Positions 1-64,000 of a DNA stretch of 64,000 nt are shown here, piece after piece (position 1 is the first letter of the stretch; each line of letters starts with the position of its first letter). The DNA is from Collinsella stercoris DSM 13279 (GTDB taxonomy: Bacteria > Actinomycetota > Coriobacteriia > Coriobacteriales > Coriobacteriaceae). The stretch is from contig NZ_CP085935.1 in assembly GCF_020735465.1 (NCBI RefSeq), positions 1,488,001 through 1,552,000 on the forward strand, given 5' to 3'. The position numbers were made by a program, and so were the translations under genes. The notes below the pieces were generated by a model. That model saw nothing but the letters and a program-made list of their open reading frames with translations. It ran no database searches and was not told the DNA's origin.

Positions 1-1001
<1,001 letters not shown>

Positions 1002-1121
1002 TCAATCCTCCAAATGAGAGATGTGCGATGCCGCTATGCGGATGAGTCGCTATGCCGCGGCGGCGAAAAAAGCGCGGACAGAGATGCGCGCTGAGCGCAT
1101 CCGAGCGCAGACGAAGTGCCG

Positions 1122-1409
1122 TTACTCGACGACGGCGTAGATGTCGTCGGCGCGCATGAGCAGGTAGTCCTCGCCGTCGACCTTGATCTCGTTGCCACCG
1201 AACTTGCCATAGATGACGATGTCGCCCTCGTGGACGTCGAGCGGCATGCGCTCGCCCTTGTCGTTCATCTTGCCAGCGCCCACGGCGATGACGGTGCCGC
1301 GCTGCGGCTTTTCCTGAGCGTTGCTGGCGATGTAGAGACCAGAGGCGGTCTTCTGCTCGGCGGCATCGGGCTTGATCAGAACGCGATCTGCAAGCGGCTT
1401 CAAAGACAT
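1122..1409 (-). CDS. groES: Co-chaperonin GroES (10 kDa)
   Basis: GroES is the heptameric lid of the GroEL chamber. The protein is 95 residues, the usual length, beginning MSLKPLADRVLIKP, with the mobile loop that contacts GroEL at about residues 16-30. The reading frame stays open upstream, but the ATG at 1407-1409 is chosen because it is preceded by a strong AAAGGAGGACAGC ribosome site and fits the family N-terminus. It is first in the groES-groEL pair, with a sigma-70-like promoter about 65 bp upstream. No complete CIRCE (HrcA) operator is visible, only an isolated half-site-like AGCACT near 1530. Confidence 0.97.
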   Translation of the reverse strand: MSLKPLADRVLIKPDAAEQKTASGLYIASNAQEKPQRGTVIAVGAGKMNDKGERMPLDVHEGDIVIYGKFGGNEIKVDGEDYLLMRADDIYAVVE

Positions 1410-1473
1410 GCTGTCCTCCTTTTGCTGGTGCCCGGCGCGCAGCCGGGCATCCCGCGGTTTGTGTACGCGATGA

Positions 1474-1502
1474 ATACTACCCAGCTGTGCGGACTTATAC
1501 AA
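1474..1502 (-). promoter_or_regulatory. Putative sigma-70 promoter of groES-groEL
   Basis: Read on the minus strand, a -35 TTGTAT (1497-1502) and a -10 TAGTAT (1474-1479) are separated by exactly 17 bp. This places the start of transcription about 60 bases before the groES ATG. The assignment rests on sequence match alone. Confidence 0.5.
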
Positions 1503-1555
1503 CGGAAAGGCAAAAAATCTTATGAATCAGCACTTAGATTTCTTTAGTCACCGCA

Positions 1556-2797
1556 TTACCAAGTAGAAAGCAGCCAATCAATGAGGTTCTCTATCCTCAC
1601 ACCCTGCTCCGTTGTTCCAAGACGCACTCTGTCGGCAGTAAGGACCACCTTGGGGAACGAATCGCGCACGAGCGCAAACGGCGCGAGCTCGCGATCGAAT
1701 GTTTCAGGCGCAACGAGCGTTTCCGTCACTTGGATATACATGCGGTCCCCGCGCTTCTCGGCTATGAAATCGATCTCCCCCTTGAGAAGTGAGCCGACCG
1801 TCACGCGATAGCCGCGACGAATGAGCTCGTTGTACACCACGCACTCGATTTGCGCACCAAAATCCTTGGGTGCGAACCCTGTGGCTAGGTTCCTCAGACC
1901 CGTATCCACGGGATAGAACTTGCGCTGGGGCCGCAGCACCTGCTTACCCGCGATGCCCGCCTGCTCGCATTCGCCCAAGATAAACGCGCTCTTGAGCGCC
2001 GCGAGGTAATTGTCGACTGTTTCGATCGTCGTCTTTCTACCGGAGCTCGCCAATGCGTTGACAACGCTCCTGGTGGAATACAGGCATCCGGACGTAGCGA
2101 ATACATAGCGAACGAGCTTGGACAGTAAATCCATGTCGCTTACTTTTGAGTGCATTGCGACATCGTTGAGGATGATGGTGTCACGGATCGATTCGAGAAA
2201 ACGCGTGAGCTGCTCTTCCGTGCGCTGCACCATGCCAAACTGCCCGGGCATGCCACCGTATCTGAGATACTCGGCAAACAGCGCATCCATACCGAGGGAC
2301 TCAGCACCGGCGGCTGCATGAAACTCAACATACTCCGAAAAAGAAAGTGGATGAACGGGGATCTCGACGTATCGCCCACCCAAAAGCGTAGACAGATCCG
2401 ACGAGAGCACGTGGGCGTTCGAGCCGGTGATATATGTATCGACGTTCGGATGCGTGTGGAGCCGACGAACGACCTTCTCCCAGCCCCGCACATCCTGGAT
2501 CTCATCTATGAAAACGTAAAAGGGTTTTGACGGATCGGCGGCGTCAAGCGCAGAGGTTATCTCGGATTCAAGCCAAGCGGCATCCGCATCGAGCGGGACC
2601 CCAAATCCGTCCATGCGACGGTAAAAGATGTTCTCCGGTGCTCCTAGCTCTTCCGAGACTTGTTCGAGCAACAACCTGAGCAGTGTCGACTTACCGCAAC
2701 GGCGAACACCCGTAATCACCTTAATGTCCTGCGAACCACGATACTCCGCAAGGAGCCGCTCATAGCGAGGACGATGAACTGTGTCCTTGAGACGCAT
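1556..2797 (-). CDS. AAA-family ATPase with C-terminal DUF4143 nuclease-like domain
   Basis: A 413-residue protein of the AAA_14/DUF4143 family, common in gut bacteria and archaea and without a firmly established role. The Walker A motif GVRRCGKST is at about 30-38 and the Walker B motif FYVFIDEIQD at about 93-102. The C-terminal part (LKGEIDFIAEKRGDRMYIQV) resembles a PD-(D/E)XK-like fold. The frame extends 11 codons upstream, but the ATG at 2795-2797 has a good GGGAGGTTTC ribosome site and MRLKDTVHRP fits the family start. It is monocistronic. Its upstream DNA holds a phased array of 18-bp palindromes (2812-2949) that probably controls it. Related proteins occur as mobile singletons, so transfer is possible. 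Confidence 0.85.
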   Translation of the reverse strand: MRLKDTVHRPRYERLLAEYRGSQDIKVITGVRRCGKSTLLRLLLEQVSEELGAPENIFYRRMDGFGVPLDADAAWLESEITSALDAADPSKPFYVFIDEIQDVRGWEKVVRRLHTHPNVDTYITGSNAHVLSSDLSTLLGGRYVEIPVHPLSFSEYVEFHAAAGAESLGMDALFAEYLRYGGMPGQFGMVQRTEEQLTRFLESIRDTIILNDVAMHSKVSDMDLLSKLVRYVFATSGCLYSTRSVVNALASSGRKTTIETVDNYLAALKSAFILGECEQAGIAGKQVLRPQRKFYPVDTGLRNLATGFAPKDFGAQIECVVYNELIRRGYRVTVGSLLKGEIDFIAEKRGDRMYIQVTETLVAPETFDRELAPFALVRDSFPKVVLTADRVRLGTTEQGVRIENLIDWLLSTW

Positions 2798-2811
2798 GAA
2801 ACCTCCCAAAA

Positions 2812-2949
2812 TGTCGAGCCAGCTCGACAATCCATGTTTGTATTAACAGATTGTCGGGTTGACTCGACATTTTATCCTTTAATTTTCAAATTATCGAGTT
2901 CACTCGACGTTTCATGACTTTTTTAATGGAATGTCGAGTGAACTGTACC
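2812..2949. promoter_or_regulatory. Array of 18-bp palindromes at exact 40-bp spacing
   Basis: Four sites begin at 2812, 2852, 2892 and 2932. The consensus is TGTCGAGT-NN-ACTCGACA. Site 1 (TGTCGAGC-CA-GCTCGACA) is a perfect palindrome. Sites 2 and 3 have one and two deviations. Site 4 keeps only the left half plus ACT. The 22-bp spacers are AT-rich and unrelated. The array occupies the leader and promoter region of the DUF4143 ATPase and looks like a set of operators on one DNA face (40 bp is close to four helical turns). Confidence 0.75.
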
Positions 2950-3062
2950 CAAGCGCAGGGCGCGCTCTGAGTTCATGTTCGGCAGCGGCAAGGCAGCTGC
3001 GAGAGACGCCGGCCGGCGGCTTACCGGCGTACCGAGAAGCAGAAACTCGGCTGACATGATCT

Positions 3063-3091
3063 AAATCTTGCAATATAGAACTGCAAGATTT
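3063..3091 (-). terminator. Inverted repeat downstream of the amidohydrolase gene
   Basis: A perfect 10-bp stem, AAATCTTGCA / TGCAAGATTT, with a 9-nt loop, 45 bp past the amidohydrolase stop. The position suits a terminator, but there is no clear T-run, so it could be another kind of stem-loop. Confidence 0.4.
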
Positions 3092-3136
3092 GGCTTCATG
3101 GTTGGAAGCTGCCTCCATCCATCAGCACAAAGACGC

Positions 3137-4789
3137 TTATACGCGCTCGAATACCCGCTTGCCTGCCAGGTAGGTGGCCTGGACCTTCGCACCCTGGATC
3201 TCGCTTGCGTCGCACGCGGTGACGTTGCGGTCGAGGACCACGAAGTCCGCCAGGTATCCGGGGGCAATGCGCCCCAGCTCGTGCTCGCGACCCACCGCGG
3301 CAGCACAGCCCGCGGTGTAGATGCGCAGCGCCTCCGCGGCGGAAATGCGCTCGCCGGGCAGCCAGCCGCCCGCCGGCTCAAGGGTAAACGGATCCTGGCG
3401 CGTAACCGCGCAGTACAGCACGTCCATACTCGTCACCGCCGTGATGGGCGAATCGGTGCCAAATGCCTGCGCAACGCCGCGCGCCGCGTAGGTTGCAAAC
3501 GGCCACATGATGCGGCTGCGCTCCTGCCCAAGATCGCGCTCGGGCCCACCCGGGTCGAGCGTGATGTGACCGGGCTGGGAACTTGCGAGCACGTCCAGCT
3601 CGCGCAGGCGGTCGATGTCGCCCGGCAGCAGGTTCTCCAGATGCTCCAAGGTGTTGCGACCTTGGCTGGGCGACCCAAACCGCTCGCGCGCCTCCTCGAA
3701 AATGTCGAGCGCCTCGTGGATGGCACGGTCGCCGATGGTGTGGATGCGCACGGAATGCCCGCGCTCGGCGGCCGCGAGCACCAGTTTTCGCATGCGATCG
3801 GCAGGCACGGTTGGGCGGCCGCAGTCGCCGGGCGTGCGCGCATTGGTGTACGGGTCGGTGAGCCACGCCGTGTGCTGGCTGCTCACCCCGTCGAAGAACT
3901 GCTTGAAACCCGGAGCGCGCAGCAGCGGGAACTCGCCCGTAGCGTAGCGCGCCTGCAGCGCTTCCAGGCGCGATTGGTCGTCGAGCAGCGTGGGGTACAT
4001 ATGCGCGCGCAACGTGAGCTTGCCGGAGCGCGCAAGGGCCTCGTACACATCGTCGCGAATGAAGTCGCAGCCCGGATGCGGCATGAGGGCCATATCGCAG
4101 ATGGATGTGATCCCCTGCTCGGCCATACACGTCATCTGCTCTTCGTAGGCCCGGGCTATGTCACTTTCCGTGAGCCATGCCAAGCAGCGCGGCAAAAGCT
4201 CCATGGCGGCCGCCTCACGGATAATGCCCGTGAGCTCGCCGTTCTCATCCTTGTCATAGCTGCCGCCCTGCGGGGGAACCGAATCACGTGTGACGCCCAG
4301 GGCCTCGAGCGCACGGGAGTTCATCCATAGCGTGTGCCCGTCGCCGGAGTACATCACGCATGGGCGATCGGGGAACGCCGCGTCGAGCGAGCGCTTGGTG
4401 GGTGGGACTGGCGGGTCCCAGCGGTAATCACGCCACCCCTGCGTAACCACCCAGGCGTGGCCCGGCAGGCCCTCGGCAAACGCACGCGTGCGCTTAACCA
4501 GCTCGGCCTCGCTGGTGCCCATGTGCATGAGCAAATAAGGGGACTCGCCAAGCGCCGTATGAAAGAAGTGTAGGTGGGCGTCGTGAAAGCCGGGGCAAAT
4601 GAACACATTGCCAAAGTCGTGAACCGGCGTGAACGCCGGGCAGGCGGCGCGAACGTCCTCGAATGCGCCCACATGCACCACGCGCTCCCCCGCCACGGCG
4701 AACGCCAACGGCCGAGCAGCGCACTCCCCTACTGCGCTCGTAAAGACGCGCGTAGACGTAACGATGTAATCGGGCCGTTCGAGTTCCAT
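3137..4789 (-). CDS. Amidohydrolase, YtcJ-like (amidohydrolase family 3)
   Basis: A 550-residue metal-dependent hydrolase of the amidohydrolase superfamily. The metal-binding HDAHLH is at 69-74, and the C-terminal part ends with the family signature segment GYLADFVVLDRN. YtcJ-type proteins hydrolyse C-N bonds, but the substrates of most are unknown, so no specific reaction is claimed. There is no signal peptide, so it is probably cytosolic. The ATG at 4787-4789 has GGGAG five to six bases upstream. The gene stands alone: tRNA-Thr lies upstream and a 10-bp inverted repeat follows the stop. Confidence 0.88.
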   Translation of the reverse strand: MELERPDYIVTSTRVFTSAVGECAARPLAFAVAGERVVHVGAFEDVRAACPAFTPVHDFGNVFICPGFHDAHLHFFHTALGESPYLLMHMGTSEAELVKRTRAFAEGLPGHAWVVTQGWRDYRWDPPVPPTKRSLDAAFPDRPCVMYSGDGHTLWMNSRALEALGVTRDSVPPQGGSYDKDENGELTGIIREAAAMELLPRCLAWLTESDIARAYEEQMTCMAEQGITSICDMALMPHPGCDFIRDDVYEALARSGKLTLRAHMYPTLLDDQSRLEALQARYATGEFPLLRAPGFKQFFDGVSSQHTAWLTDPYTNARTPGDCGRPTVPADRMRKLVLAAAERGHSVRIHTIGDRAIHEALDIFEEARERFGSPSQGRNTLEHLENLLPGDIDRLRELDVLASSQPGHITLDPGGPERDLGQERSRIMWPFATYAARGVAQAFGTDSPITAVTSMDVLYCAVTRQDPFTLEPAGGWLPGERISAAEALRIYTAGCAAAVGREHELGRIAPGYLADFVVLDRNVTACDASEIQGAKVQATYLAGKRVFERV

Positions 4790-4969
4790 GGTGGGCTCCC
4801 GCCTGTCTTTGCTTGCGCGCCAGGCGCAACAATTCGCCCGTCTCCTGCATTACGCGAGCATGTTCGATTCTACGACAGAAATCACCCCGAGATCGCACGG
4901 GCCCAGGCGCCCATCGGTCGATTGCCAGATGTAAACCGCGTAAGGCGGCGTATCCAAAATAACAGCGCA

Positions 4970-5008
4970 AAATACAAAACAGGCCAGACGCACGAGACAT
5001 CTGACCTG
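4970..5008 (-). terminator. Rho-independent terminator of tRNA-Thr
   Basis: Read on the minus strand, an 11-bp stem (CAGGTCAGATG / CGTCTGGCCTG, two G-T pairs) with a 7-nt loop is followed by TTTTGTATTTT. It begins about 10 bp after the tRNA 3' end. Confidence 0.8.
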
Positions 5009-5018
5009 CTAATTTCGA

Positions 5019-5094
5019 TGGAGCCAGCGACCGGGCTCGAACCGGTGACCCCCGCTTTACGAGAGCGGTGCTCTGCCAACTGAGCTACGCTGGC
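5019..5094 (-). tRNA. tRNA-Thr (anticodon CGT)
   Basis: A 76-nt cloverleaf on the minus strand. The acceptor stem is GCCAGCG / CGCTGGC with discriminator T and an encoded CCA end. The D arm contains AGCTCAGTTGGCAGAGC. The anticodon stem is CCGCT / AGCGG with loop CTCGTAA, giving anticodon CGT, which reads ACG (Thr). The T arm is CCGGTTCGAGCCCGG. It is followed by a strong terminator. Confidence 0.95.
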
Positions 5095-5195
5095 GGTTCC
5101 ATGGGCGATGCGCAGCCATGTGCGCACCGACGATTGACTAGTGTACGTGGAAACCCGCCCGTGCGCAAGTGCCCAACACGGCCCAGCGGAAAAAA

Positions 5196-6017
5196 TTATG
5201 CGGACTGAGCCAAACGACGGACTACACCCAGCGCGATGTTCTGCGTGGCCTCAGCTGCGGCGTTCGCGGCCTCAAGGACCTCGGCATGGTTGTTGTCGGC
5301 ACGACCGGCCTTGTTGGTCACGAGCGTGAGGCCCAGGACCTCCATACCCAGGGCGCGCGCCATGATGGTCTCGCACACCGTGGACATGCCCACGTAGTCC
5401 GCCTCAAAGCTCGCCAGCATGCGGATCTCGGCGGCCGTCTCGTACGTGGGGCCGAGCAGGCCAACATAGGTGCCCTCGGCAAGCTCGACGCCCACCTCGG
5501 CCGCGGCGTCGCGCGCGAGGTCGGACAGGTAGCTGGAATACGCGCCCGCCATGGGGACGAACGGCGCCTCGAGCTCCGCGGCCGCAGCGCCCTCGGCACT
5601 TGCCAAGGGATTACGGCCCGTCAGGTTGACCTGGTCGGTGATGAGGCCCACCGTGCCGGGCTCGACGTCGCGCACGGCGCCCGAGGCGCAGCTCAGCATG
5701 ATGCTGCGGCAGCCCAGCTTATGCGCATGGCGCACGAGCGACGTGACCTCAAGGGCGTCGTAGCCCTGATACATATGGATACGGCCGGGATACACCACCA
5801 CGGGCACGTCGTCGATCTCGCCCACGAGCACCTCGTACCGGTGGCCCGCAACGGGAATCGCCTCGGCCGGGAAGCCCTCGATGTCGCTATACGGAATGTG
5901 GCGCACCACGCGCACGCGCCCGGCGAGGGCACCCAGGCCGCTGCCCAGCACGATAGCGAGCGGATGCTCGACCGTGGGCTTGCAGTGCTCTGCCATCTTC
6001 TCAAACGTCGTTTCCAT
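5196..6017 (-). CDS. punA: Purine nucleoside phosphorylase (trimeric, PNP class I)
   Basis: Phosphorolysis of (deoxy)inosine and guanosine to free base and (deoxy)ribose-1-phosphate in purine salvage. The protein is 273 residues. The phosphate-binding GSGLGALA is at 25-32, GRIHMYQGYD at about 78-87, and the nucleoside-pocket segment GPTYETAAEIRM matches the trimeric GPSFETPAEIR family motif. The frame extends far upstream, but METTFEKM at 6017 has an AAAGGA ribosome site eight bases away and the normal family length. The gene is followed at once by TAATTTTTT with no clear hairpin. It appears monocistronic. The class is clear; exact substrate preference is inferred. Confidence 0.93.
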   Translation of the reverse strand: METTFEKMAEHCKPTVEHPLAIVLGSGLGALAGRVRVVRHIPYSDIEGFPAEAIPVAGHRYEVLVGEIDDVPVVVYPGRIHMYQGYDALEVTSLVRHAHKLGCRSIMLSCASGAVRDVEPGTVGLITDQVNLTGRNPLASAEGAAAAELEAPFVPMAGAYSSYLSDLARDAAAEVGVELAEGTYVGLLGPTYETAAEIRMLASFEADYVGMSTVCETIMARALGMEVLGLTLVTNKAGRADNNHAEVLEAANAAAEATQNIALGVVRRLAQSA

Positions 6018-6229
6018 GAGTCGTCCTTTCCTCCGCGCGCGGGCGCGCATTGGCACTCGATCACGCCTCCAGCATAGCAAGACGCCCGCCGTCCGCCCGC
6101 GCAAAACTCGCGAGCGGCGCGACGGGCGCGCAAAGAATCGGTCGATTGTCCAGAACCTCAGGTCGCCTTTCAAGCAGTCGGAACATGCTCCCGCAGCTTG
6201 ACGGCATAGGCCCCAGCGCGAACGGCGCG

Positions 6230-7402
6230 TTACGCGTACAGGCCGTACACCGTGAGATCGGCCTTGGCAAAGAGCTCGTTGACGTAGGCGGTCCAATCCT
6301 TGTTCGCATCCGCTGCCTTGGTGGCATACTCCTGATACGCAACGGCATACGCCTTTTGCGCCTGGACATACGAGGCCGAGTCCGCAGTGAACGTTTCGCC
6401 GGCAAGCGCGGACGCATACGCGCCGTCCTCACTCGCCCACGTGCCGGCCTCCTCATCCCACTCATCGCCGGCAAGGTCGATGATATAAGCGGCGTACTCG
6501 GAAGAGGTCGCGTTCTTGTCGCCGTTCTCGGGCTCCGCGGGCGCCTCGGGCATCTTGGGAGCGTCCTTCACCACGGTCTGGTAGAACTTCTGGATGATCA
6601 CCTGCTCGCGCACGATATCCTTGGCCTGATCCTCGCTCACCTGGTACTGGTCGGCGATCACCTCGAAGTCCGAGGTGCCCAGCGTCTCTTCGGCAGCGGT
6701 TGCAAGCTCATCGTCATCCACCGTGATCCCCTGCTTCTCCGCCTCGGCGAGCAGGATCTGGTTGCGCGCATAGGCGACGATCATCTCGGCGGACGGGGCG
6801 GGGTACGTGTCGTCGTCGCCCTTCACGCTGTCGAGGCTGTACTTGCTCTCGATGGCCTGGCGAGCGCTGATGGTGTTGGTCTTCCCATCCTTGGTCCACG
6901 TGGCGACCGTCGTGTCGAGCTGCTCCTCGGTGATCATGGAGGAGTCGAGGCCCTTCGACCCCAAACCGCCCGAACCGAGCACGTAACCGAGCACCGCCGC
7001 GACGATCACGGCGATAACCGCGATGGCGATATACATCTTGTGACGGTTACCCGAGGCGGCGGGACGGGACGGAGCGATGGGGGAATCGGCCGAATGGTCG
7101 CGAACAGGCCCCTTGTCGGCATCCGCGTCGGATCGCGCATCGCGATCCGCGCCCGCGGCCTCATCTGAGCGCCCTGCAGGCTTGCGCACGCCTTCGAGCA
7201 GCTCGGGGTCGGCCTCGGTCTCGCGATCCGCATCGCGCGCAGCGGTCTTGCCCGAGATGTCCTCCGCGGTCAGGCCCTCGTGGACCTCCATCTCGATATC
7301 GTCCTCCGGATCGCCGTTCGGGCCCTCACCGCGTCCGATGACCTCGATGCCATCGATGTACTCGTTGTCCTCGGAATCATCCTTCTTCATGATCAGACCC
7401 AT
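6230..7402 (-). CDS. Membrane-anchored SurA-like N-domain protein
   Basis: A 390-residue protein. An acidic, low-complexity cytoplasmic N-terminus (1-120) is followed by one transmembrane helix (about 123-142, MYIAIAVIAVIVAAVLGYVLG), then an extracytoplasmic helical part. In that part the segment IVAYARNQILLAEAEKQGI and the following helices resemble the chaperone N-domain of SurA/PrsA foldases. No parvulin isomerase domain is evident, so a chaperone-like or envelope-folding role is only inferred. The start at 7402 has AAAGGAG eight bases upstream; the alternative ATG four codons later lacks one. A similar architecture (acidic tail, one helix, helical outside domain) recurs in the TPR protein at 27789-28844. 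Confidence 0.7.
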   Translation of the reverse strand: MGLIMKKDDSEDNEYIDGIEVIGRGEGPNGDPEDDIEMEVHEGLTAEDISGKTAARDADRETEADPELLEGVRKPAGRSDEAAGADRDARSDADADKGPVRDHSADSPIAPSRPAASGNRHKMYIAIAVIAVIVAAVLGYVLGSGGLGSKGLDSSMITEEQLDTTVATWTKDGKTNTISARQAIESKYSLDSVKGDDDTYPAPSAEMIVAYARNQILLAEAEKQGITVDDDELATAAEETLGTSDFEVIADQYQVSEDQAKDIVREQVIIQKFYQTVVKDAPKMPEAPAEPENGDKNATSSEYAAYIIDLAGDEWDEEAGTWASEDGAYASALAGETFTADSASYVQAQKAYAVAYQEYATKAADANKDWTAYVNELFAKADLTVYGLYA

Positions 7403-7589
7403 GCGGTCCGCTCCTTTCTTGAGCGCTCGTGCGCCGCCATGCGGCCACGACGCTCCTTGGTAACAACAAGAGGATACGCCGGCGCGCAGCGCATCCCCTT
7501 TAAGGTTTGCTTAACTCCCCGCACATCACCCCGACTCCAAGCGCCAAGCGCCGCAGCAGGGCACACGCTCCTGCGCCTCGTAACGCGCA

Positions 7590-7675
7590 TTGGTGCCGCA
7601 GGTCGGGGCGAAAGAGGAGGGTACCGCGCCTTGCGTGCGGGCACGTGCGATTGAACCCCGAGATGCGGCGCCCAA
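7590..7675. repeat. Structured palindromic element, copy A
   Basis: An imperfect inverted repeat. Outer arms GGTGCCGCA-GG-TCGGGG and CCCCGA-GA-TGCGGCGCC pair around a conserved purine internal loop. The apical part reads GCGAAAGAGGAGG, a small GC-rich hairpin, then GTGCGATTGAAC. It is the same element as copies B to E. With copy B it fills the 382-bp space between the SurA-like gene and isocitrate dehydrogenase; nothing else recognisable lies there. Confidence 0.75.
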
Positions 7676-7684
7676 GCGAACACG

Positions 7685-7791
7685 CGCGTAGCGCCTCAAG
7701 TGCCGTAGATTGGCGCGAAAGAGGAGGGAAGCGTACGAAGGTACGCGACCGACGATTGAACGCCAAGGTACGGTGCTTGAGGTGCTACGCG
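7685..7791. repeat. Structured palindromic element, copy B
   Basis: The best-formed copy. Stem CGCGTAGCGCCTCAAG pairs with CTTGAGGTGCTACGCG. It continues through CCGTA / TACGG, a GA/GG internal loop, and TTGGCG / CGCCAA. The apical region has CGAAAGAGGAGG, a perfect hairpin GCGTAC-GAAG-GTACGC, and CGATTGAACG. The base of the stem runs into the last codons and stop of isocitrate dehydrogenase, so the element would form the 3' end of that mRNA. Confidence 0.8.
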
Positions 7792-8870
7792 AGGTGGGAG
7801 ATGACGGCGTCGGCGTATGCCTGCGTCCCCACAGCGCCCTCGGCGCTGCCGGTGAGCGCGCGCTGCACGTCGCCCGTCACCTGCGAACCCTCGGCGAGCG
7901 TGGCGCGCACGGCGGCGCGGATGCGCTCGGCGGCGTCCGTCTCGCCCAGGTGGTCGAGCAGCATGGCGGCAGAGAGGATCTCGGCCGTGGGGTTGGCGAT
8001 GTCCTTGCCCGCGATATCTGGGGCGCTGCCGTGCGTGGGCTCAAAGATCGCCACGTCCGCGCCGATGTTGGCACCGGGCGCCATGCCGAGGCCGCCCACC
8101 AGGCCGGCGCACAGGTCGCTCACGATGTCGCCGTACAGATTCAGGCACACGAGCACGTCGAAATCGTGCGGCTCCTGCACAAGGCCCATGCAGGTGGCGT
8201 CCACGATCTTGTCGTTGAACTCGATATCCGGATACCGCTCGGCGACCTCGCGCGCAATGCGCAGGTACAGACCGTCCGTGGCCTTCATGATGTTGGCCTT
8301 GTGCACGCACGTGACCTTCTTGCGACCGCAGCGGCGGGCGTACTCAAACGCGTACTCCACGATACGGCGGGACCGGGCGATGGAAATCGGCTTGATCGAG
8401 ATGGCGGAATCGGCGGCGAACGGCTTTTGGCCCGACGCCTCGACCAACTTGCTCAGCTCGACGACCTCAGGAGAGCCCTCATCGAACTCGATGCCGGCGT
8501 ACAGGTCCTCGGTGTTCTCGCGCACGATCACCAGGTCGATGTCGCGATACCGGGAACCGTCGCCGGGTTGCGACAGGCAGGGGCGCACACAGGCGTACAG
8601 GTCGAACTCCTTGCGCAGGGCGACGTTGACGCTGCGGAAACCCGTGCCGACGGGCGTGGTGATGGGGCCCTTGATGGCCACCTTGGTGGCGCGCACCGCC
8701 TCGAGCACGTGCTCGGGCAGGGGCGTTCCGTACTCGCCCATCACGCCGGCGCCGGCGTCCTGCACGTTCCAATTGATCTGGACGCCCGTCGCCTCGACCA
8801 CGCGGCGCATGGCGCTCGTGATCTCGGGTCCGATGCCGTCACCGGGAATCAGTACGACGTCGTGGGTCAT
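7785..8870 (-). CDS. Isocitrate dehydrogenase, NAD-type (isocitrate/isopropylmalate family)
   Basis: Oxidative decarboxylation of a beta-hydroxyacid, most likely isocitrate to 2-oxoglutarate. The protein is 361 residues, beginning [17 protein letters not shown]. It has the metal and substrate segments [13 protein letters not shown] and [19 protein letters not shown], and the coenzyme region [18 protein letters not shown]. The short single-domain form matches NAD-dependent isocitrate dehydrogenases and homoisocitrate or isopropylmalate relatives. With no leu genes nearby, isocitrate is favoured but not proven. Its ATG follows three bases after the stop of the HEAT-like gene, whose last codons supply the GAGGAG ribosome site, so the two are translationally coupled. 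Confidence 0.85.
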
Positions 8871-8873
8871 GGT

Positions 8874-9569
8874 CTACTCCTCGTCCTCGTCGTCCGCATT
8901 GCTCTTCTTGGCGCGCACGCGCTTTTGGGGGTTGTCCAACTTGAAGCGCTTGACGAGCGCATCGTAGATCTCGCGCGAACGAACGCGCAGGTAGCTGCCC
9001 TTGCCGTTCTCGGCATCGAACTGCAGGCGACCGGCAAGCTCCGCCGCCACGGAACCGGCGATCTGCCCATGGGCAAACGCGAAGAGCAGCGCGAGCATAT
9101 CGCGGTACTCGAGGTCGCCGTGGTAGCACTGGATCGCCTCGTCGACGATGGGCCACACCTTCTCGGAGCGGCGGCGCTCGGTTGCGCCCCACACCGTCAG
9201 GAAGCGGAAGGCCGACAGACGCAGCGGGGCGGAGATCTCATCGAACAGGGCGGACTCGGCCCCCTCGTACGCGGCGCCGCACTCCTTGGCGTTGCCCGGG
9301 GCGAGCAGCGTCAGGGCGTCGAGAACCTCCCAACGCGTCTGCGCCTCGGGGCGGTACAGGGCGTCGACGAGCTGCTCGATAAAGGGAACGAGCATCTCGG
9401 GCTCGCGCTGGGCGAGCAGGTTGACCACGCGAGCGGCGAGCTGGCGCGTGCGGCGGCTCGAGCTCGACAGGTCGTCGATGAGGGCCGAGAGCGCATCGGC
9501 GCTGTTCTCAACGCTCGCGAGGCGGGCGGCCTCCTCGGGGGTCAGCTCGACGGCGGATTCTTCTGCCAT
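8874..9569 (-). CDS. HEAT-repeat-like helical protein of unknown function
   Basis: A 231-residue, all-helical, acidic protein with repeated helix pairs rich in Leu/Ala (for example [20 protein letters not shown] and the following [13 protein letters not shown] segments) that look like HEAT/ARM repeats. The C-terminus is highly charged ([10 protein letters not shown]). No catalytic motif is visible, so a scaffold or binding role is inferred only. The frame extends 16 codons upstream, but [14 protein letters not shown] at 9569 has GAGG seven bases away. It sits directly upstream of isocitrate dehydrogenase and downstream of a small membrane protein. Confidence 0.65.
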
Positions 9570-9629
9570 GTTCGTACCTCGTGTCTTTCTTACCGAAGAT
9601 GTACTTTTCATTACCAAGGCGCCCGAGCG

Positions 9630-10046
9630 CTACGAGCGGCTCGAGGGCCCCTTCTTGTCCACGGAGATCAAATCGGGACCCGCCTCCCCCGTCTTGCGAC
9701 GACGGCGGTACGCCTCGCCCGTGCCTTTTTCGGCGACCTTGCGCTGATGGCGATTGACGTTCATGAACGAATCGAGCCATTTCCACGGGCCGGTGGACTC
9801 GCCAAAGCCCATCTTGAGCCCGGCGATACCGCCCGCGAGCACGCCCATGGCCCCCACCTGCACGAGCGGCAGGGGGACGAGGCTCACGAGCAGCACCGAG
9901 CACACGAGCATGCCCAAATTGCAGAGCCAGTACGCCTTTGCGGTGACGATGCGCTTACCCCAACCATCACCAAGCAAAAACCCTATGTAGATGGCAAACC
10001 CAAAGACCATCACGTAGATGATGGCGAATGACCAACCTGCTGGCAT
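9630..10046 (-). CDS. Small integral membrane protein, function unknown
   Basis: A 138-residue protein with three predicted membrane segments (about residues 5-25, 38-62 and 64-82) and a basic cytoplasmic tail ending KKGPSSRS. I do not recognise a family. It starts six bases after the stop of the reductase gene, suggesting one transcript with its neighbours. The open frame, codon bias and spacing support it being real. Confidence 0.65.
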   Translation of the reverse strand: MPAGWSFAIIYVMVFGFAIYIGFLLGDGWGKRIVTAKAYWLCNLGMLVCSVLLVSLVPLPLVQVGAMGVLAGGIAGLKMGFGESTGPWKWLDSFMNVNRHQRKVAEKGTGEAYRRRRKTGEAGPDLISVDKKGPSSRS

Positions 10047-10052
10047 GCCCGG

Positions 10053-11168
10053 CTACTCCTCGTGGTGGCCGCCGCAGCGGCACTCGTGACCCTCGTCGTG
10101 ACCGTGGCCGTGGCCGCCGCAGCACTCGTGGTCTTCGCCATGGTTGTGGCCGCACTGGCACTCGTGCTCGTCCTCGTGGTCGTGGCCGCAGCCGCACTCA
10201 TGGTCGTGGCCGCAGCCGCATCCGCACTCATCGTCGTGCGCGTGGGCGGCGGTGTAGAGCGACCAGTCCAGACCGGCGGCAACGGCGTCGGCCTCCTCCT
10301 GGTAGAGCAGGGTGATGGCCTGCGTGCCCATGCGGGCGCCGCCAATGGCCTCGAGCATGTCGTAGAGGGTGAAGGCGGTGTCGGCGCCGGGCAGGGCCAG
10401 CTCCTTCTCCTCCGCCACGGACAGGGCGAGACCCAGGTCCTTGAGGAAGTGCTCGACTAAGAAGCCGGGCTTGAAGTCGCCGTCGAGGGCCTTGGGAGCG
10501 AGCGTGGCCATGGCGCCGGTCGAACCGGTGCCGGAGCAGATCATCTCACGCACCTGCTCGACGTCAAGGTCGTTTTGCTGGGCAAAGGAGAGCGCATCGG
10601 CCATGCCCACCATGGAGCTGGCGAGCGCCACCTGGTTGGAGAGCTTGGCGGCCTGGCCCTTGCCGGCGCCGCCAAAGCAGAAGATCTTGGAGGTGAAGGT
10701 CTCGAGCAGCTCGCGGACGGGCTCGATGTCGCGCTCGGTGGCGCCCACGATGGCCGTGAGCGTGCCGGCGATGGCACCGCCCTCGCCGCCGGTCACGGGG
10801 CAGTCGAAGGCGTGCTTGCCGCACACCTCGGCCGCGCCGGCGATGTCGCGGGCGAGCTCGGGCGCGCTCGTGGTGAGGTCGATGAGGTACGCGCCCTCCT
10901 TGGCGCAGGCGAGCAGGCCGGTGCCGGACAGGTAGATCTCCTCGACGTCGGCGGGGTAGCCCACCATGGTAAAGACCACGTCGGCGCCCTCGGCGGCGGC
11001 AGACGGGGAATCGGCCCACACGGCGCCCTTGGCCAGCAGGCCCTCGGCCTTGGACTTGGTGCGGTTGAAGACGGTGAGCGGGTAGCCCGCGTCCAGGATG
11101 TGGCCGGCGATGGGCGCGCCCATGATGCCGGTGCCGATAAAGGCGACGTTCAGTTTCTTGGTTGCCAT
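10053..11168 (-). CDS. 3-hydroxyisobutyrate dehydrogenase-like reductase with Cys/His-rich C-terminal tail
   Basis: Residues 1-300 form a beta-hydroxyacid dehydrogenase (HIBADH, GarR/GlxR type). The dinucleotide-binding loop FIGTGIMGAP is at 10-18, the substrate segment is CPVTGGEGGAIAGTL, and the catalytic-lysine segment is GKGQAAKLSNQ. The substrate is unknown; candidates are 2-hydroxy-3-oxopropionate or succinic semialdehyde. Residues 309-371 form an added tail with 16 His and 11 Cys among Gly, Asp and Glu (pattern HDHECGCG), which looks like a metal-binding (nickel, zinc or copper) extension. Such a tail is not usual in the family. The ATG at 11168 begins MATKKLNVAFIG. It lies downstream of DegV and just upstream of the small membrane protein gene. 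Confidence 0.85.
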   Translation of the reverse strand: MATKKLNVAFIGTGIMGAPIAGHILDAGYPLTVFNRTKSKAEGLLAKGAVWADSPSAAAEGADVVFTMVGYPADVEEIYLSGTGLLACAKEGAYLIDLTTSAPELARDIAGAAEVCGKHAFDCPVTGGEGGAIAGTLTAIVGATERDIEPVRELLETFTSKIFCFGGAGKGQAAKLSNQVALASSMVGMADALSFAQQNDLDVEQVREMICSGTGSTGAMATLAPKALDGDFKPGFLVEHFLKDLGLALSVAEEKELALPGADTAFTLYDMLEAIGGARMGTQAITLLYQEEADAVAAGLDWSLYTAAHAHDDECGCGCGHDHECGCGHDHEDEHECQCGHNHGEDHECCGGHGHGHDEGHECRCGGHHEE

Positions 11169-11251
11169 ATGCGAATCTCCTTATCGCGGTACTTGATGGA
11201 ATCGGTTCTTGCGCGGCGGCGCATCTTGGCGAGGCCGCGCGCGATGGACGG

Positions 11252-12208
11252 TCACTCGCCGCGGACGCGGTTGGCGATGCGGTCGGTCAGCGAGATCTTA
11301 TCGGCGCGGTTCTTTCCCCAAAAGATGAGGGCGACCATGCCGGGGCCCACGTGCGCGCCGATGGTGGGGCCCACCGAGCCGCGCAGGATGGTGAGGTCCT
11401 CGCACCCGGGCTCCTTGCGCACGGCGCCCTCGAGCCAGTCCGCGTCCTTCTCCGCGTCGGAGGACACGATCGCCAAGGGCAGCGCGGGGTCGAACTCGTA
11501 GTTCTCCTTGAACGATTTGATGAGCGACTTGAGCGCCTTCTTGCGCCCGCGATTCACGCCGATGAGCGAAAGCGAGCCCGCCAGGTCGAACGAGAGCTCG
11601 GGCTTGATGTCCAGCTTGGACGAAAGCGACGCCGCCGCCGGCGGGATGCGACCGCCCGCCGCGAGGGCATCGAGGCCGTCCAGGGTGAAATAGCCATGGA
11701 CATAGGTCTTTGCCTCGTTGGCCCAATCGGCCAACTGGCGCGCGGACAACCCGGCGGCACGCTGGCGCACGGCCTCCATGGCGAGCAGCTCGCCGCACGA
11801 GCAGGGCAGCGCGTTGTCCACCACGTAGAGCTCAAAATCGGGATGCTCGGCGCGCACGCAATCGGCGGCTTGGCACGCCGAGTTGTAGCTCGAGGAAAGG
11901 GCGCTCGTAAAGCACAGGTACACCGTGGGAGTCCCCTCCTCGGCGCACTGTGTGAAGAACTCGATGTAACGGCCGAGGGAAACGGCCGACGTCGAGGCCT
12001 TGGAGCCCGCCCGGAGCTTGTCGTAGAACTCCTTTGGCGTGATCGTGCTCCAAATATCGTCGGTGAACTCCTCACCGTCCAAAATGTAGGGAAATCCCAA
12101 GATGTCCACATCGAGCGTGGCCGCGACCTCGGGCGTGAGGTCGGCGCACGTGTCGATGACGATACGGCACAAGCCGGGACGTCCGTCCGCGGCGGAAGTG
12201 TTATCCAT
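11252..12208 (-). CDS. DegV family fatty-acid-binding protein
   Basis: A 318-residue DegV protein. Members bind long-chain fatty acids and in Firmicutes act as FakB subunits that present fatty acids to FakA kinase. The family segments STSAVSLGRYIEFF and GRIPPAAASLSSKLDIKP are visible, as is the C-terminal GPTIGAHVGPGMVALIFWG. The frame opens 12 codons earlier, but MDNTSAADGR at 12208 lies seven bases from AAAGG, while the earlier ATG codons abut it. No fakA gene is present nearby, so the kinase partner would have to lie elsewhere. It is transcribed apart from hpf, whose terminator lies between them. Confidence 0.88.
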   Translation of the reverse strand: MDNTSAADGRPGLCRIVIDTCADLTPEVAATLDVDILGFPYILDGEEFTDDIWSTITPKEFYDKLRAGSKASTSAVSLGRYIEFFTQCAEEGTPTVYLCFTSALSSSYNSACQAADCVRAEHPDFELYVVDNALPCSCGELLAMEAVRQRAAGLSARQLADWANEAKTYVHGYFTLDGLDALAAGGRIPPAAASLSSKLDIKPELSFDLAGSLSLIGVNRGRKKALKSLIKSFKENYEFDPALPLAIVSSDAEKDADWLEGAVRKEPGCEDLTILRGSVGPTIGAHVGPGMVALIFWGKNRADKISLTDRIANRVRGE

Positions 12209-12223
12209 ACGCATGCCTTTCGT

Positions 12224-12257
12224 AACAAAGTAGCGGCCACCCACATGGGATGGCCGC
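12224..12257 (-). terminator. Terminator of the hpf gene
   Basis: On the minus strand, a 10-bp stem GCGGCCATCC / GGGTGGCCGC (one wobble pair) with a 5-nt loop is followed by TACTTTGTT, 28 bp after the hpf stop. Confidence 0.6.
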
Positions 12258-12284
12258 CATCCGAATCATGCAATGGATGCTATT

Positions 12285-12869
12285 TTACTCGCCCTCAACC
12301 TCAAGTTTGGGCTTGATGATGCCGTATCCACCATTCTTACGGTGATACACCACATTGATCAGACCCGTCGTGCTGTTCTCGAACACATAGAAATCATGGC
12401 CCAGAAGGTCGGTCTGAACGAGCGCCTGCTCCTCGGTCATGGGGGTGAGCTCGATCTCCTTGACGCGGACGAGCTGATCGTCCTCCTCCTCGGGAATCAG
12501 CAGGTCGGCGAGATCGGCGACGGGCTCGACAGGGGCAACCTCGGCGGCGGACAGGCCCTGCTGGCGGTTGTCCACCACGCGCGTCTTGAACTTGCGCAGC
12601 TGGCGCGTGACCTTATCGGCGGCCAAGTCGATGGCGGCGTACATGTCGGCGCCGTGCTCGGCGACGCGGATCACCGAGCCGCGGGCGCGCACGGTGACTT
12701 CGACGATGGCGGGATTAGGGTTGGAGGGGTTCTTCTCGTAACGCAGGACGACGTCCGCGGTCATGGGTTCGATGTCGAACACCTTGAGGGCTTCGCCGAT
12801 CTTCTCATCGACGTGGGCACGCAGTGCATCAGTAACCGTTGTCTTGCGACCGGAGACCTTGATTTCCAT
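12285..12869 (-). CDS. hpf: Ribosome hibernation promoting factor, long form
   Basis: A 194-residue long-form HPF. The N-terminal S30AE domain (1-100, MEIKVSGRKTTVTDALRAHV) binds the ribosomal A/P region, and the C-terminal domain (about 130-190, ending GLINVVYHRKNGGYGIIKPK) mediates 100S dimerisation. It shuts down ribosomes in stationary phase or stress. The frame opens 11 codons upstream, but MEIKVSGR at 12869 fits the family start; the ribosome site there is weak (TTGGAATCACGT). It is monocistronic with its own terminator. Confidence 0.93.
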   Translation of the reverse strand: MEIKVSGRKTTVTDALRAHVDEKIGEALKVFDIEPMTADVVLRYEKNPSNPNPAIVEVTVRARGSVIRVAEHGADMYAAIDLAADKVTRQLRKFKTRVVDNRQQGLSAAEVAPVEPVADLADLLIPEEEDDQLVRVKEIELTPMTEEQALVQTDLLGHDFYVFENSTTGLINVVYHRKNGGYGIIKPKLEVEGE

Positions 12870-13014
12870 ACGTGATTCCAATCTATCCGGGGATAGGACC
12901 ATGCCCTTGTTGTACCCAAGATTGGAGTCTCCACACGCCGGCTCGCGCCGTTCCCGCTAACTGGAACATGGGCACCGGCCGCCGAATTCTCGTGGCGCAA
13001 AGCGTCCAATACGG

Positions 13015-14013
13015 TTAGTCGATGGCGTTGATGTCCCCGCTAAAGGTCAGGTCGCTATCGCCCTGCAACGAAGACGAACCCGTCTCCCCTTGATCTTCAC
13101 CATCCTGACCTGCTGTTTCATCGTCAGAAGTGGCAGTGAGGCCGGAGAGTCGCGAACCCGCGAGGTCAAACGGTAGCGACCCGTACCACGAGCGGTAGAT
13201 GGCCTCGAGCGTGCCATCGCCCTGCAGTCCATCCATGGCATCCTCAACCGCGCGGGTAAGATCCGAGTCCACATCCGGCATGGCGATGCCATACGTCGAA
13301 AGCGAGCCGACCGTCGCCACGAACACGGTGCCGGGATAGGCGCGGGCAAGATACGCGCCGGCGGTCGCGTCGCAGGCGACGTAATCCGCCGCGCCCGACG
13401 AGAGAGCCTCAAAGCACTCGTTCACATTCGAGCAGGCCTTGAGCGTGGCGTCCACACCGCCGCGGTCGAGGGCGTCTTGAGACGCGGAATCGCTCTGAAC
13501 GGCGATGACCGAGCCCGCAAGGGAATCGGCGTCCAGGGCGGGTGCCTCACGGGAGCCGTCCTCGTTGTGGGCAAAGACGGACGAGGCGTCCCCCACGATG
13601 GCCTCGGTCACCGCAAGGCCCTCATCGTCATCCGCAATCTTGGTGCCCAGATAGATATCCGCCTCGCCGTCCTCGATCGCGCTGGAGGCGTTCGCGGACG
13701 AGACGACCTTGAGATCGAGCCCCAGGCGCTCGGCAAGGGCGCGCGCAACGTCGGCGTAGTAGCCCGATGGAGCGCCGTCGGCGTCAGTCATGGCCTGCGG
13801 AGCGTCCGTGGTGTCCATGGCGACGGTGAGAACGCCGTCGTTCACCAGGTCGTCGGAGGTGAGCACCGCCTCGATGGGCTCGGGCTCGACCTCGGCGCGA
13901 GACGGCGTGGTGAACACGCAGCCGCTCAAGCCCAACGTGAGCATGCAGGTGCACGCCCCCACCGCGAGCGCCGTGGCGCGGCCCGACTTGCCCGTCCCGT
14001 TCATTGCCCGCAT
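13015..14013 (-). CDS. Extracellular solute-binding lipoprotein, family 3 (amino-acid type)
   Basis: A 332-residue periplasmic-binding-protein type II fold of the family that delivers amino acids to ABC importers. The N-terminal signal ends in lipobox LGLSGC with the lipidated Cys at 32. The binding segments VLTVAMDTTDAPQAM and GYYADVARALAERLGLDLKV are typical. The C-terminal 40 residues are acidic low complexity. No permease or ATPase gene is adjacent, so it is an orphan receptor here. The start at 14013 has GGGGAG six bases upstream. A 557-bp leader region lies upstream. Confidence 0.87.
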   Translation of the reverse strand: MRAMNGTGKSGRATALAVGACTCMLTLGLSGCVFTTPSRAEVEPEPIEAVLTSDDLVNDGVLTVAMDTTDAPQAMTDADGAPSGYYADVARALAERLGLDLKVVSSANASSAIEDGEADIYLGTKIADDDEGLAVTEAIVGDASSVFAHNEDGSREAPALDADSLAGSVIAVQSDSASQDALDRGGVDATLKACSNVNECFEALSSGAADYVACDATAGAYLARAYPGTVFVATVGSLSTYGIAMPDVDSDLTRAVEDAMDGLQGDGTLEAIYRSWYGSLPFDLAGSRLSGLTATSDDETAGQDGEDQGETGSSSLQGDSDLTFSGDINAID

Positions 14014-14369
14014 CGCGTTCTCCCCCGACTCGACTCAGCTGGCCCGTACTCGCCCACGCGCCCATGCACGCGAGCGTCCATATTCGATGTTCCCCCAGCT
14101 GACCTGGTTTTTGACCCCACACCTGCGCACCGGGACGTTTGCTCAACCGCCGCAACGGCCTCACGACTAGCCCGCTCGCCCGCGAGGCACCTATTGCCTC
14201 AGTGTGTATGACGGACGGTGCGACTGACCTCTAGGACGCGCCATGATCGCCTTTGCGCGCACGCATCGGCTTACGTGGATCCCTTTGACCGCGTCTGTCC
14301 TGGACTAGGGATGCGCAAAACGGACGTCCGCACGCTCCCGCAACCACAGCCTGGAAGGAACTGCGGGGC

Positions 14370-14375
14370 ATTATA
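14370..14375 (-). promoter_or_regulatory. Isolated TATAAT box in the leader region of the solute-binding protein gene
   Basis: A perfect -10 hexamer on the minus strand inside GC-rich intergenic DNA, about 355 bp before the lipoprotein ATG. No good -35 is seen at 16-18 bp. If used, it would create a long leader RNA. The rest of 14014-14430 shows nothing I can identify apart from two copies of AAAACGGACGTC, at about 14317 and 14401. Confidence 0.3.
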
Positions 14376-14433
14376 CCGCAGCTTACAGGCCGTGGCGGGT
14401 AAAACGGACGTCGGCGCCTTCGCGCGACGCCAT

Positions 14434-14570
14434 GCGCATGAAGCGCGCCGCCCTCGCGCGCCGGTTGCCCCTGCGTGGGCGCGCACGTGAAGCACGCCGC
14501 CCTTACGCGCCGTGCCATCGCATGGCGGCGCATGCGAAACACCCGCGCTCACGCGCTTGCCCTCGCGCGC
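14434..14570. repeat. Three imperfect 47-bp tandem repeats
   Basis: Units begin at 14434, 14481 and 14528 and share GCGCAYGNGAAGCRCGCCGC-like cores. They lie in the 557-bp gap between comF and the solute-binding protein gene, immediately after the comF stop. No gene is supported here. Confidence 0.55.
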
Positions 14571-15302
14571 CTATCCCCACACGCGGGCAAACGCCAAGCC
14601 GTCCACCCGCTCCGCGCCCGCCTCCTTGAGCGCATGCGCGGCGGCGTTCATGGTCGCGCCGGTGGTGATGACGTCGTCCAGCAGCACAAGGCGCGCACCG
14701 CGAACCTGCTCGACCACCTCATATGCACCCTGCGACCACTCGAGGCGCTCCTCGCGGGAAAAGGCCCGCTGGTCGGCACTGCCGTGCTTGATGAGCGCGT
14801 CGAGCAAAGAGGCGCCGCTCATGGCTGCAAACGCGCCCGCGACCGACTCCATGTGGTCAAAGCCGCGCCGCCGATATGCCGAGGCGGTCACGGGCACGAA
14901 CGTCACCGCGTCCGCCGCGCTGACCATCCCGCCGTAGCGCTCCGGCGCCGCGCGCTCAGCCTCGAGCGCGGCGCGCAGCATGATCTCGGCGATCCGTTCC
15001 GCCAGGCGGCGCTCGCCCGCGTCCTTGTACGCGCGAACGATGCGGGCGGGCGGCCCGTCGAACACCACCGCGGCGAGGCATCGGTCAAGGTCGGAGGCGG
15101 CACCCCGGCACTCCGTGCACAGCATGTCCCCAAACGGCGCCCCGCACCGAAGGCACGCATGGGCGGGGTCGATGCGCACCATGGTCCGCAGGCAGTCGTC
15201 GCATATGAGCGCGCCCGGGCGCTCGCACGACGCGCAGCGCGTGGGCGACAACAACTCGCCTATGACCTCCGTCACCGCCGCCAAGCGGGATTGCGCGCTC
15301 AT
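14571..15302 (-). CDS. comF: ComF family phosphoribosyltransferase-like protein
   Basis: A 243-residue ComF homologue. ComF proteins take part in DNA uptake after transport in competent bacteria; elsewhere the role is less clear. N-terminal zinc-binding pairs CASC...CDDC (23-37) and CLRC...CTEC (50-65) precede a type I phosphoribosyltransferase domain with the PRPP loop VLLDDVITTGATM. The frame is open far upstream, but MSAQSRLAAV at 15302 has a strong GGGAGGGG site five bases away. No other competence genes are in the window. Confidence 0.9.
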   Translation of the reverse strand: MSAQSRLAAVTEVIGELLSPTRCASCERPGALICDDCLRTMVRIDPAHACLRCGAPFGDMLCTECRGAASDLDRCLAAVVFDGPPARIVRAYKDAGERRLAERIAEIMLRAALEAERAAPERYGGMVSAADAVTFVPVTASAYRRRGFDHMESVAGAFAAMSGASLLDALIKHGSADQRAFSREERLEWSQGAYEVVEQVRGARLVLLDDVITTGATMNAAAHALKEAGAERVDGLAFARVWG

Positions 15303-15410
15303 GGGCACCCCTCCCTTGCATGCGGTTTCCAACGCGCGCGCAGGATGAGCACGGGCCGCGCCGGTGCGGGCCACGAGAGCGCGGGCAACCGGGGCCCGAT
15401 CGGCGCGGTC

Positions 15411-15482
15411 GCGGGCGATGCGGTCACGCGTGGCGCAAGCGCGGCCGCGGACGATGTGGTCGCGCGCGGCGCAAGCGCGGGA
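15411..15482. repeat. Two 36-bp tandem repeats
   Basis: Units 15411-15446 and 15447-15482 share GCGGNCGATGYGGTC and GGCGCAAGCGCGG. They fill part of the 377-bp gap between comF and the PSP1 gene; the remainder of that gap holds only the terminator at 15605-15637. Confidence 0.6.
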
Positions 15483-15604
15483 AGCATGGCACTCAGACCC
15501 TTCTGAATGATAACTGCCACCAGCCATCCACCGCGCCTGCCTCTCCGGCAACCATGTTCAGACACAACGCCGCGCAAGCTCTGGCACATCTCTGGCGCGA
15601 CATG

Positions 15605-15637
15605 AAAAAGCCCTCCCCCGCATCTGCGAGGGAGGGC
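15605..15637 (-). terminator. Terminator of the tmk-holB-PSP1 operon
   Basis: On the minus strand, stem GCCCTCCC...GGGAGGGC with an interrupted middle is followed by TTTTT, 43 bp after the PSP1 stop. Confidence 0.8.
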
Positions 15638-15679
15638 GCATCGCCGTTCGTGCGGCACGCCTGAAACCCAGGCGCCCAT

Positions 15680-17356
15680 CTACTCGGCCTGCTGCGCAGC
15701 CGACCCGGAACCGTCCGGACCGTCCTGCTTGGGCTTTCGATTCCTGCGCCGGCGGCGCTTCTTGGGCGCATCCTCGCCCTGAGCGGCCGGATCGGCAGCC
15801 ATGCGCGTCTGGCCCTGCGCGCCACCGCCGTCTCCGGGACGACGGCGCTGCACCTTCACATCGCCCTCGGCGAGCTGATCGGCGACGGACGGGGTCTCGG
15901 GCTTGCGGGAGCGCTTGCGACGCTGACCGTTCGCACTATTCGAGCCGGCAGACGCCGCCTGAGACGTCGCGGCATCGCCCGAGGCCACGTGGGTGCGGCG
16001 ACGGCTGCGGCCCTGCGTCTCGCCTGCCGACTCGCCTGCCGTGCCGGCCTGGCGGGCGGCGCCCTCACGTGCGGCGGCCTGTGCGCCGTCACCGGAGCGG
16101 TGCCTGCGGCGACGGCCTCCCGGCGTGGCGCCCGCGGTGGTCATGTCATCGGATGCCGCAGGCATCGAGGCTCGCTCATCGCCCTCGGCCGGGCGACGAC
16201 GGCGCCTGCGACCAGGCAGCTCCTCGCCCGTCACGTCGTTCTTGCCTTGGGCCTTGCCCTTGGCCGACGCGCTCGCGGGCGCGGACGAGCCCTTGCGCCC
16301 ACGTCCGGACTTCCCGGAAGCGGCGCTCTCGAACTTTGCGGCCTCCTCCTCGCGCATGCGCTTGCGGCGCGGCGTGGGACCGGACGCCACGATGCGATCG
16401 GCGGTGGACAGACCGTCGCCCACGTCGACGCCGTTCTTGCGATCGAGCTCCATGAGGGCGAGCTGCAGGTCGGGCGAATCGAGGCGCTCGAGGACGTCGC
16501 GCGTCACGCAGTCGGGACGGCATGCGCACTTCTGCTGCTCGCAACGCTCCTTGTTCTCGCTCGTGCAGCTCATGTCGGACAGGTTCACACGGAACACCTT
16601 GCCACTCTCGAGCCGCAAGACGAGCTGCTCGCGCGGGGTGCTGTACTCCATGATGCGCGCTTTGCCGAGCGGCGTGTCGATGAGCGTCTTCTTTTTGGGC
16701 GCGCGGCTCTTGAAGTCCTTGTACGCCTCGAACTCATAGCGCAGGCAGCACATGAGGCGGCCGCACACGCCGGAGATCTTGGCGGAGTTGAGCGGCAGGT
16801 CCTGCTCCTTGGCCATGCGAATGGACACCGGCTCGAACTGCCCCCCAAAGCGCGTGCAGCACAGCTCCTGGCCGCACGTGGCGTACCCGCCCTGCAGGCG
16901 GGTCTCGTCGCGCACGCCGATCTGGCGCATGTCGACGCGCACGTGGAAGTGCGCGGAGAGGTCCTTGACCAGCTGGCGGAAGTCCACGCGGTCCTCGGCC
17001 GCGAAGTAGAACACGGCCTTCTCGCCGCCAAAAAGGTACTCCACGCCCACGGGCTTCATATCCAAGCCGTTCTTCTCCACCAGGCGGCGGAAGTCGAACA
17101 TGGCGTCCTCGCCGGCGTCGGCAAGCTCGTCGGCGCGATCGAGGTCCGCATCGGTGGCGATGCGCAGGACGGGCTTGAGCGGGGCGGCGAGCTCCTCGGG
17201 CTCAACCTCGAATGGGTCGGCCGTGACCAGGCCGATCTCGGTGCCGCGCTCGGTGGAGCAGATGGCGTGATCGCCCTCGAGGATATCGAGGTCGCGCGGA
17301 TCGAACCACAGTTCGCGGGCGGCGAAGGCAAATTTAACGGGTACGACTATGGGCAT
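15680..17356 (-). CDS. PSP1 domain protein (RicT/YaaT-like) with long basic tail
   Basis: A 558-residue protein. Residues 1-280 are a PSP1 domain with the conserved cysteine clusters CGQELCCTRFGG and VCGRLMCCLRYE and a further set, CEQQKCACRPDC. In Bacillus the homologue RicT/YaaT is part of an iron-sulfur RicAFT complex that modulates mRNA processing and development; this role is inferred here. Residues 320-558 are a disordered, Arg/Lys-rich tail with repeated RRRR clusters, suggesting nucleic-acid contact. The start overlaps the holB stop by 10 bp, and the tmk-holB-PSP1 order matches the classical Gram-positive cluster. Confidence 0.9.
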   Translation of the reverse strand: MPIVVPVKFAFAARELWFDPRDLDILEGDHAICSTERGTEIGLVTADPFEVEPEELAAPLKPVLRIATDADLDRADELADAGEDAMFDFRRLVEKNGLDMKPVGVEYLFGGEKAVFYFAAEDRVDFRQLVKDLSAHFHVRVDMRQIGVRDETRLQGGYATCGQELCCTRFGGQFEPVSIRMAKEQDLPLNSAKISGVCGRLMCCLRYEFEAYKDFKSRAPKKKTLIDTPLGKARIMEYSTPREQLVLRLESGKVFRVNLSDMSCTSENKERCEQQKCACRPDCVTRDVLERLDSPDLQLALMELDRKNGVDVGDGLSTADRIVASGPTPRRKRMREEEAAKFESAASGKSGRGRKGSSAPASASAKGKAQGKNDVTGEELPGRRRRRRPAEGDERASMPAASDDMTTAGATPGGRRRRHRSGDGAQAAAREGAARQAGTAGESAGETQGRSRRRTHVASGDAATSQAASAGSNSANGQRRKRSRKPETPSVADQLAEGDVKVQRRRPGDGGGAQGQTRMAADPAAQGEDAPKKRRRRRNRKPKQDGPDGSGSAAQQAE

Positions 17357-18678
17357 TTCAGCGCCTTCCTTATATCGAAAAGCATGACCTCGACGGCCAG
17401 CTGGGGGGTGACGTTGCGGGCGACGCGAGCCTCCGCCTGCGCCACGGCGTCAAGCGCGCGCATGACGCCCGCCGTGGTGGCACATGCGGCGATACGCTCG
17501 ACAACGTCTGAGACATCGTCGTTGACCGGCGAGCCCTGAGCGCCCTCGACCATCATGAGCACGTCGCGAAGCAAGGAGCGCACGCTCGCCAGCGCTTCCA
17601 TGATACCCGAACGCTCGCGGGCGTTCAGCTCGCGCTTATTGCGGTCTTCCAGCTGCTTTAAAGCACCACGCGAAAGATAATCCTGGTTTTGCTCGAGTAT
17701 GGCCTGCTGCGTCGATTTGACCTCGGCGAGCGGGGCGTGAATGGCACCCATGAGGTCCTTGGCACTCGCAAGGATATCGGCCTCGTCCGCACGGGCGAGC
17801 GCATCAACAGCGCGGACCATGGCTCGGCGGGCGGCCACACGATCGGCGGACTTGAGAAACTCGACCGCGCGGGCAGGGCTGCCCGCCACCGCGACCGCCA
17901 TGCGGCATCGGGCGGCCGGCTGTCCGGTGGCGTGCTCCACGGCGACAGTCGACTCCTCGAGCGACAGCGGGCGGAACGGCACGCACTGGCAACGCGACAC
18001 GATGGTGGGGAGCATGACGTCCGTGCTCGTTCCCAAGAGGATGAACGTCACGTTGGCCGGCGGCTCCTCGAGCGTCTTGAGCAGGGCGTTGGCGGTATTG
18101 GCGCGGAGCTGCTCGGCCCGGTCGATGATGTAGACCTTGCAGCGGGCGCGGATGGGCGAAAGCGCCACGTCCTCGAGCAGGTCGCGCGTCTGCGCGATGA
18201 GGTAGCCGGTGGCCGACTCGGGCGCGAGGTAGTGCACATCCGGGTGCGTTCGGCGCGCCACGCGACGGCAATCGTCGCAGGCGGCGCAAGCGCCGGGGTT
18301 GGCCACGGCCGCCGACCGCCCGGGAGTGGACGAATTGGTCGCATAACTGGAAAAACTTTGCGATTTCTCGAAGTTTTTCCAGTTATGCGACACATCGGGG
18401 GAGGCAGCCGGGGCGGGCGCGGCATCCGGCGCGGCGGCGATGCGTTCGGACGCGGCGCCGGCGTGGGCAGGCACGGCACCGGGCGCCGACGCGTTTGAGC
18501 AGAGGAGCGCCTGAGCGAGGGCCCAAGCGGCGTCGAGCTTTCCCGAACCGGGCGAGCCCAGGAAGAGATACGCGTGACTCGCGCGGCCGCTCTTGACCGC
18601 GCGAGCGAGGAAGTCGCGCACACGCGGCTGGGTGTCGAGCCTGGCGAGGAGGCTGTTGGGTGCGAGGGACTCAGGCAT
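17347..18678 (-). CDS. holB: DNA polymerase III delta prime subunit, with an inserted palindromic repeat
   Basis: The clamp-loader subunit, 443 residues, longer than usual. Walker A-like GSPGSGK is at 41-47, and the later segment LLKTLEEPPANVTFILLGT is typical. The zinc module is split: the first Cys (60) is 70 residues from CAACDDC (131-137), where about eight would be usual. This inserted stretch includes 18 residues (97-114, SHNWKNFEKSQSFSSYAT) encoded by a 54-bp palindrome (18338-18391). That palindrome has a second copy in an intergenic region at 34701-34760. The reading frame is kept, so the gene is probably functional. It starts two bases after the tmk stop. Confidence 0.93.
   Translation of the reverse strand: MPESLAPNSLLARLDTQPRVRDFLARAVKSGRASHAYLFLGSPGSGKLDAAWALAQALLCSNASAPGAVPAHAGAASERIAAAPDAAPAPAASPDVSHNWKNFEKSQSFSSYATNSSTPGRSAAVANPGACAACDDCRRVARRTHPDVHYLAPESATGYLIAQTRDLLEDVALSPIRARCKVYIIDRAEQLRANTANALLKTLEEPPANVTFILLGTSTDVMLPTIVSRCQCVPFRPLSLEESTVAVEHATGQPAARCRMAVAVAGSPARAVEFLKSADRVAARRAMVRAVDALARADEADILASAKDLMGAIHAPLAEVKSTQQAILEQNQDYLSRGALKQLEDRNKRELNARERSGIMEALASVRSLLRDVLMMVEGAQGSPVNDDVSDVVERIAACATTAGVMRALDAVAQAEARVARNVTPQLAVEVMLFDIRKALKCP
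18338..18391. repeat. 54-bp palindromic element inside holB (family I, copy 1)
   Basis: Perfect 21-bp arms (18338-18358 and 18371-18391, beginning GTCGCATAACTGG) around a 12-nt centre that itself nearly continues the pairing. Its length is a multiple of three and it stays in frame, adding 18 codons to holB. The same arms occur at 34701-34760 outside any gene, so this is an inserted repeat and not native holB sequence. Confidence 0.9.
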
Positions 18679-18680
18679 GG

Positions 18681-19358
18681 CTAGCGCTCCCCTCTCATCA
18701 CCGCGAGAGCCGCCTCGACATCAGAGTCAGATACATCCATGCCGGCGGCGCGCAGTTCGTCAACAACGATAGAAAACACCTCGGCAATAGACCCGCCGGC
18801 ATCGACTAGCCTCACTCGATCCGGCTCATCGGCAGCAACCGCACGGAAACCCTCCGAGACCCTCTGCTGAAAATCCCGACCCTTCAACTCGAGACGGTCC
18901 TCGGCCGATCGATCGGAACGCCGACGATGCGCATCCTCAACAGGAAGATCAAACACCAGGGTCAGATCAGGACGGCAACCGTCGACCGCAAGCTCGTTTG
19001 CCTGAAACACCATGTCGCGGTCCAAGCCGTCGGCAAAAGATTGATACGCCGTGGTCGAATCGTAAAAGCGATCGCAAATCACCGTCTTGCCAGCTGTCAG
19101 CGCGGGTCTGATCACCTGATGCACGAGCTGGGCGCGCGCGGCTTCGTACAGCAGCAATTCGCACATGTCGCCCATCTCGTCATTGGCGGGATCGAGCAGG
19201 ACTGCGCGAATCTGCTCGGAAATGGAAACGCCGCCTGGCTCGCGCAGACGCAGCACGTCATAACCGGCAGAATCAAGGAGCACTTCCATAAGTGCCGCCT
19301 GGGTCGATTTGCCCACACCGTCGATACCCTCAACGGTTATGAAGTGGCCTTTTGTCAT
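18681..19358 (-). CDS. tmk: Thymidylate kinase
   Basis: Phosphorylates dTMP to dTDP for DNA synthesis. The protein is 225 residues. P-loop EGIDGVGKSTQ is at 10-20, the substrate motif DRFYDSTTAYQ is present, and the lid region contains RRSDRSAEDRLE. First gene of the tmk-holB-PSP1 operon. Upstream of its ATG at 19358 the DNA changes character to the restriction-locus remnant. Confidence 0.96.
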   Translation of the reverse strand: MTKGHFITVEGIDGVGKSTQAALMEVLLDSAGYDVLRLREPGGVSISEQIRAVLLDPANDEMGDMCELLLYEAARAQLVHQVIRPALTAGKTVICDRFYDSTTAYQSFADGLDRDMVFQANELAVDGCRPDLTLVFDLPVEDAHRRRSDRSAEDRLELKGRDFQQRVSEGFRAVAADEPDRVRLVDAGGSIAEVFSIVVDELRAAGMDVSDSDVEAALAVMRGER

Positions 19359-19532
19359 ATAGAGCGCCCTTCCAGACGTAAAAAACGAACTCTCATCATA
19401 CCGCGACGCGCACCTTTAGCAGAATGCGACAACTTGCGAGATAATAAGCTCATTACCTCGAATTAACGGAGCCCCCATGACCGTCCCGCATGTTGAAACG
19501 TACGATGCGAAGCTTGTTTTGAACAAGCCAGC

Positions 19533-20050
19533 ATGAGCGAAGTTTCTTACGAACAATCGATTATTGAGGTGCTTCGCGATGAATTCGGATACGAGCATCT
19601 TTACGGCCCCGATGTCATTCGCGCGTCCGACAGATATGACGACGCCCTCCTTCCCGGCGCCGTCGAGAACGTGGCCATTGCGGCTGCCGATGTGGCTACG
19701 AACCAAGGGCTTAAGTCGATCGTGCCCAAGAAGGAGTTCGGCACCGCCTTCGTCTACTGTTTCCTCGTAGAAATAAAAAGAAGATCGCAGATATGGGCGC
19801 CGGAACGACGTTTCCAGAAGTGTCTGGCAGCACGATGAAGTCCACTCCTCTTTCATTGCCGAACGAGCAGCTGCGTGCGGAATTCAGCGCATTTTCCCAC
19901 CCAATCCTTGAACAGCAGAAGTCGCTCGAATTGGAGAATCGCAGGCTCTGTCTGCTTCGCGATGCCCTGCTTCCCAAGCTCATGTCCGGCGAGATCGACG
20001 TCTCGAAGGTCGACCTCACGCAGCTAAATAGCCATTTAGCCGATTGTTGA
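19533..20050 (+). pseudogene. Remnant of type I restriction genes: hsdR N-terminus joined to frameshifted hsdS C-terminus
   Basis: The first about 45 codons (MSEVSYEQSIIEVLRDEFGY, then HLYGPDVIRASDRYDD) match the start of type I restriction subunit HsdR. The sequence then changes to the second half of specificity subunit HsdS (NVAIAAADVATNQGLKSIVP). At about 19770-19785 one base is missing in an A-rich run, and HsdS continues in another frame (MGAGTTFPEVSGSTMKS ... LRDALLPKLMSGEIDVSKVD) to the stop at 20050. A deletion and a frameshift make this non-functional. A 19-codon open frame just upstream (19477-19536) overlaps its ATG but is unrecognised. Confidence 0.8.
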
Positions 20051-20482
20051 GAGTAATCTTGTCATCTAAGGCGCCGAGCATGGATGCAATCCCTATTTGA
20101 CACTCCAGATCAGGAAGACAAACGGGGATTGCATTCACATGGTTTCTGTTGATTCCCGGCACAGCGCTAGCTGTAGCGTAGCTTTCCCATGGCAATGTTT
20201 TAAGAAGGTAATACAGAAAGCGAGAATTGCTACCCTTGAATTCCGTTGCATAAAGAGAGGTATTCAAGGCCAACACGGCTTCTCCGAATAAAACACCTGA
20301 CCAATCGTGCCGTAACGACCAGTTACCAAGCATGGCCCATCAACCGCTGAAACAGAGTGATAACCAGATGTGCCAGATGACGAATAAACGGGAACGCCAC
20401 CCTTCTCTCGCTTCGATTTGGGCAAATCGAAGCCTCTTCGCAACTCCAGCACATCACCAAGCCGCATTGTCTTGAAAACCAT
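20016..20482 (-). pseudogene. Inverted hsdS N-terminal half, frameshifted
   Basis: A type I specificity-subunit fragment on the opposite strand. It opens MVFKTMRLGDVLELRRGF and continues VSAVDGPCLVTGRYGTIGQV, the first target-recognition domain. Near 20267 one base is missing, and the protein continues in another frame (LNTSLYATEFKG ... TLNNRLNGYLAA) into the central conserved helix, where it stops. It meets the plus-strand hsdS C-terminal remnant head to head at an 18-bp near-palindrome. There is no hsdM in the window. Confidence 0.8.
20023..20040. repeat. 18-bp near-palindrome at the hsdS/hsdS junction (possible recombination site)
   Basis: GCTAAATAGCCATTTAGC encodes LNSHLA at the end of the plus-strand hsdS remnant. 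Read on the other strand it encodes LNGYLA in the central helix of the inverted remnant. A tyrosine recombinase fragment lies 1.1 kb away, as in hsdS inversion systems. Confidence 0.55.
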
Positions 20483-20542
20483 CGTCCAACCCTTTATTCC
20501 AGCAGTTTAAATTCAAATCCCACGAGACTCATCGAACAGCAT

Positions 20543-20848
20543 CTATTTCCCGTACACCTCTTCGTGTGTGCCTGTTCGGACGAACACAAGCTCATTGCCG
20601 ATCAGTTTGTACATGAGCACCCATTGATCCTTAGCAGGATTTGGTGCTGAATCCACGTGAATCGCTCGGTAACCCAGCCATGAACCAACGAGCGCATGGT
20701 CTTTGTAGCGTCTTGATAGCTGCTCTTCATCGCTCTTAAGCAGCTCAGCAATTGCAACCTTCAACGCCGCAATATTCCAGTGCTTCTTCTTGCACGCCTT
20801 CACATCGCGTTCGAACCGCGGGGAAAATGATGCCGGGTACATTCGCAT
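20543..20848 (-). CDS. RelE/YafQ-type toxin of a type II toxin-antitoxin system
   Basis: A 101-residue RelE/ParE-superfamily protein close to YafQ. It contains FSPRFERDVKACKKKHWN and ends HVDSAPNPAKDQWVLMYKLI, ELVFVRTGTHEEVYG. The C-terminal VRTGTHEEV fits the YafQ active-site region, so ribosome-dependent mRNA cleavage is inferred. The gene starts three bases after the antitoxin stop (a second in-frame ATG follows two codons later). It lies between the hsdS remnant and its antitoxin in an accessory region. Confidence 0.88.
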   Translation of the reverse strand: MRMYPASFSPRFERDVKACKKKHWNIAALKVAIAELLKSDEEQLSRRYKDHALVGSWLGYRAIHVDSAPNPAKDQWVLMYKLIGNELVFVRTGTHEEVYGK

Positions 20849-20851
20849 CCC

Positions 20852-21127
20852 CTACAACCCAAGCGCAGCAAACAAGTCGTCGGCGGACGCATACGTCACG
20901 TGAGCGGGATCCGCCAACATGTCTTCAGTCTCCTGAATTGCTTCAATGGTTTCTGCAGGCATGCCCTTGAAATCATTGCGAGGCGTTGCCAACGGACGAA
21001 TCTCCACCCAAGGCTTATTGTTCTTGAACACCGTAACAGGAAGACCCGTTGCGTTCGCGTTCGCGGTAAGTTTGCTGAAGTTGGTTTTTGCCTCGGCCAT
21101 ACCAACCGTCGCTACTGAAGGACTCAT
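20852..21127 (-). CDS. Phd/YefM-type antitoxin
   Basis: A 91-residue antitoxin. The N-terminal DNA-binding domain reads VATVGMAEAKTNFSKLT and FKNNKPWVEIRPL, characteristic of Phd/YefM; the C-terminal helices (ETIEAIQETEDMLADPAHVT) would wrap the toxin. The frame is open upstream, but MSPSVATVG at 21127 lies five bases from AAAAAGGAG. As in other such pairs it should repress its own operon together with the toxin; tandem TTTTAGCACT copies overlap its promoter. Confidence 0.88.
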   Translation of the reverse strand: MSPSVATVGMAEAKTNFSKLTANANATGLPVTVFKNNKPWVEIRPLATPRNDFKGMPAETIEAIQETEDMLADPAHVTYASADDLFAALGL

Positions 21128-21138
21128 TTCAGCTCCTT

Positions 21139-21178
21139 TTTTAGCACTGTAAGTAGCCCTAATTTTAGCACTACTCAA
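21139..21178 (-). promoter_or_regulatory. Promoter and putative operator of the toxin-antitoxin operon
   Basis: Minus-strand -35 TTGAGT (21173-21178) and -10 TACTTA (21150-21155) are separated by 17 bp. Two exact direct repeats of TTTTAGCACT (21139-21148 and 21163-21172, 24 bp apart) overlap it and are good candidate antitoxin sites. Confidence 0.55.
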
Positions 21179-21640
21179 CTAGAATAGATACTTCTCATGA
21201 GATGCCTTTACATTGCTTTGGTTCACCATGGCGTAGTGCATAGTAGTTTCGATCTTGGAGTGGCCCAGCAGTTTTTGTACCTGCTCGATGGGCATGCCCT
21301 TGTCGATTGCGTGCGTGGCCAGCGTGCGTCGGAACGTATGAGGATGCACCCTACCGATCTGCGCTTTCTCCCCCAGTGCTTTCATCCTCTTCTCGATCGT
21401 ACAGACGCTCAGCCGTTGCGTCCTCCCATTGAGAGACACGAATAACGCCGGATTGCTGTCTTTGCGTGATTCAAGGTACGCGGTTGGATGAAGCTTTGTC
21501 CGCGCATCGAAGTACACGGGACGCTGCTTGTTACCCTTGCCCGTGACAACACACTCCCTCCCCTGAATATCGACGTCGTCTATGTCCAGGCGGATAAACT
21601 CTCCCACGCGCACCCCCGTCGATGCGAGCAAATCAACCAT
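21179..21640 (-). pseudogene. 5'-truncated tyrosine recombinase/integrase
   Basis: 153 residues corresponding to the catalytic half of a phage-type integrase (full length about 300). It has LLASTGVRVGEFIRLD with the first catalytic Arg, HPHTFRRTLATHAID with His-x-x-Arg, LLGHSKIETTMHYA, and the final Tyr in that segment. The N-terminal SAM-like DNA-binding domain is absent, and a stop codon sits directly before the ATG at 21640. In intact hsdS-inversion loci such a recombinase flips the specificity gene; here it is probably dead or dependent on another protein. Confidence 0.8.
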
Positions 21641-21668
21641 TTAGACGCTGAATCGCACCGATATGCGG

Positions 21669-21697
21669 AACCCGGGCAGCGAAAGTCTGCCCGGGTT
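21669..21697. terminator. Stem-loop downstream of topA
   Basis: A perfect 11-bp stem AACCCGGGCAG / CTGCCCGGGTT with a 7-nt loop lies 25 bp past the topA stop. The T-run is weak on both strands (TTCTT on the plus strand). It marks the border between the core topA region and the accessory remnant. Confidence 0.6.
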
Positions 21698-21721
21698 CTT
21701 AGCTGGCAATTTGTAGACTCC

Positions 21722-24274
21722 CTACGCCTTCTTAGTTGCAGCCTTCTTCGCGGGAGCCTTCTTAGCAGTCGTCTTCTTCGCGGCGGTCTTCTTGGCCGGG
21801 GCCTTCTTCGCCGCCGCCTTGCCGCGGGCGGGCTTCTTCTCCTTGCCGGGGCAGTCCATGTTCACGCAGATGCGCCACGGGCCTCGGGCCGTCTCGACCA
21901 CCACCACGGGCGCGCCGCAGTGCTCGCACACCTCACCGGTGGCCTCGAGCTTGCCGCGCGCGGGCAGCGGATAGCTCACGCCGCACTCCTCGTAGTTGGC
22001 GCAGCGGATAAAGCGCTTGCCGGTGCGCTCGGACTTGTGCGCGATCAGATCGCCCCCGGCGCGTCCGGCCTCACGGCACACGGCGCACTCCCCCACCTTG
22101 AGGTCGGGCTCGTAATTGGTGGGGCACTTGGGGTTCACGCACTGCTCATAGGCCTTTTGGCGGAACGGCTGGCACTTGATGCGCGGCGCGCCGCACTCGG
22201 GGCACACGGCAGCCTCGCCCTCAAGCGGGCTCACCTTGACGCCGCTCGGTACGGGGTAGGTCACGTCGCAGTCGGGCCAACCCATGCAGCCGATGAAGCT
22301 GCCGCGCGTTTTGGCGCTCGTCTTCATGACCAGGTCCTTGCCGCACTTGGGGCACGCGCCCACGCGGGCGTCGGCGGTCACGGCGTCGGAGATGGCCTCG
22401 CCCAGGTCGTCCTTGTGCTCGATCAGCGCGTCGAGCATGCCGGCCAGCAACGCACGCGAGTGGTCCACCACGTGGTCCTGCGTGTCCTTGCCCTCGGCCA
22501 CCATGGTCATGTCGGCGTCGAGTTCGGCGGTCATCTCGGGCGTGGTCACGCGCGGGGCGAACTGCGACAGCGCGTCGATGATGGCGATGCCCAGCTGGCT
22601 CGGCTCGATGGGGTCGTTCTTGAGGTAGCGCACGGCGTACAGGCGCTCGATGATGCTCGCGCGCGTGGACTTGGTGCCCAGGCCGCGCTTCTCCATCTCC
22701 TGCACGAGCTTGCCCTGACTGTAGCGCGTGGGCGGCTCGGTCTGCTTGGCCTCGAGCTTGATGTCGCGCACGTCGATCACGTCGCCCTCGGCCAGCGCGG
22801 GCAGCTGCTCGTCGCGCTTGAGGCCGTAGGGGTACGCCTCGCGGAAGCCCGCCTCCACCAGCACGTCGCCGCTCGCGGCGAACGGTTCGCCCGCGACGTC
22901 GATGGAGAGCTTGGTGTTCTCGATGGTCGCCGGGCCCATAAGGGTCGCGAGGAAGCGGCGGGCGATCAAGTTGTAGAGCTTGAGCTGGCCGCCGTCGAGC
23001 GTGGTGGGGTCACCTTGGCCCGTGGGATGGATGGGCGGGTGGTCGGTGGTCTCGACCTTGCCGCGCGTGGGCGTGAGGGGCCCGGCGAGGACCTTCTTGC
23101 ACACGGGCGCAAGCGCCGGCGTGCCGGACGCGAGACCCTTCACGATCCCCTCGATGTCGAGCGTCTTGGGATACACCGTGTTGTCCACGCGGGGGTAGGA
23201 GATGAAACCGCTCATGTAGAGGGACTCGGCGATGCGCATGGTGCGCGCGGGGCTGATGCCCTCGGCGGCAGCGGCGGCCTGCAGCGCCGTGGTGTTGAAC
23301 GGCACCGGGGGCTGCTGCTTGCGGCTGCGCTTGGCAACCGCCGTCACCGTGCCGGTCTCAGCACCACTCACGTGCGCGAACGCGGCCTCGGCGGCAGCCT
23401 TGTCGGTAAAGCGCACCGTGGTGTGGGCAATCTTGAACTCCTGGCCGGAGGCCTCGCCCATACCGCGGATCTGCCAGTAATCCTCGGGAACGAACGCCAT
23501 GCGCTCGCGCTCGCGCTCCACCACCAGGGCGAGCGTGGGCGTTTGCACGCGGCCGGCGGAGCGCACGTTGCCAAAGCCGCCGAACTTGGCGAGCGTGAGG
23601 TAACGCGTGAGCACCGCGCCCCAGATGAGATCGATGTACTGACGGGACTCGCCGGCGTCGGCCAGGTCCTGGTCGAGCTCCACGAGGTTGTTGAACGCCT
23701 CGGTGACCTCGCCCTTGATGAGCGCGGAGTAGCGCGCGCGACGGGCGGGCAACTCCGGCGCGACCTCGCGCACCATGTTGAGCGCGTCCGCGCCGATGAG
23801 CTCGCCCTCGCGGTCGAAGTCCGTGGCGATGATGACCTCGTCGGCCTTTTTGGCGAGGTTCTTGAGGACGCGGATGATCTCCTTCTCGGCGGGGAGCTTT
23901 ACGATGGGCGCCCACGTGAGGTACGGCAGGCTCTCGACCTTCCACCCCTTGATGGAGATGCCGTTGGCGAGGAAGGGCTTGCGCTTGGTGTCGTACGGCG
24001 GGCGGGCAAGGCCGTCCGGGACATCGGCGGGCAGGACCTCGCCCTCGGCGGACACGCTGTACCAGCCGTTTTGCTTGTCAAAGAGAATCTCGTCGGGAAA
24101 GTCCGGCGCGAGGATGTGGCCGGCAAGGCCCATGGACACCCAGTCCTCACCATCCACGGTGAAGCGGTACACCTGCGTGTTGTAGACCTTGTCGTTCTTG
24201 GGCTTGCCGGCATCGGCCAGCAGCTGCGCGATCTTCTGCGCGGCGATGTTCTTCTCTGCAACGACGAGCTTCAC
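21722..24274 (-). CDS. topA: DNA topoisomerase I (type IA) with Lys/Ala-rich C-terminal tail
   Basis: Relaxes negative supercoils. The protein is 850 residues. A Toprim domain (KLVVAEKNIAAQKIAQLL onward, with DFDREGELIGADAL) is followed by the catalytic-Tyr segment GFISYPRVDNT (Tyr about 360). Several C4 zinc ribbons follow (CPKCGKDL, CPECGAP, CEHCGAP). A histone-H1-like tail of KKAPAKK repeats closes the protein, as in other actinobacterial enzymes. The start is the GTG at 24272-24274, which has AAAGGAG six bases upstream; the earlier ATG at 24313 has no ribosome site and adds residues foreign to the family. Single-gene unit. Confidence 0.94.
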   Translation of the reverse strand: MKLVVAEKNIAAQKIAQLLADAGKPKNDKVYNTQVYRFTVDGEDWVSMGLAGHILAPDFPDEILFDKQNGWYSVSAEGEVLPADVPDGLARPPYDTKRKPFLANGISIKGWKVESLPYLTWAPIVKLPAEKEIIRVLKNLAKKADEVIIATDFDREGELIGADALNMVREVAPELPARRARYSALIKGEVTEAFNNLVELDQDLADAGESRQYIDLIWGAVLTRYLTLAKFGGFGNVRSAGRVQTPTLALVVERERERMAFVPEDYWQIRGMGEASGQEFKIAHTTVRFTDKAAAEAAFAHVSGAETGTVTAVAKRSRKQQPPVPFNTTALQAAAAAEGISPARTMRIAESLYMSGFISYPRVDNTVYPKTLDIEGIVKGLASGTPALAPVCKKVLAGPLTPTRGKVETTDHPPIHPTGQGDPTTLDGGQLKLYNLIARRFLATLMGPATIENTKLSIDVAGEPFAASGDVLVEAGFREAYPYGLKRDEQLPALAEGDVIDVRDIKLEAKQTEPPTRYSQGKLVQEMEKRGLGTKSTRASIIERLYAVRYLKNDPIEPSQLGIAIIDALSQFAPRVTTPEMTAELDADMTMVAEGKDTQDHVVDHSRALLAGMLDALIEHKDDLGEAISDAVTADARVGACPKCGKDLVMKTSAKTRGSFIGCMGWPDCDVTYPVPSGVKVSPLEGEAAVCPECGAPRIKCQPFRQKAYEQCVNPKCPTNYEPDLKVGECAVCREAGRAGGDLIAHKSERTGKRFIRCANYEECGVSYPLPARGKLEATGEVCEHCGAPVVVVETARGPWRICVNMDCPGKEKKPARGKAAAKKAPAKKTAAKKTTAKKAPAKKAATKKA

Positions 24275-24461
24275 GACTCGCTCCTTTGTGATGTGCGCGA
24301 TGCGGCGCGCCACAAGGGCCGCCGACGGTATCTATATATGGTGTGGGGTCAGTGTACACGAGTTCTTGCAGAAGCGCGAAAAGCCCATGTTGAGGGCTGC
24401 GCTCGCACGCGCCATGCGCGCGATGGTCATGCGCGGGCGACGGACATGCGCGGACGATGAC

Positions 24462-24578
24462 CATTCGAGCGACGGACACACGCACGCAACGGGCATTCGG
24501 GCGACGGCCATGCGCGGGAAACGGCCATTCGGACGACGACAACACGCACGCCACGCCCATTCGAGCGGCGGCTACGCG
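24462..24578. repeat. 32-bp tandem repeats between topA and hypB
   Basis: Units start with CATTCG at 24462, 24494, 24526 and 24558, exactly 32 bp apart. They share CATTCGRRCGACG followed by a variable half, with a further degenerate copy near 24428. They fill most of the 312-bp gap between topA and hypB; no gene is supported there. Confidence 0.7.
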
Positions 24579-24586
24579 CTCTACAA

Positions 24587-25264
24587 CTACGCGCGAGCAG
24601 CCTCAATGCGCTCGATAAGCCACGAGCACCACTCGTCCATGCCCTGCCCATGGCGAGCGCTCACCTCAAAGCGCGCGGCTGTGGGGTTCAGGTTATCCAG
24701 GACGCGATTGTACCCGGGCATGTCGAAGTCGAACGCCGGGGCCACATCGACCTTGTTGAGCAGTAGCGCGCCCGTATGCTGGAAGATTCCCGGGTACTTG
24801 AGCGGCTTGTCGTCGCCCTCCGGCACAGACAAGATCATGACCGAGAGGTTCTCGCCCAGGTCAAAGTCAACGGGGCACACCAGGTTGCCCACGTTCTCGA
24901 TGAAGATGACGTCGATGGAGTCCAAGCCCACGCCGGCGTCGAGCGCATCGACGGCCTGCGCGATCATGTTGCCCTCCAGGTGGCAAAGGCCACCGGTGTT
25001 GATCTGGATGGCGGGCATACCGGCCTGCTTGCACGCCAGGGCGTCCACATCCGAAGCGATATCGCCCTCGATCACGGCGCAGGAAAGGCCCGCGGCGCGC
25101 AAGCGCTCATTGGTGGCAAGGATGGTCGTGGTCTTGCCCGAGCCGGGACTCGAAAGCACGTTGACCACGAAGGTGCCCGCCTTCGCAAATCGCCCACGCA
25201 GCTCAGCGGCCATGCGGTCGTTGCGCGAGAGCACCGGTTGCTCGATTCCGATTGTCGTTGCCAT
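24587..25264 (-). CDS. hypB: Hydrogenase nickel-incorporation GTPase HypB
   Basis: A GTPase that works with HypA to insert nickel into NiFe-hydrogenase. The protein is 225 residues. P-loop GSGKTT is at 41-46; metal and switch segments VIEGDIASDVDA, CHLEG and IENVGNLVCPVDFD are present, as is GTP-specificity LLNKVD. It lacks the N-terminal His-rich nickel-storage stretch of some HypB proteins. It lies downstream of hypA and the Tat genes on the same strand. No hydrogenase structural genes are in the window. Confidence 0.95.
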   Translation of the reverse strand: MATTIGIEQPVLSRNDRMAAELRGRFAKAGTFVVNVLSSPGSGKTTTILATNERLRAAGLSCAVIEGDIASDVDALACKQAGMPAIQINTGGLCHLEGNMIAQAVDALDAGVGLDSIDVIFIENVGNLVCPVDFDLGENLSVMILSVPEGDDKPLKYPGIFQHTGALLLNKVDVAPAFDFDMPGYNRVLDNLNPTAARFEVSARHGQGMDEWCSWLIERIEAARA

Positions 25265-25349
25265 CCTAGGTGCTTCCTTCCCCCTTGCGCACAGGCGCCC
25301 TTCCGCCCGGCCGATAAACGCCCCGTATCTACCCCAAACCTGTCAGCCC

Positions 25350-25703
25350 TCAATCGTCCGTCTCGATTTCCATCGAGACGATATCGAGCTCGCGACCGCA
25401 CTCGAGATGCGTGTCGCCGCTGCCACACGCCGGGCAACGCATATGGAATCGATCGTGGGCGAACACTTCCCCACACACCAGGCAGCGACTGCGCGGATGG
25501 ACCTCCTCCACCTCAAGAGCCGCCTCAAGCGTCAGGGGGTCGTCCTCGCGAAAGACCTCCCAGGCAAAGTCGAGCGACTCGGGCACCACCTCGCACATGT
25601 CGCCGATGCGCAGCAAAACGCGCACGACGCGCGAAGCCCCCGCCTCGCGCGCCGTGTCAATCACCGTTTTGAGTATACCGCTGACGATACCGATCTCGTG
25701 CAT
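25350..25703 (-). CDS. hypA: Hydrogenase maturation nickel metallochaperone HypA
   Basis: 117 residues. The N-terminal MHEIGIVSGI supplies the nickel-binding Met-His-Glu. The zinc site is CLVC...CPAC. It delivers nickel to the HypB complex. The frame continues 136 codons upstream, but the family starts at MHE, so 25703 is chosen even though its ribosome site is weak (GCGAGACG). It begins 23 bp after the tatC stop and is followed by hypB after 85 bp. Confidence 0.93.
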   Translation of the reverse strand: MHEIGIVSGILKTVIDTAREAGASRVVRVLLRIGDMCEVVPESLDFAWEVFREDDPLTLEAALEVEEVHPRSRCLVCGEVFAHDRFHMRCPACGSGDTHLECGRELDIVSMEIETDD

Positions 25704-25726
25704 ACCGGACGTCTCGCGCCGAGGCG

Positions 25727-26518
25727 CTACTCCTCGTCTTCGTCGTCGCCGAACAGGCCCAGGCGGCTCTCGGTAAGGCCGGCCTTGCCGTCGCGCGCCA
25801 TCACCACAAAACGCGTCACCATCAGCGCGACCTCGTACAGCGACAGCATGACCGCGTACATGAAGATGAGCGTGACGGGCGAGGCGTCTGGCGTGATGGA
25901 CGCCGAGACCACGAGCATGATCACATACACGTAGCGCCATGCCGCGCGGAAGGTGGCATAGGGCACGATGTGGAACACGGCGAGGTAGAACACGATGAGC
26001 GGCAACTCGAAGGACACACCGAAGCCGATCATGAGCAGCAGCTCGGTGTTGATGAAGTCCTCGAGCTGGGGGGCGGCGGCACCGATGGTGCGCGTCTCGC
26101 CAAGCAGCCACTCAAAGGCCGCCGGGGCGATGAACATGTAGCAAAAGACCACACCCGCAAAGAACAGCACGGTGGCGATGAGCACCGTGGGCACGACCCA
26201 CTTGCGCTCGTTGGGGCGCAGGGCCGGCAGGAAGAACGCCAGGATCTGCCAGATGATCATGGGGGTGCACATGGCAACGGCGACCTTGATGGCGATGTTG
26301 AACTTGATGGAGAAGCCGCCGAGCGAGGTCATGACCAGAAGCTGCTCGCCCTCCTTGAGGGCGCCGTTGATCGGGTCCTTGAGGATGTCCACCAACGTGG
26401 GGGCGGCAAAGTACATGAACACCGTGGCGACCACGAGGGAGGCCACGACGATGGTCAGGCGACGGCGAAGCTCGCCGAGATGATCCATGAGCGGCATGCG
26501 CGCGGGTCCGATGGGCAT
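25727..26518 (-). CDS. tatC: Sec-independent protein translocase TatC
   Basis: The core receptor of the twin-arginine export pathway. The protein is 263 residues with six membrane helices. The N-terminal signature is MDHLGELRRRLTI; FFLPALRPNERKW and the Glu in FELPLIVFY are typical. The acidic C-terminus ends GDDEDEE. The start codon overlaps the tatA stop by one base (TAATG), indicating translational coupling. Next to hypAB, it fits export of folded metalloenzymes such as hydrogenases, which is inferred. Confidence 0.96.
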   Translation of the reverse strand: MPIGPARMPLMDHLGELRRRLTIVVASLVVATVFMYFAAPTLVDILKDPINGALKEGEQLLVMTSLGGFSIKFNIAIKVAVAMCTPMIIWQILAFFLPALRPNERKWVVPTVLIATVLFFAGVVFCYMFIAPAAFEWLLGETRTIGAAAPQLEDFINTELLLMIGFGVSFELPLIVFYLAVFHIVPYATFRAAWRYVYVIMLVVSASITPDASPVTLIFMYAVMLSLYEVALMVTRFVVMARDGKAGLTESRLGLFGDDEDEE

Positions 26519-27282
26519 TACTGCTCGCCCCCCTTCTGGGTATCAGCAGGCACGGGCGCGGAAGCCTCGTCCCCGGTTGCATGAACGGCGCCAGACGTTG
26601 GCGCGGCCGGCCCGGCCACAGCGGCCGGCGCTTCGGTAGAGGCGGCAACCGGCTCGGTCGCAACGACGCTCGCCTCAGGCGAGACGGCATCATGCTCGAC
26701 TGCGGCGGCCTTGCGCTTGCGCGGGCGGCGAGCGTACAGGTCCTCGGTGGTGAGCTGCGCGGGCTCCTCGGCGGGGGCGGCGCTGGCGGCCGACTGCGTA
26801 TCGGATGCTGTGGAAGCCTCGACGGACGTGGATGCAGGCGCTGCGACGCTAGGGGCACCGGCCTCCGGGGCAACGGACGCCTGGGCGGCAGCGGCATCGC
26901 CTTCGGCCGCTTCGGCACCTGACGCCGCAGCGGCGGCCTTGGCGGCCTCCTGCTCGGCGCGCTCGGCAGCCAAGCGGGCACGGCGCTCGGCGAACGTCTC
27001 CTTGCGCGCAGGCGCAGCGGCGGCAGGGGCATCGGCGTCGGCATCCTCGTCGCCGGAAGCGGACACGGCGGTGTCGGTGGCCACAACCGGCTTCTTGGCG
27101 GCAGCCGCCATGGGGTCGACCACCTCGGTTTGCACAACGGCGGTCAGCTTTTCCTGCGTTTCGCGGAACTGACGAAGCGCCCGGCCGATGGTGCGCCCCA
27201 TCTGCGGCAGCTTGTCGGGTCCAAACAGCAAAAAGCCAAAGACCAGGATGATCACGAGCTCAGTCGAGCCGATTCCAAACAC
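26518..27282 (-). CDS. tatA: Twin-arginine translocase TatA/TatB-like protein with long Ala/Glu-rich tail
   Basis: 254 residues. The N-terminal membrane helix and hinge read MFGIGSTELVIILVFGFLLF then GPDKLPQMGRTIGRAL, followed by the amphipathic helix. From about 60 on it is a disordered Ala/Glu/Pro-rich tail, much longer than a minimal TatA (about 60-90 residues) and more like actinobacterial TatB. It forms the pore partner of TatC in one operon. Only one TatA-type gene is visible, so it may serve both A and B roles. Confidence 0.88.
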   Translation of the reverse strand: MFGIGSTELVIILVFGFLLFGPDKLPQMGRTIGRALRQFRETQEKLTAVVQTEVVDPMAAAAKKPVVATDTAVSASGDEDADADAPAAAAPARKETFAERRARLAAERAEQEAAKAAAAASGAEAAEGDAAAAQASVAPEAGAPSVAAPASTSVEASTASDTQSAASAAPAEEPAQLTTEDLYARRPRKRKAAAVEHDAVSPEASVVATEPVAASTEAPAAVAGPAAPTSGAVHATGDEASAPVPADTQKGGEQ

Positions 27283-27304
27283 GGGATACCTCCCAGGGCA
27301 GTCG

Positions 27305-27337
27305 AAAAGCCGGCGCGCCGCTCAACAGCGCACCGGC
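27305..27337 (-). terminator. Terminator after the STAS gene
   Basis: On the minus strand, stem GCCGGTGCGC / GCGCGCCGGC (one wobble) with a 9-nt loop is followed by TTTTCG, about 100 bp downstream of the STAS stop and just before tatA. Confidence 0.6.
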
Positions 27338-27433
27338 ACATGTCGGCAATAACACCGGCAAACGCCGGCAATTGTTCAAGTATACCCCCACGCCCGCAGG
27401 GAACCCCTCGGAACACGGGTGAACGGCAAAGCC

Positions 27434-27748
27434 TTACGCCGCGCTGATGTCGATGTCCTTGTCCACGCCAAGCAGCTGCGCCACGCGCACCACGTTGGGC
27501 TGGGCATGCGTGATGGCAAATCCGCGGCCGCGCTCACCGGCGTGGTGCGCAGCCCCAACAAGCACGCCGATGCCGGTAGAGTCGATGTAGGCGACCTGGG
27601 AAAAATCGAGCTCGACGCGCTCGGTGGGCTGCTCGAGCGCCAGGTCGATGGCGTTGCGCAGCTTATCCGCGTTCGAGATGTCGATCTCGCCCGTCACCGC
27701 GACCACGTAGCGCTCGGGGCTGGGATTGGTGGTAATCGTGAGTTCCAT
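27434..27748 (-). CDS. STAS-domain anti-sigma factor antagonist
   Basis: 104 residues, a stand-alone STAS domain of the SpoIIAA/RsbV type. The phosphorylatable Ser57 lies in YIDSTGIGVL. Such proteins release a sigma factor by binding its anti-sigma kinase when dephosphorylated. No kinase or sigma gene is adjacent, so the partner is elsewhere. The start has AAAGGTGATAC immediately upstream. It follows the TPR protein gene by 40 bp and may share its transcript. Confidence 0.9.
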   Translation of the reverse strand: MELTITTNPSPERYVVAVTGEIDISNADKLRNAIDLALEQPTERVELDFSQVAYIDSTGIGVLVGAAHHAGERGRGFAITHAQPNVVRVAQLLGVDKDIDISAA

Positions 27749-27788
27749 GTATCACCTTTCGATGGGCTGCGACGACGGTGCGCCGCGG

Positions 27789-28844
27789 CTATTCGCTCAG
27801 GGCATCCAGACGCTGCTGGGCATAGTCCTTGACGCCGTACGTATCTTCCTTTTTGGCCGCGTCAAGCGCCTGCTGGTAGGCCTTCTTGGCCTTGGCGGTA
27901 TCCCCGTGCGACTCGTAGAACATGCCGAGGTTCGCCCACGCGGGGGCAAAGGTGCTGTCGCGCTTGACCAGGGCCTCCAAGTCGGCGATGGCGCCCTCAT
28001 GGTCGCCCGAGTAGAACACGCAGATGGCGCGGTCCACCTCGGCGGATGAGGACGAAGCCGTCGCGAGGTACTCGTCGTAGTACTCCACGGCCTGGGCAAA
28101 CAAGCCGGCGGCCTGCTGCTGCGACTCCTCGTCCTGGGTGCTCTCCATGGCGGCCATGCCCATGTCGAAGAAGTTGTTCGCCCGGGTGAGTGGGTCATCC
28201 TCGCTAGCGGCGTCGTCGGCGTCGGTGCCGGCGGTCGCAGCGGCGTCACCGTCGGCCTTATCGGCGTCGGTGCCCCCGGCAACAGAGGCGGTGCCGTCCT
28301 CGTCCACGTCGATGTCCGGGTGCCCCTCCGGCATGGAGATCGAGCCATCCTCGCCGCCGTCCTGCACGGACGCCGACTGTCCGGCGGTCGCGCCAAGCTC
28401 CGCGATGGTGGCGGAGGTGCCCACCAGGTAACCGATCACCACACCCAGCACGAGCGAGACGCCCGCGATGGCCAAAACCATCCAGAACGGTGGGGCCTGA
28501 CGGCCGGATGCGGGAGCGGACGGCGTGGGGGTGTTCTTGGCCTTGTCGGCCTTGGCCACCTTGGCGGCCTTCCGGTCGGGGGCGCGCTCGACCTTGGCGG
28601 CTCCTTCCGTCGCGGCGCGCGTGGCCGTGGCGGCTCCCCGCGTAACGGCAGGCTCGTCCGTGGCAGCCCCCTGCGTCGCGGCGCTTTCGTCCTTGTCGGC
28701 TTTTTTCGGCGTTGCGTTCTCGCCCTCGAACGGCACGGATTCCCCATCTGGCGCCTCGTCGGCAGAGGTACCGCCCTCGAGCGGCTCCTCGGCGCTCATC
28801 AGCTCCTGCTCGTCGTCGAAAAACTCGTCAAAGGCATCGCTCAT
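27789..28844 (-). CDS. Single-pass membrane protein with C-terminal TPR repeats
   Basis: 351 residues. The cytoplasmic N-terminus (1-115) is acidic with an Ala/Thr/Lys-rich low-complexity stretch. One transmembrane helix is at 119-142 (FWMVLAIAGVSLVLGVVIGY). An acidic linker is followed by TPR-like helices (about 220-345, for example RDSTFAPAWANLGMFYESHG and AKKAYQQALDAAKK). A protein-interaction role outside the membrane is inferred; no specific function is known. Its ATG directly follows the aminotransferase stop (TAGATG), so the genes are coupled. Confidence 0.75.
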   Translation of the reverse strand: MSDAFDEFFDDEQELMSAEEPLEGGTSADEAPDGESVPFEGENATPKKADKDESAATQGAATDEPAVTRGAATATRAATEGAAKVERAPDRKAAKVAKADKAKNTPTPSAPASGRQAPPFWMVLAIAGVSLVLGVVIGYLVGTSATIAELGATAGQSASVQDGGEDGSISMPEGHPDIDVDEDGTASVAGGTDADKADGDAAATAGTDADDAASEDDPLTRANNFFDMGMAAMESTQDEESQQQAAGLFAQAVEYYDEYLATASSSSAEVDRAICVFYSGDHEGAIADLEALVKRDSTFAPAWANLGMFYESHGDTAKAKKAYQQALDAAKKEDTYGVKDYAQQRLDALSE

Positions 28845-30131
28845 CTAGGCGCGCTCCTCACTCGCGAGCTCGGCACTCACCAGCTTGACCGCGAGAACCA
28901 GCACGTCGAGGGCGGCGGAGAGCTCCTCGACGCTCGGATAGCTCGGCGCGATGCGGATGTTCGTGTCGCGCGGGTCCTCGCCGTAGGGCCACGTGGCGCC
29001 GGCGGGGGTCATGGTGACGCCCATCTCCTTGCACAGAGCGCCCACGCGCTTGGCGGAGCCCTCCGGACCATCAAAGCTCACAAAGTAGCCGCCGTTCGGG
29101 TGCGTCCACGTGGCGCAGCCGGTGCCGCCCAGGCCCTCCTCGAGCTTGCTCTGCACGCAGGCAAAGCGGGGACGCAGGAACTCGGCGTGACGCTCCATGT
29201 GCTCGCGCACCGCATCGAGCGTGGGCAAAAAGCGCACGTGCATGAGCTGGTTGAGCTTGTTGGCGGAGATGAGGCCGACCTTGAGCGTGCTGGCGACCTC
29301 CGCCACGTTCGAGGGCGAGGAGCCAAAGAAGGCGATGCCCGCGCCGGGGAAGGTGATCTTCGAGGTGGAGGCCACGGCCAGGATGCGGTCCTCATTGCCG
29401 GCCTCGCGCGCGAAGTCGAAGATGTTGGCGAGCTTCTCGGGCTTCTCACCAAAATCGTGCACCGCGTAGGCGTCGTCCCACACAATGCGGAAGTCGGGCG
29501 CCGCGCACTCCATGGTGGCCAGGCGGCGCACGGTCTCATCGGAGTAGGTGACGCCGGTGGGGTTGGAGTACTTGGGGACGCAGAACATGCCCTTGATGGA
29601 GGGGTCGGTGGCGACCAGGCGCTCCACCTCGTCCATATCGGGGCCGGTCTCGGTCATGCGCACGGGGATGTTCTGGATGCCCAGGTCCTCGGTGAGGCCA
29701 AAGTGGCGGTCGTAGCCCGGCGCGGGGCACAGCCACTTGACGCCCTCGAGCTTGTGCCACGGGGTGTGGCCGGGCACGCCCTTTTCCCAGTAGTGCACGA
29801 TGACGTCCTGCATGATGTTAAGGCTGGAGGAGCCCAGCACGATGGTCTGCTCCGCGGGGACGCCCAGGAACTCGCCGGCAAGCTTGCGCGCGGAGGGAAT
29901 GCCCTCAAAGCAGCCGTAGTTGGAGCAGTCCACGCCCTCGTCGGTAAGGTCGGCGCTGGAGCTCAGCAGGTCCAGCATGGGACGGGAGATGTCCACCTGC
30001 TCGGGCGAGGGCTTGCCGCGCGCCATATCGAGCTTGAGGCCGCGCGCCTTGACCTCGGCGACCTGGGCCTTGAGGTCGGCCAGAGCGCTGGCCAACTCGG
30101 CATCGTCCATCTTTTGATACATCGTCTGCAT
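28845..30131 (-). CDS. PLP-dependent aminotransferase, aspartate aminotransferase MocR-like subgroup
   Basis: 428 residues. It contains LDMARGKPSPEQVDISRPML, characteristic of a fold-type I aminotransferase group annotated as aspartate/alanine-type transaminases. The PLP lysine is in ASTSKITFPG, and NPTGV and DDAYAVHDFG are conserved. The reaction is probably aspartate or alanine with 2-oxoglutarate. The frame opens 87 codons upstream, but MQTMYQKMDD at 30131 has GAAAGGGG five bases away and the right length. First gene of an aminotransferase-TPR-STAS unit. Confidence 0.88.
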   Translation of the reverse strand: MQTMYQKMDDAELASALADLKAQVAEVKARGLKLDMARGKPSPEQVDISRPMLDLLSSSADLTDEGVDCSNYGCFEGIPSARKLAGEFLGVPAEQTIVLGSSSLNIMQDVIVHYWEKGVPGHTPWHKLEGVKWLCPAPGYDRHFGLTEDLGIQNIPVRMTETGPDMDEVERLVATDPSIKGMFCVPKYSNPTGVTYSDETVRRLATMECAAPDFRIVWDDAYAVHDFGEKPEKLANIFDFAREAGNEDRILAVASTSKITFPGAGIAFFGSSPSNVAEVASTLKVGLISANKLNQLMHVRFLPTLDAVREHMERHAEFLRPRFACVQSKLEEGLGGTGCATWTHPNGGYFVSFDGPEGSAKRVGALCKEMGVTMTPAGATWPYGEDPRDTNIRIAPSYPSVEELSAALDVLVLAVKLVSAELASEERA

Positions 30132-30774
30132 ATCGGCCCCTTTCCTGGAGGCGAAAATGTTCGGGAGCCCAAGGGCCGTCCGGCGTTGCGGGCATGCCGC
30201 TTTGCTTCGAACCAGTATACGTGGTTTTTCATACACGTTTGTGGCGATGGACCGCCGCCCTTCACACTTCCCCAACAGACCCGCCACAGAAGTGCCACGG
30301 TGAACGGTCGCTTTCTTAAGGCGTGCGTAAGGTTGATGGGGCGCATCTATGGGCCCGCACGTCCTTTTTACCGCCATACGCTGGCGTTTCATGAAGCTGA
30401 CAAAGACTCGTAAGTCTTTCTTATGGCACCAAGGAGAGGCCGGCTGGCAATAATGAAGTCAGCACCGGGGCTTAAAGCAGCGAGGCCTCGCGTGTCCGAT
30501 TAGGTGGATGACGAGGAGGCCCGAGCATGCATGCTTCCAGCGATGCTAAGCGCAACCGGGCTTCCCGGTCGCCATTCAAACGTGCGAACCATTTCTCCTT
30601 CCCCCCGACACAGAGAATGGGCCTCCTCGATCCCACCACCTGCCCGCGCTCGAGCAACCAGCATGCAAACCTGGAGCGGTCGTACCGCAACCTGCTGAGC
30701 GCGCTCAACATGGCGCCCATGCAGCATCACACAGCTTAAGTGCACCACCAATACAGCGACTCGCCAAAAGGGCT
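30132..30774. other. Gene-free stretch upstream of the 66-bp repeats
   Basis: About 640 bp between the divergently transcribed aminotransferase and ROK kinase. I see no convincing gene: open frames on both strands lack ribosome sites and family resemblance. The only structure noted is a pair of inverted 11-bp copies of CGAGGAGGCCC, at 30512-30522 and 30619-30629. Confidence 0.5.
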
Positions 30775-31010
30775 CCGGCAACGGGGCTCTTTTGGTGTGC
30801 GTTGCAGGTACCTCGGTGGAGTGACCGGCGACCTGGTAGCCCAACACCGAGACCCTTTTGGTGTGCGCTGCAGATACCTTGGCGAGATCGAGCGAGGCGG
30901 CATCGCCCGGCACCGGGACTCTTTTGGTATGCGTTGCAGGTCATGCGACGCGACGACGGATACCCCTCTGACCCGGCAACAGGGCCCTTTTGGTGTACAT
31001 TGCAGGTTGA
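30775..31010. repeat. Four tandem repeats with an exact 66-bp period before the ROK gene
   Basis: The core CTTTTGGTGTGCGTTGCAGG recurs with its TTTT at 30790, 30856, 30922 and 30988, always 66 bp apart. About 36 bp (from CCGGCAACRGGRCYC through the core) is conserved with several differences per copy; the remaining 30 bp is unrelated. The period is 22 codons, so the plus-strand frame of the ROK gene stays open through it, but nothing suggests it is translated. Confidence 0.75.
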
Positions 31011-31035
31011 CCCTACGTTTGAAAGGAGCCTCGCA

Positions 31036-31959
31036 ATGGGCGCATATCTTGGTGTGGACATCGGTGGAACCAGCGTAAAGTGGGCGTTGGTCGACGATGC
31101 ATTCAACATGATCGACCGCGGTGACACCCCGACCGATTTTTCCACCAGCGAAGAAGTCGTGCAGGCGATTGTCGACATCGCGAACGCGCACGCCGGCTCG
31201 TTCGAGGCCGTGGGCGTAAGCGCGCCCGGTCTCATCTTTGAGGACGATCCCGACGGCACCATTTACCATGGCGGCGCGCTCACTTATATGCATGAGTGCC
31301 CCATCGGGCGCATCCTGCGCGAAAAGCTCGGCGTTCCCGTGGCCGTGCGCAACGACGGCAAGGCGTGCGCCATGGGCGAGTATGCGGTCGGCGCGCTCAA
31401 GGGCACGCGTGTGGGCGTGGTCATGGCAATTGGCACCGGCATTGGCGGCGGTGTGGTGATTGACGGAAACGTGCTGCACGGCACGCACTGCTTTGCCGGC
31501 GAGTTCAGCATGATGCGCAACGACGCCGCGAGCCCGCTCACCATCCCCAACACGTTCTCCGACCTCTGCGGCTGGATGGGCCTGCGTCGCTTTGTCCTGG
31601 AGGCCAAGGGCCTGGCTGACGACCCCGCTTACGCAGATGTTGACGGACGCACCATCTTTGAATGGATCGACGGCGGCGATGAGGACGCGCAGCGCGGACT
31701 CGATGCCTACGCGAACGCCTTTGCCGGGTGCCTGTTCAACCTGCAATGCGTGCTCGACCCCGACGTGTTTGCCATCGCGGGCGGCATTAGCTGCCACGAC
31801 GCGCTGATCGAGGCCATCGAGCGCGCCATTGTCGAGCAGCGCAAAGCGTACACGGGCCCGCTCGACGCCATGCCTCTCCCCCGCATTACCCGCGCCACCC
31901 TGGGCAACGATGCCAACCTGTACGGCGCCGTCCAGGAAGCCCGCAAGCTCCTGGCCTAG
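31036..31959 (+). CDS. ROK family sugar kinase
   Basis: 307 residues. N-terminal ATP-binding segment GVDIGGTSVKWALV, substrate-site region VRNDGKACAMGEY, and the glycine loop AIGTGIGGGVVIDG. ROK members phosphorylate glucose, fructose, N-acetylglucosamine or N-acetylmannosamine; the substrate here is not determined. The zinc motif CxCGxxGCxE common in ROK kinases is not present at its expected place after HCFAGE. The open frame begins 78 codons earlier inside the 66-bp repeats, but the ATG at 31036 has GAAAGGAGCCTCGCA upstream and the correct family start. Confidence 0.88.
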   Translation: MGAYLGVDIGGTSVKWALVDDAFNMIDRGDTPTDFSTSEEVVQAIVDIANAHAGSFEAVGVSAPGLIFEDDPDGTIYHGGALTYMHECPIGRILREKLGVPVAVRNDGKACAMGEYAVGALKGTRVGVVMAIGTGIGGGVVIDGNVLHGTHCFAGEFSMMRNDAASPLTIPNTFSDLCGWMGLRRFVLEAKGLADDPAYADVDGRTIFEWIDGGDEDAQRGLDAYANAFAGCLFNLQCVLDPDVFAIAGGISCHDALIEAIERAIVEQRKAYTGPLDAMPLPRITRATLGNDANLYGAVQEARKLLA

Positions 31960-32236
31960 CACTCAGGCGGGACGCCTACATGCCCCTGGACGAGCGCGCA
32001 GGCGGATTGCCCGCTCACCTCTGGCTCACCCTTGCCTGCGCGCCGACCGCAAACCCCTGCCCGGCGCGCAGGCAAGCCATCAAGTAGCTTCTGGCCTACC
32101 GCGTAAGCGGCCTATTCGCGTACTCTTAAGCCAGGAGACGCGGATGGGTTGCCTGCAAGCTCTTGGGCAAACGAACAGGCAGGCCGCCCGCATGGGGCCC
32201 TAACCGCAAGTCCGCATGGGGTCCTGCCGCAAATCG
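31960..32236. other. Gene-free stretch after the ROK gene
   Basis: Degenerate direct repeats of about 20 bp around GCGCGCAGGCAAGCC, with no gene or clear terminator. The region continues into the long inverted repeat at 32237-32362. Confidence 0.4.
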
Positions 32237-32362
32237 GGCGAAAATGTAACGAATTTTCCAAGGCGCCGAGTACACAGGGGTTTCAGGCTCTCGCCAACTG
32301 GGATTTTTCTGTCCCAAACAACCGTCTACTCAGGGTGTCGCGAATTTCGTTACATTTTCGCC
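32237..32362. repeat. 126-bp element with terminal inverted repeats (family III)
   Basis: Arms GGCGAAAATGTAACGAA (32237-32253) and its exact complement at the right end (32346-32362) bracket 92 bp that contain a TGGGA...TCCCA hairpin. Shape and non-coding content resemble a MITE or long hairpin. One copy only in this window. Confidence 0.65.
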
Positions 32363-32484
32363 GTTTTTCTGACACCCACGAAGCGATGCGGGCATCCGCA
32401 TCCCGGATGACCTGCTTCGCGCATCGCCTCCCCCACGAACTCTCGTTGCGCATTGGGCACGTGTATTCACCTCACCCTCTGCAC

Positions 32485-32513
32485 AAAAAGGGGACGGCCC
32501 GAAAGCCGTCCCC
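32485..32513 (-). terminator. Terminator of the class II aldolase gene
   Basis: On the minus strand, stem GGGGACGGC / GCCGTCCCC with a 6-nt loop is followed by TTTTT, 44 bp past the aldolase stop. Confidence 0.9.
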
Positions 32514-32556
32514 TTCGTTATGGACCAATGGGTCCCGCTCGTTAAGTGCGCGACGC

Positions 32557-33405
32557 TTAGGCGCGGCCCACGGAACCGAGGTTCTCCATGCGGATCTTGA
32601 CGATCTTGGTGATCTCCTCGGCACCGGCCTTGCCCGGGTTCTTGGGATCGAAGTTGTTGGGGTTCTCGGCCATGTAAGCCATGTAACCCTTGGTGTAGGC
32701 CTGACGAAGCTCGGTGGCGTAGTTAACCTTGCAGATGCCGTTCTTGACAGCCTCGGCAACCTGCTCATCGGGCACACCGGAGGTGCCGTGCAGAACCAGC
32801 GGCACGTCGACGGCGGCACGAATGGCCTTCACGACGTCCTGGTTGATGTGGGGCTCCTCGGTGTACACACCGTGAGAGGTGCCCACGCCGATGGCGAGGG
32901 AGGTGCAGCCGGTGCGCTCGACGAACTCCTTGGCCTCGACCGGGTCGGTGTAGGGGGACTCGCCCTCGACCTCGACGTCATCCTCCTTGCCACCGACCTT
33001 GCCGAGCTCGGCCTCGACCGGAACGCCCATGGCGGCGCCGGCGTCGGCAACGAGCTTGGTGAGGGCGATGTTGTCCTCGAAGGACTCATGAGAGCCGTCG
33101 ATCATGACGGAGGTGTAACCGGTGCGCAGGGCCTTCATGCAGCGATCGTAGCCGTCGCCGTGATCGAGATGCAGGGCCACGGGCACGGAGGCGCGCTCAG
33201 CGGCGGCCTTGACCATGCCGTAGAAGTAATCGAGACCGGTCTTCTTGATGGTGCCCGAGGTGGTCTGCATGATGACGGGGGACTTGGTCTCCTCGGCGGC
33301 AGCCAGAACGGCCATGACGAACTCGAGGTTCTCGACGTTGAAGGCACCGACGGCGTAGTGGTTCTTCTGCGCGTCGAGCAGCATCTCCTTGGTGGTTACG
33401 AGCAT
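32557..33405 (-). CDS. Class II fructose/tagatose-bisphosphate aldolase
   Basis: 282 residues. The zinc and catalytic segment LHLDHGDGYD is at 79-88, followed by EAELGKVGGKEDD, the zinc-ligand region HGTSGVPDEQ, and KVNYATELRQA. The class covers FbaA, GatY and KbaY. Its place beside lacC, lacAB and agaS makes cleavage of tagatose-1,6-bisphosphate (GatY-like) as plausible as fructose-1,6-bisphosphate, and no other aldolase is in the window. It is divergent from a DeoR regulator with a shared control region. The start at 33405 has GGGAG nine bases upstream. Confidence 0.9.
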   Translation of the reverse strand: MLVTTKEMLLDAQKNHYAVGAFNVENLEFVMAVLAAAEETKSPVIMQTTSGTIKKTGLDYFYGMVKAAAERASVPVALHLDHGDGYDRCMKALRTGYTSVMIDGSHESFEDNIALTKLVADAGAAMGVPVEAELGKVGGKEDDVEVEGESPYTDPVEAKEFVERTGCTSLAIGVGTSHGVYTEEPHINQDVVKAIRAAVDVPLVLHGTSGVPDEQVAEAVKNGICKVNYATELRQAYTKGYMAYMAENPNNFDPKNPGKAGAEEITKIVKIRMENLGSVGRA

Positions 33406-33712
33406 GAGCGATCGCTCCCTTCTGGTCCGCAGAGCCCCTGCAAACCCTGCTGTTTCACCGGCACCGTGCCGGCGCTTTTGCTGGCCTTATTGTACAAAAC
33501 AGGCTATTTTCGTGCGATGATGCCTTTTTTGACGTGCGTTGCGTCGAGAAGATAACGGAAAGCCACCGCATGCCCGCCAACGCTCAACTTGTCACAGTTA
33601 AACTTGCGTTTATGGCAAAACGAAAGAGATTGAAACTTGTTTTATTTGCTAAAAAGAAACTAGAGGAAAATTAGCTCTGCACAAATCGTACACGTTTCTG
33701 ACGGGAGAGCTC
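33406..33712. promoter_or_regulatory. Divergent control region of the aldolase and DeoR genes
   Basis: 307 bp, AT-rich at its right half, with no gene. It contains TTGAAACTTGTTTTATTTG (33630-33648), which resembles the sequence in front of lacA (TTGAAACTGTTTGATTA on the minus strand, ending at 38417). It is a candidate operator of the neighbouring LacR-like repressor. Confidence 0.5.
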
Positions 33713-34519
33713 ATGACCGGCTCCGCATCGCGCACCTTTGCCGAAGAGCGCCGCGCCGCCATCATGGACATGCTGGAGCGTGCGTCCTCGGTCCAGGTTG
33801 CCGACATCGCGCACACGTTCGGCGTGTCCTCGGTCACCGCGCGTGCTGACCTCGATGCCCTTGCGAGCGCCGGCAAACTGAGGCGCACGCACGGCGGCGC
33901 CGTCTCGCTGCACAAACGGCTCACCGTATCCGTGCAAGACCAGCGCATCAATGTGAATGTCGACGCCAAGCAAGCCATCGCTCGCGCCGCAATCGAGCTC
34001 GTGCACGACGGCGACACGGTTTTTGTCGACTCCGGCACCACGGCACTCGAGTTCGTCCGTATGCTCGACCGGCGCAGCGGCGTCACCGTCATTACGGCAG
34101 ACATCACCATCGCCGATTTTATTGACGAGAGCCTCCCCGGCGTCACTGCCATCATGCTCGGCGGAGAGCTGCGTCAGGGCCATCGCTACCTCTACGGCCC
34201 GCTCACCATGGCAGCCCTCCGCACGCTGCATGCAGACCTCGCCGTCATCTGCCCGGGAGCCTTCGTCGCCAATCGCGGGTTCATGACCGATTTCCCCCAG
34301 ATGGCCGAAATCAAGACGGCCGCCATCCATGCGGCGACACGAAGCACCACCCTCATGGACTCGAGCAAGCTCGGCGCGCGCGGCACGTACTGCTTCGCCG
34401 CGCTCGATGCCGTTGACAGCGTTGTGGTTGATCAAGACGAAAAAGGCGCCCTCGCGGACGCCCTCAACGCGCTTCCCGAAGACGCCAAGCGCCCCGAGCT
34501 TATGATTGCGAGTGTGTAG
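33713..34519 (+). CDS. DeoR family transcriptional repressor (LacR/GlpR-like)
   Basis: 268 residues. Helix-turn-helix at about 20-60 (VQVADIAHTFGVSSVTARAD, then LRRTHGGAV). The C-terminal sugar-phosphate sensor (DeoRC) has VFVDSGTTALEF, ITADITIADF and TLMDSSKLG. DeoR regulators release DNA when they bind a phosphorylated sugar; near tagatose-6-phosphate genes the ligand is probably tagatose-6-phosphate or a bisphosphate. It is divergent from the aldolase and followed by a repeat-rich gap before lacC. Confidence 0.9.
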   Translation: MTGSASRTFAEERRAAIMDMLERASSVQVADIAHTFGVSSVTARADLDALASAGKLRRTHGGAVSLHKRLTVSVQDQRINVNVDAKQAIARAAIELVHDGDTVFVDSGTTALEFVRMLDRRSGVTVITADITIADFIDESLPGVTAIMLGGELRQGHRYLYGPLTMAALRTLHADLAVICPGAFVANRGFMTDFPQMAEIKTAAIHAATRSTTLMDSSKLGARGTYCFAALDAVDSVVVDQDEKGALADALNALPEDAKRPELMIASV

Positions 34520-34534
34520 CCCTCATCTCAGCGG

Positions 34535-34680
34535 CAGGAGAGCAGCCTTTACCGCAACGACAAGAGAACGGCCCTCGCCGCAACGGCAGAAACGCAGCCT
34601 TCGCCGCGGTGTCGGGAGAGAGTACCTCACCTCGGCATCGAGAGGAACCCTCACCTCGGCGGACGAGCAGCCCGCGCCGC
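34535..34680. repeat. About six imperfect 26-bp tandem repeats
   Basis: GCCTTYRCCGC cores at 34545, 34571 and 34597 are 26 bp apart, followed by three diverged units (near 34623, 34648 and 34670). They directly follow the DeoR gene. Together with the palindrome and copies C to E, they occupy all of the 570-bp gap 34520-35089. Confidence 0.55.
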
Positions 34681-34700
34681 GGCGCATCCCAAACACGCAA

Positions 34701-34760
34701 ATGGTCGCATAACTGGAAAAACTTCCCGATTTCGCAAAGTTTTTCCAGTTATGCGACCAT
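34701..34760. repeat. Family I palindrome, intergenic copy
   Basis: The same 54-bp core as inside holB (34704-34757), here extended by ATG/CAT to a 60-bp palindrome. The arms are identical to the holB copy; the 12-nt centre differs but again nearly self-pairs. Confidence 0.9.
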
Positions 34761-34794
34761 CCGTGCACCCAAAGAAGCCACACGGGTTCCCCAA

Positions 34795-34872
34795 GTGCCG
34801 CAGATCGCCGTGAAAGAGAAGCGAAACGTGCTTGCGCACGTGAGCGACGATTGAACGGCGAAGGTGCGGCGC
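34795..34872. repeat. Structured palindromic element, copy C
   Basis: Outer stem GTGCCGCA / TGCGGCGC, internal loop GA / AGG, stem TCGCCGT / ACGGCGA. The apical part reads GAAAGAGAAG, then a perfect hairpin ACGTGC-TTGC-GCACGT, then CGACGATTGAACG. Closest to copy B. Confidence 0.75.
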
Positions 34873-34898
34873 CCTCTTCCAAAGCGGGCCTCCACAGT

Positions 34899-34971
34899 GC
34901 CCGAGGTTGCCGTGAAAGAGGAGGTGCACGCCTTGCGTGCGGGCACGTGCGATTGAACGGTAAGATCGGCT
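34899..34971. repeat. Structured palindromic element, copy D
   Basis: Stem CCGA-GG-TTGCCGT against ACGGTAA-GA-TCGG. The apical part GAAAGAGGAGGTGCACGCC, then TTGCGTGCGGGCACGTGC, then GATTGAAC is almost identical to copy A. Confidence 0.75.
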
Positions 34972-34985
34972 TCGAAAAATGCCGC

Positions 34986-35090
34986 GCGGGTTTCCCAAAT
35001 GCCGCAGATTCGCCCGAAGGCGAGGGCGCGGTGCACGAAGGTACATAAGCTCTCGCACTCGGGCGAAGGTGCGGCACCTGGGGAAGCCGC
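34986..35090. repeat. Structured palindromic element, copy E
   Basis: Outer stem GCGG..TTTCCC / GGGGAA..CCGC, ATGCCGCA / TGCGGCAC, internal loop GA/GG, and a 9-bp TTCGCCCGA / TCGGGCGAA stem. The apex keeps GTGCACGAAGGTACAT but has lost the GAAAGAGGAG and GATTGAAC strings. The base of the stem abuts the lacC stop codon, as copy B does for isocitrate dehydrogenase. Confidence 0.7.
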
Positions 35091-36025
35091 TAAAGCTCGG
35101 TGACCTCGACGGCGTTGTAAACCTCGTCCCACTTCTCGATGACCAGGTGACCGGTCTGCGGGTCCATGGCGTTGAGCTTGCCGCAGGTGTTACCGGTCTT
35201 GAGCACGGTCACGTCGTCGGAACCGGCGGCGATGGCGTGCGCAAAGCCCGCGATCGTGGAGTCGCCGGAGCCGGTGGCGTTCACGGCCGGGATATCCGGG
35301 GTCTTGGCGCGGTAGATCTTATCGCCGTGGAAGGCGAAGGAGCCTGCGGCGCCCATGGAGACGACAACCCACTCGATGTCGGCAAAGCGCTTATCGGCCT
35401 TGAGCGCGGCGGCAAGGTCGTTCACCTGCTCGGGCGTGTAGCTCGTGCCCAGCAGAGCGTTGATCTCGGTGAGGTTGGGCTTGAGCAGCGTGGGCTTGGA
35501 CTCGGCCTCCAGCGCAGCGTCCAGCGAAGCACCCGAGGTGTCGAGCAGCACGGGAACGTTGTGGCGCACGCACTCGGCGACCATGCCCGCGTAGTAGTCG
35601 GCAGGGACGCCCTTGGGCAGGGAGCCGGAGATGGTCACGCAGTCGGCCTTGGCCACGAGCTCGGCGAACTTGGCGGTGAACGCCTCGAGCTCGTCGGCGG
35701 AAATCTCGGGGCCGCTCTCGAGCAGCTCGGTCTGATTGCCCTCGTGCAGGATGTTCAGGCAGATGCGGGTCTCACCGGCGATAGGCGTAAAGTCATGCTT
35801 GATGCCGTCGGCATCCATAAGGGAGCCCATGTAGGCGCCCATGTGGCCGCCGAGCAGGCCCGTCGCCACCACGTCGTCGCCCAGCTGGCACAGGACGCGG
35901 CTGACGTTCAGGCCCTTGCCGCCCGCGGTCTTTTTGGGCACGACGCGGTTCACGTCGTCGATGACCAGCTTATCGAGCTGATATGCGGTGTCGATCGCAG
36001 GGTTCATAGTGACGGTGAGGATCAT
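35090..36025 (-). CDS. lacC: Tagatose-6-phosphate kinase / 1-phosphofructokinase family (LacC-like)
   Basis: 311 residues, PfkB-family sugar-phosphate kinase. It starts MILTVTMNPAIDTAYQL, has KTAGGKGLNVSRVL, and the ATP/catalytic segment NATGSGDSTIAGFAHA with the catalytic Asp. Family members phosphorylate fructose-1-phosphate or tagatose-6-phosphate. Neighbouring lacX, lacB and lacA on the same strand favour tagatose-6-phosphate. The open frame extends upstream, but the ATG at 36025 has AAGGAG five bases away. Its 3' end abuts the structured repeat copy E. Confidence 0.88.
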   Translation of the reverse strand: MILTVTMNPAIDTAYQLDKLVIDDVNRVVPKKTAGGKGLNVSRVLCQLGDDVVATGLLGGHMGAYMGSLMDADGIKHDFTPIAGETRICLNILHEGNQTELLESGPEISADELEAFTAKFAELVAKADCVTISGSLPKGVPADYYAGMVAECVRHNVPVLLDTSGASLDAALEAESKPTLLKPNLTEINALLGTSYTPEQVNDLAAALKADKRFADIEWVVVSMGAAGSFAFHGDKIYRAKTPDIPAVNATGSGDSTIAGFAHAIAAGSDDVTVLKTGNTCGKLNAMDPQTGHLVIEKWDEVYNAVEVTEL

Positions 36026-36161
36026 GTTCACTCCTTTTCTCAAAGCCCACCCATGGGCTTCGGTCTTACACAATAAGGCGCTGGCTCGGCGCGGCGACGC
36101 ATTCGCGGACACCGCACCGCGCACGCCCGCATGCCCCATGCGCGCCCGCAGCGTCGCGGCG

Positions 36162-37043
36162 CTAGAGAATCTCGATCGAGAACGTGCGGACGACCGTCTC
36201 CCCCGGAGCGGCAACCAGGCAGCCGCGCTTGTCCTCGAAGACATCGCCCTCGTCCGAGCAGGTGGACAGGCCGCCCCACGGCTCGATTGCGACAAAATCA
36301 CCCTCGGGCTTGCTCCACACGATCAGGTACGGGAAATCGGGGAAGCTCACCCGGAGGCCCTTCTCCTCGCCCTTTTTGACCAGATCGACCGTACGGCTCT
36401 CCAGCACATCGAAAATGGTCTCGGCAACGTCGAACAGCTCATGGCTCAACGGCAGGTCGCGACCGACCATGGGGTTGGCGCTGCGGTGCTCGACGTCGAT
36501 CAGGCCGGTGGAGGGGACAGCGGTGCAGAGCTCGGCCGCCTCATCGGACTCAAAGCGAAGCGTATAGTCGCTGTATGCCTCGCCCTCGTCGAGCGGGCAC
36601 GCAAACCCGGGGTGGCCCCCAATGAAGAACGGCATGTCCTCATCGCCCTTGTTGGTGACCTCATAGCTTACGAGCAGCTTGGCGCCATCGAGGGCGTAGC
36701 GCGCCGTCAGCACGAAGGGGAAAGGATATTGCTCGAGGAGCTCGGGGTGATCGTCGCTGTCCAACTTGAAGGCGACCATGTTCTCGCCCTCTTCCGCGAG
36801 CTTCCACTCCTGCTTGCGGGCAAATCCGTGACGGCCGAGCGCGATCTGCTTTCCGGAGCGCGTCACGGCGCGGTCGTCGCGCAGGCCGCCGCAAATGGGA
36901 AAGCACACGGGAGCCTGACCGCTCCACACCGACGGGTCGCCCTGCCAGAGGTACTCGCGGCCCTGGGTCTTGATGGAGGTGAACGAACCGCCCGCCGTGG
37001 TGAACGCCACCGAGAGCACGCCGTTGTCGAGGGTATAGTCCAT
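36162..37043 (-). CDS. lacX: Aldose 1-epimerase-like protein (LacX family)
   Basis: 293 residues of the galactose-mutarotase superfamily. It contains WQGDPSVWSGQAPVCFPICG and PFFIGGHPGFACPLDEGEAY, typical of LacX/YeaD-like hexose epimerases, and differs from the canonical GalM at 57410. In lactococcal lac operons lacX accompanies lacABCD; the same grouping is seen here. A role in sugar or sugar-phosphate anomer interconversion is inferred. The start MDYTLDNGVL at 37043 has GAGGAG eleven bases upstream. Confidence 0.85.
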   Translation of the reverse strand: MDYTLDNGVLSVAFTTAGGSFTSIKTQGREYLWQGDPSVWSGQAPVCFPICGGLRDDRAVTRSGKQIALGRHGFARKQEWKLAEEGENMVAFKLDSDDHPELLEQYPFPFVLTARYALDGAKLLVSYEVTNKGDEDMPFFIGGHPGFACPLDEGEAYSDYTLRFESDEAAELCTAVPSTGLIDVEHRSANPMVGRDLPLSHELFDVAETIFDVLESRTVDLVKKGEEKGLRVSFPDFPYLIVWSKPEGDFVAIEPWGGLSTCSDEGDVFEDKRGCLVAAPGETVVRTFSIEIL

Positions 37044-37363
37044 AAAACCACACGCTCCTCTCACTCGAGAATTAGCTTGTGCAATGCTGTTTTGCATTGT
37101 AGCGTCATGCGGGTGCGCAAGGCGGGCACCACGCCGACCGGCATGGGCGAACGGCGCGGGAAAACGCAAGGAAACGCAAAGGGGAAGCAATCGCGGTGCC
37201 CAGATGATGACGTATGGGCGAAAAACCCGGGACGCAAAACAATAATCGGGCCCGATGGCAGCGGCTTCGCCCAAGAGCAACGTTGACCACCTCGACGACG
37301 GGACGCCCAAACAAAAATCGGGCCCGGTGGCTTCCGGACCCGATTGCGCGCAAACGCTACACG
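37044..37363. other. Gap between lacB and lacX with a 72-bp-spaced duplication
   Basis: 320 bp without a gene. AATCGGGCCCGRTGGC occurs at 37244 and again at 37316, 72 bp apart; the second copy forms the lacB terminator. Confidence 0.5.
37313..37345 (-). terminator. Terminator of lacAB
   Basis: On the minus strand, AATCGGGTCCGG ... CCGGGCCCGATT with T-run TTTTTG, 19 bp after the lacB stop. lacC and lacX downstream would need readthrough or their own promoter. Confidence 0.75.
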
Positions 37364-37891
37364 TTAGTCGTGATACTCGCCGCGGTCCCACTTCTCGATG
37401 AACTCATCGAAGAAATGCGGATCGGCCTGAGCCTCGGCGTCGGCCTTGTTCACGGCGTCGAGCTTTGCCACGAGCGCATCGCGCTCGGGCGTGGACTCGT
37501 ACTCGGCCTCCAGGAAGGCGAGCATGATGTCGGCCATGAGGAACTCGCCGGTGATCTTGCCGCCGAAGCCGACGACGTTGGCGTTGAGCTCGCGGCGGGC
37601 GTACAGGGCGCTCGTCATGTCGCGGACCAGGGCGCAACGGGCGCCGGGCACCTTGTTGACGGAGTTGGTGATGCCGATGCCGGTGCCGCAGAGAACCACG
37701 CCGAGGTCGGCCTTGCCGGAGGCCACGGCCTCGCCCACGGCCTTGCCGTAGATCGGGTAGTGGGTGCGGGTGTGGCTGTAGGTGCCGCAGTCCAGCACCT
37801 CGTAACCGGCCTCCTCGAGGCGGTCGTGTAGATAGGTCTTCTCGTCGGTGACGATGTGGTCGCAGCCAAGTGCGATGATCTTCTTGGTCAT
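37364..37891 (-). CDS. lacB: Galactose-6-phosphate isomerase subunit LacB (RpiB/LacAB family)
   Basis: 175 residues. It starts [20 protein letters not shown] and carries the catalytic-Cys loop [19 protein letters not shown]. LacB pairs with LacA to convert galactose-6-phosphate to tagatose-6-phosphate. Length and the long C-terminus ([13 protein letters not shown]) match LacB better than ribose-5-phosphate isomerase B. It follows lacA by 12 bp. Confidence 0.92.
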
Positions 37892-37903
37892 GTTCCGTTC
37901 CCC

Positions 37904-38332
37904 TTAAGCCATCTTGTTGAGCATGTCGACGCGAATCTGGTGACGCCCAGCGGCGTAGTCCGCCTTGAGGAACTCGCGGGCGATCTTCTTGGCGACCTCG
38001 GAGCCGACGACCGTGGAACCCAGGCAGACCATGCGGGCGTTGTTGTGCTCGCGCGTCATGTAGGCGCTGCGCTCGTCGGAAATGTTCGCGGCGACCATGC
38101 CCTTAACGCGCGTGGCGGCCATGTAGCTTCCCACGCCATAGGCGTCGAAGCAGAAGCCCTGGGAGCCCTCATGCGCGAGCAGATCCTCGGCGACCGCCAC
38201 GGCGGCGTCCACAAAGTCCGCCGCAGGATCCTGGGACAGATCGACGACCTCGTGACCGTCCTCGATCAGCGTTTCCTTGACGAGTTCCTTGAGCGGCATG
38301 CCCGCCGCATCAGAACCGATGACAACCCTCAT
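37904..38332 (-). CDS. lacA: Galactose-6-phosphate isomerase subunit LacA
   Basis: 142 residues, RpiB fold. It begins MRVVIGSDAAGMPLKELVKE, with FDAYGVGSYMAATRVKGM in place of the Cys-containing loop of LacB, as in the non-identical LacA subunit. The open frame continues upstream, but 38332 has GGAGGAGGGCAAC before the ATG. First gene of lacAB; its promoter region holds TCAAACA repeats. Confidence 0.9.
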   Translation of the reverse strand: MRVVIGSDAAGMPLKELVKETLIEDGHEVVDLSQDPAADFVDAAVAVAEDLLAHEGSQGFCFDAYGVGSYMAATRVKGMVAANISDERSAYMTREHNNARMVCLGSTVVGSEVAKKIAREFLKADYAAGRHQIRVDMLNKMA

Positions 38333-38388
38333 GTTGCCCTCCTCCTTTGTCACGGCGCGCACCGAGCGCGCCCTTGATACCTCTCTCA

Positions 38389-38420
38389 CAATAACCAACA
38401 TAATCAAACAGTTTCAAACA
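38389..38420 (-). promoter_or_regulatory. Putative lacA promoter and repressor site
   Basis: Minus-strand -35 TTGAAA (38412-38417) and a weak -10 TTATTG (38389-38394) at 17 bp. Two copies of TCAAACA (38404-38410 and 38414-38420, 10 bp apart, plus-strand reading) overlap it. They resemble the site in front of the DeoR gene at 33630. Confidence 0.45.
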
Positions 38421-39751
38421 TGCAAGAACTTTTCCGAATTCACGACTATCTCGCCGAGCAGGAACGCTTCTCACCCGAGCCCGCCTGCGATTTCTACAAC
38501 CGCTACGACAAGGACCTCGAGCTCTGCCAGCGATTCGGCATGACGGGCATCCGCGTCTCCATCGCATGGAGCCGCATCTTCCCCAACGGCGGCGTGGGAA
38601 GCCCCAACCCCGAGGGTGTGCAGTTCTACCACGATCTGTTCGCGAGCTGCCACGCGCACGGGGTCGAGCCGTACGTCACCTTGCACCATTTCGACTCCCC
38701 CGCCGCCCTGTACGAGAACGGCGACTTTCTCAACCCCGCGACCATCGACGCCTTCGAGGCGTATGCGCGCTTTTGCTTTGAGGAGTACCGCGCCGAGGTG
38801 ACCCACTGGTTCACCTTCAACGAGATCGCCGCCGCAACGCTCAACCGCTACGTCGAGGGCACCTGGCCCCTGGGCAAGAAGGCATGCCCGCATGAATGCC
38901 TCCAGGCGCAGCACAACATGATGCTCGCGCATGCGAGGGCCGTCGTGGCGTTCAAGCACGGAGGCTACCCGGGTACGATCGGCGTCATCCATGCGCTCGA
39001 GTACAAGTACCCCTACGACCCGTGCGACCCCGGCGACATCGCCGCCGCGGCGCGTGACGATGTCCTGCAAAACCGCCTGCTGCTCGACGCCACGTTCCGC
39101 GGGGACTACGCGCCCGACACCCTGGCGATCATCGAGGAGCTGTGCACATCCTCCGGCGGCGCCATGGCAATTCCCCACGGCGACCTCGCCATCATGCGCG
39201 AGGCCGCACGGCTCAACGACTGCCTGGGCATCAATTACTACCAGAGCCGCTTCCTCAAGGCATATGAGGGGCAAAGCGAGCTGCGCCACAACGGCACGGG
39301 AGAGAAGGGCACGGGTCGGTGGCGCCTGGCGGGCGTGGGCGAGCGCGCGGTGCGGCCCGGCATCCCCACCACCGACTGGGACTGGATCATCTATCCCGAG
39401 GGTCTGTTCGATCTGCTCGTCTACATTAAGCAGCGCTACCCCAACTACAAGCAGATCTTCATCACCGAGAACGGCATGGGCTACAAGGACCCCTACAAGG
39501 ACGGTTTTGTGGACGACCAGCCGCGCATCGACTACATCGAGCAGCACCTGCGCTGGCTGCTTAAGGCCATGGAGGTGGGCGTCAACGTGGGCGGCTACTT
39601 CCTGTGGAGCCTGCAGGACCAGTTCTCCTGGACCAACGGGTACAACAAGCGCTACGGCTTTTTCTACGTCGACTTTGAGACGCAGGAGCGCACGCCCAAG
39701 GCGAGCGCCTATTGGTTCAAGCGCGTTGCGGAGACCGGGCGCCTGGCATAG
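38420..39751 (+). CDS. lacG: 6-phospho-beta-galactosidase-like GH1 enzyme, N-terminally truncated
   Basis: 443 residues of glycoside hydrolase family 1. Both catalytic glutamates are present, in WFTFNEIAAA (acid/base) and FITENGMGYK (nucleophile). WDWIIYPEGLFDLL and LWSLQDQFSWTNGYNKRYG match LacG, which hydrolyses lactose-6-phosphate. About 33 N-terminal residues expected in LacG (the FGGATAAYQAEG strand with the glycone-binding Gln) are missing. The first codon lies in the lacA promoter with no ribosome site, and an in-frame stop occurs at 38375. A 5' deletion or rearrangement is likely and activity is doubtful. Confidence 0.8.
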   Translation: MQELFRIHDYLAEQERFSPEPACDFYNRYDKDLELCQRFGMTGIRVSIAWSRIFPNGGVGSPNPEGVQFYHDLFASCHAHGVEPYVTLHHFDSPAALYENGDFLNPATIDAFEAYARFCFEEYRAEVTHWFTFNEIAAATLNRYVEGTWPLGKKACPHECLQAQHNMMLAHARAVVAFKHGGYPGTIGVIHALEYKYPYDPCDPGDIAAAARDDVLQNRLLLDATFRGDYAPDTLAIIEELCTSSGGAMAIPHGDLAIMREAARLNDCLGINYYQSRFLKAYEGQSELRHNGTGEKGTGRWRLAGVGERAVRPGIPTTDWDWIIYPEGLFDLLVYIKQRYPNYKQIFITENGMGYKDPYKDGFVDDQPRIDYIEQHLRWLLKAMEVGVNVGGYFLWSLQDQFSWTNGYNKRYGFFYVDFETQERTPKASAYWFKRVAETGRLA

Positions 39752-39970
39752 GCGGCATCGCCGAAGGTGCCGCGAAGTCGGGGTGGAGACCGGGGCCGGG
39801 GCTTTGGCCGGGACGTGAGCCGAGACTTTGTGGACCGGAGCCATGAATTGGGCCGGGACGGAGACCGAAGCCGGGAATCGGGCTGGACCGGGGTGTGGGC
39901 TCTGCACCACGCCGCTACAGATTCCGCGAGAGTTACCTTTCGCGGCGCAAAATCCCCGTTCGCACAAGAA
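39752..39970. other. Gap after lacG with degenerate G-rich repeats
   Basis: 39785-39900 repeats GAGACCGRRGCCGGG-like words with no clean period. No gene supported. Confidence 0.4.
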
Positions 39971-40003
39971 AACGCCACCGAGAGTCAACTCTCGGTGGCG
40001 TTT
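39971..40003 (+). terminator. Terminator between lacG and the TPR-like gene
   Basis: A perfect 13-bp stem CGCCACCGAGAGT / ACTCTCGGTGGCG with a two-base loop, AA before and TTT after. It can serve both converging transcripts. The following 40004-40195 shows only G/C-rich sequence without a gene. Confidence 0.8.
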
Positions 40004-40195
40004 CCCACATCGCGGCGGCCCTGTGGCGAGCATCCCGCAGCGCATCGGCCCGCGGCTCATCGGCCTCGTGACGCATCGGCCCGCGGCGCTCGAGACCCAA
40101 GCCGCAACGATCTGCGGCACATCCGTCCGCGGCGCAACGGCTTCGCGCCGCGCCCGCCCCGCACCGCATCTGCACCGCGGCGGCCCACGGCGTCC

Positions 40196-40804
40196 CTACT
40201 GCTTGAGGGCGCGCTCGAACGCCTTCTTGGCGCGGGCGTGGTACTCGTCGGCGCGAGGCTGGTCGCCACGGCTCTCGTACTGCAGCGCCAGCAGCTGGCA
40301 CAGGCGCGCCTGCTCCGGCAACGGCGCGTCGGCCAGGGCCGCCTCCATCTCGTCGATATAGGCGGTCGAGCCGCACAGGAAGATCTCATACGTCTGCCGG
40401 CTCATCTGGGCCATCTCCTTGGAGCCGTGGGCCTCGATACGCTCGAGCATCTTGCCCGCGCCGTCCTTGTCCTCAATCTCCACGTAAAAGCTGAACGCCT
40501 TGATGGCAAGCGCGAGCTCCTGCTGCTTGGTCATGCGCAGCGGCAGCATCTCCTCGATCACGCGGACCGTGGCCTCGGTGTCGCCCATGGCCAAGCACGC
40601 GTTCAGGCGCATGAACAGGCGGTTGTACGCCGGGTACAGCACGCGCGTGATCGGACGGTCGAGCAGGGCGAGCACACTCGCGAAGTCCTGCTCCTCCATA
40701 TAGTGCTCGATCTTGGCGAACGTCGAGCGCTTTTGCACCTCGACGTAGATGAGGGCGGCGAGCGCCGCCGCCAAAACGATGATGCCGATCTGTTGCATGC
40801 TCAT
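40196..40804 (-). CDS. Membrane-anchored TPR-like protein
   Basis: 202 residues. An N-terminal membrane helix (MSMQQIGIIVLAAALAALIY) is followed by helical repeats reminiscent of TPR (RLFMRLNACLAMGDTEATVR and LCQLLALQYESRGDQPRADE). Function unknown. The open frame begins further upstream with a TTG, but the ATG at 40804 follows GAGGAG by eleven bases. It is 20 bp from the sulfatase stop and probably belongs to the sulfatase transcript. Confidence 0.7.
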   Translation of the reverse strand: MSMQQIGIIVLAAALAALIYVEVQKRSTFAKIEHYMEEQDFASVLALLDRPITRVLYPAYNRLFMRLNACLAMGDTEATVRVIEEMLPLRMTKQQELALAIKAFSFYVEIEDKDGAGKMLERIEAHGSKEMAQMSRQTYEIFLCGSTAYIDEMEAALADAPLPEQARLCQLLALQYESRGDQPRADEYHARAKKAFERALKQ

Positions 40805-40824
40805 GACGAACCAGGCTCCTCTCC

Positions 40825-42306
40825 TCAAGCGCCGCGCGGGTGCTCCAGCACCACCGCGGGTGTGCGGCCCACCACGAGCTCGCCGTCCACACTATACCCT
40901 TCCTCGCGGCCCTCGAGCTCGCGGACGAGCGCCGAGCGCAGCTCGGCGATGCGCTCGGCGCGGGCGGGGTCGCCGATGAGATCGACCGTCTCGCGCGGGT
41001 CCGCGTCCAAGTCGAAGTACTGCTCCACGCCCGTCTGCGTGAACCAGATGTACTTGTCGTGCGGGGTGACGATCCACTGGTTGGACTGCTCCGCATCGCG
41101 GCTGTGCTCGCCGTGCAGGTAGGCGCGGTCGAGCGGGGCGGCGCCGGTCAGCTCGCCCACAAGCGAGGCGCCCTCCACGCCCTCGGGCACGTCGATGCCG
41201 CACAGGTCGAGCAGGGTGGGCATGAGGTCCATGAGCTCGACCACGCTCTCGCTCGTCCCGCGCGCGCGGGATTGCGCCACGCGCGGGACGTTCTTGCCCA
41301 CGTGCACGATGAACGGGATGCGCGTCGAGCCCTCATACGGCAGCACCTTGCGGAACAGGCCGTGATCGAACAGCATCTCGCCGTGGTCGGAACAGAACAC
41401 GATCACCGTGTTGTGGTAGGTCTCGTCGTTCTCGAGCGCCGTGATGAGGCGGCCGATCTGATGATCCATGTGCGTGATGCACGCGTAGTAGCCCGCCATG
41501 GCCTGGCGGCGCAGCTCGGCGTCGCGGCAGCCGTGGATGCTGTCGAGCACCATGCCGTCGCGCTCGGTGGCCTCTGTGTTGTCCCAATCGCCCGCGGCGG
41601 GCTCGCGCAGCTCCATGTCGCGGTACAGGTCGAAGTACGTCTGCGGCGCGTCGAACGGCGGATGGGGCCGCACAAAGCTCGTCATGAGGAAGAACGGGCG
41701 CGTGCGGTCGCGCGTCTCCAAAAAGCGAACGGACTCGTCGACGGCCCAGTTGGTGGGATGCAGGCGCTCCTCGTACACCCAGGGGTGCGCGATCCACGAG
41801 TTGTTCTCCACGCCCGAGCCGTTCACATCGGCGAACTCGCCCAGCTCGTTCTTCAAAAAGCGCATGTAGTCGTCGGAGACGTTCTGGTGCATCCAATACG
41901 GCAGGTTGGCCTTGCGGTAATGGCCGATGTAGCCGTCGTGCAGGCGCATGTGCTCAAAGCCGCAGCCCAGGCGCGGCGGATGCACGTGCATCTTGCCCAC
42001 CACGGCGGTCTGGTAGCCGCCGTCGCGCAGCTCCTGCGCGAGCATGTGGTCATACTCCCAATCCACGCCGTCTTGGTAGCCCACGCGCCCCGTGCCCGCG
42101 GGCGTCTTGCCCGTAAAGAGCGAGGCGCGCGCCGGAATGCAACTCGGGCACGCCGCGTAGGCGTTCTCAAACAGCATGCCGTCGGCCGCCAGCGTGTCGA
42201 GGTACGGCGTCTTGACGTCCGGATGCCCATCGATGCCCAGGCAGTCGCCGCGCATCTGATCGCACATGATGAGCAGCACGTTGGGGCGCTGCGTATTGCT
42301 TGCCAT
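40825..42306 (-). CDS. Sulfatase, Cys-type, without signal peptide
   Basis: 493 residues of the alkaline-phosphatase-like sulfatase family. It starts with the metal-binding NVLLIMCDQMRGDCLG. The active-site signature PSCIPARASLFTG places the Cys to be converted to formylglycine at 56, with Arg60 in place. Later metal ligands lie in VIVFCSDHGEML. It lacks a signal peptide, so it should act in the cytosol, here next to a sugar PTS, on an imported sulfated sugar (inferred). No formylglycine-generating enzyme is in the window. It shares a strand and short spacing with the second sulfatase. Confidence 0.9.
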   Translation of the reverse strand: MASNTQRPNVLLIMCDQMRGDCLGIDGHPDVKTPYLDTLAADGMLFENAYAACPSCIPARASLFTGKTPAGTGRVGYQDGVDWEYDHMLAQELRDGGYQTAVVGKMHVHPPRLGCGFEHMRLHDGYIGHYRKANLPYWMHQNVSDDYMRFLKNELGEFADVNGSGVENNSWIAHPWVYEERLHPTNWAVDESVRFLETRDRTRPFFLMTSFVRPHPPFDAPQTYFDLYRDMELREPAAGDWDNTEATERDGMVLDSIHGCRDAELRRQAMAGYYACITHMDHQIGRLITALENDETYHNTVIVFCSDHGEMLFDHGLFRKVLPYEGSTRIPFIVHVGKNVPRVAQSRARGTSESVVELMDLMPTLLDLCGIDVPEGVEGASLVGELTGAAPLDRAYLHGEHSRDAEQSNQWIVTPHDKYIWFTQTGVEQYFDLDADPRETVDLIGDPARAERIAELRSALVRELEGREEGYSVDGELVVGRTPAVVLEHPRGA

Positions 42307-42378
42307 CTTGTCTCCCTTCCACACGTGCGCCCCAAGCGGGCCAAAGCCGCTCGGGGCGCCGTTTCGTTGCATCGGCCT

Positions 42379-43875
42379 CTACGCCAGGCCCAGGCGCTCC
42401 TTTTGCTCAGCGGGCGCCTCGTGCTCCTCAAGACCGCGCAGCAGCAGCTCGATCATGCGCTGCTCGCGCGCATCGCCCGTACCCGCCAGGTTGACGGTCT
42501 GGCCGTAGTCGGTCGCAAGGTCGAACAGCATGGTCTCGGAGACCTCCGCCAACGGCGCGCTGCCCTCGATCTGCGCGGGCTTCTTACACGGAATCTTGAA
42601 CAACGGGTAGCGCGTGCGCGCGAAGTAGCGGCCGCACTCGATCTCTTCCGGGCAGTCCGACCCCATCTTCTTGCGGATGGTGTGCGGCAGCGCCGCGTAC
42701 TCAAAGCAGGGCTGGTTGTCCGCCACCGGCGCGCGGAAATACGTGAGCTCGCCGTCGGTCACGTTGACCGTCATGGCGTGCACGCCGTACAGGGCGTAGT
42801 CGCGCGTGGGCGCCTCCGCGTCGGTCGCCAGCGGCATGAGGGACACGCCGCACACGTCCGCCGGCACCTCGCAGCCATGCGCCTCGAGCACCGTGGGCAT
42901 GATGTCGATGGCCTGCGTGATCTGCCCCGCATGCTCACCGGCGCGGGCGCCGCCCGGGAAGTGCACGATGAACGGCAGGTGCGCCAACTCGTTGTACAGG
43001 TGCATGTAGTTCTTGCCCATGTAATCGCGCTCGCCCAGGAAGTACCCGTGGTCGGTGGTCACCATCACCAGGGTGTCGTCGAGCATGTCGTTGGCCTCGA
43101 GCGTGTCGATGAGCTTGCCGAACCAGCGGTCGGTCATCGTGACGAGCGCCTTGTAGCGGCGCTGGATGTAGGCTTCCGCCTCGGGCGTCACGTCCGTGTC
43201 GGACACGCGCTTGTACAGGGGGATCTCAAAGTAGTCGCGGTCGAGCCCCTCATCGCCGCCGTACATCTCCATGTACTCGTCCGGCACGTCAAAGGGCTCA
43301 TGCGGGTCGAACGCCTCGACCATGAGGAAGAAGTCGTCGTGCCCCTTGTTGTCCTCGATCCAGTCGCATGCGGACTGGAAGGTCTTGGGGCTGGGCATGT
43401 CCTCCTCGCGCGGCCACAGCTGACGGTTCTTCTGGTACTGCTCGCGCACGCGGCCGTAGAACGTCTCGGGCATGTTGGTGGGCTCGTCGATGCGGCTCAC
43501 CCACGGGTCGCCCTCCTGGCCGCGGTGGTAGTCCCACGTGTTGAACTCCTGCAGATAGCCCTCGCCACCGGTGCGCAGGTAGTGGCAGTGGTCGGTGGTG
43601 ATGTGGCAGAAAGCGCCCTGCGCGCGCAGGCACTGGGGCAGCGTGACGTCAAAGGGCTCGATTGGTCCCCAGGGGCGCTCGAGGAAGTTGTAGCGCCCGG
43701 TGAGGATGTCGCGGCGGGCAGGCATGCAGGGCGCGGAGCCGATCCAGTGGTTGTCGAACACGCAGGAGCGCTCGGCGAACGCGTCCAGATGGGGCGTCTG
43801 CACGTCGGTCACGGGGTTGTAGCACGACAAGACGTCGCGGCGAAGCGTGTCCATCAGAACAAGGACGGTTCTCAT
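42379..43875 (-). CDS. Second sulfatase, Cys-type, without signal peptide
   Basis: 498 residues. The N-terminal TVLVLMDTLRRDVLSCYN starts directly without a leader. The active-site motif APCMPARRDILTG puts the formylglycine Cys at 50. The metal site is in VMVTTDHGYFLGERDYMGKN. It differs strongly from the neighbouring sulfatase, so two different sulfate positions or sugars may be served. It lies downstream of the mannose-family PTS genes, after a terminator and an 18-bp tandem-repeat block. Confidence 0.9.
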   Translation of the reverse strand: MRTVLVLMDTLRRDVLSCYNPVTDVQTPHLDAFAERSCVFDNHWIGSAPCMPARRDILTGRYNFLERPWGPIEPFDVTLPQCLRAQGAFCHITTDHCHYLRTGGEGYLQEFNTWDYHRGQEGDPWVSRIDEPTNMPETFYGRVREQYQKNRQLWPREEDMPSPKTFQSACDWIEDNKGHDDFFLMVEAFDPHEPFDVPDEYMEMYGGDEGLDRDYFEIPLYKRVSDTDVTPEAEAYIQRRYKALVTMTDRWFGKLIDTLEANDMLDDTLVMVTTDHGYFLGERDYMGKNYMHLYNELAHLPFIVHFPGGARAGEHAGQITQAIDIMPTVLEAHGCEVPADVCGVSLMPLATDAEAPTRDYALYGVHAMTVNVTDGELTYFRAPVADNQPCFEYAALPHTIRKKMGSDCPEEIECGRYFARTRYPLFKIPCKKPAQIEGSAPLAEVSETMLFDLATDYGQTVNLAGTGDAREQRMIELLLRGLEEHEAPAEQKERLGLA

Positions 43876-44020
43876 TGATGTCCTTTCGGTAGGCGGATGG
43901 AAGCGGAAGCCCCGTCATCGGCAACGGGGAGCGAGGGGCACAAGGGACGGGCGAAGGGCGCCGGAACAAATACCGGGCAAGGGCTCGGGCAGGCGTCGCC
44001 GGGAAGGCGGACGCCGATCG
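43876..44020. other. Left part of the gap between the second sulfatase and PTS IID
   Basis: G-rich sequence with no gene. The whole gap 43876-44221 is made of this part, the 18-bp repeats and the IID terminator. Confidence 0.4.
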
Positions 44021-44110
44021 CCAGGCCAGCGGCAGGCACCGGACCAGCGGCACGCGCCAGGCCAGCAGCACGCGCCAGGCCAGCGGCAGGCACCGGACCA
44101 GCGGCGGACA
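44021..44110. repeat. Five 18-bp tandem repeats
   Basis: Units CCAGGCCAGCGGCAGGCA and CCGGACCAGCGGCACGCG and variants run head to tail without gaps. Units 1 and 4 are identical. Confidence 0.8.
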
Positions 44111-44156
44111 CCGAGGCGCACGCCGGGCACCGGGCAGGCCAGGGGCGCCGGGGACG

Positions 44157-44191
44157 AAAAAGGCCCACGCCCGACATGCGGGGCGCGGGCC
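44157..44191 (-). terminator. Terminator after PTS IID
   Basis: Minus-strand stem GGCCCGCGCCC / GGGCGTGGGCC followed by TTTTT, 30 bp past the IID stop. Confidence 0.85.
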
Positions 44192-44221
44192 TCGAGCGGT
44201 TTGCCCCTTACGAGCTCGCGA

Positions 44222-45052
44222 TTAGGCGAAGATCTTGAACGCCGGGAAGTAGTACCCGATGGCGGCGAAGACGAGGGCGAACACGATGCAGCCGATGATG
44301 ATCTGCGCGGAGTTCTTGCCCTGGCCCTTCTTGAGCAGGCGGTAGCAGATGAAGGTCAACAGGACGGGCAGCGCATAGGGCAGCACCTTGTCGAGCTGGT
44401 CCTGGAGAATCAGCGGGTCGCCCTCGCCAAAGGCGAACTGAACGGCGAGCTTGAGCTTGACGGTCGTGGCGATCAGGCCGCCCGTGACCATGACGCCCAG
44501 CACGTTGGCCAGGTTACCCAGGCGATCGAAGACCTGGACGCCGGCCTTCTCCACCAGGTCCATACCCATCTCATAACCCTTGTGCAGGCCAAAGTACTTG
44601 AGCGGCCAGTAGAGCAGGTTGATGAGCAGGAACATCACGAGCGGACCCACGATGGAGCCGTTGTCGACGCACATGGAGGCGCCGATGGAGCCGGCGATGG
44701 GGAACCAGGTGAGGTTGAGCAGGGAGTCGCCCAGGCCGGCGAAGGGGCCCATGAGGGAGGTCTTGATGCCGACGACGGTGTCCTTCTGGTCCTCGTCCGT
44801 GGACTCCTCGATGGCGGCGGTGATACCCAGGATGAACGGAATCGCGATGGGGTGCGTGTTGAAGTACTCGAGGTGGCGCTTCATGGCGTTGACGCGCTGC
44901 TCCTTGGGGGCGTCCTTGTAGAGCTCCTCGAGAACCGGCGCGAAGCAATACGTCAGCGAGAGCGACTGCATGCGCTCGTAGTTGTGGGCGAACTGGCAGC
45001 CCTGGGTGCGCAGGAGCACCTTGTTCAGGGTGGAATTGGAAATCTTACCCAT
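44222..45052 (-). CDS. PTS system mannose/N-acetylgalactosamine family, IID component
   Basis: 276 residues. EIID membrane subunit of the mannose-fructose-sorbose PTS family. It contains QGCQFAHNYERMQSLSLTYC, FLINLLYWPLKYFGLHKGYE and C-terminal membrane segments. With IIC it forms the translocation channel. The start overlaps the IIC stop by one base. AgaS and NagA at 61680-64000 and the sulfatases downstream make galactosamine-type sugars plausible substrates, but specificity is inferred. Confidence 0.94.
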   Translation of the reverse strand: MGKISNSTLNKVLLRTQGCQFAHNYERMQSLSLTYCFAPVLEELYKDAPKEQRVNAMKRHLEYFNTHPIAIPFILGITAAIEESTDEDQKDTVVGIKTSLMGPFAGLGDSLLNLTWFPIAGSIGASMCVDNGSIVGPLVMFLLINLLYWPLKYFGLHKGYEMGMDLVEKAGVQVFDRLGNLANVLGVMVTGGLIATTVKLKLAVQFAFGEGDPLILQDQLDKVLPYALPVLLTFICYRLLKKGQGKNSAQIIIGCIVFALVFAAIGYYFPAFKIFA

Positions 45053-45861
45053 TAGAGATCGTACTCCTCGTCATCGTCATCGGAACCGGCAGCAGCAACG
45101 GCGGGGGCGGGCTGGTTCTTCTGACCCTCCGTGATGACATCCCAAATGCCGGCGGCGGCGCAGGCGGCCAGGGCGATGCCAACGGTGGGGACGTTCAGGA
45201 AGGCAGCCAGGACAAAGCCGAGCAGCAGGAAGATCCACATGTTCTTCTTCATCATCATGGTGAGGAGCATGGCCAGGCCAACGGCGGGCATCATGCCACC
45301 GGCGGTGGAGAAGCCGGAGAGGACCCACGGCACCTGCGTCTGCAGGAAGTTCATGATGTCCTCGATCACGAAGGAGCCGATGCCCGTGGCGATGAACACC
45401 GGAACGGCGCGGGTCAGGAAGAAGCAGAAGGCGCCGGTCCAGAAGTACTTGTTCACGGCGTTGAACTTGCCGGACTCGACGGCCTTGTCGGCGGCGTGGA
45501 CGAGCGAGACGTTGGTGGTCATGACCAGGATGTTCAGCTGCTGGACGAGCGTGGCCGTGGGGATGCCGATGGCGACTGCGAGCGCGATGGCGCTGGCGGT
45601 GTCGCCGCCGCCCATGATGCCCAGGGCCGCACCCACGATGGTGCCGGAGATGACATCCGGCGGAACATAGGCGCCGATGTTGTTGACGCCGAGCCACATG
45701 AGCTCCATGGTGGCGCCGATCATGATGGCGGTCGTCATGTCGCCCAGGATGATGCCGACGCCCACGGACGCCAGCAAGGGCTTACGGAAGCCCAGGTGAG
45801 GACCGAACTGGTCCCAGGTGCACAGACCCGCCCAAATGGCGAGCAAAAGTGCCTGAAGCAT
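45052..45861 (-). CDS. PTS system mannose family, IIC component
   Basis: 269 residues, polytopic. It starts MLQALLLAIWAGLCTWDQFG and has the family segment GATMELMWLGVNNIGAY. Part of the IIA-IIB-IIC-IID operon, coupled to IID. The C-terminus is acidic (GSDDDDEEYDL). The ribosome site is GGGAAGGAGAGCGT before the ATG. Confidence 0.94.
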   Translation of the reverse strand: MLQALLLAIWAGLCTWDQFGPHLGFRKPLLASVGVGIILGDMTTAIMIGATMELMWLGVNNIGAYVPPDVISGTIVGAALGIMGGGDTASAIALAVAIGIPTATLVQQLNILVMTTNVSLVHAADKAVESGKFNAVNKYFWTGAFCFFLTRAVPVFIATGIGSFVIEDIMNFLQTQVPWVLSGFSTAGGMMPAVGLAMLLTMMMKKNMWIFLLLGFVLAAFLNVPTVGIALAACAAAGIWDVITEGQKNQPAPAVAAAGSDDDDEEYDL

Positions 45862-45939
45862 ACGCTCTCCTTCCCTATGCGTTCACGCTCTTTGCGCAAA
45901 CCACTCCGAACCCCTCTTGCCCGGAGCTTGTTACCGTGT

Positions 45940-46416
45940 CTAGTAGTTCTTGAGGAGCTCGGACACCGGCTCCTTGGAATCGCGCGTGGTCGTCTGCATC
46001 CAGCACTCGACGCCCATCCCGATGAGCTCCTCGAAGGCGGCCTTCTCCTCGGCGGTGACGGACATGTTCTTGTGCAGGCGGTGACGCTCGTCGTTGAAGC
46101 GCATGCCGGAGACGTTGAGGTAGTCGAACGGCAGGCCGTTCTCATGCAGCTTGAGCGCGTCGATGGGGTTGGTAAAGAGCACCATCGTGGCCTTTTTGAG
46201 GGTGGTCTTCTTGAGGACGTCGATGAACTTGTCGACGCCGAAGACCGACACCTTGATCTCGGGGACGGCGAGGCCCGCCACGGACTTCTGCACGGGGTCG
46301 TTGGCGACCTTGTCGGAGACGATGATTGCGGACTCGATGCCAAAATCGGGGATCCACGTGGTGGCCACCTGGCCGTGAATCAGACGGTCATCGATGTCGA
46401 CGAGCTTGAGTGCCAT
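45940..46416 (-). CDS. PTS system mannose family, IIB component
   Basis: 158 residues. The phosphocarrier His is in DDRLIHGQVATTW (His14). It accepts phosphate from IIA and passes it to the incoming sugar. Located between IIA and IIC; AAGGAGAACATC precedes the ATG. Confidence 0.95.
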   Translation of the reverse strand: MALKLVDIDDRLIHGQVATTWIPDFGIESAIIVSDKVANDPVQKSVAGLAVPEIKVSVFGVDKFIDVLKKTTLKKATMVLFTNPIDALKLHENGLPFDYLNVSGMRFNDERHRLHKNMSVTAEEKAAFEELIGMGVECWMQTTTRDSKEPVSELLKNY

Positions 46417-46503
46417 GATGTTCTCCTTATCGTTCGCACTTGCGTACTGTCTGTGGTGGGTGCCGCGCCATCAGCGCCGGAAGATGGGCGGATTGAAATG
46501 TGA

Positions 46504-46944
46504 CTAGAGGTCGAGGTCGTCGTCCTCGTCGGCCGCGGCGACGACCGGGGCCTTGATCTCCTGCTGCGCGCCGGCATGGGCCGCGGTGAGCTGGGAGCGG
46601 ACCGCGTCGGCGGAATCGAGGCCGTCGCGGGTGAGCAGGAGCTCGACCACGACGGGCATGGAAAGACCGGTGTAGGCGACCATGTCCATGCCGTTGAGCA
46701 GGCAGCGGGTGGTCACGTTAAAGGGGGTGCCCCCGTAGATGTCGCACAGCGTGACGACCAGATCGCAGTCGGCGTGGAGCGCCTCGTAGGCATCGCGCAT
46801 CTCCGCCTCGAACGTCTCCAGGCTCTTCTCGGCCGTCAGGCCAAGGGCGACGACGTCGGGCTGCTTGCCCGCGATCATCTCGACGGCACCGAGGGCGGCA
46901 CGTGCAAACTCTCCGTGGCTTGCGAGAATTACGCCGATACGCAT
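46504..46944 (-). CDS. PTS system mannose family, IIA component
   Basis: 146 residues. The phosphorylation His10 lies in VILASHGEFARA. CDIYGGTPFN and YTGLSMPVVVELLL follow, typical of EIIA-Man. First gene of the operon. The frame opens eight codons earlier, but 46944 has AAAGGA six bases upstream. The DNA upstream holds half-sites like the operator at 47164. Confidence 0.94.
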   Translation of the reverse strand: MRIGVILASHGEFARAALGAVEMIAGKQPDVVALGLTAEKSLETFEAEMRDAYEALHADCDLVVTLCDIYGGTPFNVTTRCLLNGMDMVAYTGLSMPVVVELLLTRDGLDSADAVRSQLTAAHAGAQQEIKAPVVAAADEDDDLDL

Positions 46945-47163
46945 GGGCGATCCTTTCGTGTTCGTCATGTTTGAATCGTTCTTTGTTGTTTGTTTTTGTG
47001 CCTTTATGATTCTCTATGTTTTCAACATTGTCAAGGTCGGAATTAGACAAGATGTCCTCGTCTGCTAGAGATACCTGCTTTTTTATCGATAGAACCCGTG
47101 AACGGTAGGTTTTTGGCAGTGAAAGGCGTGTTCATATTAAGGAACACTTGTCAGATGTATTGT

Positions 47164-47187
47164 TGTTCGTTTTAATTAAAACGAACA
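47164..47187. promoter_or_regulatory. Perfect 24-bp palindrome, likely DeoR operator
   Basis: TGTTCGTTTTAA and its exact complement TTAAAACGAACA, 27 bp before the DeoR ATG at 47214. A one-mismatch half-site TGTTTGTTTT lies at 46987-46996 near the PTS IIA start, so the regulator probably controls both itself and the PTS operon. Confidence 0.7.
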
Positions 47188-47213
47188 TGATTACTAACAC
47201 CATAGGAGGAGCC

Positions 47214-47978
47214 ATGAAGTCCGAGCGGCATCAAGCAATCCTCAACCTTCTCAAACAGCGCCACACGGTCACCGTCAACGGCATCGCCCAGGGTCTCGGG
47301 GTCTCGAGCATGACGGTTCGCCGCGATCTGGCAGACCTCGCCGCGGAGGGGCTCATCACGCGCGTGCACGGCGGGGCGCAGCTCCCGCACAGCGCGCATG
47401 GCACCACCCTCTCGCGCGTGCACACCCATGACGAGAAGCGCCATCAAAATGTGCAGCAAAAACGGGAGGCCGCCAAGCTCGCGGCACGCTACGTCAAACC
47501 CGGCGACTCCATCTTCATGGGCGGCGGCTCCACGCTCGAGCTCATGTGCGAGTACCTGCCCACACGGGGCATCCGGGTCATCACCAACAACGCGCCCCTG
47601 TTCAGTCTCTTGGCCGACAACACCGAGGTCGACCTCTATCTCATTGGCGGCACGTACCGCCGCCAGACGCGCGTCTTCACCATGCCGAGCAGCCATAACG
47701 GCTTTTTTGGGCTCACCGCGTCAAAGGCGTTTGTGTCCACCACCGGCATCTTTGGCAACGAGGTCTTCGGCTCGTACATGGATTCCGCGATGGTGCTCGC
47801 CGATGCGCTCGACCGCGCCGACGAACGGTATATCGTCACCGACGGCGAGAAGGTCGGGCGGCGCGATTTTTACGCCTTCACGACGCTCGACCGCATCGAT
47901 GCCGTGTTCATCAACCCCGACACCGCTCCCGACCAGCTCGAGGCGCTCCGCTCCTGGACCACCGTCGTCACCGAATAG
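47214..47978 (+). CDS. DeoR family regulator of the mannose-family PTS
   Basis: 254 residues. HTH at the N-terminus (VNGIAQGLGVSSMTVRRDLA, then TRVHGGAQLP). The sensor domain contains FMGGGSTLELMCEYL and YIVTDGEKVG. Divergent from PTS IIA across a region with a perfect 24-bp palindrome. The start at 47214 has AGGAGGAGCC directly upstream; the open frame begins earlier. Ligand probably a phosphorylated amino sugar (AgaR-like), which is inferred. Confidence 0.9.
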   Translation: MKSERHQAILNLLKQRHTVTVNGIAQGLGVSSMTVRRDLADLAAEGLITRVHGGAQLPHSAHGTTLSRVHTHDEKRHQNVQQKREAAKLAARYVKPGDSIFMGGGSTLELMCEYLPTRGIRVITNNAPLFSLLADNTEVDLYLIGGTYRRQTRVFTMPSSHNGFFGLTASKAFVSTTGIFGNEVFGSYMDSAMVLADALDRADERYIVTDGEKVGRRDFYAFTTLDRIDAVFINPDTAPDQLEALRSWTTVVTE

Positions 47979-48008
47979 CCGGGCGCAACCCTCGCAAAGG
48001 AGGCCTTC

Positions 48009-48770
48009 ATGCTCAAAACCGAACGTTTGGAAAAGCTGCTCGAGCTCTGCCACCAGCAAGGGTCGCTCTCCGTGCGGCAGGCGGCGCGCTCATTCGACAT
48101 CTCCGAGATGACCGCGCGCCGCGATTTTGACGAACTCGCCGCGGCAGGCCGCGTCATTCGCGAGCACGGCGGCATTCGCCTGCCCAACGCGCTGCAGGCG
48201 CCACCCACCGAGCTCCCCTATTTTGAGAAGCTCTCGATCCGGCCGCAGGAAAAGCAGGACATCGCGCGAGCGGCGTGCGGGCTCATCAAGGAGAAGGACA
48301 CCGTCTTTTTGGGGCCGGGCTCGACCTGCGCCTCCATTGCCCGCCTGCTGCCCGCCGTGCCGCTTCGCGTGGTCACCAACAGCCTGATCGCGTTCAGCAT
48401 CCTGCAGCGAAACGAGGCCATCGAGATCTGCGTCTTGAGCGGCCAGTACCGCAGCAGGTCCGGCTCGCTGATAGGCGCCGTGACCGAGGAGATGCTCTCC
48501 CCCATGGGCATCGACAAGTGCTTTATCGGCGCCAACGGCGTGAGCGGCGGCACGGCGTTCACGTCGAACTTGGACGAGGGGCGCCTCCAGTCGCTGGCGT
48601 GCGACCGGAGCGGCGAGCGGTACCTCGTGTGCGACGCGAGCAAGATCGGGCAGCAGGACTTCTACAATTTCTGCAACCTCGACCGCATCGACGCGGTCAT
48701 CACCGACGCCAGCGCCACGCCCGAGCAGCGAGCCGCCATCGAGGCCTCGACCCGCCTCATCATCGCGTAG
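48009..48770 (+). CDS. Second DeoR family regulator
   Basis: 253 residues, 30 bp after the previous regulator on the same strand with AAAGGAGGCCTTC before its ATG. HTH SVRQAARSFDISEMTARRDF and REHGGIRLP; sensor segments FLGPGSTCASIARLL and LVCDASKIGQ. It is only distantly similar to its neighbour, so the pair likely respond to different sugar phosphates or act together. Confidence 0.9.
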   Translation: MLKTERLEKLLELCHQQGSLSVRQAARSFDISEMTARRDFDELAAAGRVIREHGGIRLPNALQAPPTELPYFEKLSIRPQEKQDIARAACGLIKEKDTVFLGPGSTCASIARLLPAVPLRVVTNSLIAFSILQRNEAIEICVLSGQYRSRSGSLIGAVTEEMLSPMGIDKCFIGANGVSGGTAFTSNLDEGRLQSLACDRSGERYLVCDASKIGQQDFYNFCNLDRIDAVITDASATPEQRAAIEASTRLIIA

Positions 48771-48948
48771 CGCCGCGCAACACGGCGTAACATCGCGCGG
48801 CGCCGCGTCACGTCGCGTGGCACCGCGCGATGTCGCGTAGTCGTTCTTGCTGGCCCCCGCTCTGGCACCGCGCGGCAGTTCTTGCTGGCTACCCCTTTGG
48901 CGCCGCGTAGTCGTTCTTGCCGGCCCCGCTTTGGCAACGCACCGTCCC
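48771..48948. repeat. Two short tandem-repeat blocks after the DeoR pair
   Basis: 48771-48840 has about 20-bp units around ACRTCGCGYGGCRCCGCG. 48844-48948 has three exact-period 35-bp units (TTCTTGC at 48844, 48879 and 48914). The block runs straight into the palindrome at 48949. Confidence 0.7.
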
Positions 48949-49016
48949 TTCGCCGAGTGTGCGCTTTTCCAACGTTTGAACCACTTCAGACGTTGGAAAA
49001 GCGCACACTCGGCGAA
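48949..49016. repeat. Family II palindrome, copy 1
   Basis: Perfect 27-bp arms starting TTCGCCGAGTGTGCGCTTTT around a 14-nt centre that pairs further with one wobble. 68 bp in all. Lies 82 bp from the end of the AbiEi-like gene. Copies 2 and 3 are at 50450 and 56019. Confidence 0.9.
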
Positions 49017-49098
49017 AAGGCGGCTCCGGCCGCAATCCAATCTCAAGCACAATGCACCCATATGAGAGAGCGATATGCCAAAACAGACAGCGCCTCGC

Positions 49099-50115
49099 TT
49101 AATTGGGCCGCTCCGCACTCATTGCCCTTGGTACACCAGCCCTTTCAAGCATATCTCGAAAGCCTTCGCCGTCACACGCGTCCTCAACGGAGCATCTCAG
49201 AACCTTCGCCCCGGTCATGTTGAGATGAGACTCCCTTCGGCGCTCCTTTGAAAACGTTGCCGCCATCTCATATAGGGTCTTTTCGCGTCCGTTCGCCGCC
49301 TGTACATATTTGATCTTTCCGTCCACCTCAAGAATTACCAGGGACCCATCCCCCAAACGCCATGCCATATCGACCCGCTTTGGGTTGTTTGGCTCAAGGG
49401 GATCATCCACAAGCACCTGCAGCGAGGGCACGGCGAACCCCAATTCGATAATGGCCGCCCGAACAAGAGACTCGCCACCGCTCTCGCTGCCCCCGTCCGC
49501 ATATGCCAGAGTTGCCCTTGCCTGCCGAATCCCCCTTTTTCCCCGACCCCACTCCAGGAATTGCCTTTCCACCAGTGACTTTGTGGTCAAGCTACAATGC
49601 AGGGCCGAATCGGCGACCACAAGACCGTCCCTAAAGTTTGACCGGCAGAGGCACTCCATCACGGTGTGCTCGACCGTGGTCACGCGAATCCCCTGAACAA
49701 CTGTGACGGGAGGAATGTCAGCGCGCTGCGCGGCGGCCAAAGCCTCCGACGAGTGGCAGCTCACCTTTCCCGCGCAACGCCTTCTGTTTCCACCTGGCTC
49801 AACGCTCACGTGCAGGGCGCTCAAGTGCGCATAGGGGACCTGCAAACCATGAACCAACGCTGCGCTGAATGAGGAGAACACCCAATCCGGATGCCGCTTG
49901 GAAAGAGTTTTGATGAGCATATACGCCTTAGCGCGTGGGGTCGCCTTCTGATGGAAATCAGCAGGGACATACAGACCGGGATATGGCTCGATCACTTCCC
50001 CGCAATGAAGGCGCCTGCGCAGCGAGCATCGTTCGGACTCTCCAATTGGGGCGTACAGATATCCAGATCGAGCCGATTCGTTGAGCTTTCGTACCAGATC
50101 GCAGTTGCATCGCAT
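49099..50115 (-). CDS. AbiEi-like / PD-(D/E)XK (DUF559-like) protein
   Basis: 338 residues. The N-terminal part (SLRRRLHCGEVIEPYPGLYV, then IRVTTVEHTVMECL) resembles the AbiEi antitoxin/transcriptional-regulator domain. The C-terminal part has a VSR/DUF559-like nuclease pattern: GGESLVRAAIIELGF, KRVDMAW, LVILEVDGKIKY. Such proteins are common in Actinobacteria; function is unproven and may involve defence. The ATG at 50115 has GGGAGG six bases upstream. It is flanked on both sides by family II palindromes (48949 and 50450), suggesting it may have moved as a unit. Confidence 0.75.
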   Translation of the reverse strand: MRCNCDLVRKLNESARSGYLYAPIGESERCSLRRRLHCGEVIEPYPGLYVPADFHQKATPRAKAYMLIKTLSKRHPDWVFSSFSAALVHGLQVPYAHLSALHVSVEPGGNRRRCAGKVSCHSSEALAAAQRADIPPVTVVQGIRVTTVEHTVMECLCRSNFRDGLVVADSALHCSLTTKSLVERQFLEWGRGKRGIRQARATLAYADGGSESGGESLVRAAIIELGFAVPSLQVLVDDPLEPNNPKRVDMAWRLGDGSLVILEVDGKIKYVQAANGREKTLYEMAATFSKERRRESHLNMTGAKVLRCSVEDACDGEGFRDMLERAGVPRAMSAERPN

Positions 50116-50449
50116 GGCCGCCCTCCCGCCTGAGCAGAACAAGTTGAAGCGTCGACCGTATCAGGCGATATCCCGTCACCATCTGACAAAAACTCGGGGT
50201 TCGTCTTACTCTCCCAGCTCCAAGGCGGCGCAGGCAATTTGGCGATTCGGCGAACGGTCTTCATCTTGTCGCAAGCGGCTCCGGGTTCACCATCCTAGAG
50301 ACTTTTCTGCATAATACGAAAAATCTTCGAAGCGGAAAGCCCTCCTATTTCTCCGCAACGTTCAGCTCGGCTCCCCGCAACGTTCAGCTCGGCATAAAAC
50401 CTCGGCATAAAACCGTACTGGCTCTGCCCCGCACTCTTTGGGTCTCTGT
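50116..50449. other. Gene-free stretch upstream of the AbiEi-like gene
   Basis: No convincing open frame on either strand. A short duplication of CAACGTTCAGCTCGG is seen at about 50360-50390. Confidence 0.4.
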
Positions 50450-50520
50450 TTTTCGCCGAGTGTGCGCTTTTCCAACGTTTGAGCCGTTCAAACGTTGGAA
50501 AAGCGCACACTCGGCGAAAA
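50450..50520. repeat. Family II palindrome, copy 2
   Basis: TTTTCGCCGAGTGTGCGC arm and its complement, continuing through AACGTTTGA / TCAAACGTT to a tiny GCCG centre; nearly perfect over 71 bp. The following 50521-50710 before the PTS IIB stop shows no gene. Confidence 0.9.
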
Positions 50521-50710
50521 CGACCCGAAGCTACCTCCCGGCCAAAACCTAAAGGGCGGTGCGCCGAAACCAACATGCACCTCAAGCCTTCAAGCAAAGG
50601 TACCAACGCATCAAGGCCAAAAAAACGCGCACACAAAACCGGCGCGACCATGTAAAGCCTCGCCGGTCTAAGAGTCATTCGACCAAGCCCACTCAAAAAC
50701 GAATAACAAC

Positions 50711-51031
50711 CTATTCGCTTACTTCGAGCCCATGCTCCCGATACAGCTTGTCGATGAGTTTGGTGACCTTCTTGCCATTCATGAGACCATACGTCTGCAT
50801 GTCGATTGCCTCGACCACGCGATCGGGCCCCACGATTGCCTGGATATCGTCTTTGAGAAAACGAATCTGAGGAGCGATGAGGATCACTTTGATATCGTCG
50901 TCGAGGTTGTTCGCATACACGCTCTCGGAATATGCTTTGACCTCGTAGCGACCCTCGGACGCCTCGTGAATCTGCTTTGCCATGATGCTCGTGGACATAC
51001 CCCCGTTGCATACCAGCATGACCTTTTCCAT
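50711..51031 (-). CDS. PTS system lactose/cellobiose-type IIB component
   Basis: 106 residues. The phosphocysteine Cys8 is in VMLVCNGGMSTSIM. Last gene of a GH1-IIC-IIA-IIB operon; 70 bp after IIA. It carries phosphate to beta-glucosides entering through the IIC at 51448. Confidence 0.93.
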   Translation of the reverse strand: MEKVMLVCNGGMSTSIMAKQIHEASEGRYEVKAYSESVYANNLDDDIKVILIAPQIRFLKDDIQAIVGPDRVVEAIDMQTYGLMNGKKVTKLIDKLYREHGLEVSE

Positions 51032-51101
51032 GATGAGCCTCTTTCCTACTCTAGAATCCTTATTCGAATACGTGGCGCATGTGACGCCCCAAGCACAGAC
51101 C

Positions 51102-51455
51102 TTATGCGGCTGCCATTCCCTTCCTCAGGGCGGTAAGCTCCTCATGCAGCTCGATAAACTCAACCGTGTACGTCTTGCAGCTCTCGGCGTCCATCAGCTG
51201 AGCCTCCGCATGCATAAGCAGAAGTGAAGTGGGGACATCCCCCGTAGCGGCCTCTCGCGTAATAAGCGTTCCGTGCGCCTGGTGGCCTTCGGCAAAATGT
51301 GCCGACCCTTGCTCCACCAGCGTGCGAGCCTGGTCAAACTCGCCCTTGCGAGCCGCGCGCAAAGCCTCCATGTAGCAGGACTTCGCCTCGCCAACATACG
51401 AGATAATCGAGAAGCACGCGATCTGCGTCTCATCCATCTGGACATCACTACTCAT
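51102..51455 (-). CDS. PTS system lactose/cellobiose-type IIA component
   Basis: 117 residues, all helical. The phospho-His82 is in LLLMHAEAQLMDAES, at the position known for staphylococcal EIIA-Lac. The start MSSDVQMDE overlaps the IIC stop by eight bases (ATGAGTAG), so 51455 is preferred over the ATG eight codons earlier, which lies deeper inside IIC. Confidence 0.92.
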   Translation of the reverse strand: MSSDVQMDETQIACFSIISYVGEAKSCYMEALRAARKGEFDQARTLVEQGSAHFAEGHQAHGTLITREAATGDVPTSLLLMHAEAQLMDAESCKTYTVEFIELHEELTALRKGMAAA

Positions 51456-52752
51456 CGTCATCATCTCCATCGCCCTCAAGCTCGAGCTGCACCTGCTGTT
51501 TGTCGTACACGCGCAGGAACGGGTAGTAAATCAACATGTCGACCACGGTGAACACCAGAATGAACACCACGGTTGTCCAGTCCATCGTGGACAAGAACGC
51601 ACCGAATATGTTTGGCATGTTCCAAGAGAGCAGGGCAAACGTCTTGCCCATCACGCCCGCGCTCATAAGCAGGTAGGCAGCGATACCGTTAACCAAGGGC
51701 GCCAGCATAAAAGGAATAAAGAAGATCGGGTTGAGCACGACGGGCAGGCCAAAGACGATCGGCTCGTTGATACCGAAGAAGCTCGGGATGATGCCGATGC
51801 GACCCACGTAACGGCACACACGGGACTTGCAGCGCAGCAGCAGGATGGCAAGGGCGAGCACGCTGCCGCAGCCGCCAATGATCACGAAGTACACCCAAAA
51901 TGGCGTCGTGTAGATGAACTGCATGGGCTCGCCGGCAAGATGAGCGGCGGCGTTGACGGCAAGGTTGCCCTCACGAATTGGTCCAACAAAGCCCGCGATA
52001 GCGGTGTCGTGGATGCCAAAGAAGAAGAGAAAGTGCGTGACGAGGGTGACCAGGATCACAAAAATCAGGTTATCGGAAGCCGCGAAGGACGGAGCGATGA
52101 CCTGATACATAAAGCCGGCCATCGTGGTTCCCATGTTGTGGAAAATGGTGAACCCCGCGGAGAACACGCCAATGATAACCAGGCAGGGCACCATATTGGC
52201 AAACGTGTCGCTCAGCACCGGAGGAACGCTCGGGGGCATCTTGATGCGACCAAAGTTCTTGTTGGTAAGGAAACGATATGCCTCAACTGTAAAGATCGAG
52301 ACGATCATCGCCGGAACCAAGCCCTTGCCGCCGATATAGCTCAGGTCGGCAATCGTTCCCGCCCAACCAAGTTCCTGAGGACCGACGATTAGCATCAAAA
52401 AGCCGACGATATTCACCAGCAGCGGCGTAAAGGGGTTGATCTTGTAGTGTCGGCACAGGTAATACGTAATGCCAATACCGAAATACAGAGACAGACCGCC
52501 GATGGTCACCGTGTTGATCCACGTGAGGATGAAGTTCGCGTTCTCCGCAAACACCGCCCACAGGTATAAAAAACCCTCGGCCTCTTCCTTGGGGAACGGC
52601 GCGGCGCCCAGCACTGACGCGATACCACCCGTCAGGGAAATGGGAAGCAGTGTCAAAAACGAATCTCGGATTGCCTTGAGATAGCGCCAACTCGACATTT
52701 TATTTGCAAGCGGAAGCAGCTTGCGTTCAATTGTGTCGTTGATATTGGCCAT
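51448..52752 (-). CDS. PTS system cellobiose-type IIC component (permease)
   Basis: 434 residues with about ten membrane segments. GINEPIVFGLPVVLNP is the hallmark of the lactose/cellobiose EIIC family. The C-terminus is acidic (EGDGDDDDE). The start MANINDTIE is chosen because AAAGGA is six bases upstream; an ATG two codons earlier abuts it. Imports and phosphorylates beta-glucosides such as cellobiose for the GH1 enzyme encoded 30 bp upstream. Confidence 0.94.
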   Translation of the reverse strand: MANINDTIERKLLPLANKMSSWRYLKAIRDSFLTLLPISLTGGIASVLGAAPFPKEEAEGFLYLWAVFAENANFILTWINTVTIGGLSLYFGIGITYYLCRHYKINPFTPLLVNIVGFLMLIVGPQELGWAGTIADLSYIGGKGLVPAMIVSIFTVEAYRFLTNKNFGRIKMPPSVPPVLSDTFANMVPCLVIIGVFSAGFTIFHNMGTTMAGFMYQVIAPSFAASDNLIFVILVTLVTHFLFFFGIHDTAIAGFVGPIREGNLAVNAAAHLAGEPMQFIYTTPFWVYFVIIGGCGSVLALAILLLRCKSRVCRYVGRIGIIPSFFGINEPIVFGLPVVLNPIFFIPFMLAPLVNGIAAYLLMSAGVMGKTFALLSWNMPNIFGAFLSTMDWTTVVFILVFTVVDMLIYYPFLRVYDKQQVQLELEGDGDDDDE

Positions 52753-52782
52753 GATCATTCCTTTCTAGAACGATTGCGATAT

Positions 52783-54216
52783 CTATGCAGATTCCGGTGA
52801 AGCAACGGGCTCGTCTTTGTACTGGCTACGGTCGATGCAGTCGCCACCCGTTTCGATCACGCGCTTGAACCACGTAAACGAGTCCTTGGGAACGCGGCGA
52901 TGCTCCTCGTCGTCCGCGACTCCAATAAGCCCGTAGCGCTTTTCCATGCCGCTGATCCAGGAATACAGATCGAACAACGACCATACGAAGTAACCACGCA
53001 TATCCACGCCGTCATCCATGGCGTCGAGCATCGCGGCGATGTGATCTTGCAGGAAGGAGATGCGGTAATCGTCGTGCACGGGCTCGTCGACAATGTCCTC
53101 GTAGCAACCAATTCCGTTTTCTGAGATGTACAGAGGGACGTGATATTTATCGAACGCCTTCTTAAGACCGTGGTAGAGGCCTTCGGGATAGATTTCCATG
53201 CCCCAATCGGTGAACTTATGGTGCGGGTTGTAGACCTGCTCGAACCAACCCTTCACCATGATCTTGCCGCGCTCGCCGCCCTTGCCCGACGTGTTGAACC
53301 GCAACGTGGTCTCACCCTCGGTCCACGCCTTGACGTCGGTGCTCGAGTAGTAATTCAAACCAAGGAAATCGACGGTATTCGCTTTGATGATGCGCAGGTA
53401 TTCCGGCTTCATGCACGACAAGTCGTACGTGCGGGAAAGCTCCGTGACCAGATCGATGGGGAATTCGCCAAACACCGCGGTATCCAATACCCAGTTGTTG
53501 TTGAAGTTGTCGGCGTAGCGCACCGCGATCTGAGACTCGATCGTGTCATCGATACCGTACACGGGCGTATAGCTGTGGACGATGCCAATGGAGCCCTCGA
53601 AACCGCCCTCGCGGAACGCCTTGACGCCCAGAGCACTCGCCAACATGATGTTGAATCCCGCTTGAATGTACTCTTGGGCGTTCTGGTGGAACGGCGGGTA
53701 ATCTCCCACCAAATAGCCACGCGAGGTAAACCATTTGGGCTCGTTAATCGTGACCCATGACCGGACGCGATCGCCAAATGCCTCGTAGCACACGCGGGCG
53801 TAATGCTCAAACGCCAGCGCAGTCTGAGTGTTGGTCCAACCGCCCAGCTCCTCCCAATACATGGGAAGATCCCAATGGAACACGGTCACGAACGGCTCGA
53901 TGCCCGCCTCTGCACATGCATCGATAATCTTGTTGTAGAACGCGATACCCGCCTCGTTCACCGTACCCTCGCGGTCCTTGATAATGCGAGGCCAAGACAG
54001 CGAGAAGCGGTACGCGGTATGACCGCCCTCCTTTGCCAGGGCAATATCCTCGAGCACATGATGGTAGTGGTCGCTTGCCACATCGGCGTTGGGGAGCTCA
54101 CGCTCATGGAGCCACCAATCCCAATTTGAGGGCACCTTGCCATCGGCATCCCATGCCCCCTCGCACTGATATGAGGCCGTCGCGCCGCCCCACAGAAATC
54201 CCTTGTCTACCGCCAT
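52783..54216 (-). CDS. GH1 6-phospho-beta-glucosidase
   Basis: 477 residues, complete. The N-terminal FLWGGATASYQCEGAW holds the glycone-binding Gln. The acid/base Glu is in WVTINEPKW and the nucleophile Glu in LYISENGIGCYE. It splits phosphorylated beta-glucosides delivered by the adjacent PTS. MAVDKGFLWGG at 54216 has GAAAGGTGACGGC upstream; the earlier open frame is not supported. First structural gene after the PRD regulator. Confidence 0.93.
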   Translation of the reverse strand: MAVDKGFLWGGATASYQCEGAWDADGKVPSNWDWWLHERELPNADVASDHYHHVLEDIALAKEGGHTAYRFSLSWPRIIKDREGTVNEAGIAFYNKIIDACAEAGIEPFVTVFHWDLPMYWEELGGWTNTQTALAFEHYARVCYEAFGDRVRSWVTINEPKWFTSRGYLVGDYPPFHQNAQEYIQAGFNIMLASALGVKAFREGGFEGSIGIVHSYTPVYGIDDTIESQIAVRYADNFNNNWVLDTAVFGEFPIDLVTELSRTYDLSCMKPEYLRIIKANTVDFLGLNYYSSTDVKAWTEGETTLRFNTSGKGGERGKIMVKGWFEQVYNPHHKFTDWGMEIYPEGLYHGLKKAFDKYHVPLYISENGIGCYEDIVDEPVHDDYRISFLQDHIAAMLDAMDDGVDMRGYFVWSLFDLYSWISGMEKRYGLIGVADDEEHRRVPKDSFTWFKRVIETGGDCIDRSQYKDEPVASPESA

Positions 54217-54272
54217 GCCGTCACCTTTCCGGGCACTCGTCCCTATTGCTCTTGCGGCTCGCAGCCGCACAT

Positions 54273-55826
54273 CTACCGCAATGTGTTTCCCTCCGGAGCG
54301 GCTATACGCCCAAGGAGAATCGCTTGTAGCGTCTCAAACGCTCTTGTACGCAACAGCTCGGCAATCGCATCCGCGTTCGTAAGCAGCGTCGCCATGCCGG
54401 CGTTGAAAGAATCTGGATCGACGATGGAGTCGGAAAATGAAATGAGAAACACCGCCTGCACCTCGTGCGCGTTCCACATAATGCGTTCATCGAGAAGGCC
54501 AACGGCGACGAACGGCTCATCGCTGCACGCGCGGACCGGATGCGGCATCGCCACAAGATTGCCAAAAGCCGTGGGCGCGATGCGCTCGCGCTCGCGCACC
54601 GACGCCTTGAATTCATCGCCCATGCCCTTAACGACACCGACCGCATCGAGCATTTTGGTGAGGACTTCATCCTTACTTGAGCCCTCAACATGCGGCCAAA
54701 AGAGCTCGGGCGAAAAATATGGAAGCAGGCATGATGCGGCGGGTGTCTGAAGCATCTCAAGCACGTATCCTGCATCGTTCGCATCGAGAAACGCGCTGAT
54801 TTGACAGACCGGCACCGGAATTTCCGCCTCAAGCGGAACCGTTGTGAACACGTAGTCGATTGCAGACCAATCACATGAAGCAACTGCCGCAATGTCACAC
54901 GTGAGCACCTCGTTAAGATATCGTCCGAATTGCTGCTTAAAGCGATACTCGAGCAGGCGGGCACTGCCCGCGCCCGATGCGCACACCACGAGGATGTTCT
55001 TCTTTGACGGGCTGGATCCCGCACGTTCAATGGCAAGCGCAAACGCCAGAGCAATGTAGCCTGTTTCCGCCATGTCGACAGTCGCGCCGCTCATCTGCTG
55101 AAGCGCCTGGGAGGCATCCACCGCCATGGACCACGCAAGCGGGAAGCGCATCCGAATGTCTTCCGTCAAAGGGTTATCGACGCTCAGGCCATACGAGAGC
55201 CGAACGAGTAAAGGCGCAACATGGCGCGCGAGATTCATCCGCAGCTCGAGGTCATTCCTGAAATCAAATCGATAGGCCTGATACACGGCATCGAGCATCC
55301 CCGCCACCACGTTCCACACGCCATCGGTGATAAGTGGGGTGCTCGCCAGGCACAAACGCTTGTCGAGCTCAGTTCCCGTCACGCGAATGCCCCGGTAGGG
55401 CTTGCTTTCGAGCGTAAGTCGAAACGACGCCAGACGCTTCTCCACCTCACGCAAATCGTTAGAGACGGTGCGGCGGGAAACGAACAGCGCACCGGCGAGC
55501 GTATCGAGCGTTACCCAGTCCTCGCGCGTACACAAGTCGTTGAGCAGATAATACACGCGCTCATCGGGAGATTCCGGCATTGCGGGCGAAGTCGCGTGCC
55601 CATCGAGATACCGCGAAAACGCCTCGCCATCTTCGATGACCAGACGGTATCCGCCCTGATTCAAACGCTCGATGTGCGCAAGATCGGATAGCTCCTCATT
55701 GGTGCGCGTAATGTGCCTTTGAATCGTTCGCTCACTGACCGCGAGCTCTGAAGCAAGATCTACCAGTTGCATTCCATTTGGATGTGCATGAAGCGCACGA
55801 ACGATATCGGATGATCGAATCGCCAT
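54273..55826 (-). CDS. PRD-containing transcriptional regulator (BglG/MtlR type) with EIIB- and EIIA-like domains
   Basis: 517 residues. N-terminal HTH (VDLASELAVSERTIQRHI) and a second HTH-like stretch (LFVSRRTVSNDLREVEKRL) are followed by a PRD region. An EIIB-like domain carries the Cys in VVCASGAGSARLLEY, and a C-terminal EIIA-2-like domain carries NLVAMPHPVRACSDEP. PTS phosphorylation of these domains would tell the regulator whether sugar is entering. It sits upstream of bgl and the PTS genes on the same strand and presumably activates them. Confidence 0.9.
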   Translation of the reverse strand: MAIRSSDIVRALHAHPNGMQLVDLASELAVSERTIQRHITRTNEELSDLAHIERLNQGGYRLVIEDGEAFSRYLDGHATSPAMPESPDERVYYLLNDLCTREDWVTLDTLAGALFVSRRTVSNDLREVEKRLASFRLTLESKPYRGIRVTGTELDKRLCLASTPLITDGVWNVVAGMLDAVYQAYRFDFRNDLELRMNLARHVAPLLVRLSYGLSVDNPLTEDIRMRFPLAWSMAVDASQALQQMSGATVDMAETGYIALAFALAIERAGSSPSKKNILVVCASGAGSARLLEYRFKQQFGRYLNEVLTCDIAAVASCDWSAIDYVFTTVPLEAEIPVPVCQISAFLDANDAGYVLEMLQTPAASCLLPYFSPELFWPHVEGSSKDEVLTKMLDAVGVVKGMGDEFKASVRERERIAPTAFGNLVAMPHPVRACSDEPFVAVGLLDERIMWNAHEVQAVFLISFSDSIVDPDSFNAGMATLLTNADAIAELLRTRAFETLQAILLGRIAAPEGNTLR

Positions 55827-56018
55827 GTCAACCTCCTCCCAACTCCCATAGTGCCAAGAGACAACATGAGCCTCAACGCAGCCTTTGACGCGTTTTATAC
55901 GACACGCATTGCATGGGAGAGACGAACCTGCGAGACAACAAGTCCCGACGTTTTGAGTAAATTCCCCTTTAGTCTATTGGGAATGGGAGGTATTGGGTTT
56001 TCGCGCGTCTATTGCCCA
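55827..56018. other. Region upstream of the PRD regulator
   Basis: 192 bp without a gene; promoter elements are probable but I cannot place them with confidence. Confidence 0.35.
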
Positions 56019-56081
56019 CGCCGAGTGTGCGCTTTTCCAATGTTTGAGCCGTTCAAACGTTGGAAAAGCGCACACTCGGCG
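56019..56081. repeat. Family II palindrome, copy 3
   Basis: CGCCGAGTGTGCGCTTTTCC arm and complement. One arm has AATGTTTG where the other implies AACGTTTG. The outer TT/AA pairs of copies 1 and 2 are missing. It is followed to 56213 by GC-rich repeats around GCGGGGGTCACGYTC, at 56108 and 56173. Confidence 0.85.
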
Positions 56082-56213
56082 GGCGGTCGGGCGGGGGCGA
56101 CTCGAGCGGCGGGGGTCACGTTCAGCGGGGCGGGGCGGGACGTGTGGAGACGGAGGCGACGCGGGCGGCGGCGGGGGTCACGCTCGAGCGGCAAGCCATG
56201 TTCGAGCTGCAGG

Positions 56214-57266
56214 CTACGACCGCCTGGGGGCCACCGTCTCGCGCTCGATGAGGGTGCCGGGGATGCGAATCGCCTCAATGCCGCGGGAGATGCCGGGGAC
56301 GGCGCGCTCGAACACCACGCGGCCGCGCTCCCGCAGGTCAAAGCGGACGGTCGTGAGCTCGTTGTGGGGAACCATGGGATCGAGCGAGTCGTCCACGCCC
56401 ACCACGCTCACGTCCTCGGGCACGCGCAGGCCCGCATCGCGCAGGGCGGCGATCACGCCCGTCGCCATCTGGTCGTTCGCCACGTACACCGCAGTCATGG
56501 CGCGATCCTGCGCCAAACGGCGGCCGACCTCGTATCCGCTGCGCGCGCTCCAGTCGCCGCGCAAGGGCGCGACCGGCTCGATCCTGCGCGAGGCGAGCGC
56601 GTCCTGCCACCCCGCCTCGCGGAACTGGCTGTCGATCGAAAAATCGGGGCCACCCACAAACCGGATCTGCTCGTGCCCGCGCGCAAAGAGATAGTCCATG
56701 ACGAGCGTCGAGCATCCGTAGTGGTCCGAGTCGACCGTGGTGCACCGCGGGTGGGCGAACATGGTCACGATGACCGTGGGCAGGCCCGGCTGGGGCGTGA
56801 ACGACTCGAAATCGGGCGCCATGCGGCTCATGCCGATGATCACGCCGTCCACGGGCCGTTCCGCCAACGCGCGCGACGCCTCGGCGAGCGAGAACGTGTC
56901 GACCTTGCTCATCTCCACGAGCGTGATGGCGTAGCCGTGCTCGCGCGCCGCGCCCATGATGCCGTCGAGCATCGTCAGGTTGCCCACCTGCGTGATGTCG
57001 TACGCGCACAGCCCCACGGAGAGGTACCTGCCGCCACGGAGCGATCGCCCTGCGTAATTGGGCCTGAACCCCAATCGGTCCATGGCCTCCTGCACGCGCC
57101 TGCGCGTGATCTCGGACACGTTGGGGCGGTCGTTCACCACGCGCGACACGGTCTGCTGCGACACGCCGGCAGCGGCGGCGACATCGGCCATCGACACGAA
57201 GCGCGTGGGCGACTCGCCCTCCTGCGGCATATCGCGTCCGTCCGGCTCATGCGATGCAATTCCCAT
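56214..57266 (-). CDS. LacI family transcriptional regulator (GalR-like)
   Basis: 350 residues. HTH with hinge VSMADVAAAAGVSQQTVSRV. The periplasmic-binding-protein-like effector domain contains TTVDSDHYGCSTLVMDYLFA, and YVANDQMATGVIAAL and VPEDVSVVGVDD are typical. Divergent from galM across 143 bp that hold a GTTAA...TTAAC operator-like site, so it probably represses galMKT in response to galactose. GGGAGAGCGCC precedes the ATG. Confidence 0.92.
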   Translation of the reverse strand: MGIASHEPDGRDMPQEGESPTRFVSMADVAAAAGVSQQTVSRVVNDRPNVSEITRRRVQEAMDRLGFRPNYAGRSLRGGRYLSVGLCAYDITQVGNLTMLDGIMGAAREHGYAITLVEMSKVDTFSLAEASRALAERPVDGVIIGMSRMAPDFESFTPQPGLPTVIVTMFAHPRCTTVDSDHYGCSTLVMDYLFARGHEQIRFVGGPDFSIDSQFREAGWQDALASRRIEPVAPLRGDWSARSGYEVGRRLAQDRAMTAVYVANDQMATGVIAALRDAGLRVPEDVSVVGVDDSLDPMVPHNELTTVRFDLRERGRVVFERAVPGISRGIEAIRIPGTLIERETVAPRRS

Positions 57267-57335
57267 GGCGCTCTCCCAACCAGTCGCCGTCCGTTTCTTA
57301 CCGTTCGCAAGAATACGCTAAAGTCGGCTCCATCC

Positions 57336-57353
57336 GTTAATGAGTACGTTAAC
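57336..57353. promoter_or_regulatory. Putative LacI/GalR operator
   Basis: GTTAA-N8-TTAAC dyad, 57 bp before galM and 70 bp before the LacI-family gene. Confidence 0.5.
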
Positions 57354-57409
57354 ATTTAATGATGGCCTTAGTATCTTGATTAGGCATTTCCATCGGAAAA
57401 GGAGCCGTA

Positions 57410-58489
57410 ATGGTTGATATCTCTACGTTTGGAACGACTCCCGCCGGCGATGAGGTGCACGCGTACACCCTCACCGCGGGCGAGGTCTCGGTGCGCGTCA
57501 TGGACTTTGGCGCCACCCTTTTGGGCGTCACCGTCCCCGATCGCGCCGGCGATCCCGCCGACATCGTGCTCGGCTTTGGCGCCCTCGACGGGTACCTCGA
57601 CAATCCCGCCTGCTACGGCTGCACGGTGGGTCCTTCCGCCAATCGCTCCGACCGCGCCGAGGTCCCGCTCGGCAACACCGTGTGCCAGCTCCCCAAAAAT
57701 GACGGCCCCGCCCTCGCCAACAACCTGCACACCGACCTCGCGAACGGTCTGCACAAACGCATGTGGCGCGCGGCGGTGGACGAGAGCGGCCAAGCCGTCA
57801 CCTTTACGCATGAGCTCGAGGACGGCGTCTTTGGCCTTCCCGGCAACCGCACCTTCACCGCGCGCTACGAGCTGAGCGCCCCCGAGGGGGCCGATGCGCA
57901 GCTCACGGTCACCTACGGCTGCACCACGGATGCGCAGACCTTTGTCAACATGACCAACCACACCTACTTCAACCTCGCCGGGCACGCCTCCGGGTCGGCG
58001 CTCGCGCAGACCGTCCGCGTGAACGCCGGGCACTTCCTTCCGCTGCGCGCCGACAACATCTCGACGGGCGAGGTGCGCCCCGTCGATGGGACGCCCTTCG
58101 ACTTCCGCGAGGCCAAGCCCCTCGGCCGCGACATCGACGCCGCCGACGACCAGCTCGCCGGGGCGCGCGGCTACGACCACTGCTTGTGCGTCGACGGGTT
58201 CGACGCGGCGCCGAACGCCGCGCCCCGTCCGGCACTGCACGCCGAGGACGCCGCCTCCGGGCGCGTGCTCGACATCTCCATCACCACACCGGGCGCGCAC
58301 CTCTACACGGGCAACTGGCTCGACGATCGCGATGCAAAGGACGGGGCCGCATACGAGCCCCGCCACGGCTTCGCGTTCGAGCCTGAGTTCTATCCCGACG
58401 CCATGCACCACAGCGCATGGCCGCACCCCGTTTGCACCCCCGAGCAGCCGTACCGCTCCGTCATCGTCTATCGCTTCTCCCGCCGCTGA
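57410..58489 (+). CDS. galM: Aldose 1-epimerase (galactose mutarotase)
   Basis: 359 residues. It contains NMTNHTYFNLAGHASGSAL with the catalytic His, and the glutamate region FAFEPEFYPDAMHH. Interconverts beta- and alpha-galactose so that GalK can act. First gene of galM-galK-galT; AAAGGAGCCGTA lies before the ATG. Confidence 0.95.
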   Translation: MVDISTFGTTPAGDEVHAYTLTAGEVSVRVMDFGATLLGVTVPDRAGDPADIVLGFGALDGYLDNPACYGCTVGPSANRSDRAEVPLGNTVCQLPKNDGPALANNLHTDLANGLHKRMWRAAVDESGQAVTFTHELEDGVFGLPGNRTFTARYELSAPEGADAQLTVTYGCTTDAQTFVNMTNHTYFNLAGHASGSALAQTVRVNAGHFLPLRADNISTGEVRPVDGTPFDFREAKPLGRDIDAADDQLAGARGYDHCLCVDGFDAAPNAAPRPALHAEDAASGRVLDISITTPGAHLYTGNWLDDRDAKDGAAYEPRHGFAFEPEFYPDAMHHSAWPHPVCTPEQPYRSVIVYRFSRR

Positions 58490-58577
58490 ATCCCACGGGC
58501 GCGGCGCCCGAGCGCACCGCGCCCCATCGCACGGTAGTAACGCCCGCCATCGCGGACAGCAAGGAAAGGAACCTGTC

Positions 58578-59789
58578 ATGACCATCATCGCCAACCAGAC
58601 CGGCCTCGACCGCGCCCGCGCGCTCTTCGAGTCCGAGTTCGGCGCCATCGACGCCGACGCCCGCGTCCTCTACGTGCACGCGCCGGGTCGCTCCGAGATC
58701 GCCGGCAACCACACCGACCACGAGGGCGGCCACGTGATCGCGGGCGCGCTCGACGTCTCGGTGGACGGCATCGCCGTGGCGAACGGCACCAACGAGATCC
58801 GCATCGTCGACGAGGGCTTCCCCACCTTCTCCATCTCGCTCGATAGCCTCGCCGTTCGCGAGGACGAGCTCGGGACCTCCGAGGCCCTCGTGCGCGGCAT
58901 GGCCCACGAGATCGCCTCCTTCGGCGGCACGCCCTCCGGCTTTGACTTTGCCTTTACCTGCACGGTGCCGTCCGGCGGCGGCCTGTCCAGCTCCGCGGCG
59001 GTGGAGGCCGCCTATGGCCGCGCCATGGAGGCCCTTTGGGGCTCCGACGAGGTCGACCCGGTCACGCTCGCCCAGATGAGCCAGCGCACCGAGAACAATT
59101 ACTATGGCAAGCCCTGCGGCCTCATGGACCAGGCGGCCGTGTGCCTCGGCGGCCTCGCGTACATGGACTTTGAGAACACCGACCGCCCCGCAACGAAGAA
59201 GCTCGAGCTCAACTTTGAGGACCATGGCTACGGGCTCGTCCTGGTCAAGGTCGGAGCCGACCACGCCGCATCCACCGACGACTACGCCGCCGTCCCCGGC
59301 GAGATGCAGGCCGTCGCCGCGGAATTTGGCAAGAACCGCCTGTGCGAGGTCTCCCGCGCCGACTTCGACGCCAAGATCCCCGCGCTGCGCGAGCAGTTCG
59401 GCGACCGCGCCGTCATCCGCTGCATCCACTACTGGTACGAGAACGACCTCGTCGATCGCCGCTGGGCGGCGCTGAACGACGGCGACATCGACGCCTTCCT
59501 CGCCCTCACCCGCGCCTCGGGCGCCAGCTCCGCCATGTACCTGCAAAACGTCACCGCTGAGCTCGGCAAGTCCCAGCCCGCCATGTACGCCCTCGGCCTT
59601 GCCGAGCACATCTTGAACGGTCGCGGCGCCGTCCGCATCCACGGCGGCGGCTTTGGCGGCACCATCCAGGCATTCGTGCCGGTCGACATGGTCGACGACT
59701 TCATGGCGCGCATGGACGCCTGGCTGGGCGAGGGCTCCTGCCGCCACTACGCCATCTCCGAGAGCGGTGCATACGCCGGCTGGCTGTAG
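58578..59789 (+). CDS. galK: Galactokinase
   Basis: 403 residues, GHMP kinase. The galactose-binding motif GRSEIAGNHTDHEGGHVIAG is near residue 35, the ATP loop is CTVPSGGGLSSSAAVEAAYG, and the C-terminal RIHGGGFGGTIQAFVP is conserved. Phosphorylates alpha-galactose. A longer open frame runs in from galM, but the ATG at 58578 follows GGAAAGGAACCTGTC. Confidence 0.95.
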   Translation: MTIIANQTGLDRARALFESEFGAIDADARVLYVHAPGRSEIAGNHTDHEGGHVIAGALDVSVDGIAVANGTNEIRIVDEGFPTFSISLDSLAVREDELGTSEALVRGMAHEIASFGGTPSGFDFAFTCTVPSGGGLSSSAAVEAAYGRAMEALWGSDEVDPVTLAQMSQRTENNYYGKPCGLMDQAAVCLGGLAYMDFENTDRPATKKLELNFEDHGYGLVLVKVGADHAASTDDYAAVPGEMQAVAAEFGKNRLCEVSRADFDAKIPALREQFGDRAVIRCIHYWYENDLVDRRWAALNDGDIDAFLALTRASGASSAMYLQNVTAELGKSQPAMYALGLAEHILNGRGAVRIHGGGFGGTIQAFVPVDMVDDFMARMDAWLGEGSCRHYAISESGAYAGWL

Positions 59790-59813
59790 GCCCAGATTCC
59801 AGAAGGGAACACC

Positions 59814-61469
59814 ATGACCGACATGAACACCTTGACGCCCACCCCCGAGGCGTGCGCGCAGACCATCCAGTCCCTGGTGGACTACTGCGCCACGCGCGGC
59901 CTCATCGGATGGGCCGACCGCGTGTGGGCCTACAACACCGTCCTCGATTGCGTGGCGGCGCTGGGTCCCGCCCCCGCAACCGAATGGGTGCTGGCCGACA
60001 AGCCGCACACGAGCGTGCTCAACCCATCGCCCGCGGACGATTACGACCTCGAGGCCGCCCTGGCGCTCATTTCCGAGGTGGCCGTGGCGCATGGCGCCGC
60101 CGAGGACACCGCGAGCGGGCGCGACCGCATCGCCATGCGCGTGATGGGCGCGCTCATGCCCCGTCCCTCCGAGGTGGCAACGGAGTTCCGCGGGCGCCTC
60201 GACGTCGGCGAGCGCCACGCTGCGACCGACTGGTTCTACCGCATGTGCTGCGACTGCGGCTACGTCCGCCGTGCGGCCATCGCGCGCAACGTCGCGTGGG
60301 AGGCACCCACGCAGTGGGGCGACCTGGAGATCACGATCAACCTGTCCAAGCCGGAGAAGGACCCGCGCGAGATTGCCGCCGCCGGCGCCGCCAAGAACAC
60401 CGGCGAGGTGTACCCCGCCTGCCAGCTGTGCATCGAGAACGAGGGCTACCCCGGACGCTCCGCCGCGAGCGGCAGCGCCCACCCCGCACGTCAGAACCTG
60501 CGCATCGTCCCCATCGAGCTGGGCGGCGAGCGCTGGGGGCTGCAATACAGCCCCTATGCGTACTTCAACGAGCACTGCATCGCCATGAGCACGAGCCATC
60601 GCCCCATGCACATCGACCGCGCGGCCGTCACCTGCCTGCTCGATTTTGTCGATGCACTCCCCCACTACTTCATCGGCTCGAATGCCGACCTGCCGGTTGT
60701 GGGCGGCTCCATCCTCTCGCACGACCATTTCCAGGGAGGCGCGCACGAGTTCCCCATGATGAAGGCTCCCGTCGTGGGGTCCTTCTCCATCGACGGCTAT
60801 CCGGACGTGGAGGGCGCCGTGGTGCGCTGGCCGCTATCGGTCCTTCGCCTGCGCAGCAACGACCGCACCCAGCTCATCGATGCCGCCGAGCACGTCATCA
60901 ACGCTTGGCGGTCCTGGACCGATGAGTCCGTGGGCGTCATCGCGCGCACCGACGACGGCGTTCCGCACAACACCGTGACCCCCATCGCCCGGCGCGTCGA
61001 CTCCGCCGGACACGCGGGCGGGGACCGCTACGAGCTCTGCCTCGCCCTGCGCTGCAACATCGCCACCGACGAGCACCCGCTGGGCGTTTTCCACCCGCAC
61101 GCCGAGTACCACCACATCAAAAAGGAGAACATCGGCCTTATCGAGGTCATGGGCCTGGCCATTCTGCCGCCGCGCCTCAAGGACGAGATGGCAGCCGTCG
61201 AGCGTGTCCTCATTCAGGGCGCCGACGAGCGCCTCTCCTCCGAACAGGTGCTCGACAGGCTCTCGGCCGCCGATGCGACCGCCAGCCACGCCGCTTGGGC
61301 GGCCGAGGTCTACGCGACGCGCCACGACGAGATCAGCGCCGATTCCGCGCACGACATCGTGCTCGAGGAGGTCGGCGTCGTGTTCGGCCACGTGCTTGAA
61401 AACGCCGGCGTCTTTAAGTGGGACGGCGAGGGTCGCGCCGCCCAGCAGCGCTTTATCGACTCGCTCTAG
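59814..61469 (+). CDS. galT: UDP-glucose-hexose-1-phosphate uridylyltransferase, GalT type 2
   Basis: 551 residues, the longer Gram-positive type. The nucleophile His is in GGSILSHDHFQGG. It exchanges UMP between UDP-glucose and galactose-1-phosphate. GAAGGGAACACC precedes the ATG, 24 bp after galK. galE is not in the window and must lie elsewhere to complete the Leloir pathway. Confidence 0.95.
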   Translation: MTDMNTLTPTPEACAQTIQSLVDYCATRGLIGWADRVWAYNTVLDCVAALGPAPATEWVLADKPHTSVLNPSPADDYDLEAALALISEVAVAHGAAEDTASGRDRIAMRVMGALMPRPSEVATEFRGRLDVGERHAATDWFYRMCCDCGYVRRAAIARNVAWEAPTQWGDLEITINLSKPEKDPREIAAAGAAKNTGEVYPACQLCIENEGYPGRSAASGSAHPARQNLRIVPIELGGERWGLQYSPYAYFNEHCIAMSTSHRPMHIDRAAVTCLLDFVDALPHYFIGSNADLPVVGGSILSHDHFQGGAHEFPMMKAPVVGSFSIDGYPDVEGAVVRWPLSVLRLRSNDRTQLIDAAEHVINAWRSWTDESVGVIARTDDGVPHNTVTPIARRVDSAGHAGGDRYELCLALRCNIATDEHPLGVFHPHAEYHHIKKENIGLIEVMGLAILPPRLKDEMAAVERVLIQGADERLSSEQVLDRLSAADATASHAAWAAEVYATRHDEISADSAHDIVLEEVGVVFGHVLENAGVFKWDGEGRAAQQRFIDSL

Positions 61470-61590
61470 CCGACCTCTTTCGCCCCGGCGCCGGCCCCCA
61501 CGGGCGCTCCAGCTCGCCGGGGCGTCCGCGCCGGAACACCTCGCTAGGTCGTCCCCGTCGGGGTGCGCACGCCGGGGCGTCCACGCCAGC

Positions 61591-61627
61591 AAAAAGCCCT
61601 CCTGGGTCTCACGATCCAGGAGGGCTT
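61591..61627. terminator. Bidirectional terminator between galT and nagA
   Basis: A 12-bp stem AAGCCCTCCTGG / CCAGGAGGGCTT with a strong TTTTT run on the minus strand for nagA, weaker for galT. The sequence just before it (61518-61590) repeats CGCCGGGGCGTCCRCGCC twice. Confidence 0.85.
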
Positions 61628-61679
61628 ACCTTGTGAGGTCCGATCACCGGCAGCGCGACCGCCGGCGTACCCGGGCGTC

Positions 61680-62840
61680 TTACGCCTTGTAGACGCTCTC
61701 ACCGCCAAGATACGTCTCGACGAGGGTCAGGTCGGAGTTCAGCACGACGAAGTCGGCGTTGCGGCCGGGGCGAATCGAGCCGCAGACATCGGCGATATCG
61801 TTTGCCTCGGCAGGGGCCTGGCTGGCCATGTAAACGGCCTCCGCCTTGGTGGCGACGCCCCAGTCGAACACGTTCTTGACGCCGTCCTTCATATTGAGGA
61901 TCGAGCCGGCGAGCGAGCCGCCGTCCTTAAGGCGCGCGGTACCCTCGGCAACCACGACGGGCAGCTCGCCTAGGAAGTAATCGCCGTCGGGCATACCGCC
62001 GGCGCACATGCAGTCGGTGATGAGCGCGACGTGCTCGTGGCCCTTGGCATGCATCACGATGCCCGCGGAGACGGGGTTGACGTGGTGGCCGTCGCAGATG
62101 AGCTCGGAGTACGACTTGTCCTGGGTGGACAGGGCGGCACCCACCATACCGGGCTCGCGATGATGCAGCCCGCTCATGCCGTTGTACGTGTGGACAAAGA
62201 CCTTGGCGCCGGCATCGAGGCACGCCTGGGCCTCGGCGCACGTCGCGGCGGAGTGACCGAGCGCCACGACGACGCCGGACTTGACGGCGTCGGCGGTGAA
62301 CTGGACGGCGCCCTCATACTCGGGAGCGACGGCGATCTTCTTTACCAGGCCATGGGCGGCGTCTTGCCACTTGTTGAGCTTCTCCATGGTCGGCGCGGAC
62401 AGATAAGCGGGGTTCTGGGCGCCCTTGTACTTCTCGGTAAAGAAGGGGCCCTCGAGGAAGATGCCCTGGATGCGAGCGTGCGGCGCATCGTCGCCCGCCT
62501 CGACGTACTCGGCGACGGAGGCGCAGGCGCTCTCGAGCTGCTCGGTGCTGGCAGTGAGCGTGGTGGGCAGGTAGCTGGTCACGCCGTTGCGGAGGATGCC
62601 GCGGGAAATCGTCGCGACGCTCTCGGCCTTGCAATCCATGATGTCGGCACCGTCAAAGCCATGGATGTGCGTGTCGACGTAGCCGGGGGCGATCTCACGA
62701 CCGGTGTAGTCGACGATCTCGCAATCGGGCTGCTCGGTCACATACTCGCCGAACACGCCGTCCTCGACCATCAGGTAGCCGCCACGCGCAACGCGGGCGG
62801 GCAGGTAGAAGGCATCGGCTTTAATTGCATACGTGCTCAT
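61680..62840 (-). CDS. nagA: N-acetylglucosamine-6-phosphate deacetylase
   Basis: 386 residues. Metal and active-site segments YVDTHIHGFDGADIMD, VALGHSAATCAEA, HTYNGMSGLHHREPG and ITDCMCAGGMPDG are typical. Removes acetate from N-acetylglucosamine-6-phosphate, or from the galactosamine analogue (AgaA), which the adjacent agaS supports. MSTYAIKADAF at 62840 has AGGAGTACAC before it; the earlier start is not supported. Confidence 0.93.
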   Translation of the reverse strand: MSTYAIKADAFYLPARVARGGYLMVEDGVFGEYVTEQPDCEIVDYTGREIAPGYVDTHIHGFDGADIMDCKAESVATISRGILRNGVTSYLPTTLTASTEQLESACASVAEYVEAGDDAPHARIQGIFLEGPFFTEKYKGAQNPAYLSAPTMEKLNKWQDAAHGLVKKIAVAPEYEGAVQFTADAVKSGVVVALGHSAATCAEAQACLDAGAKVFVHTYNGMSGLHHREPGMVGAALSTQDKSYSELICDGHHVNPVSAGIVMHAKGHEHVALITDCMCAGGMPDGDYFLGELPVVVAEGTARLKDGGSLAGSILNMKDGVKNVFDWGVATKAEAVYMASQAPAEANDIADVCGSIRPGRNADFVVLNSDLTLVETYLGGESVYKA

Positions 62841-62972
62841 GTGTACTCCTAACACGGTATCAATGCAGACAAAACGGTTATACCCAAATGAGCCCCGCCC
62901 CGGCGCGCCATCCCCTTTTGCACGCATGTACGCGCGCACGATACATGACGACCGACCAAAGCGGGAAAGGGC

Positions 62973-62986
62973 CCTTATCGATAAGG
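62973..62986. promoter_or_regulatory. 14-bp perfect palindrome upstream of nagA
   Basis: CCTTATCGATAAGG lies 133 bp before nagA and between it and agaS; a possible repressor site, identity unknown. Confidence 0.3.
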
Positions 62987-63006
62987 CCCATAGAAAGGTC
63001 GCACAT

Positions 63007-63046
63007 AAAAAGGCGCCCGCTCCGTCCTAGGGACAGGGCGGGCGCC
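63007..63046 (-). terminator. Terminator of agaS
   Basis: Minus-strand stem GGCGCCCGC / GCGGGCGCC with an inner interrupted stem and TTTTTATG after it, 23 bp past the agaS stop. Confidence 0.85.
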
Positions 63047-63068
63047 ACATGGGAGCTCTCAGCGAGGA

Positions 63069-64000
63069 TTACGCCTCGAAGGGGTGGATGGTCACGCCCT
63101 TGACGACGCGGTTCACAGTGCCGGAGGGAGACGGGGTGTCGGGGGTGTTGCCCACGCGCACGGAGTTGAGCAGGGACACGACCTGGCCGACCATCACGAA
63201 CGGCAGGGCGAGGTAGGCCTCGGGCAGGGCCTCGCCGGCCAGCGTGAAGGAGGCGCCGTCGAACTTGGTGGCGCCGTCCTGCTGGATGGCGATGGTCTTG
63301 GCGGCGATCTGGTCGCCGTTGATCTCGTTCAGGATGTCGAGGTCGTACTGACGGGTGTACTCGTCGTTGTTCACGAACACGAACACGAGGGTCTTGTCGT
63401 CAACGAAGGACTTCGGCCCGTGACGATAGCCCATGGAGGTGTCGTAGGAAGTGGCGACGAGGCCATGAGCGAGCTCGAGGATCTTGAGCTGGGCCTCCTG
63501 GGCAAGGCCGCCGAAGGAGCCGGAACCCAGGTAGGTCACGCGGTTGAAGTCGCCGGACAGGAACTCGGCGATCTCGCCCTCGCGAGCGATGACGTCCTCG
63601 CCGAGCTTGGCCATGGCCTCGACCCACGCGGTCTTCTGCTCGAGGGAGGCGGTGTCGAAGATGAGGGTGGAGAGCAGCGTCATGCAGCTGTAGGAGCCGG
63701 TCATGGCGAAGCCCTTGTCGTTGGCGCGCGGGATGAGCAGCGTGAGCTGGTCGGCGTCGCCCTCAGACTCGACGGCGAGGCGCCCTTCCGGAGCACAGGT
63801 GATGTTGATGAACTTGACGTTCTTCACGAAGGTCTTGGCAACCTGGACGGCGGCCAGGGACTCGGGGCTGTTGCCGGAGCGAGCGAAGGACACGACGACC
63901 GTGGGCTCATCGGGGTTCAGGAAGTCGCGGGGGGCGGACACGATGTCGGTCGTGGCGATCGGCTTGAAGTCGTAGAGCGTGGTGTCGCCCGCGTGACGCA
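63069..64000 (-). CDS. agaS: AgaS-like SIS-domain sugar isomerase/deaminase, 5' end outside window
   Basis: 310 residues visible; the N-terminus lies beyond the right edge. SIS domains with SAPRDFLNPDEPTVVVSFAR and SGNSPES phosphosugar loop, and a second domain with TYLGSGSFGGLAQEAQLKIL and YRHGPKSFVDD. AgaS converts galactosamine-6-phosphate to tagatose-6-phosphate with loss of ammonia, which would feed lacC and the aldolase in this window. The frame is open to 64000. Confidence 0.9.
   Translation of the reverse strand, partial: RHAGDTTLYDFKPIATTDIVSAPRDFLNPDEPTVVVSFARSGNSPESLAAVQVAKTFVKNVKFINITCAPEGRLAVESEGDADQLTLLIPRANDKGFAMTGSYSCMTLLSTLIFDTASLEQKTAWVEAMAKLGEDVIAREGEIAEFLSGDFNRVTYLGSGSFGGLAQEAQLKILELAHGLVATSYDTSMGYRHGPKSFVDDKTLVFVFVNNDEYTRQYDLDILNEINGDQIAAKTIAIQQDGATKFDGASFTLAGEALPEAYLALPFVMVGQVVSLLNSVRVGNTPDTPSPSGTVNRVVKGVTIHPFEA

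Follow-up and report, generated by a model that had tools for sequence, protein, structure and literature searches.

PDC-S01 is a candidate defence system that ranks as the fourth most common across prokaryotes and consists of an ATPase in fusion with a PD-(D/E)XK member; most such candidates are described as awaiting validation (PMC12988326). In rumen genomes, it is the most frequent single locus (PMC13356809). The literature searched holds no mechanism for PDC-S01 and no operator array or DNA-recognition role for it, nor does it contain, with few subscription papers and preprints covered, any report of palindromes or autoregulation for DUF4143, COG1373 or PDC-S01. Autoregulated operators as such are already known. 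A close functional analogue is RptR, a separate 9-kDa repressor of a restriction-modification/DarTG2 island that uses one conserved 6-bp site (PMC12255303).

The locus described here lies in a 64-kb stretch of DNA, the whole of which is referred to as the window. Its minus-strand gene (1556..2797) encodes a protein of 413 aa that is assigned by Pfam and PADLOC profile matches to the AAA_14-DUF4143 ATPases and to PDC-S01. The Pfam matches have E-values of 2e-29 for AAA_14 and 2e-13 for DUF4143, and the PDC-S01 model PDLC04787 matches the ATPase full length (E 4.2e-129, residues 6-412 of 414). Both domains are present, and the Walker A and DE motifs are invariant or nearly so among 98 homologs. 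A search of solved structures with the ATPase sequence gave no homology, and a search of NCBIfam gave no meaningful match. The list of open reading frames also contains an alternative TTG start upstream, at 2830.

Between the ATG of this gene (2797) and the stop codon at 3137 that ends the next gene lies an array of palindromes with the 18-bp consensus TGTCGAGTNNACTCGACA, to which no strand is assigned. Palindrome 1 (2812-2829, TGTCGAGCCAGCTCGACA, two mismatches to the consensus) belongs to the 5' leader and immediately precedes the ribosome-binding site GGGAGG that is recognizable in the sequence (2802..2807, minus strand). Palindrome 2 (2852-2869, TGTCGGGTTGACTCGACA, one mismatch) abuts a predicted -10 box, TAAAAT (2869..2874, minus strand), and the arm of palindrome 3 (2892-2909, TATCGAGTTCACTCGACG, two mismatches) includes a predicted -35 box, TCGATA (2892..2897, minus strand), at 17 bp from the -10 box. 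Site 4 (2932-2949, TGTCGAGTGAACTGTACC, three mismatches) is degenerate and retains TGTCGAGT as its sole intact half-site. Here and throughout, promoter boxes are predictions from a crude consensus score. A first, sequence-only reading of this DNA had described four palindromes with starts 40 bp apart before a DUF4143 ATPase. The spacing is exact and the array does adjoin the gene, but a good palindrome is present at three of the four positions, the fourth being degenerate, and since the gene is encoded on the minus strand (ATG 2797, stop 1556), the sites fall within its promoter and 5' leader. The 22-bp spacers show no relation to one another, as had been stated, yet they contain further parts of the promoter besides the predicted -10 box. 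The proposed placement on one face of the helix holds only approximately, as 40 bp of B-DNA make about 3.8 turns and miss four full turns by some 70 degrees.

At up to three mismatches, the consensus is matched four times in the window, compared with 0.30 expected matches, and none of 100 shuffled windows contained four. The array is also the sole chain of at least three phased palindromes, at any period from 20 to 60 bp, within the 64 kb. Eight further matches at up to three mismatches are found in the 2.46-Mb genome, against six for a reversed-pattern control, and the sequence of the array is therefore close to private. Elsewhere in the window (47126-47186), two palindromes stand 38 bp apart, the second of them perfect (GTTCGTTTTAATTAAAACGAAC); the score of this pair equals that of the DUF4143 array, but its two palindromes are unlike each other. 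An Rfam search of window positions 1000-5200 returned only a tRNA at 5022.

Homologous loci were gathered from related genomes, from other phyla and by coordinates, and the removal of proteins more than 85% identical left 199. The 200 bp before each start codon were scored for two palindromes and their mutual similarity, with the 99% level of shuffled sequences as the cut-off. A phased palindrome pair exceeded this threshold in 78 of the 199 homologs, compared with 2/176 control regions located further upstream and 0/199 within the gene; raising the cut-off to the 99.9% shuffle level retained 43/199 homologs and none of the controls. Of the 78 significant homologs, 64 have a period of 39, 40 or 41 bp, and the periods of above-threshold shuffles are spread across the whole range. 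One to four phased sites are present per promoter. Inspection of the DNA upstream of related DUF4143 genes, which the sequence-only reading had recommended, thus upholds the phasing as a conserved property. According to the record labels, the high scorers belong to Coriobacteriia, Bacillota, Fusobacteriaceae, Rickettsiales, Gastranaerophilales, Fibrobacter-like bacteria, Chitinispirillales and Succinivibrio; many of these records are metagenome bins, so that the taxon labels may be wrong. The remaining 121/199 homologs fall below the strict pair score, some of them with other inverted-repeat layouts, and the 74%-identical homolog L012 has degenerate sites only. Given these homologs below the strict score and the other layouts of paralogs, the array rule is strong, not universal. 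Homologous loci without periodic palindromes had been named beforehand as evidence against the idea; the clade overall does carry the palindromes, although more than half of the single homologs stay below the strict score.

The sequence of the palindromes varies between homologs, examples being TTTCAGGTATACCTGAAA, TATCGGTTATAACCGATA, TTCTCAATATATTGAGAA and TTTACGGTTACAACCGTAAA. Half-sites agree at 7.5/9 positions at 70-79% protein identity and at about 4/9 at 30-49%. Paralogs within one genome also carry differing palindromes, and with a sequence of its own for each paralog, little cross-talk would be expected within a genome. Several further arrangements were observed. A long inverted-arm pair (ACTGGCAA..ACTGCCAAT / ATTGGCAGT..TTGCCAGT) surrounds the predicted -10 box in L077, L078 and L187 and represents another operator layout. 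In a sister clade (L027, L032-L035, L038, L040 and L053), two 41-bp imperfect palindromes (CTATTCCTCAAAACTGAAAAATTTTCGTTTTTGAGGAATAG) are placed around the predicted promoter, about 85 bp from each other, which is roughly two 40-bp periods. Members of the ATPase family are also found on contigs of a viral collection (L281-L352), some of them with phased palindromes (e.g. L299, L301 and L324). At more distant DUF4143 loci, direct repeats were detected in the promoter in 13/27 and 6/13 cases at p<=0.05, with inside-gene controls of 1/27 and 0/13; their period is mostly 22-23 or 32-33 bp, not 40, and several of the proteins keep an IEVK or VEVK motif. Tandem direct repeats precede the DUF4143 start codon in L003, L004, L005, L361, L364, L370 and L376, for instance GTGGTGGATCCGCGGTC in L364 and CTCGCTCATGAAATTGT in L004.

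Mutual information was calculated between all protein columns and half-site positions for 67 even-centred loci whose period is 38-42 bp. Residue 259 and the sixth base from the centre form the top pair among about 3,300 column-position pairs (Z 9.1, next 5.4), and 0/20,000 permutations equalled their value. In this discovery set, glutamate occurs with C in 21/26 loci, aspartate with C in 7/7, asparagine with T in 12/12, lysine or arginine with G in 8/8 and histidine with G in 3/3. Pairings of E or D with C, of N with T and of K, R or H with G are those expected from side-chain contacts. The window ATPase matches this code, with E259 (codon 2021-2023, minus strand) and the C of TGTCGAGT. The pair still ranks first in a subset of 22 loci whose pairwise identities are all below 50%; the subset below 42% comprises eight loci, too few for covariation. 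As a control for kinship, homolog pairs were compared at equal protein identity. Base 6 is held in common by 24/891 pairs with different residue classes versus 473/616 pairs of the same class, and the corresponding values are 21/577 versus 192/265 at 30-39% identity, 3/282 versus 187/226 at 40-49% and 0/32 versus 94/125 at 50-59%. For held-out loci with a score of at least 14, viral contigs included, the code predicts base 6 correctly in 20/26 cases with even-centred and in 9/17 with odd-centred arrays, the latter being near 50%; the failures in the discovery set are E with A or T (5/26). Other covarying pairs (252 x 5, 243 x 8 and 306 x 10) are weaker and are not claimed as a code, with R243 fitting G at position 8 in 10/12.

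In the AlphaFold2 model of the ATPase (pLDDT 94, pTM 0.93), residues 243, 252 and 259 are all contained in a winged helix-turn-helix (residues 222-296; 1910..2134, minus strand). Residue 259 is the second residue of its third helix, the recognition helix (residues 258-270; 1988..2026, minus strand). The suspicion that the ATPase itself is the binder is thus backed by the covariation, which indicates that its own helix-turn-helix sets the operator sequence, as would be expected of an autoregulatory winged-helix repressor. The PD-(D/E)XK-like core (residues 313-360; 1718..1861, minus strand) keeps E318, E341, D343 and Q356, with T358 at the position expected for the catalytic Lys. Among 244 aligned rows, position 358 is A, T, S or C in 237 and K in 2, leaving the catalytic site of the subfamily incomplete almost throughout. 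This loss in nearly all members suggests that the domain may bind DNA rather than cut it.

In 46/67 loci, the predicted -10 box takes one of two phases with respect to the 40-bp array; when palindromes and promoters were shuffled between loci, a mean of 19.9 and, in 5,000 shuffles, a maximum of 34 loci fell into these two phases, the bins having been picked after the pattern was visible. In the commonest layout, the -35 box is part of one palindrome's arm and the -10 box precedes the centre of the next palindrome by 11 bp. The window presents this layout with the palindromes at 2892 and 2852, together with a third palindrome beside the ribosome-binding site, and its -35/-10 geometry relative to the palindromes matches that of many homologs. 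In a second class, mostly Bacillota, the palindromes end just upstream of the -35 box and the -10 box follows one period further. The sites are thus positioned on the gene's own predicted promoter, where those of an autoregulatory winged-helix repressor would be placed.

We consider it probable that the array is a private operator that co-evolves with the ATPase, and that the ATPase binds there and represses its own promoter; across the clade, each ATPase very probably uses its own DNA-binding domain to read sites that are private to it. The private operator that had been suspected for the DUF4143 ATPase finds backing in the gene-specific palindromes, the conserved phasing and the residue-base covariation; the computed support further comprises the array itself, its phase-lock to the predicted promoter and the lack of a conserved neighbour. 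An ATPase dimer would occupy each 18-bp palindrome via its winged helix-turn-helix, where residue 259, near the beginning of the recognition helix, would read base six from the centre. Neighbouring dimers 40 bp apart would bracket the -35 and -10 boxes, and for this reason the gene should be repressed by its own product. Co-operative binding of dimers at this distance (3.8 turns) is plausible because of the constant spacing and the AAA+ architecture, and assembly might proceed through the AAA+ domain. Release from the operator could be linked to phage or plasmid entry. Repression is the likeliest output in view of the promoter geometry; in the second promoter class, with palindromes upstream of the -35 box, activation or a more complex mode is possible.

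A bolder and unlikely extension views the phased array as an assembly platform with a built-in sensor. Here, the Orc/NLR-like ATPase would polymerise in a nucleotide-dependent manner on its own promoter, and invading DNA or a phage factor would draw it away, which would derepress the gene and set off a defence response, with the catalytically dead nuclease domain acting as a DNA clamp. If true, the whole DUF4143 superfamily would represent self-addressed DNA sensors with class-specific periods of 22, 33 and 40 bp.

Chances are slim that the ATPase binds the array to activate the promoter, or that nucleotide state or occupancy switches it between activator and repressor. The last palindrome of many Bacillota homologs does end just upstream of the predicted -35 box, and MalT acts as an activator. 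The STAND-type ATPase IniR is an activator as well (PMC5760070). However, the window and most of its close relatives have sites over the -35 box, the -10 box and the leader, which is the geometry of a repressor, and even in the upstream class the -10 box falls on a site position. Control of the DUF4143 genes in trans, by an unrelated chromosomal regulator that binds the array, is very unlikely. Promoter palindromes are most often the targets of dedicated regulators, and 18-bp palindromes suit many dimeric regulators, but those described here differ across homologs and same-genome paralogs, are nonetheless predicted by a residue in the recognition helix of the ATPase and are essentially limited to the ATPase locus in the genome. 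In addition, no neighbour family is common to more than 2 of 26 close loci within 1.5 kb, which makes a linked regulator unlikely. A neighbouring regulator was rejected for this lack of a conserved neighbour, as was a toxin-antitoxin type pair, for which a conserved adjacent partner gene is absent from the same loci. Five homologs (L062, L064, L067, L072 and L375) directly follow an open reading frame ending in ..ATIEWE, presumably the end of guaA, and this position may be a recurrent target of insertion.

An iteron-like origin or assembly site of an Orc1/Cdc6-like ATPase, with a non-transcriptional role and the promoter overlap as a by-product, would suit iterated, phased sites and the fold of the protein. 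The nearest folds to the model are SSO1545-like ATPases (2qen, Z 18.8; 2fna, Z 18.2), and it also resembles NLR/CED-4 and Orc1/Cdc6 ATPases, including DNA-bound Orc1/Cdc6; the Orc1/Cdc6 structure 2qby_B reaches Z 15.1 but at an rmsd of 9.6; 2qen and 2fna are closer. The phase-lock to the -10 box, the location in the gene's own promoter and the occurrence as a chromosomal solo gene nevertheless render such a role highly improbable. A small CRISPR-like array built from 18-bp repeats and 22-bp spacers, as the sequence-only reading had offered for four copies in a regular repeat-spacer layout, can practically be discarded, since near-identical repeats are absent (1-3 mismatches per copy, with the fourth half degenerate), the copies are gene-specific and number one to four phased sites per promoter, and they are locked in a fixed phase to a promoter whose elements, the -10 box among them, are included in the spacers.

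If autorepression through a private array holds true, sequence-specific binding to its own promoter would be the first molecular activity of PDC-S01. The bound DNA sequence could be read from the genome and would be partly predictable from one residue, and tens of thousands of members would each gain a ready binding substrate and an assay for regulation. It would also explain how many paralogs are maintained per genome without cross-talk. As far as the searchable literature shows, it is new that the PDC-S01/DUF4143 ATPase is itself assigned the reading of DNA, that a 40-bp phase stays constant across phyla while the sequences are private, and that a single residue provides a recognition code.

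In comparison with PDC-S01 as described (PMC12988326), the window protein matches the profile full length and shares the fusion of an ATPase with a PD-(D/E)XK-like domain, but its subfamily is almost devoid of the nuclease Lys. RptR (PMC12255303) likewise represses itself by binding DNA, and its repeated palindromic sites overlie the -10 box of a defence locus, features that are predicted here; in our case, however, the ATPase itself is the proposed binder, and the sites are 18 bp long, 40 bp apart and gene-specific. Archaeal Orc1/Cdc6 proteins (2qby, 2v1u) combine an ATPase core with a winged helix contacting DNA, an architecture that the window ATPase may share, but they bind origins and are without a DUF4143/PD-(D/E)XK domain and a known private promoter array. 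The STAND-type regulators IniR and MalT (PMC5760070) share the SSO1545-like ATPase fold and the action of an ATPase on promoters, the latter being a prediction for the window protein. These regulators bind DNA with a separate C-terminal domain and act on other operons, whereas the proposed reader in the window ATPase is a winged helix beside the ATPase core, and its target would be its own gene.

Follow-up and report, generated by a model that had tools for sequence, protein, structure and literature searches.

The window analysed here, a stretch of 64,000 nucleotides from the genome of Collinsella stercoris, contains holB, the gene for the delta-prime subunit of the clamp loader, with a short palindrome embedded in its coding sequence (Table 1). 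The gene is present once in the genome (G000, a single contig of 2.46 Mb); the other clamp-loader-like match, at 1855305, is a separate paralogue with 43% identity over a short stretch. The palindrome is nested within a longer insertion, specific to this lineage, that separates the first two cysteines of the zinc module by about 70 residues. The spacing between these cysteines is about 70 residues only in C. stercoris and in its sister species, Coriobacteriaceae bacterium S23M_St_26 (G053, a metagenome assembly, record JAUNDT010000006.1), and among the other relatives read it is 3-19 residues. The short form of holB is also that of the next closest species, Collinsella intestinalis (L255) among them. 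The linker is predicted to be disordered: in the AlphaFold2 model, residues 64-128, a 65-residue stretch with the element inside it, have pLDDT values below 50, and most of the remaining fold is confident. The holB match in Collinsella provencensis (L270:2501-3655) contains a stop codon if it is read straight through, which might reflect an alignment gap or a real frame break.

Table 1. Coordinates of holB, its palindromic element and related features in the window
Feature	Position	Strand	Remarks
holB, delta-prime clamp-loader subunit, 443 codons, host of the insertion	17347..18678	-	Pfam DNA_pol3_delta2, 2.5e-44
Lineage-specific insertion in holB, low complexity, predicted disordered	18289..18498	-	residues 61-130, Cys60 to Cys131
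Family-A palindromic element, 54 bp	18338..18391	.	18 codons, in frame
Left arm, 21 bp	18338..18358	+	same letters in 5/5 exact copies
12-nt centre	18359..18370	.	no two copies alike; 11/12 columns vary
Right arm, 21 bp	18371..18391	+	reverse complement of the left arm
Second family-A copy, intergenic	34704..34757	.	between genes for a DeoR-type regulator and a PfkB-type kinase
Family-B palindromes, unrelated to family A	48954-49011, 50457-50513, 56022-56078		57-58-bp cores, 24-bp arms

The element in holB reads GTCGCATAACTGGAAAAACTT-tgcgatttctcg-AAGTTTTTCCAGTTATGCGAC (arm, centre, arm). The sequence and the Pfam match agree with the original prediction that a 54-bp palindrome with perfect 21-bp arms lies inside this gene, and the open frame of holB continues through it, as had also been claimed, to give ...V-SHNWKNFEKSQSFSSYAT-N.... 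By our own arithmetic, a perfect inverted repeat of 21 bp with a short spacer would be expected by chance about 1e-7 times in 64 kb, and the RNA of the region is predicted to fold at -42 kcal/mol (z = -7.5). Because the 54-bp unit is a multiple of three and is open in two of its three frames in either direction, landing in frame requires no special mechanism. The holB copy is probably translated; none of the other holB proteins read contains its 18 residues.

The arm occurs ten times in the genome, always paired, which makes five palindromes of 54 bp each. Besides the holB copy there are four, all of them intergenic, so that the predicted recurrence of the arms in non-coding DNA and the dispersed nature of the element both hold. 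In the second copy in the window the palindrome is lengthened by ATG/CAT on its flanks, whereby its arms reach 34701-34760. The flanks of the five copies are unrelated to each other and have no direct repeats at the ends of the element. Only one of the 42 arm columns varies over the five copies, as against 11 of the 12 columns of the centres (Fisher p 1.5e-9). These copies in different contexts within a single-contig genome make an assembly artefact, or a stretch that escapes translation, extremely unlikely; palindromes are prone to misassembly, but nothing specific points to it here, and a related member is present in holB of the sister species, which was assembled independently from a metagenome, with the frame open in both genes. 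A separate dispersed repeat of ~70-140 bp with tandem-like units (34789-34930 and 7593-7776, 70-84% identical) adjoins the second copy.

The exact arm is a property of this species. It is absent, at up to 2-3 mismatches, from 44 congeneric genomes save for one unpaired site with three mismatches in G057, and exact scans of 84,980 GTDB genomes and of IMG/VR gave no match; BLAST of the family against plasmids returned nothing useful and identified no vector. A search of relatives for the arm sequence, as originally proposed, establishes this species-specificity and yet misses a wider family (family A), which is recognized by its structure. When a covariance model built from the five copies was run against 45 congeners, it recovered relatives with other arms in G047, in G053 and in C. 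stercoris itself, where two older copies lie at 200597 and 2249911. The later R3 model, built from all 16 members, has seven copies in C. stercoris, five in G053 and four in G047 and gave nothing in the 38 other congeners (41 genomes, strict filters), so further copies of the repeat do exist within the genus, as exact copies in one species and covarying ones in two others. This census combines samples with model searches under strict filters by which weak copies may be missed, and a match at G000:2242103 (30-32 bits) was excluded from the family as probably unrelated.

Members of family A are 54-60 bp long with nearly perfect stems of 21-24 bp, and the pairing within these stems has been maintained through changes in sequence. 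In the alignment of the 16 members, 15 of the 24 stem pairs are altered on both sides, cells with changes on both sides number 60 against 21 expected from shuffles, and 92% of the cells are paired. The covariation score is 0.428, compared with 0.162 for shuffled alignments (0/500) and with at most 0.092 when the partners are slid, a control that is partly biased toward the true structure, itself read from the same sequences. The inner AAAACTT and CAC/CAT-AAC parts are largely common across species and the outer arms are species-specific.

By the gene calls made here, 14 of the 16 members are intergenic (six of seven in C. stercoris), and the two genic ones are the holB copies of the sister species. 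The family might be suspected of serving as bidirectional intrinsic terminators or mRNA-stabilizing hairpins of common origin, since AAA precedes and TTT follows the stem in several G053 and G047 copies, others having no such flanks, and many copies lie downstream of genes. We regard this as very improbable: some copies lie between divergent genes (G053 nrdA/nrdB and G047 132653), the C. stercoris holB copy is intragenic with no T-run on either side, and terminators need no common stem sequence. The genes beside the copies have no common theme and the copies occur in all gene orientations, as would be expected for dispersal; a common regulon was rejected on the basis of these neighbouring genes.

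Three of the sites occupied by family A are common to pairs of species. Apart from holB, a member lies between dedA and ilvE at about the same place in C. stercoris (2249911) and G047 (276633), in surrounding intergenic DNA that cannot be aligned, and members lie 229 bp upstream of secG in both G047 (884057) and G053 (C23:39922). The centres of the dedA-ilvE pair match at 10 of 12 positions, but the two are oppositely oriented with respect to the genes. Both of these intergenic places are empty in the other species examined, save that G048 may retain a weak relic upstream of secG. Three such coincidences in a family of 16 point either to insertions inherited from a common ancestor or to strong site preference, and the sharing of three sites among three species suggests long residence rather than active movement. 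The same positions could be taken to mean that a host protein peculiar to each species binds the arms, or reads the hairpins as signals, and co-evolves with them, the copies being kept where they are useful, holB included; arms that are nearly identical within a genome, differ between species and enclose free centres would fit such a partnership. Even so, we consider it unlikely, given that the two older C. stercoris copies have other arms, which leaves no genome-wide uniformity, that the neighbouring genes share no function and represent all orientations, and that the shared intergenic sites are empty in other congeners.

The original prediction compared the element to the palindromic elements of Rickettsia (RPEs), which are inserted in frame in genes (PMC10969869). 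The comparison is apt in that both are dispersed palindromes found in frame in protein genes, including DNA-replication genes (here a single-copy one), and are apparently tolerated there. It is less so in other respects, as RPEs are about 150 bp long (PMC10969869), have many of their copies in genes, in contrast to two of the 16 family-A members, and are CGTC-tagged. Nor are in-frame palindromes confined to Rickettsia. A survey of several bacteria has located REPs of the GTAG and CGTC kinds inside genes, often genes for replication and repair and in one case the dnaE gene of R. conorii, and has suggested that the intragenic copies occupy flexible linkers (PMC3733652). REPs also have ends more conserved than their spacers, compensatory changes and in-frame intragenic copies (PMC3733652, PMC3116915). 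Family A resembles REPs and REPINs in its inverted conserved ends, variable spacer, capacity to form hairpins, species-specificity and mainly extragenic location, with intragenic copies in replication and repair genes. It differs from them in having four to seven copies per genome where more than 100 are usual for REPs (PMC2817692), in its long and nearly perfect stems, and in a foot that varies among copies (GTCG, GTAG, GTGG or GTTC) and is paired rather than free, with no conserved GTAG/CGTC tag. No linked RAYT was found for it. We have classed the element neither as an RPE nor as a tagged REP, from which it departs in length, tag, copy number and linked transposase.

Two other kinds of repeat offer partial likenesses. 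Bacterial MITEs such as RUP, NEMIS and ERIC are likewise short, non-autonomous, dispersed inverted repeats for which in-frame fusions are known (PMC10969869), but they measure 70-300 bp with terminal repeats of 15-30 bp (PMC3733652), and for family A neither a parent IS with these ends, although a diverged parent is possible, nor a target-site duplication was seen. The inverted repeats that template switching generates in yeast coding DNA share with family A the homogenization and lengthening of arms and the inversion of spacers, but they originate in situ and do not form a dispersed family (PMC8604942). Searches of Rfam at the gathering score gave no match on the hairpins, and the sub-threshold matches were mostly to microRNA precursors. 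In behaviour, the holB case comes close to the pattern described for intragenic REPs (PMC3733652), and the kind of event is one already known. The element is most likely a low-copy, non-autonomous palindromic repeat that behaves like a REPIN or an RPE, with a holB copy that is translated and tolerated.

The explanation that we prefer, with a probability of roughly two in three, is that low-copy, dispersed, non-autonomous hairpin repeats of 54-60 bp exist in this species, its sister and one further congener, have been mobilized and reshaped by template switching, and are tolerated in holB. A trans-acting enzyme that recognizes the arms would have copied the hairpin to new sites, a step that we infer from arms that are nearly identical within a genome when centres are not. 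Template switching during replication across the hairpin would keep the two arms of each copy complementary and lengthen them into the local flank. In holB, the insertion would have struck the disordered linker of the zinc module, where the frame could survive because the unit is 54 bp long and can be read through in two of three frames, and the copy would be translated as a tolerated addition of 18 residues for which no beneficial function need be invoked.

The traces of template switching extend to the unrelated family B. Over 30 copies of the two families, the extension of palindromes into unique flanking DNA sums to 77 bp; 20,000 simulations gave 11 on average and 29 at most. In one family-B copy the extension amounts to 15 bp. 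A family-B duplicate of 297 bp (L110:7206-7502 and L111:6234-6522, 92% identical) carries a symmetric change just outside the arms, from CAT...ATG to CGC...GCG, that alters two bases beside each arm. Arm homogenization, arm lengthening and spacer inversion are together the signature of template switching between inverted repeats, and this symmetric change and the inverted dedA-ilvE centre both match it (PMC8604942). The 58-bp core of the same duplicate, centre included, is unchanged, although its flanks have accumulated 18 substitutions over 239 columns (p 0.03), which does not support hypermutable centres as the sole cause of the contrast between arms and centres.

Template switching accounts for the matching of arms within a copy and not for their identity from one copy to the next. 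The latter requires that copies be made from one common source, that they undergo conversion, or that selection act on the arms. A recent burst alone fails to explain diverged centres next to identical arms. We favour selection or copying by an arm-recognizing enzyme, by analogy with what has been argued for REPINs (PMC3116915). Less probably, homogenization might act genome-wide on the arms and spare the centres, each species thereby rewriting its young copies, that of holB included, to its own arm. If that were true, it would amount to arm-specific concerted evolution, driven by an arm-recognizing enzyme or host factor as yet undescribed. Against the mobile-repeat explanation as a whole counts the low number of copies per genome. 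Neither a target-site duplication nor an empty allele was observed at family-A sites, and no transposase tied to the family was found in the genome, which has three Y1 transposase genes. One of the three is RAYT-like (G000:826631-827612, L105:6632-7613, the gene noted at G000:827053), and it was rejected as the mobilizer on the grounds that the palindromes bordering it belong to another family, a third type, GATTTGGGGTCAGACCCCAAATC. Palindromes with 3-nt loops akin to this type occur elsewhere in C. stercoris and in G053.

Within the preferred explanation, there is the further question of whether holB was struck once or twice. The G053 member (C15:12934-12994) sits in the same linker of that species' own holB and is read in the frame that, as in C. 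stercoris, yields His-Asn from the outer arm. A single old insertion in the common ancestor, with the arms later converted to the sequence of each species by concerted evolution, would fit the presence of the long linker with a member inside it in both sister species and in no other holB read, the 90% identity of the conserved part of the two genes, and the low a priori likelihood of two independent strikes on one gene. We nevertheless think one insertion somewhat the less plausible history. The element lies 107 nt into the linker in C. stercoris and 43 nt into it in G053, and without the element the linkers measure 150 and 151 nt, which resembles two insertions into a linker that already existed; the linker interiors have no significant alignment (p 0.05-0.10), and two Xanthomonas recB genes provide a precedent in carrying different REPs at about the same site (PMC3733652). 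An alignment test gave no support to the idea that the linker had been inverted as a mirror image (107/43 nt against 43/108).

With these observations, the range of palindromic insertions in frame comes to include the Coriobacteriia and the clamp loader. As had been supposed, we found no earlier report for Collinsella or Coriobacteria in the open-licence literature. The case adds to a puzzle already noted, the preference of such insertions for genes of replication and repair (PMC3733652), and it goes beyond the routine in that the same linker of an essential replication gene houses, in both sister species, a member whose arms are specific to the species. Also unusual are the homogeneity of arms within a genome beside diverged centres, the palindromes that run into unique flanks and the traces of template switching. 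The family is a small and tractable system in which selection, mobilization and template switching during replication might be separated as causes of perfect hairpins, and a natural case for how small selfish repeats enter proteins and hold two arms matched.

Palindromes of other families are also present in these genomes. Family B has 15 copies in the C. stercoris genome plus two diverged ones, all intergenic by the gene calls made here, with an A/T position that covaries in both arms of all copies; weaker relatives occur in several congeners, and BLAST against phages gave nothing useful. Two of its copies, in inverted 99-bp repeats that are 89% identical, bracket a three-gene tRNA operon (G000:884543-885393, L106:8544-9394). 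Elsewhere in the window, a 66-bp unit is repeated four times in tandem at 30779-31014 with a repeated 38-nt core 74-82% alike, and the Rfam matches are to a tRNA and to a raiA RNA (RF03072, 145 bits) on the minus strand at 14090-14359. The congener G040 has long hairpins of its own (L128:4020 and L130:13105) with a common core GGGACGTTCYT and 16-nt loops, which suggests that palindrome families peculiar to single species may be widespread in the genus.
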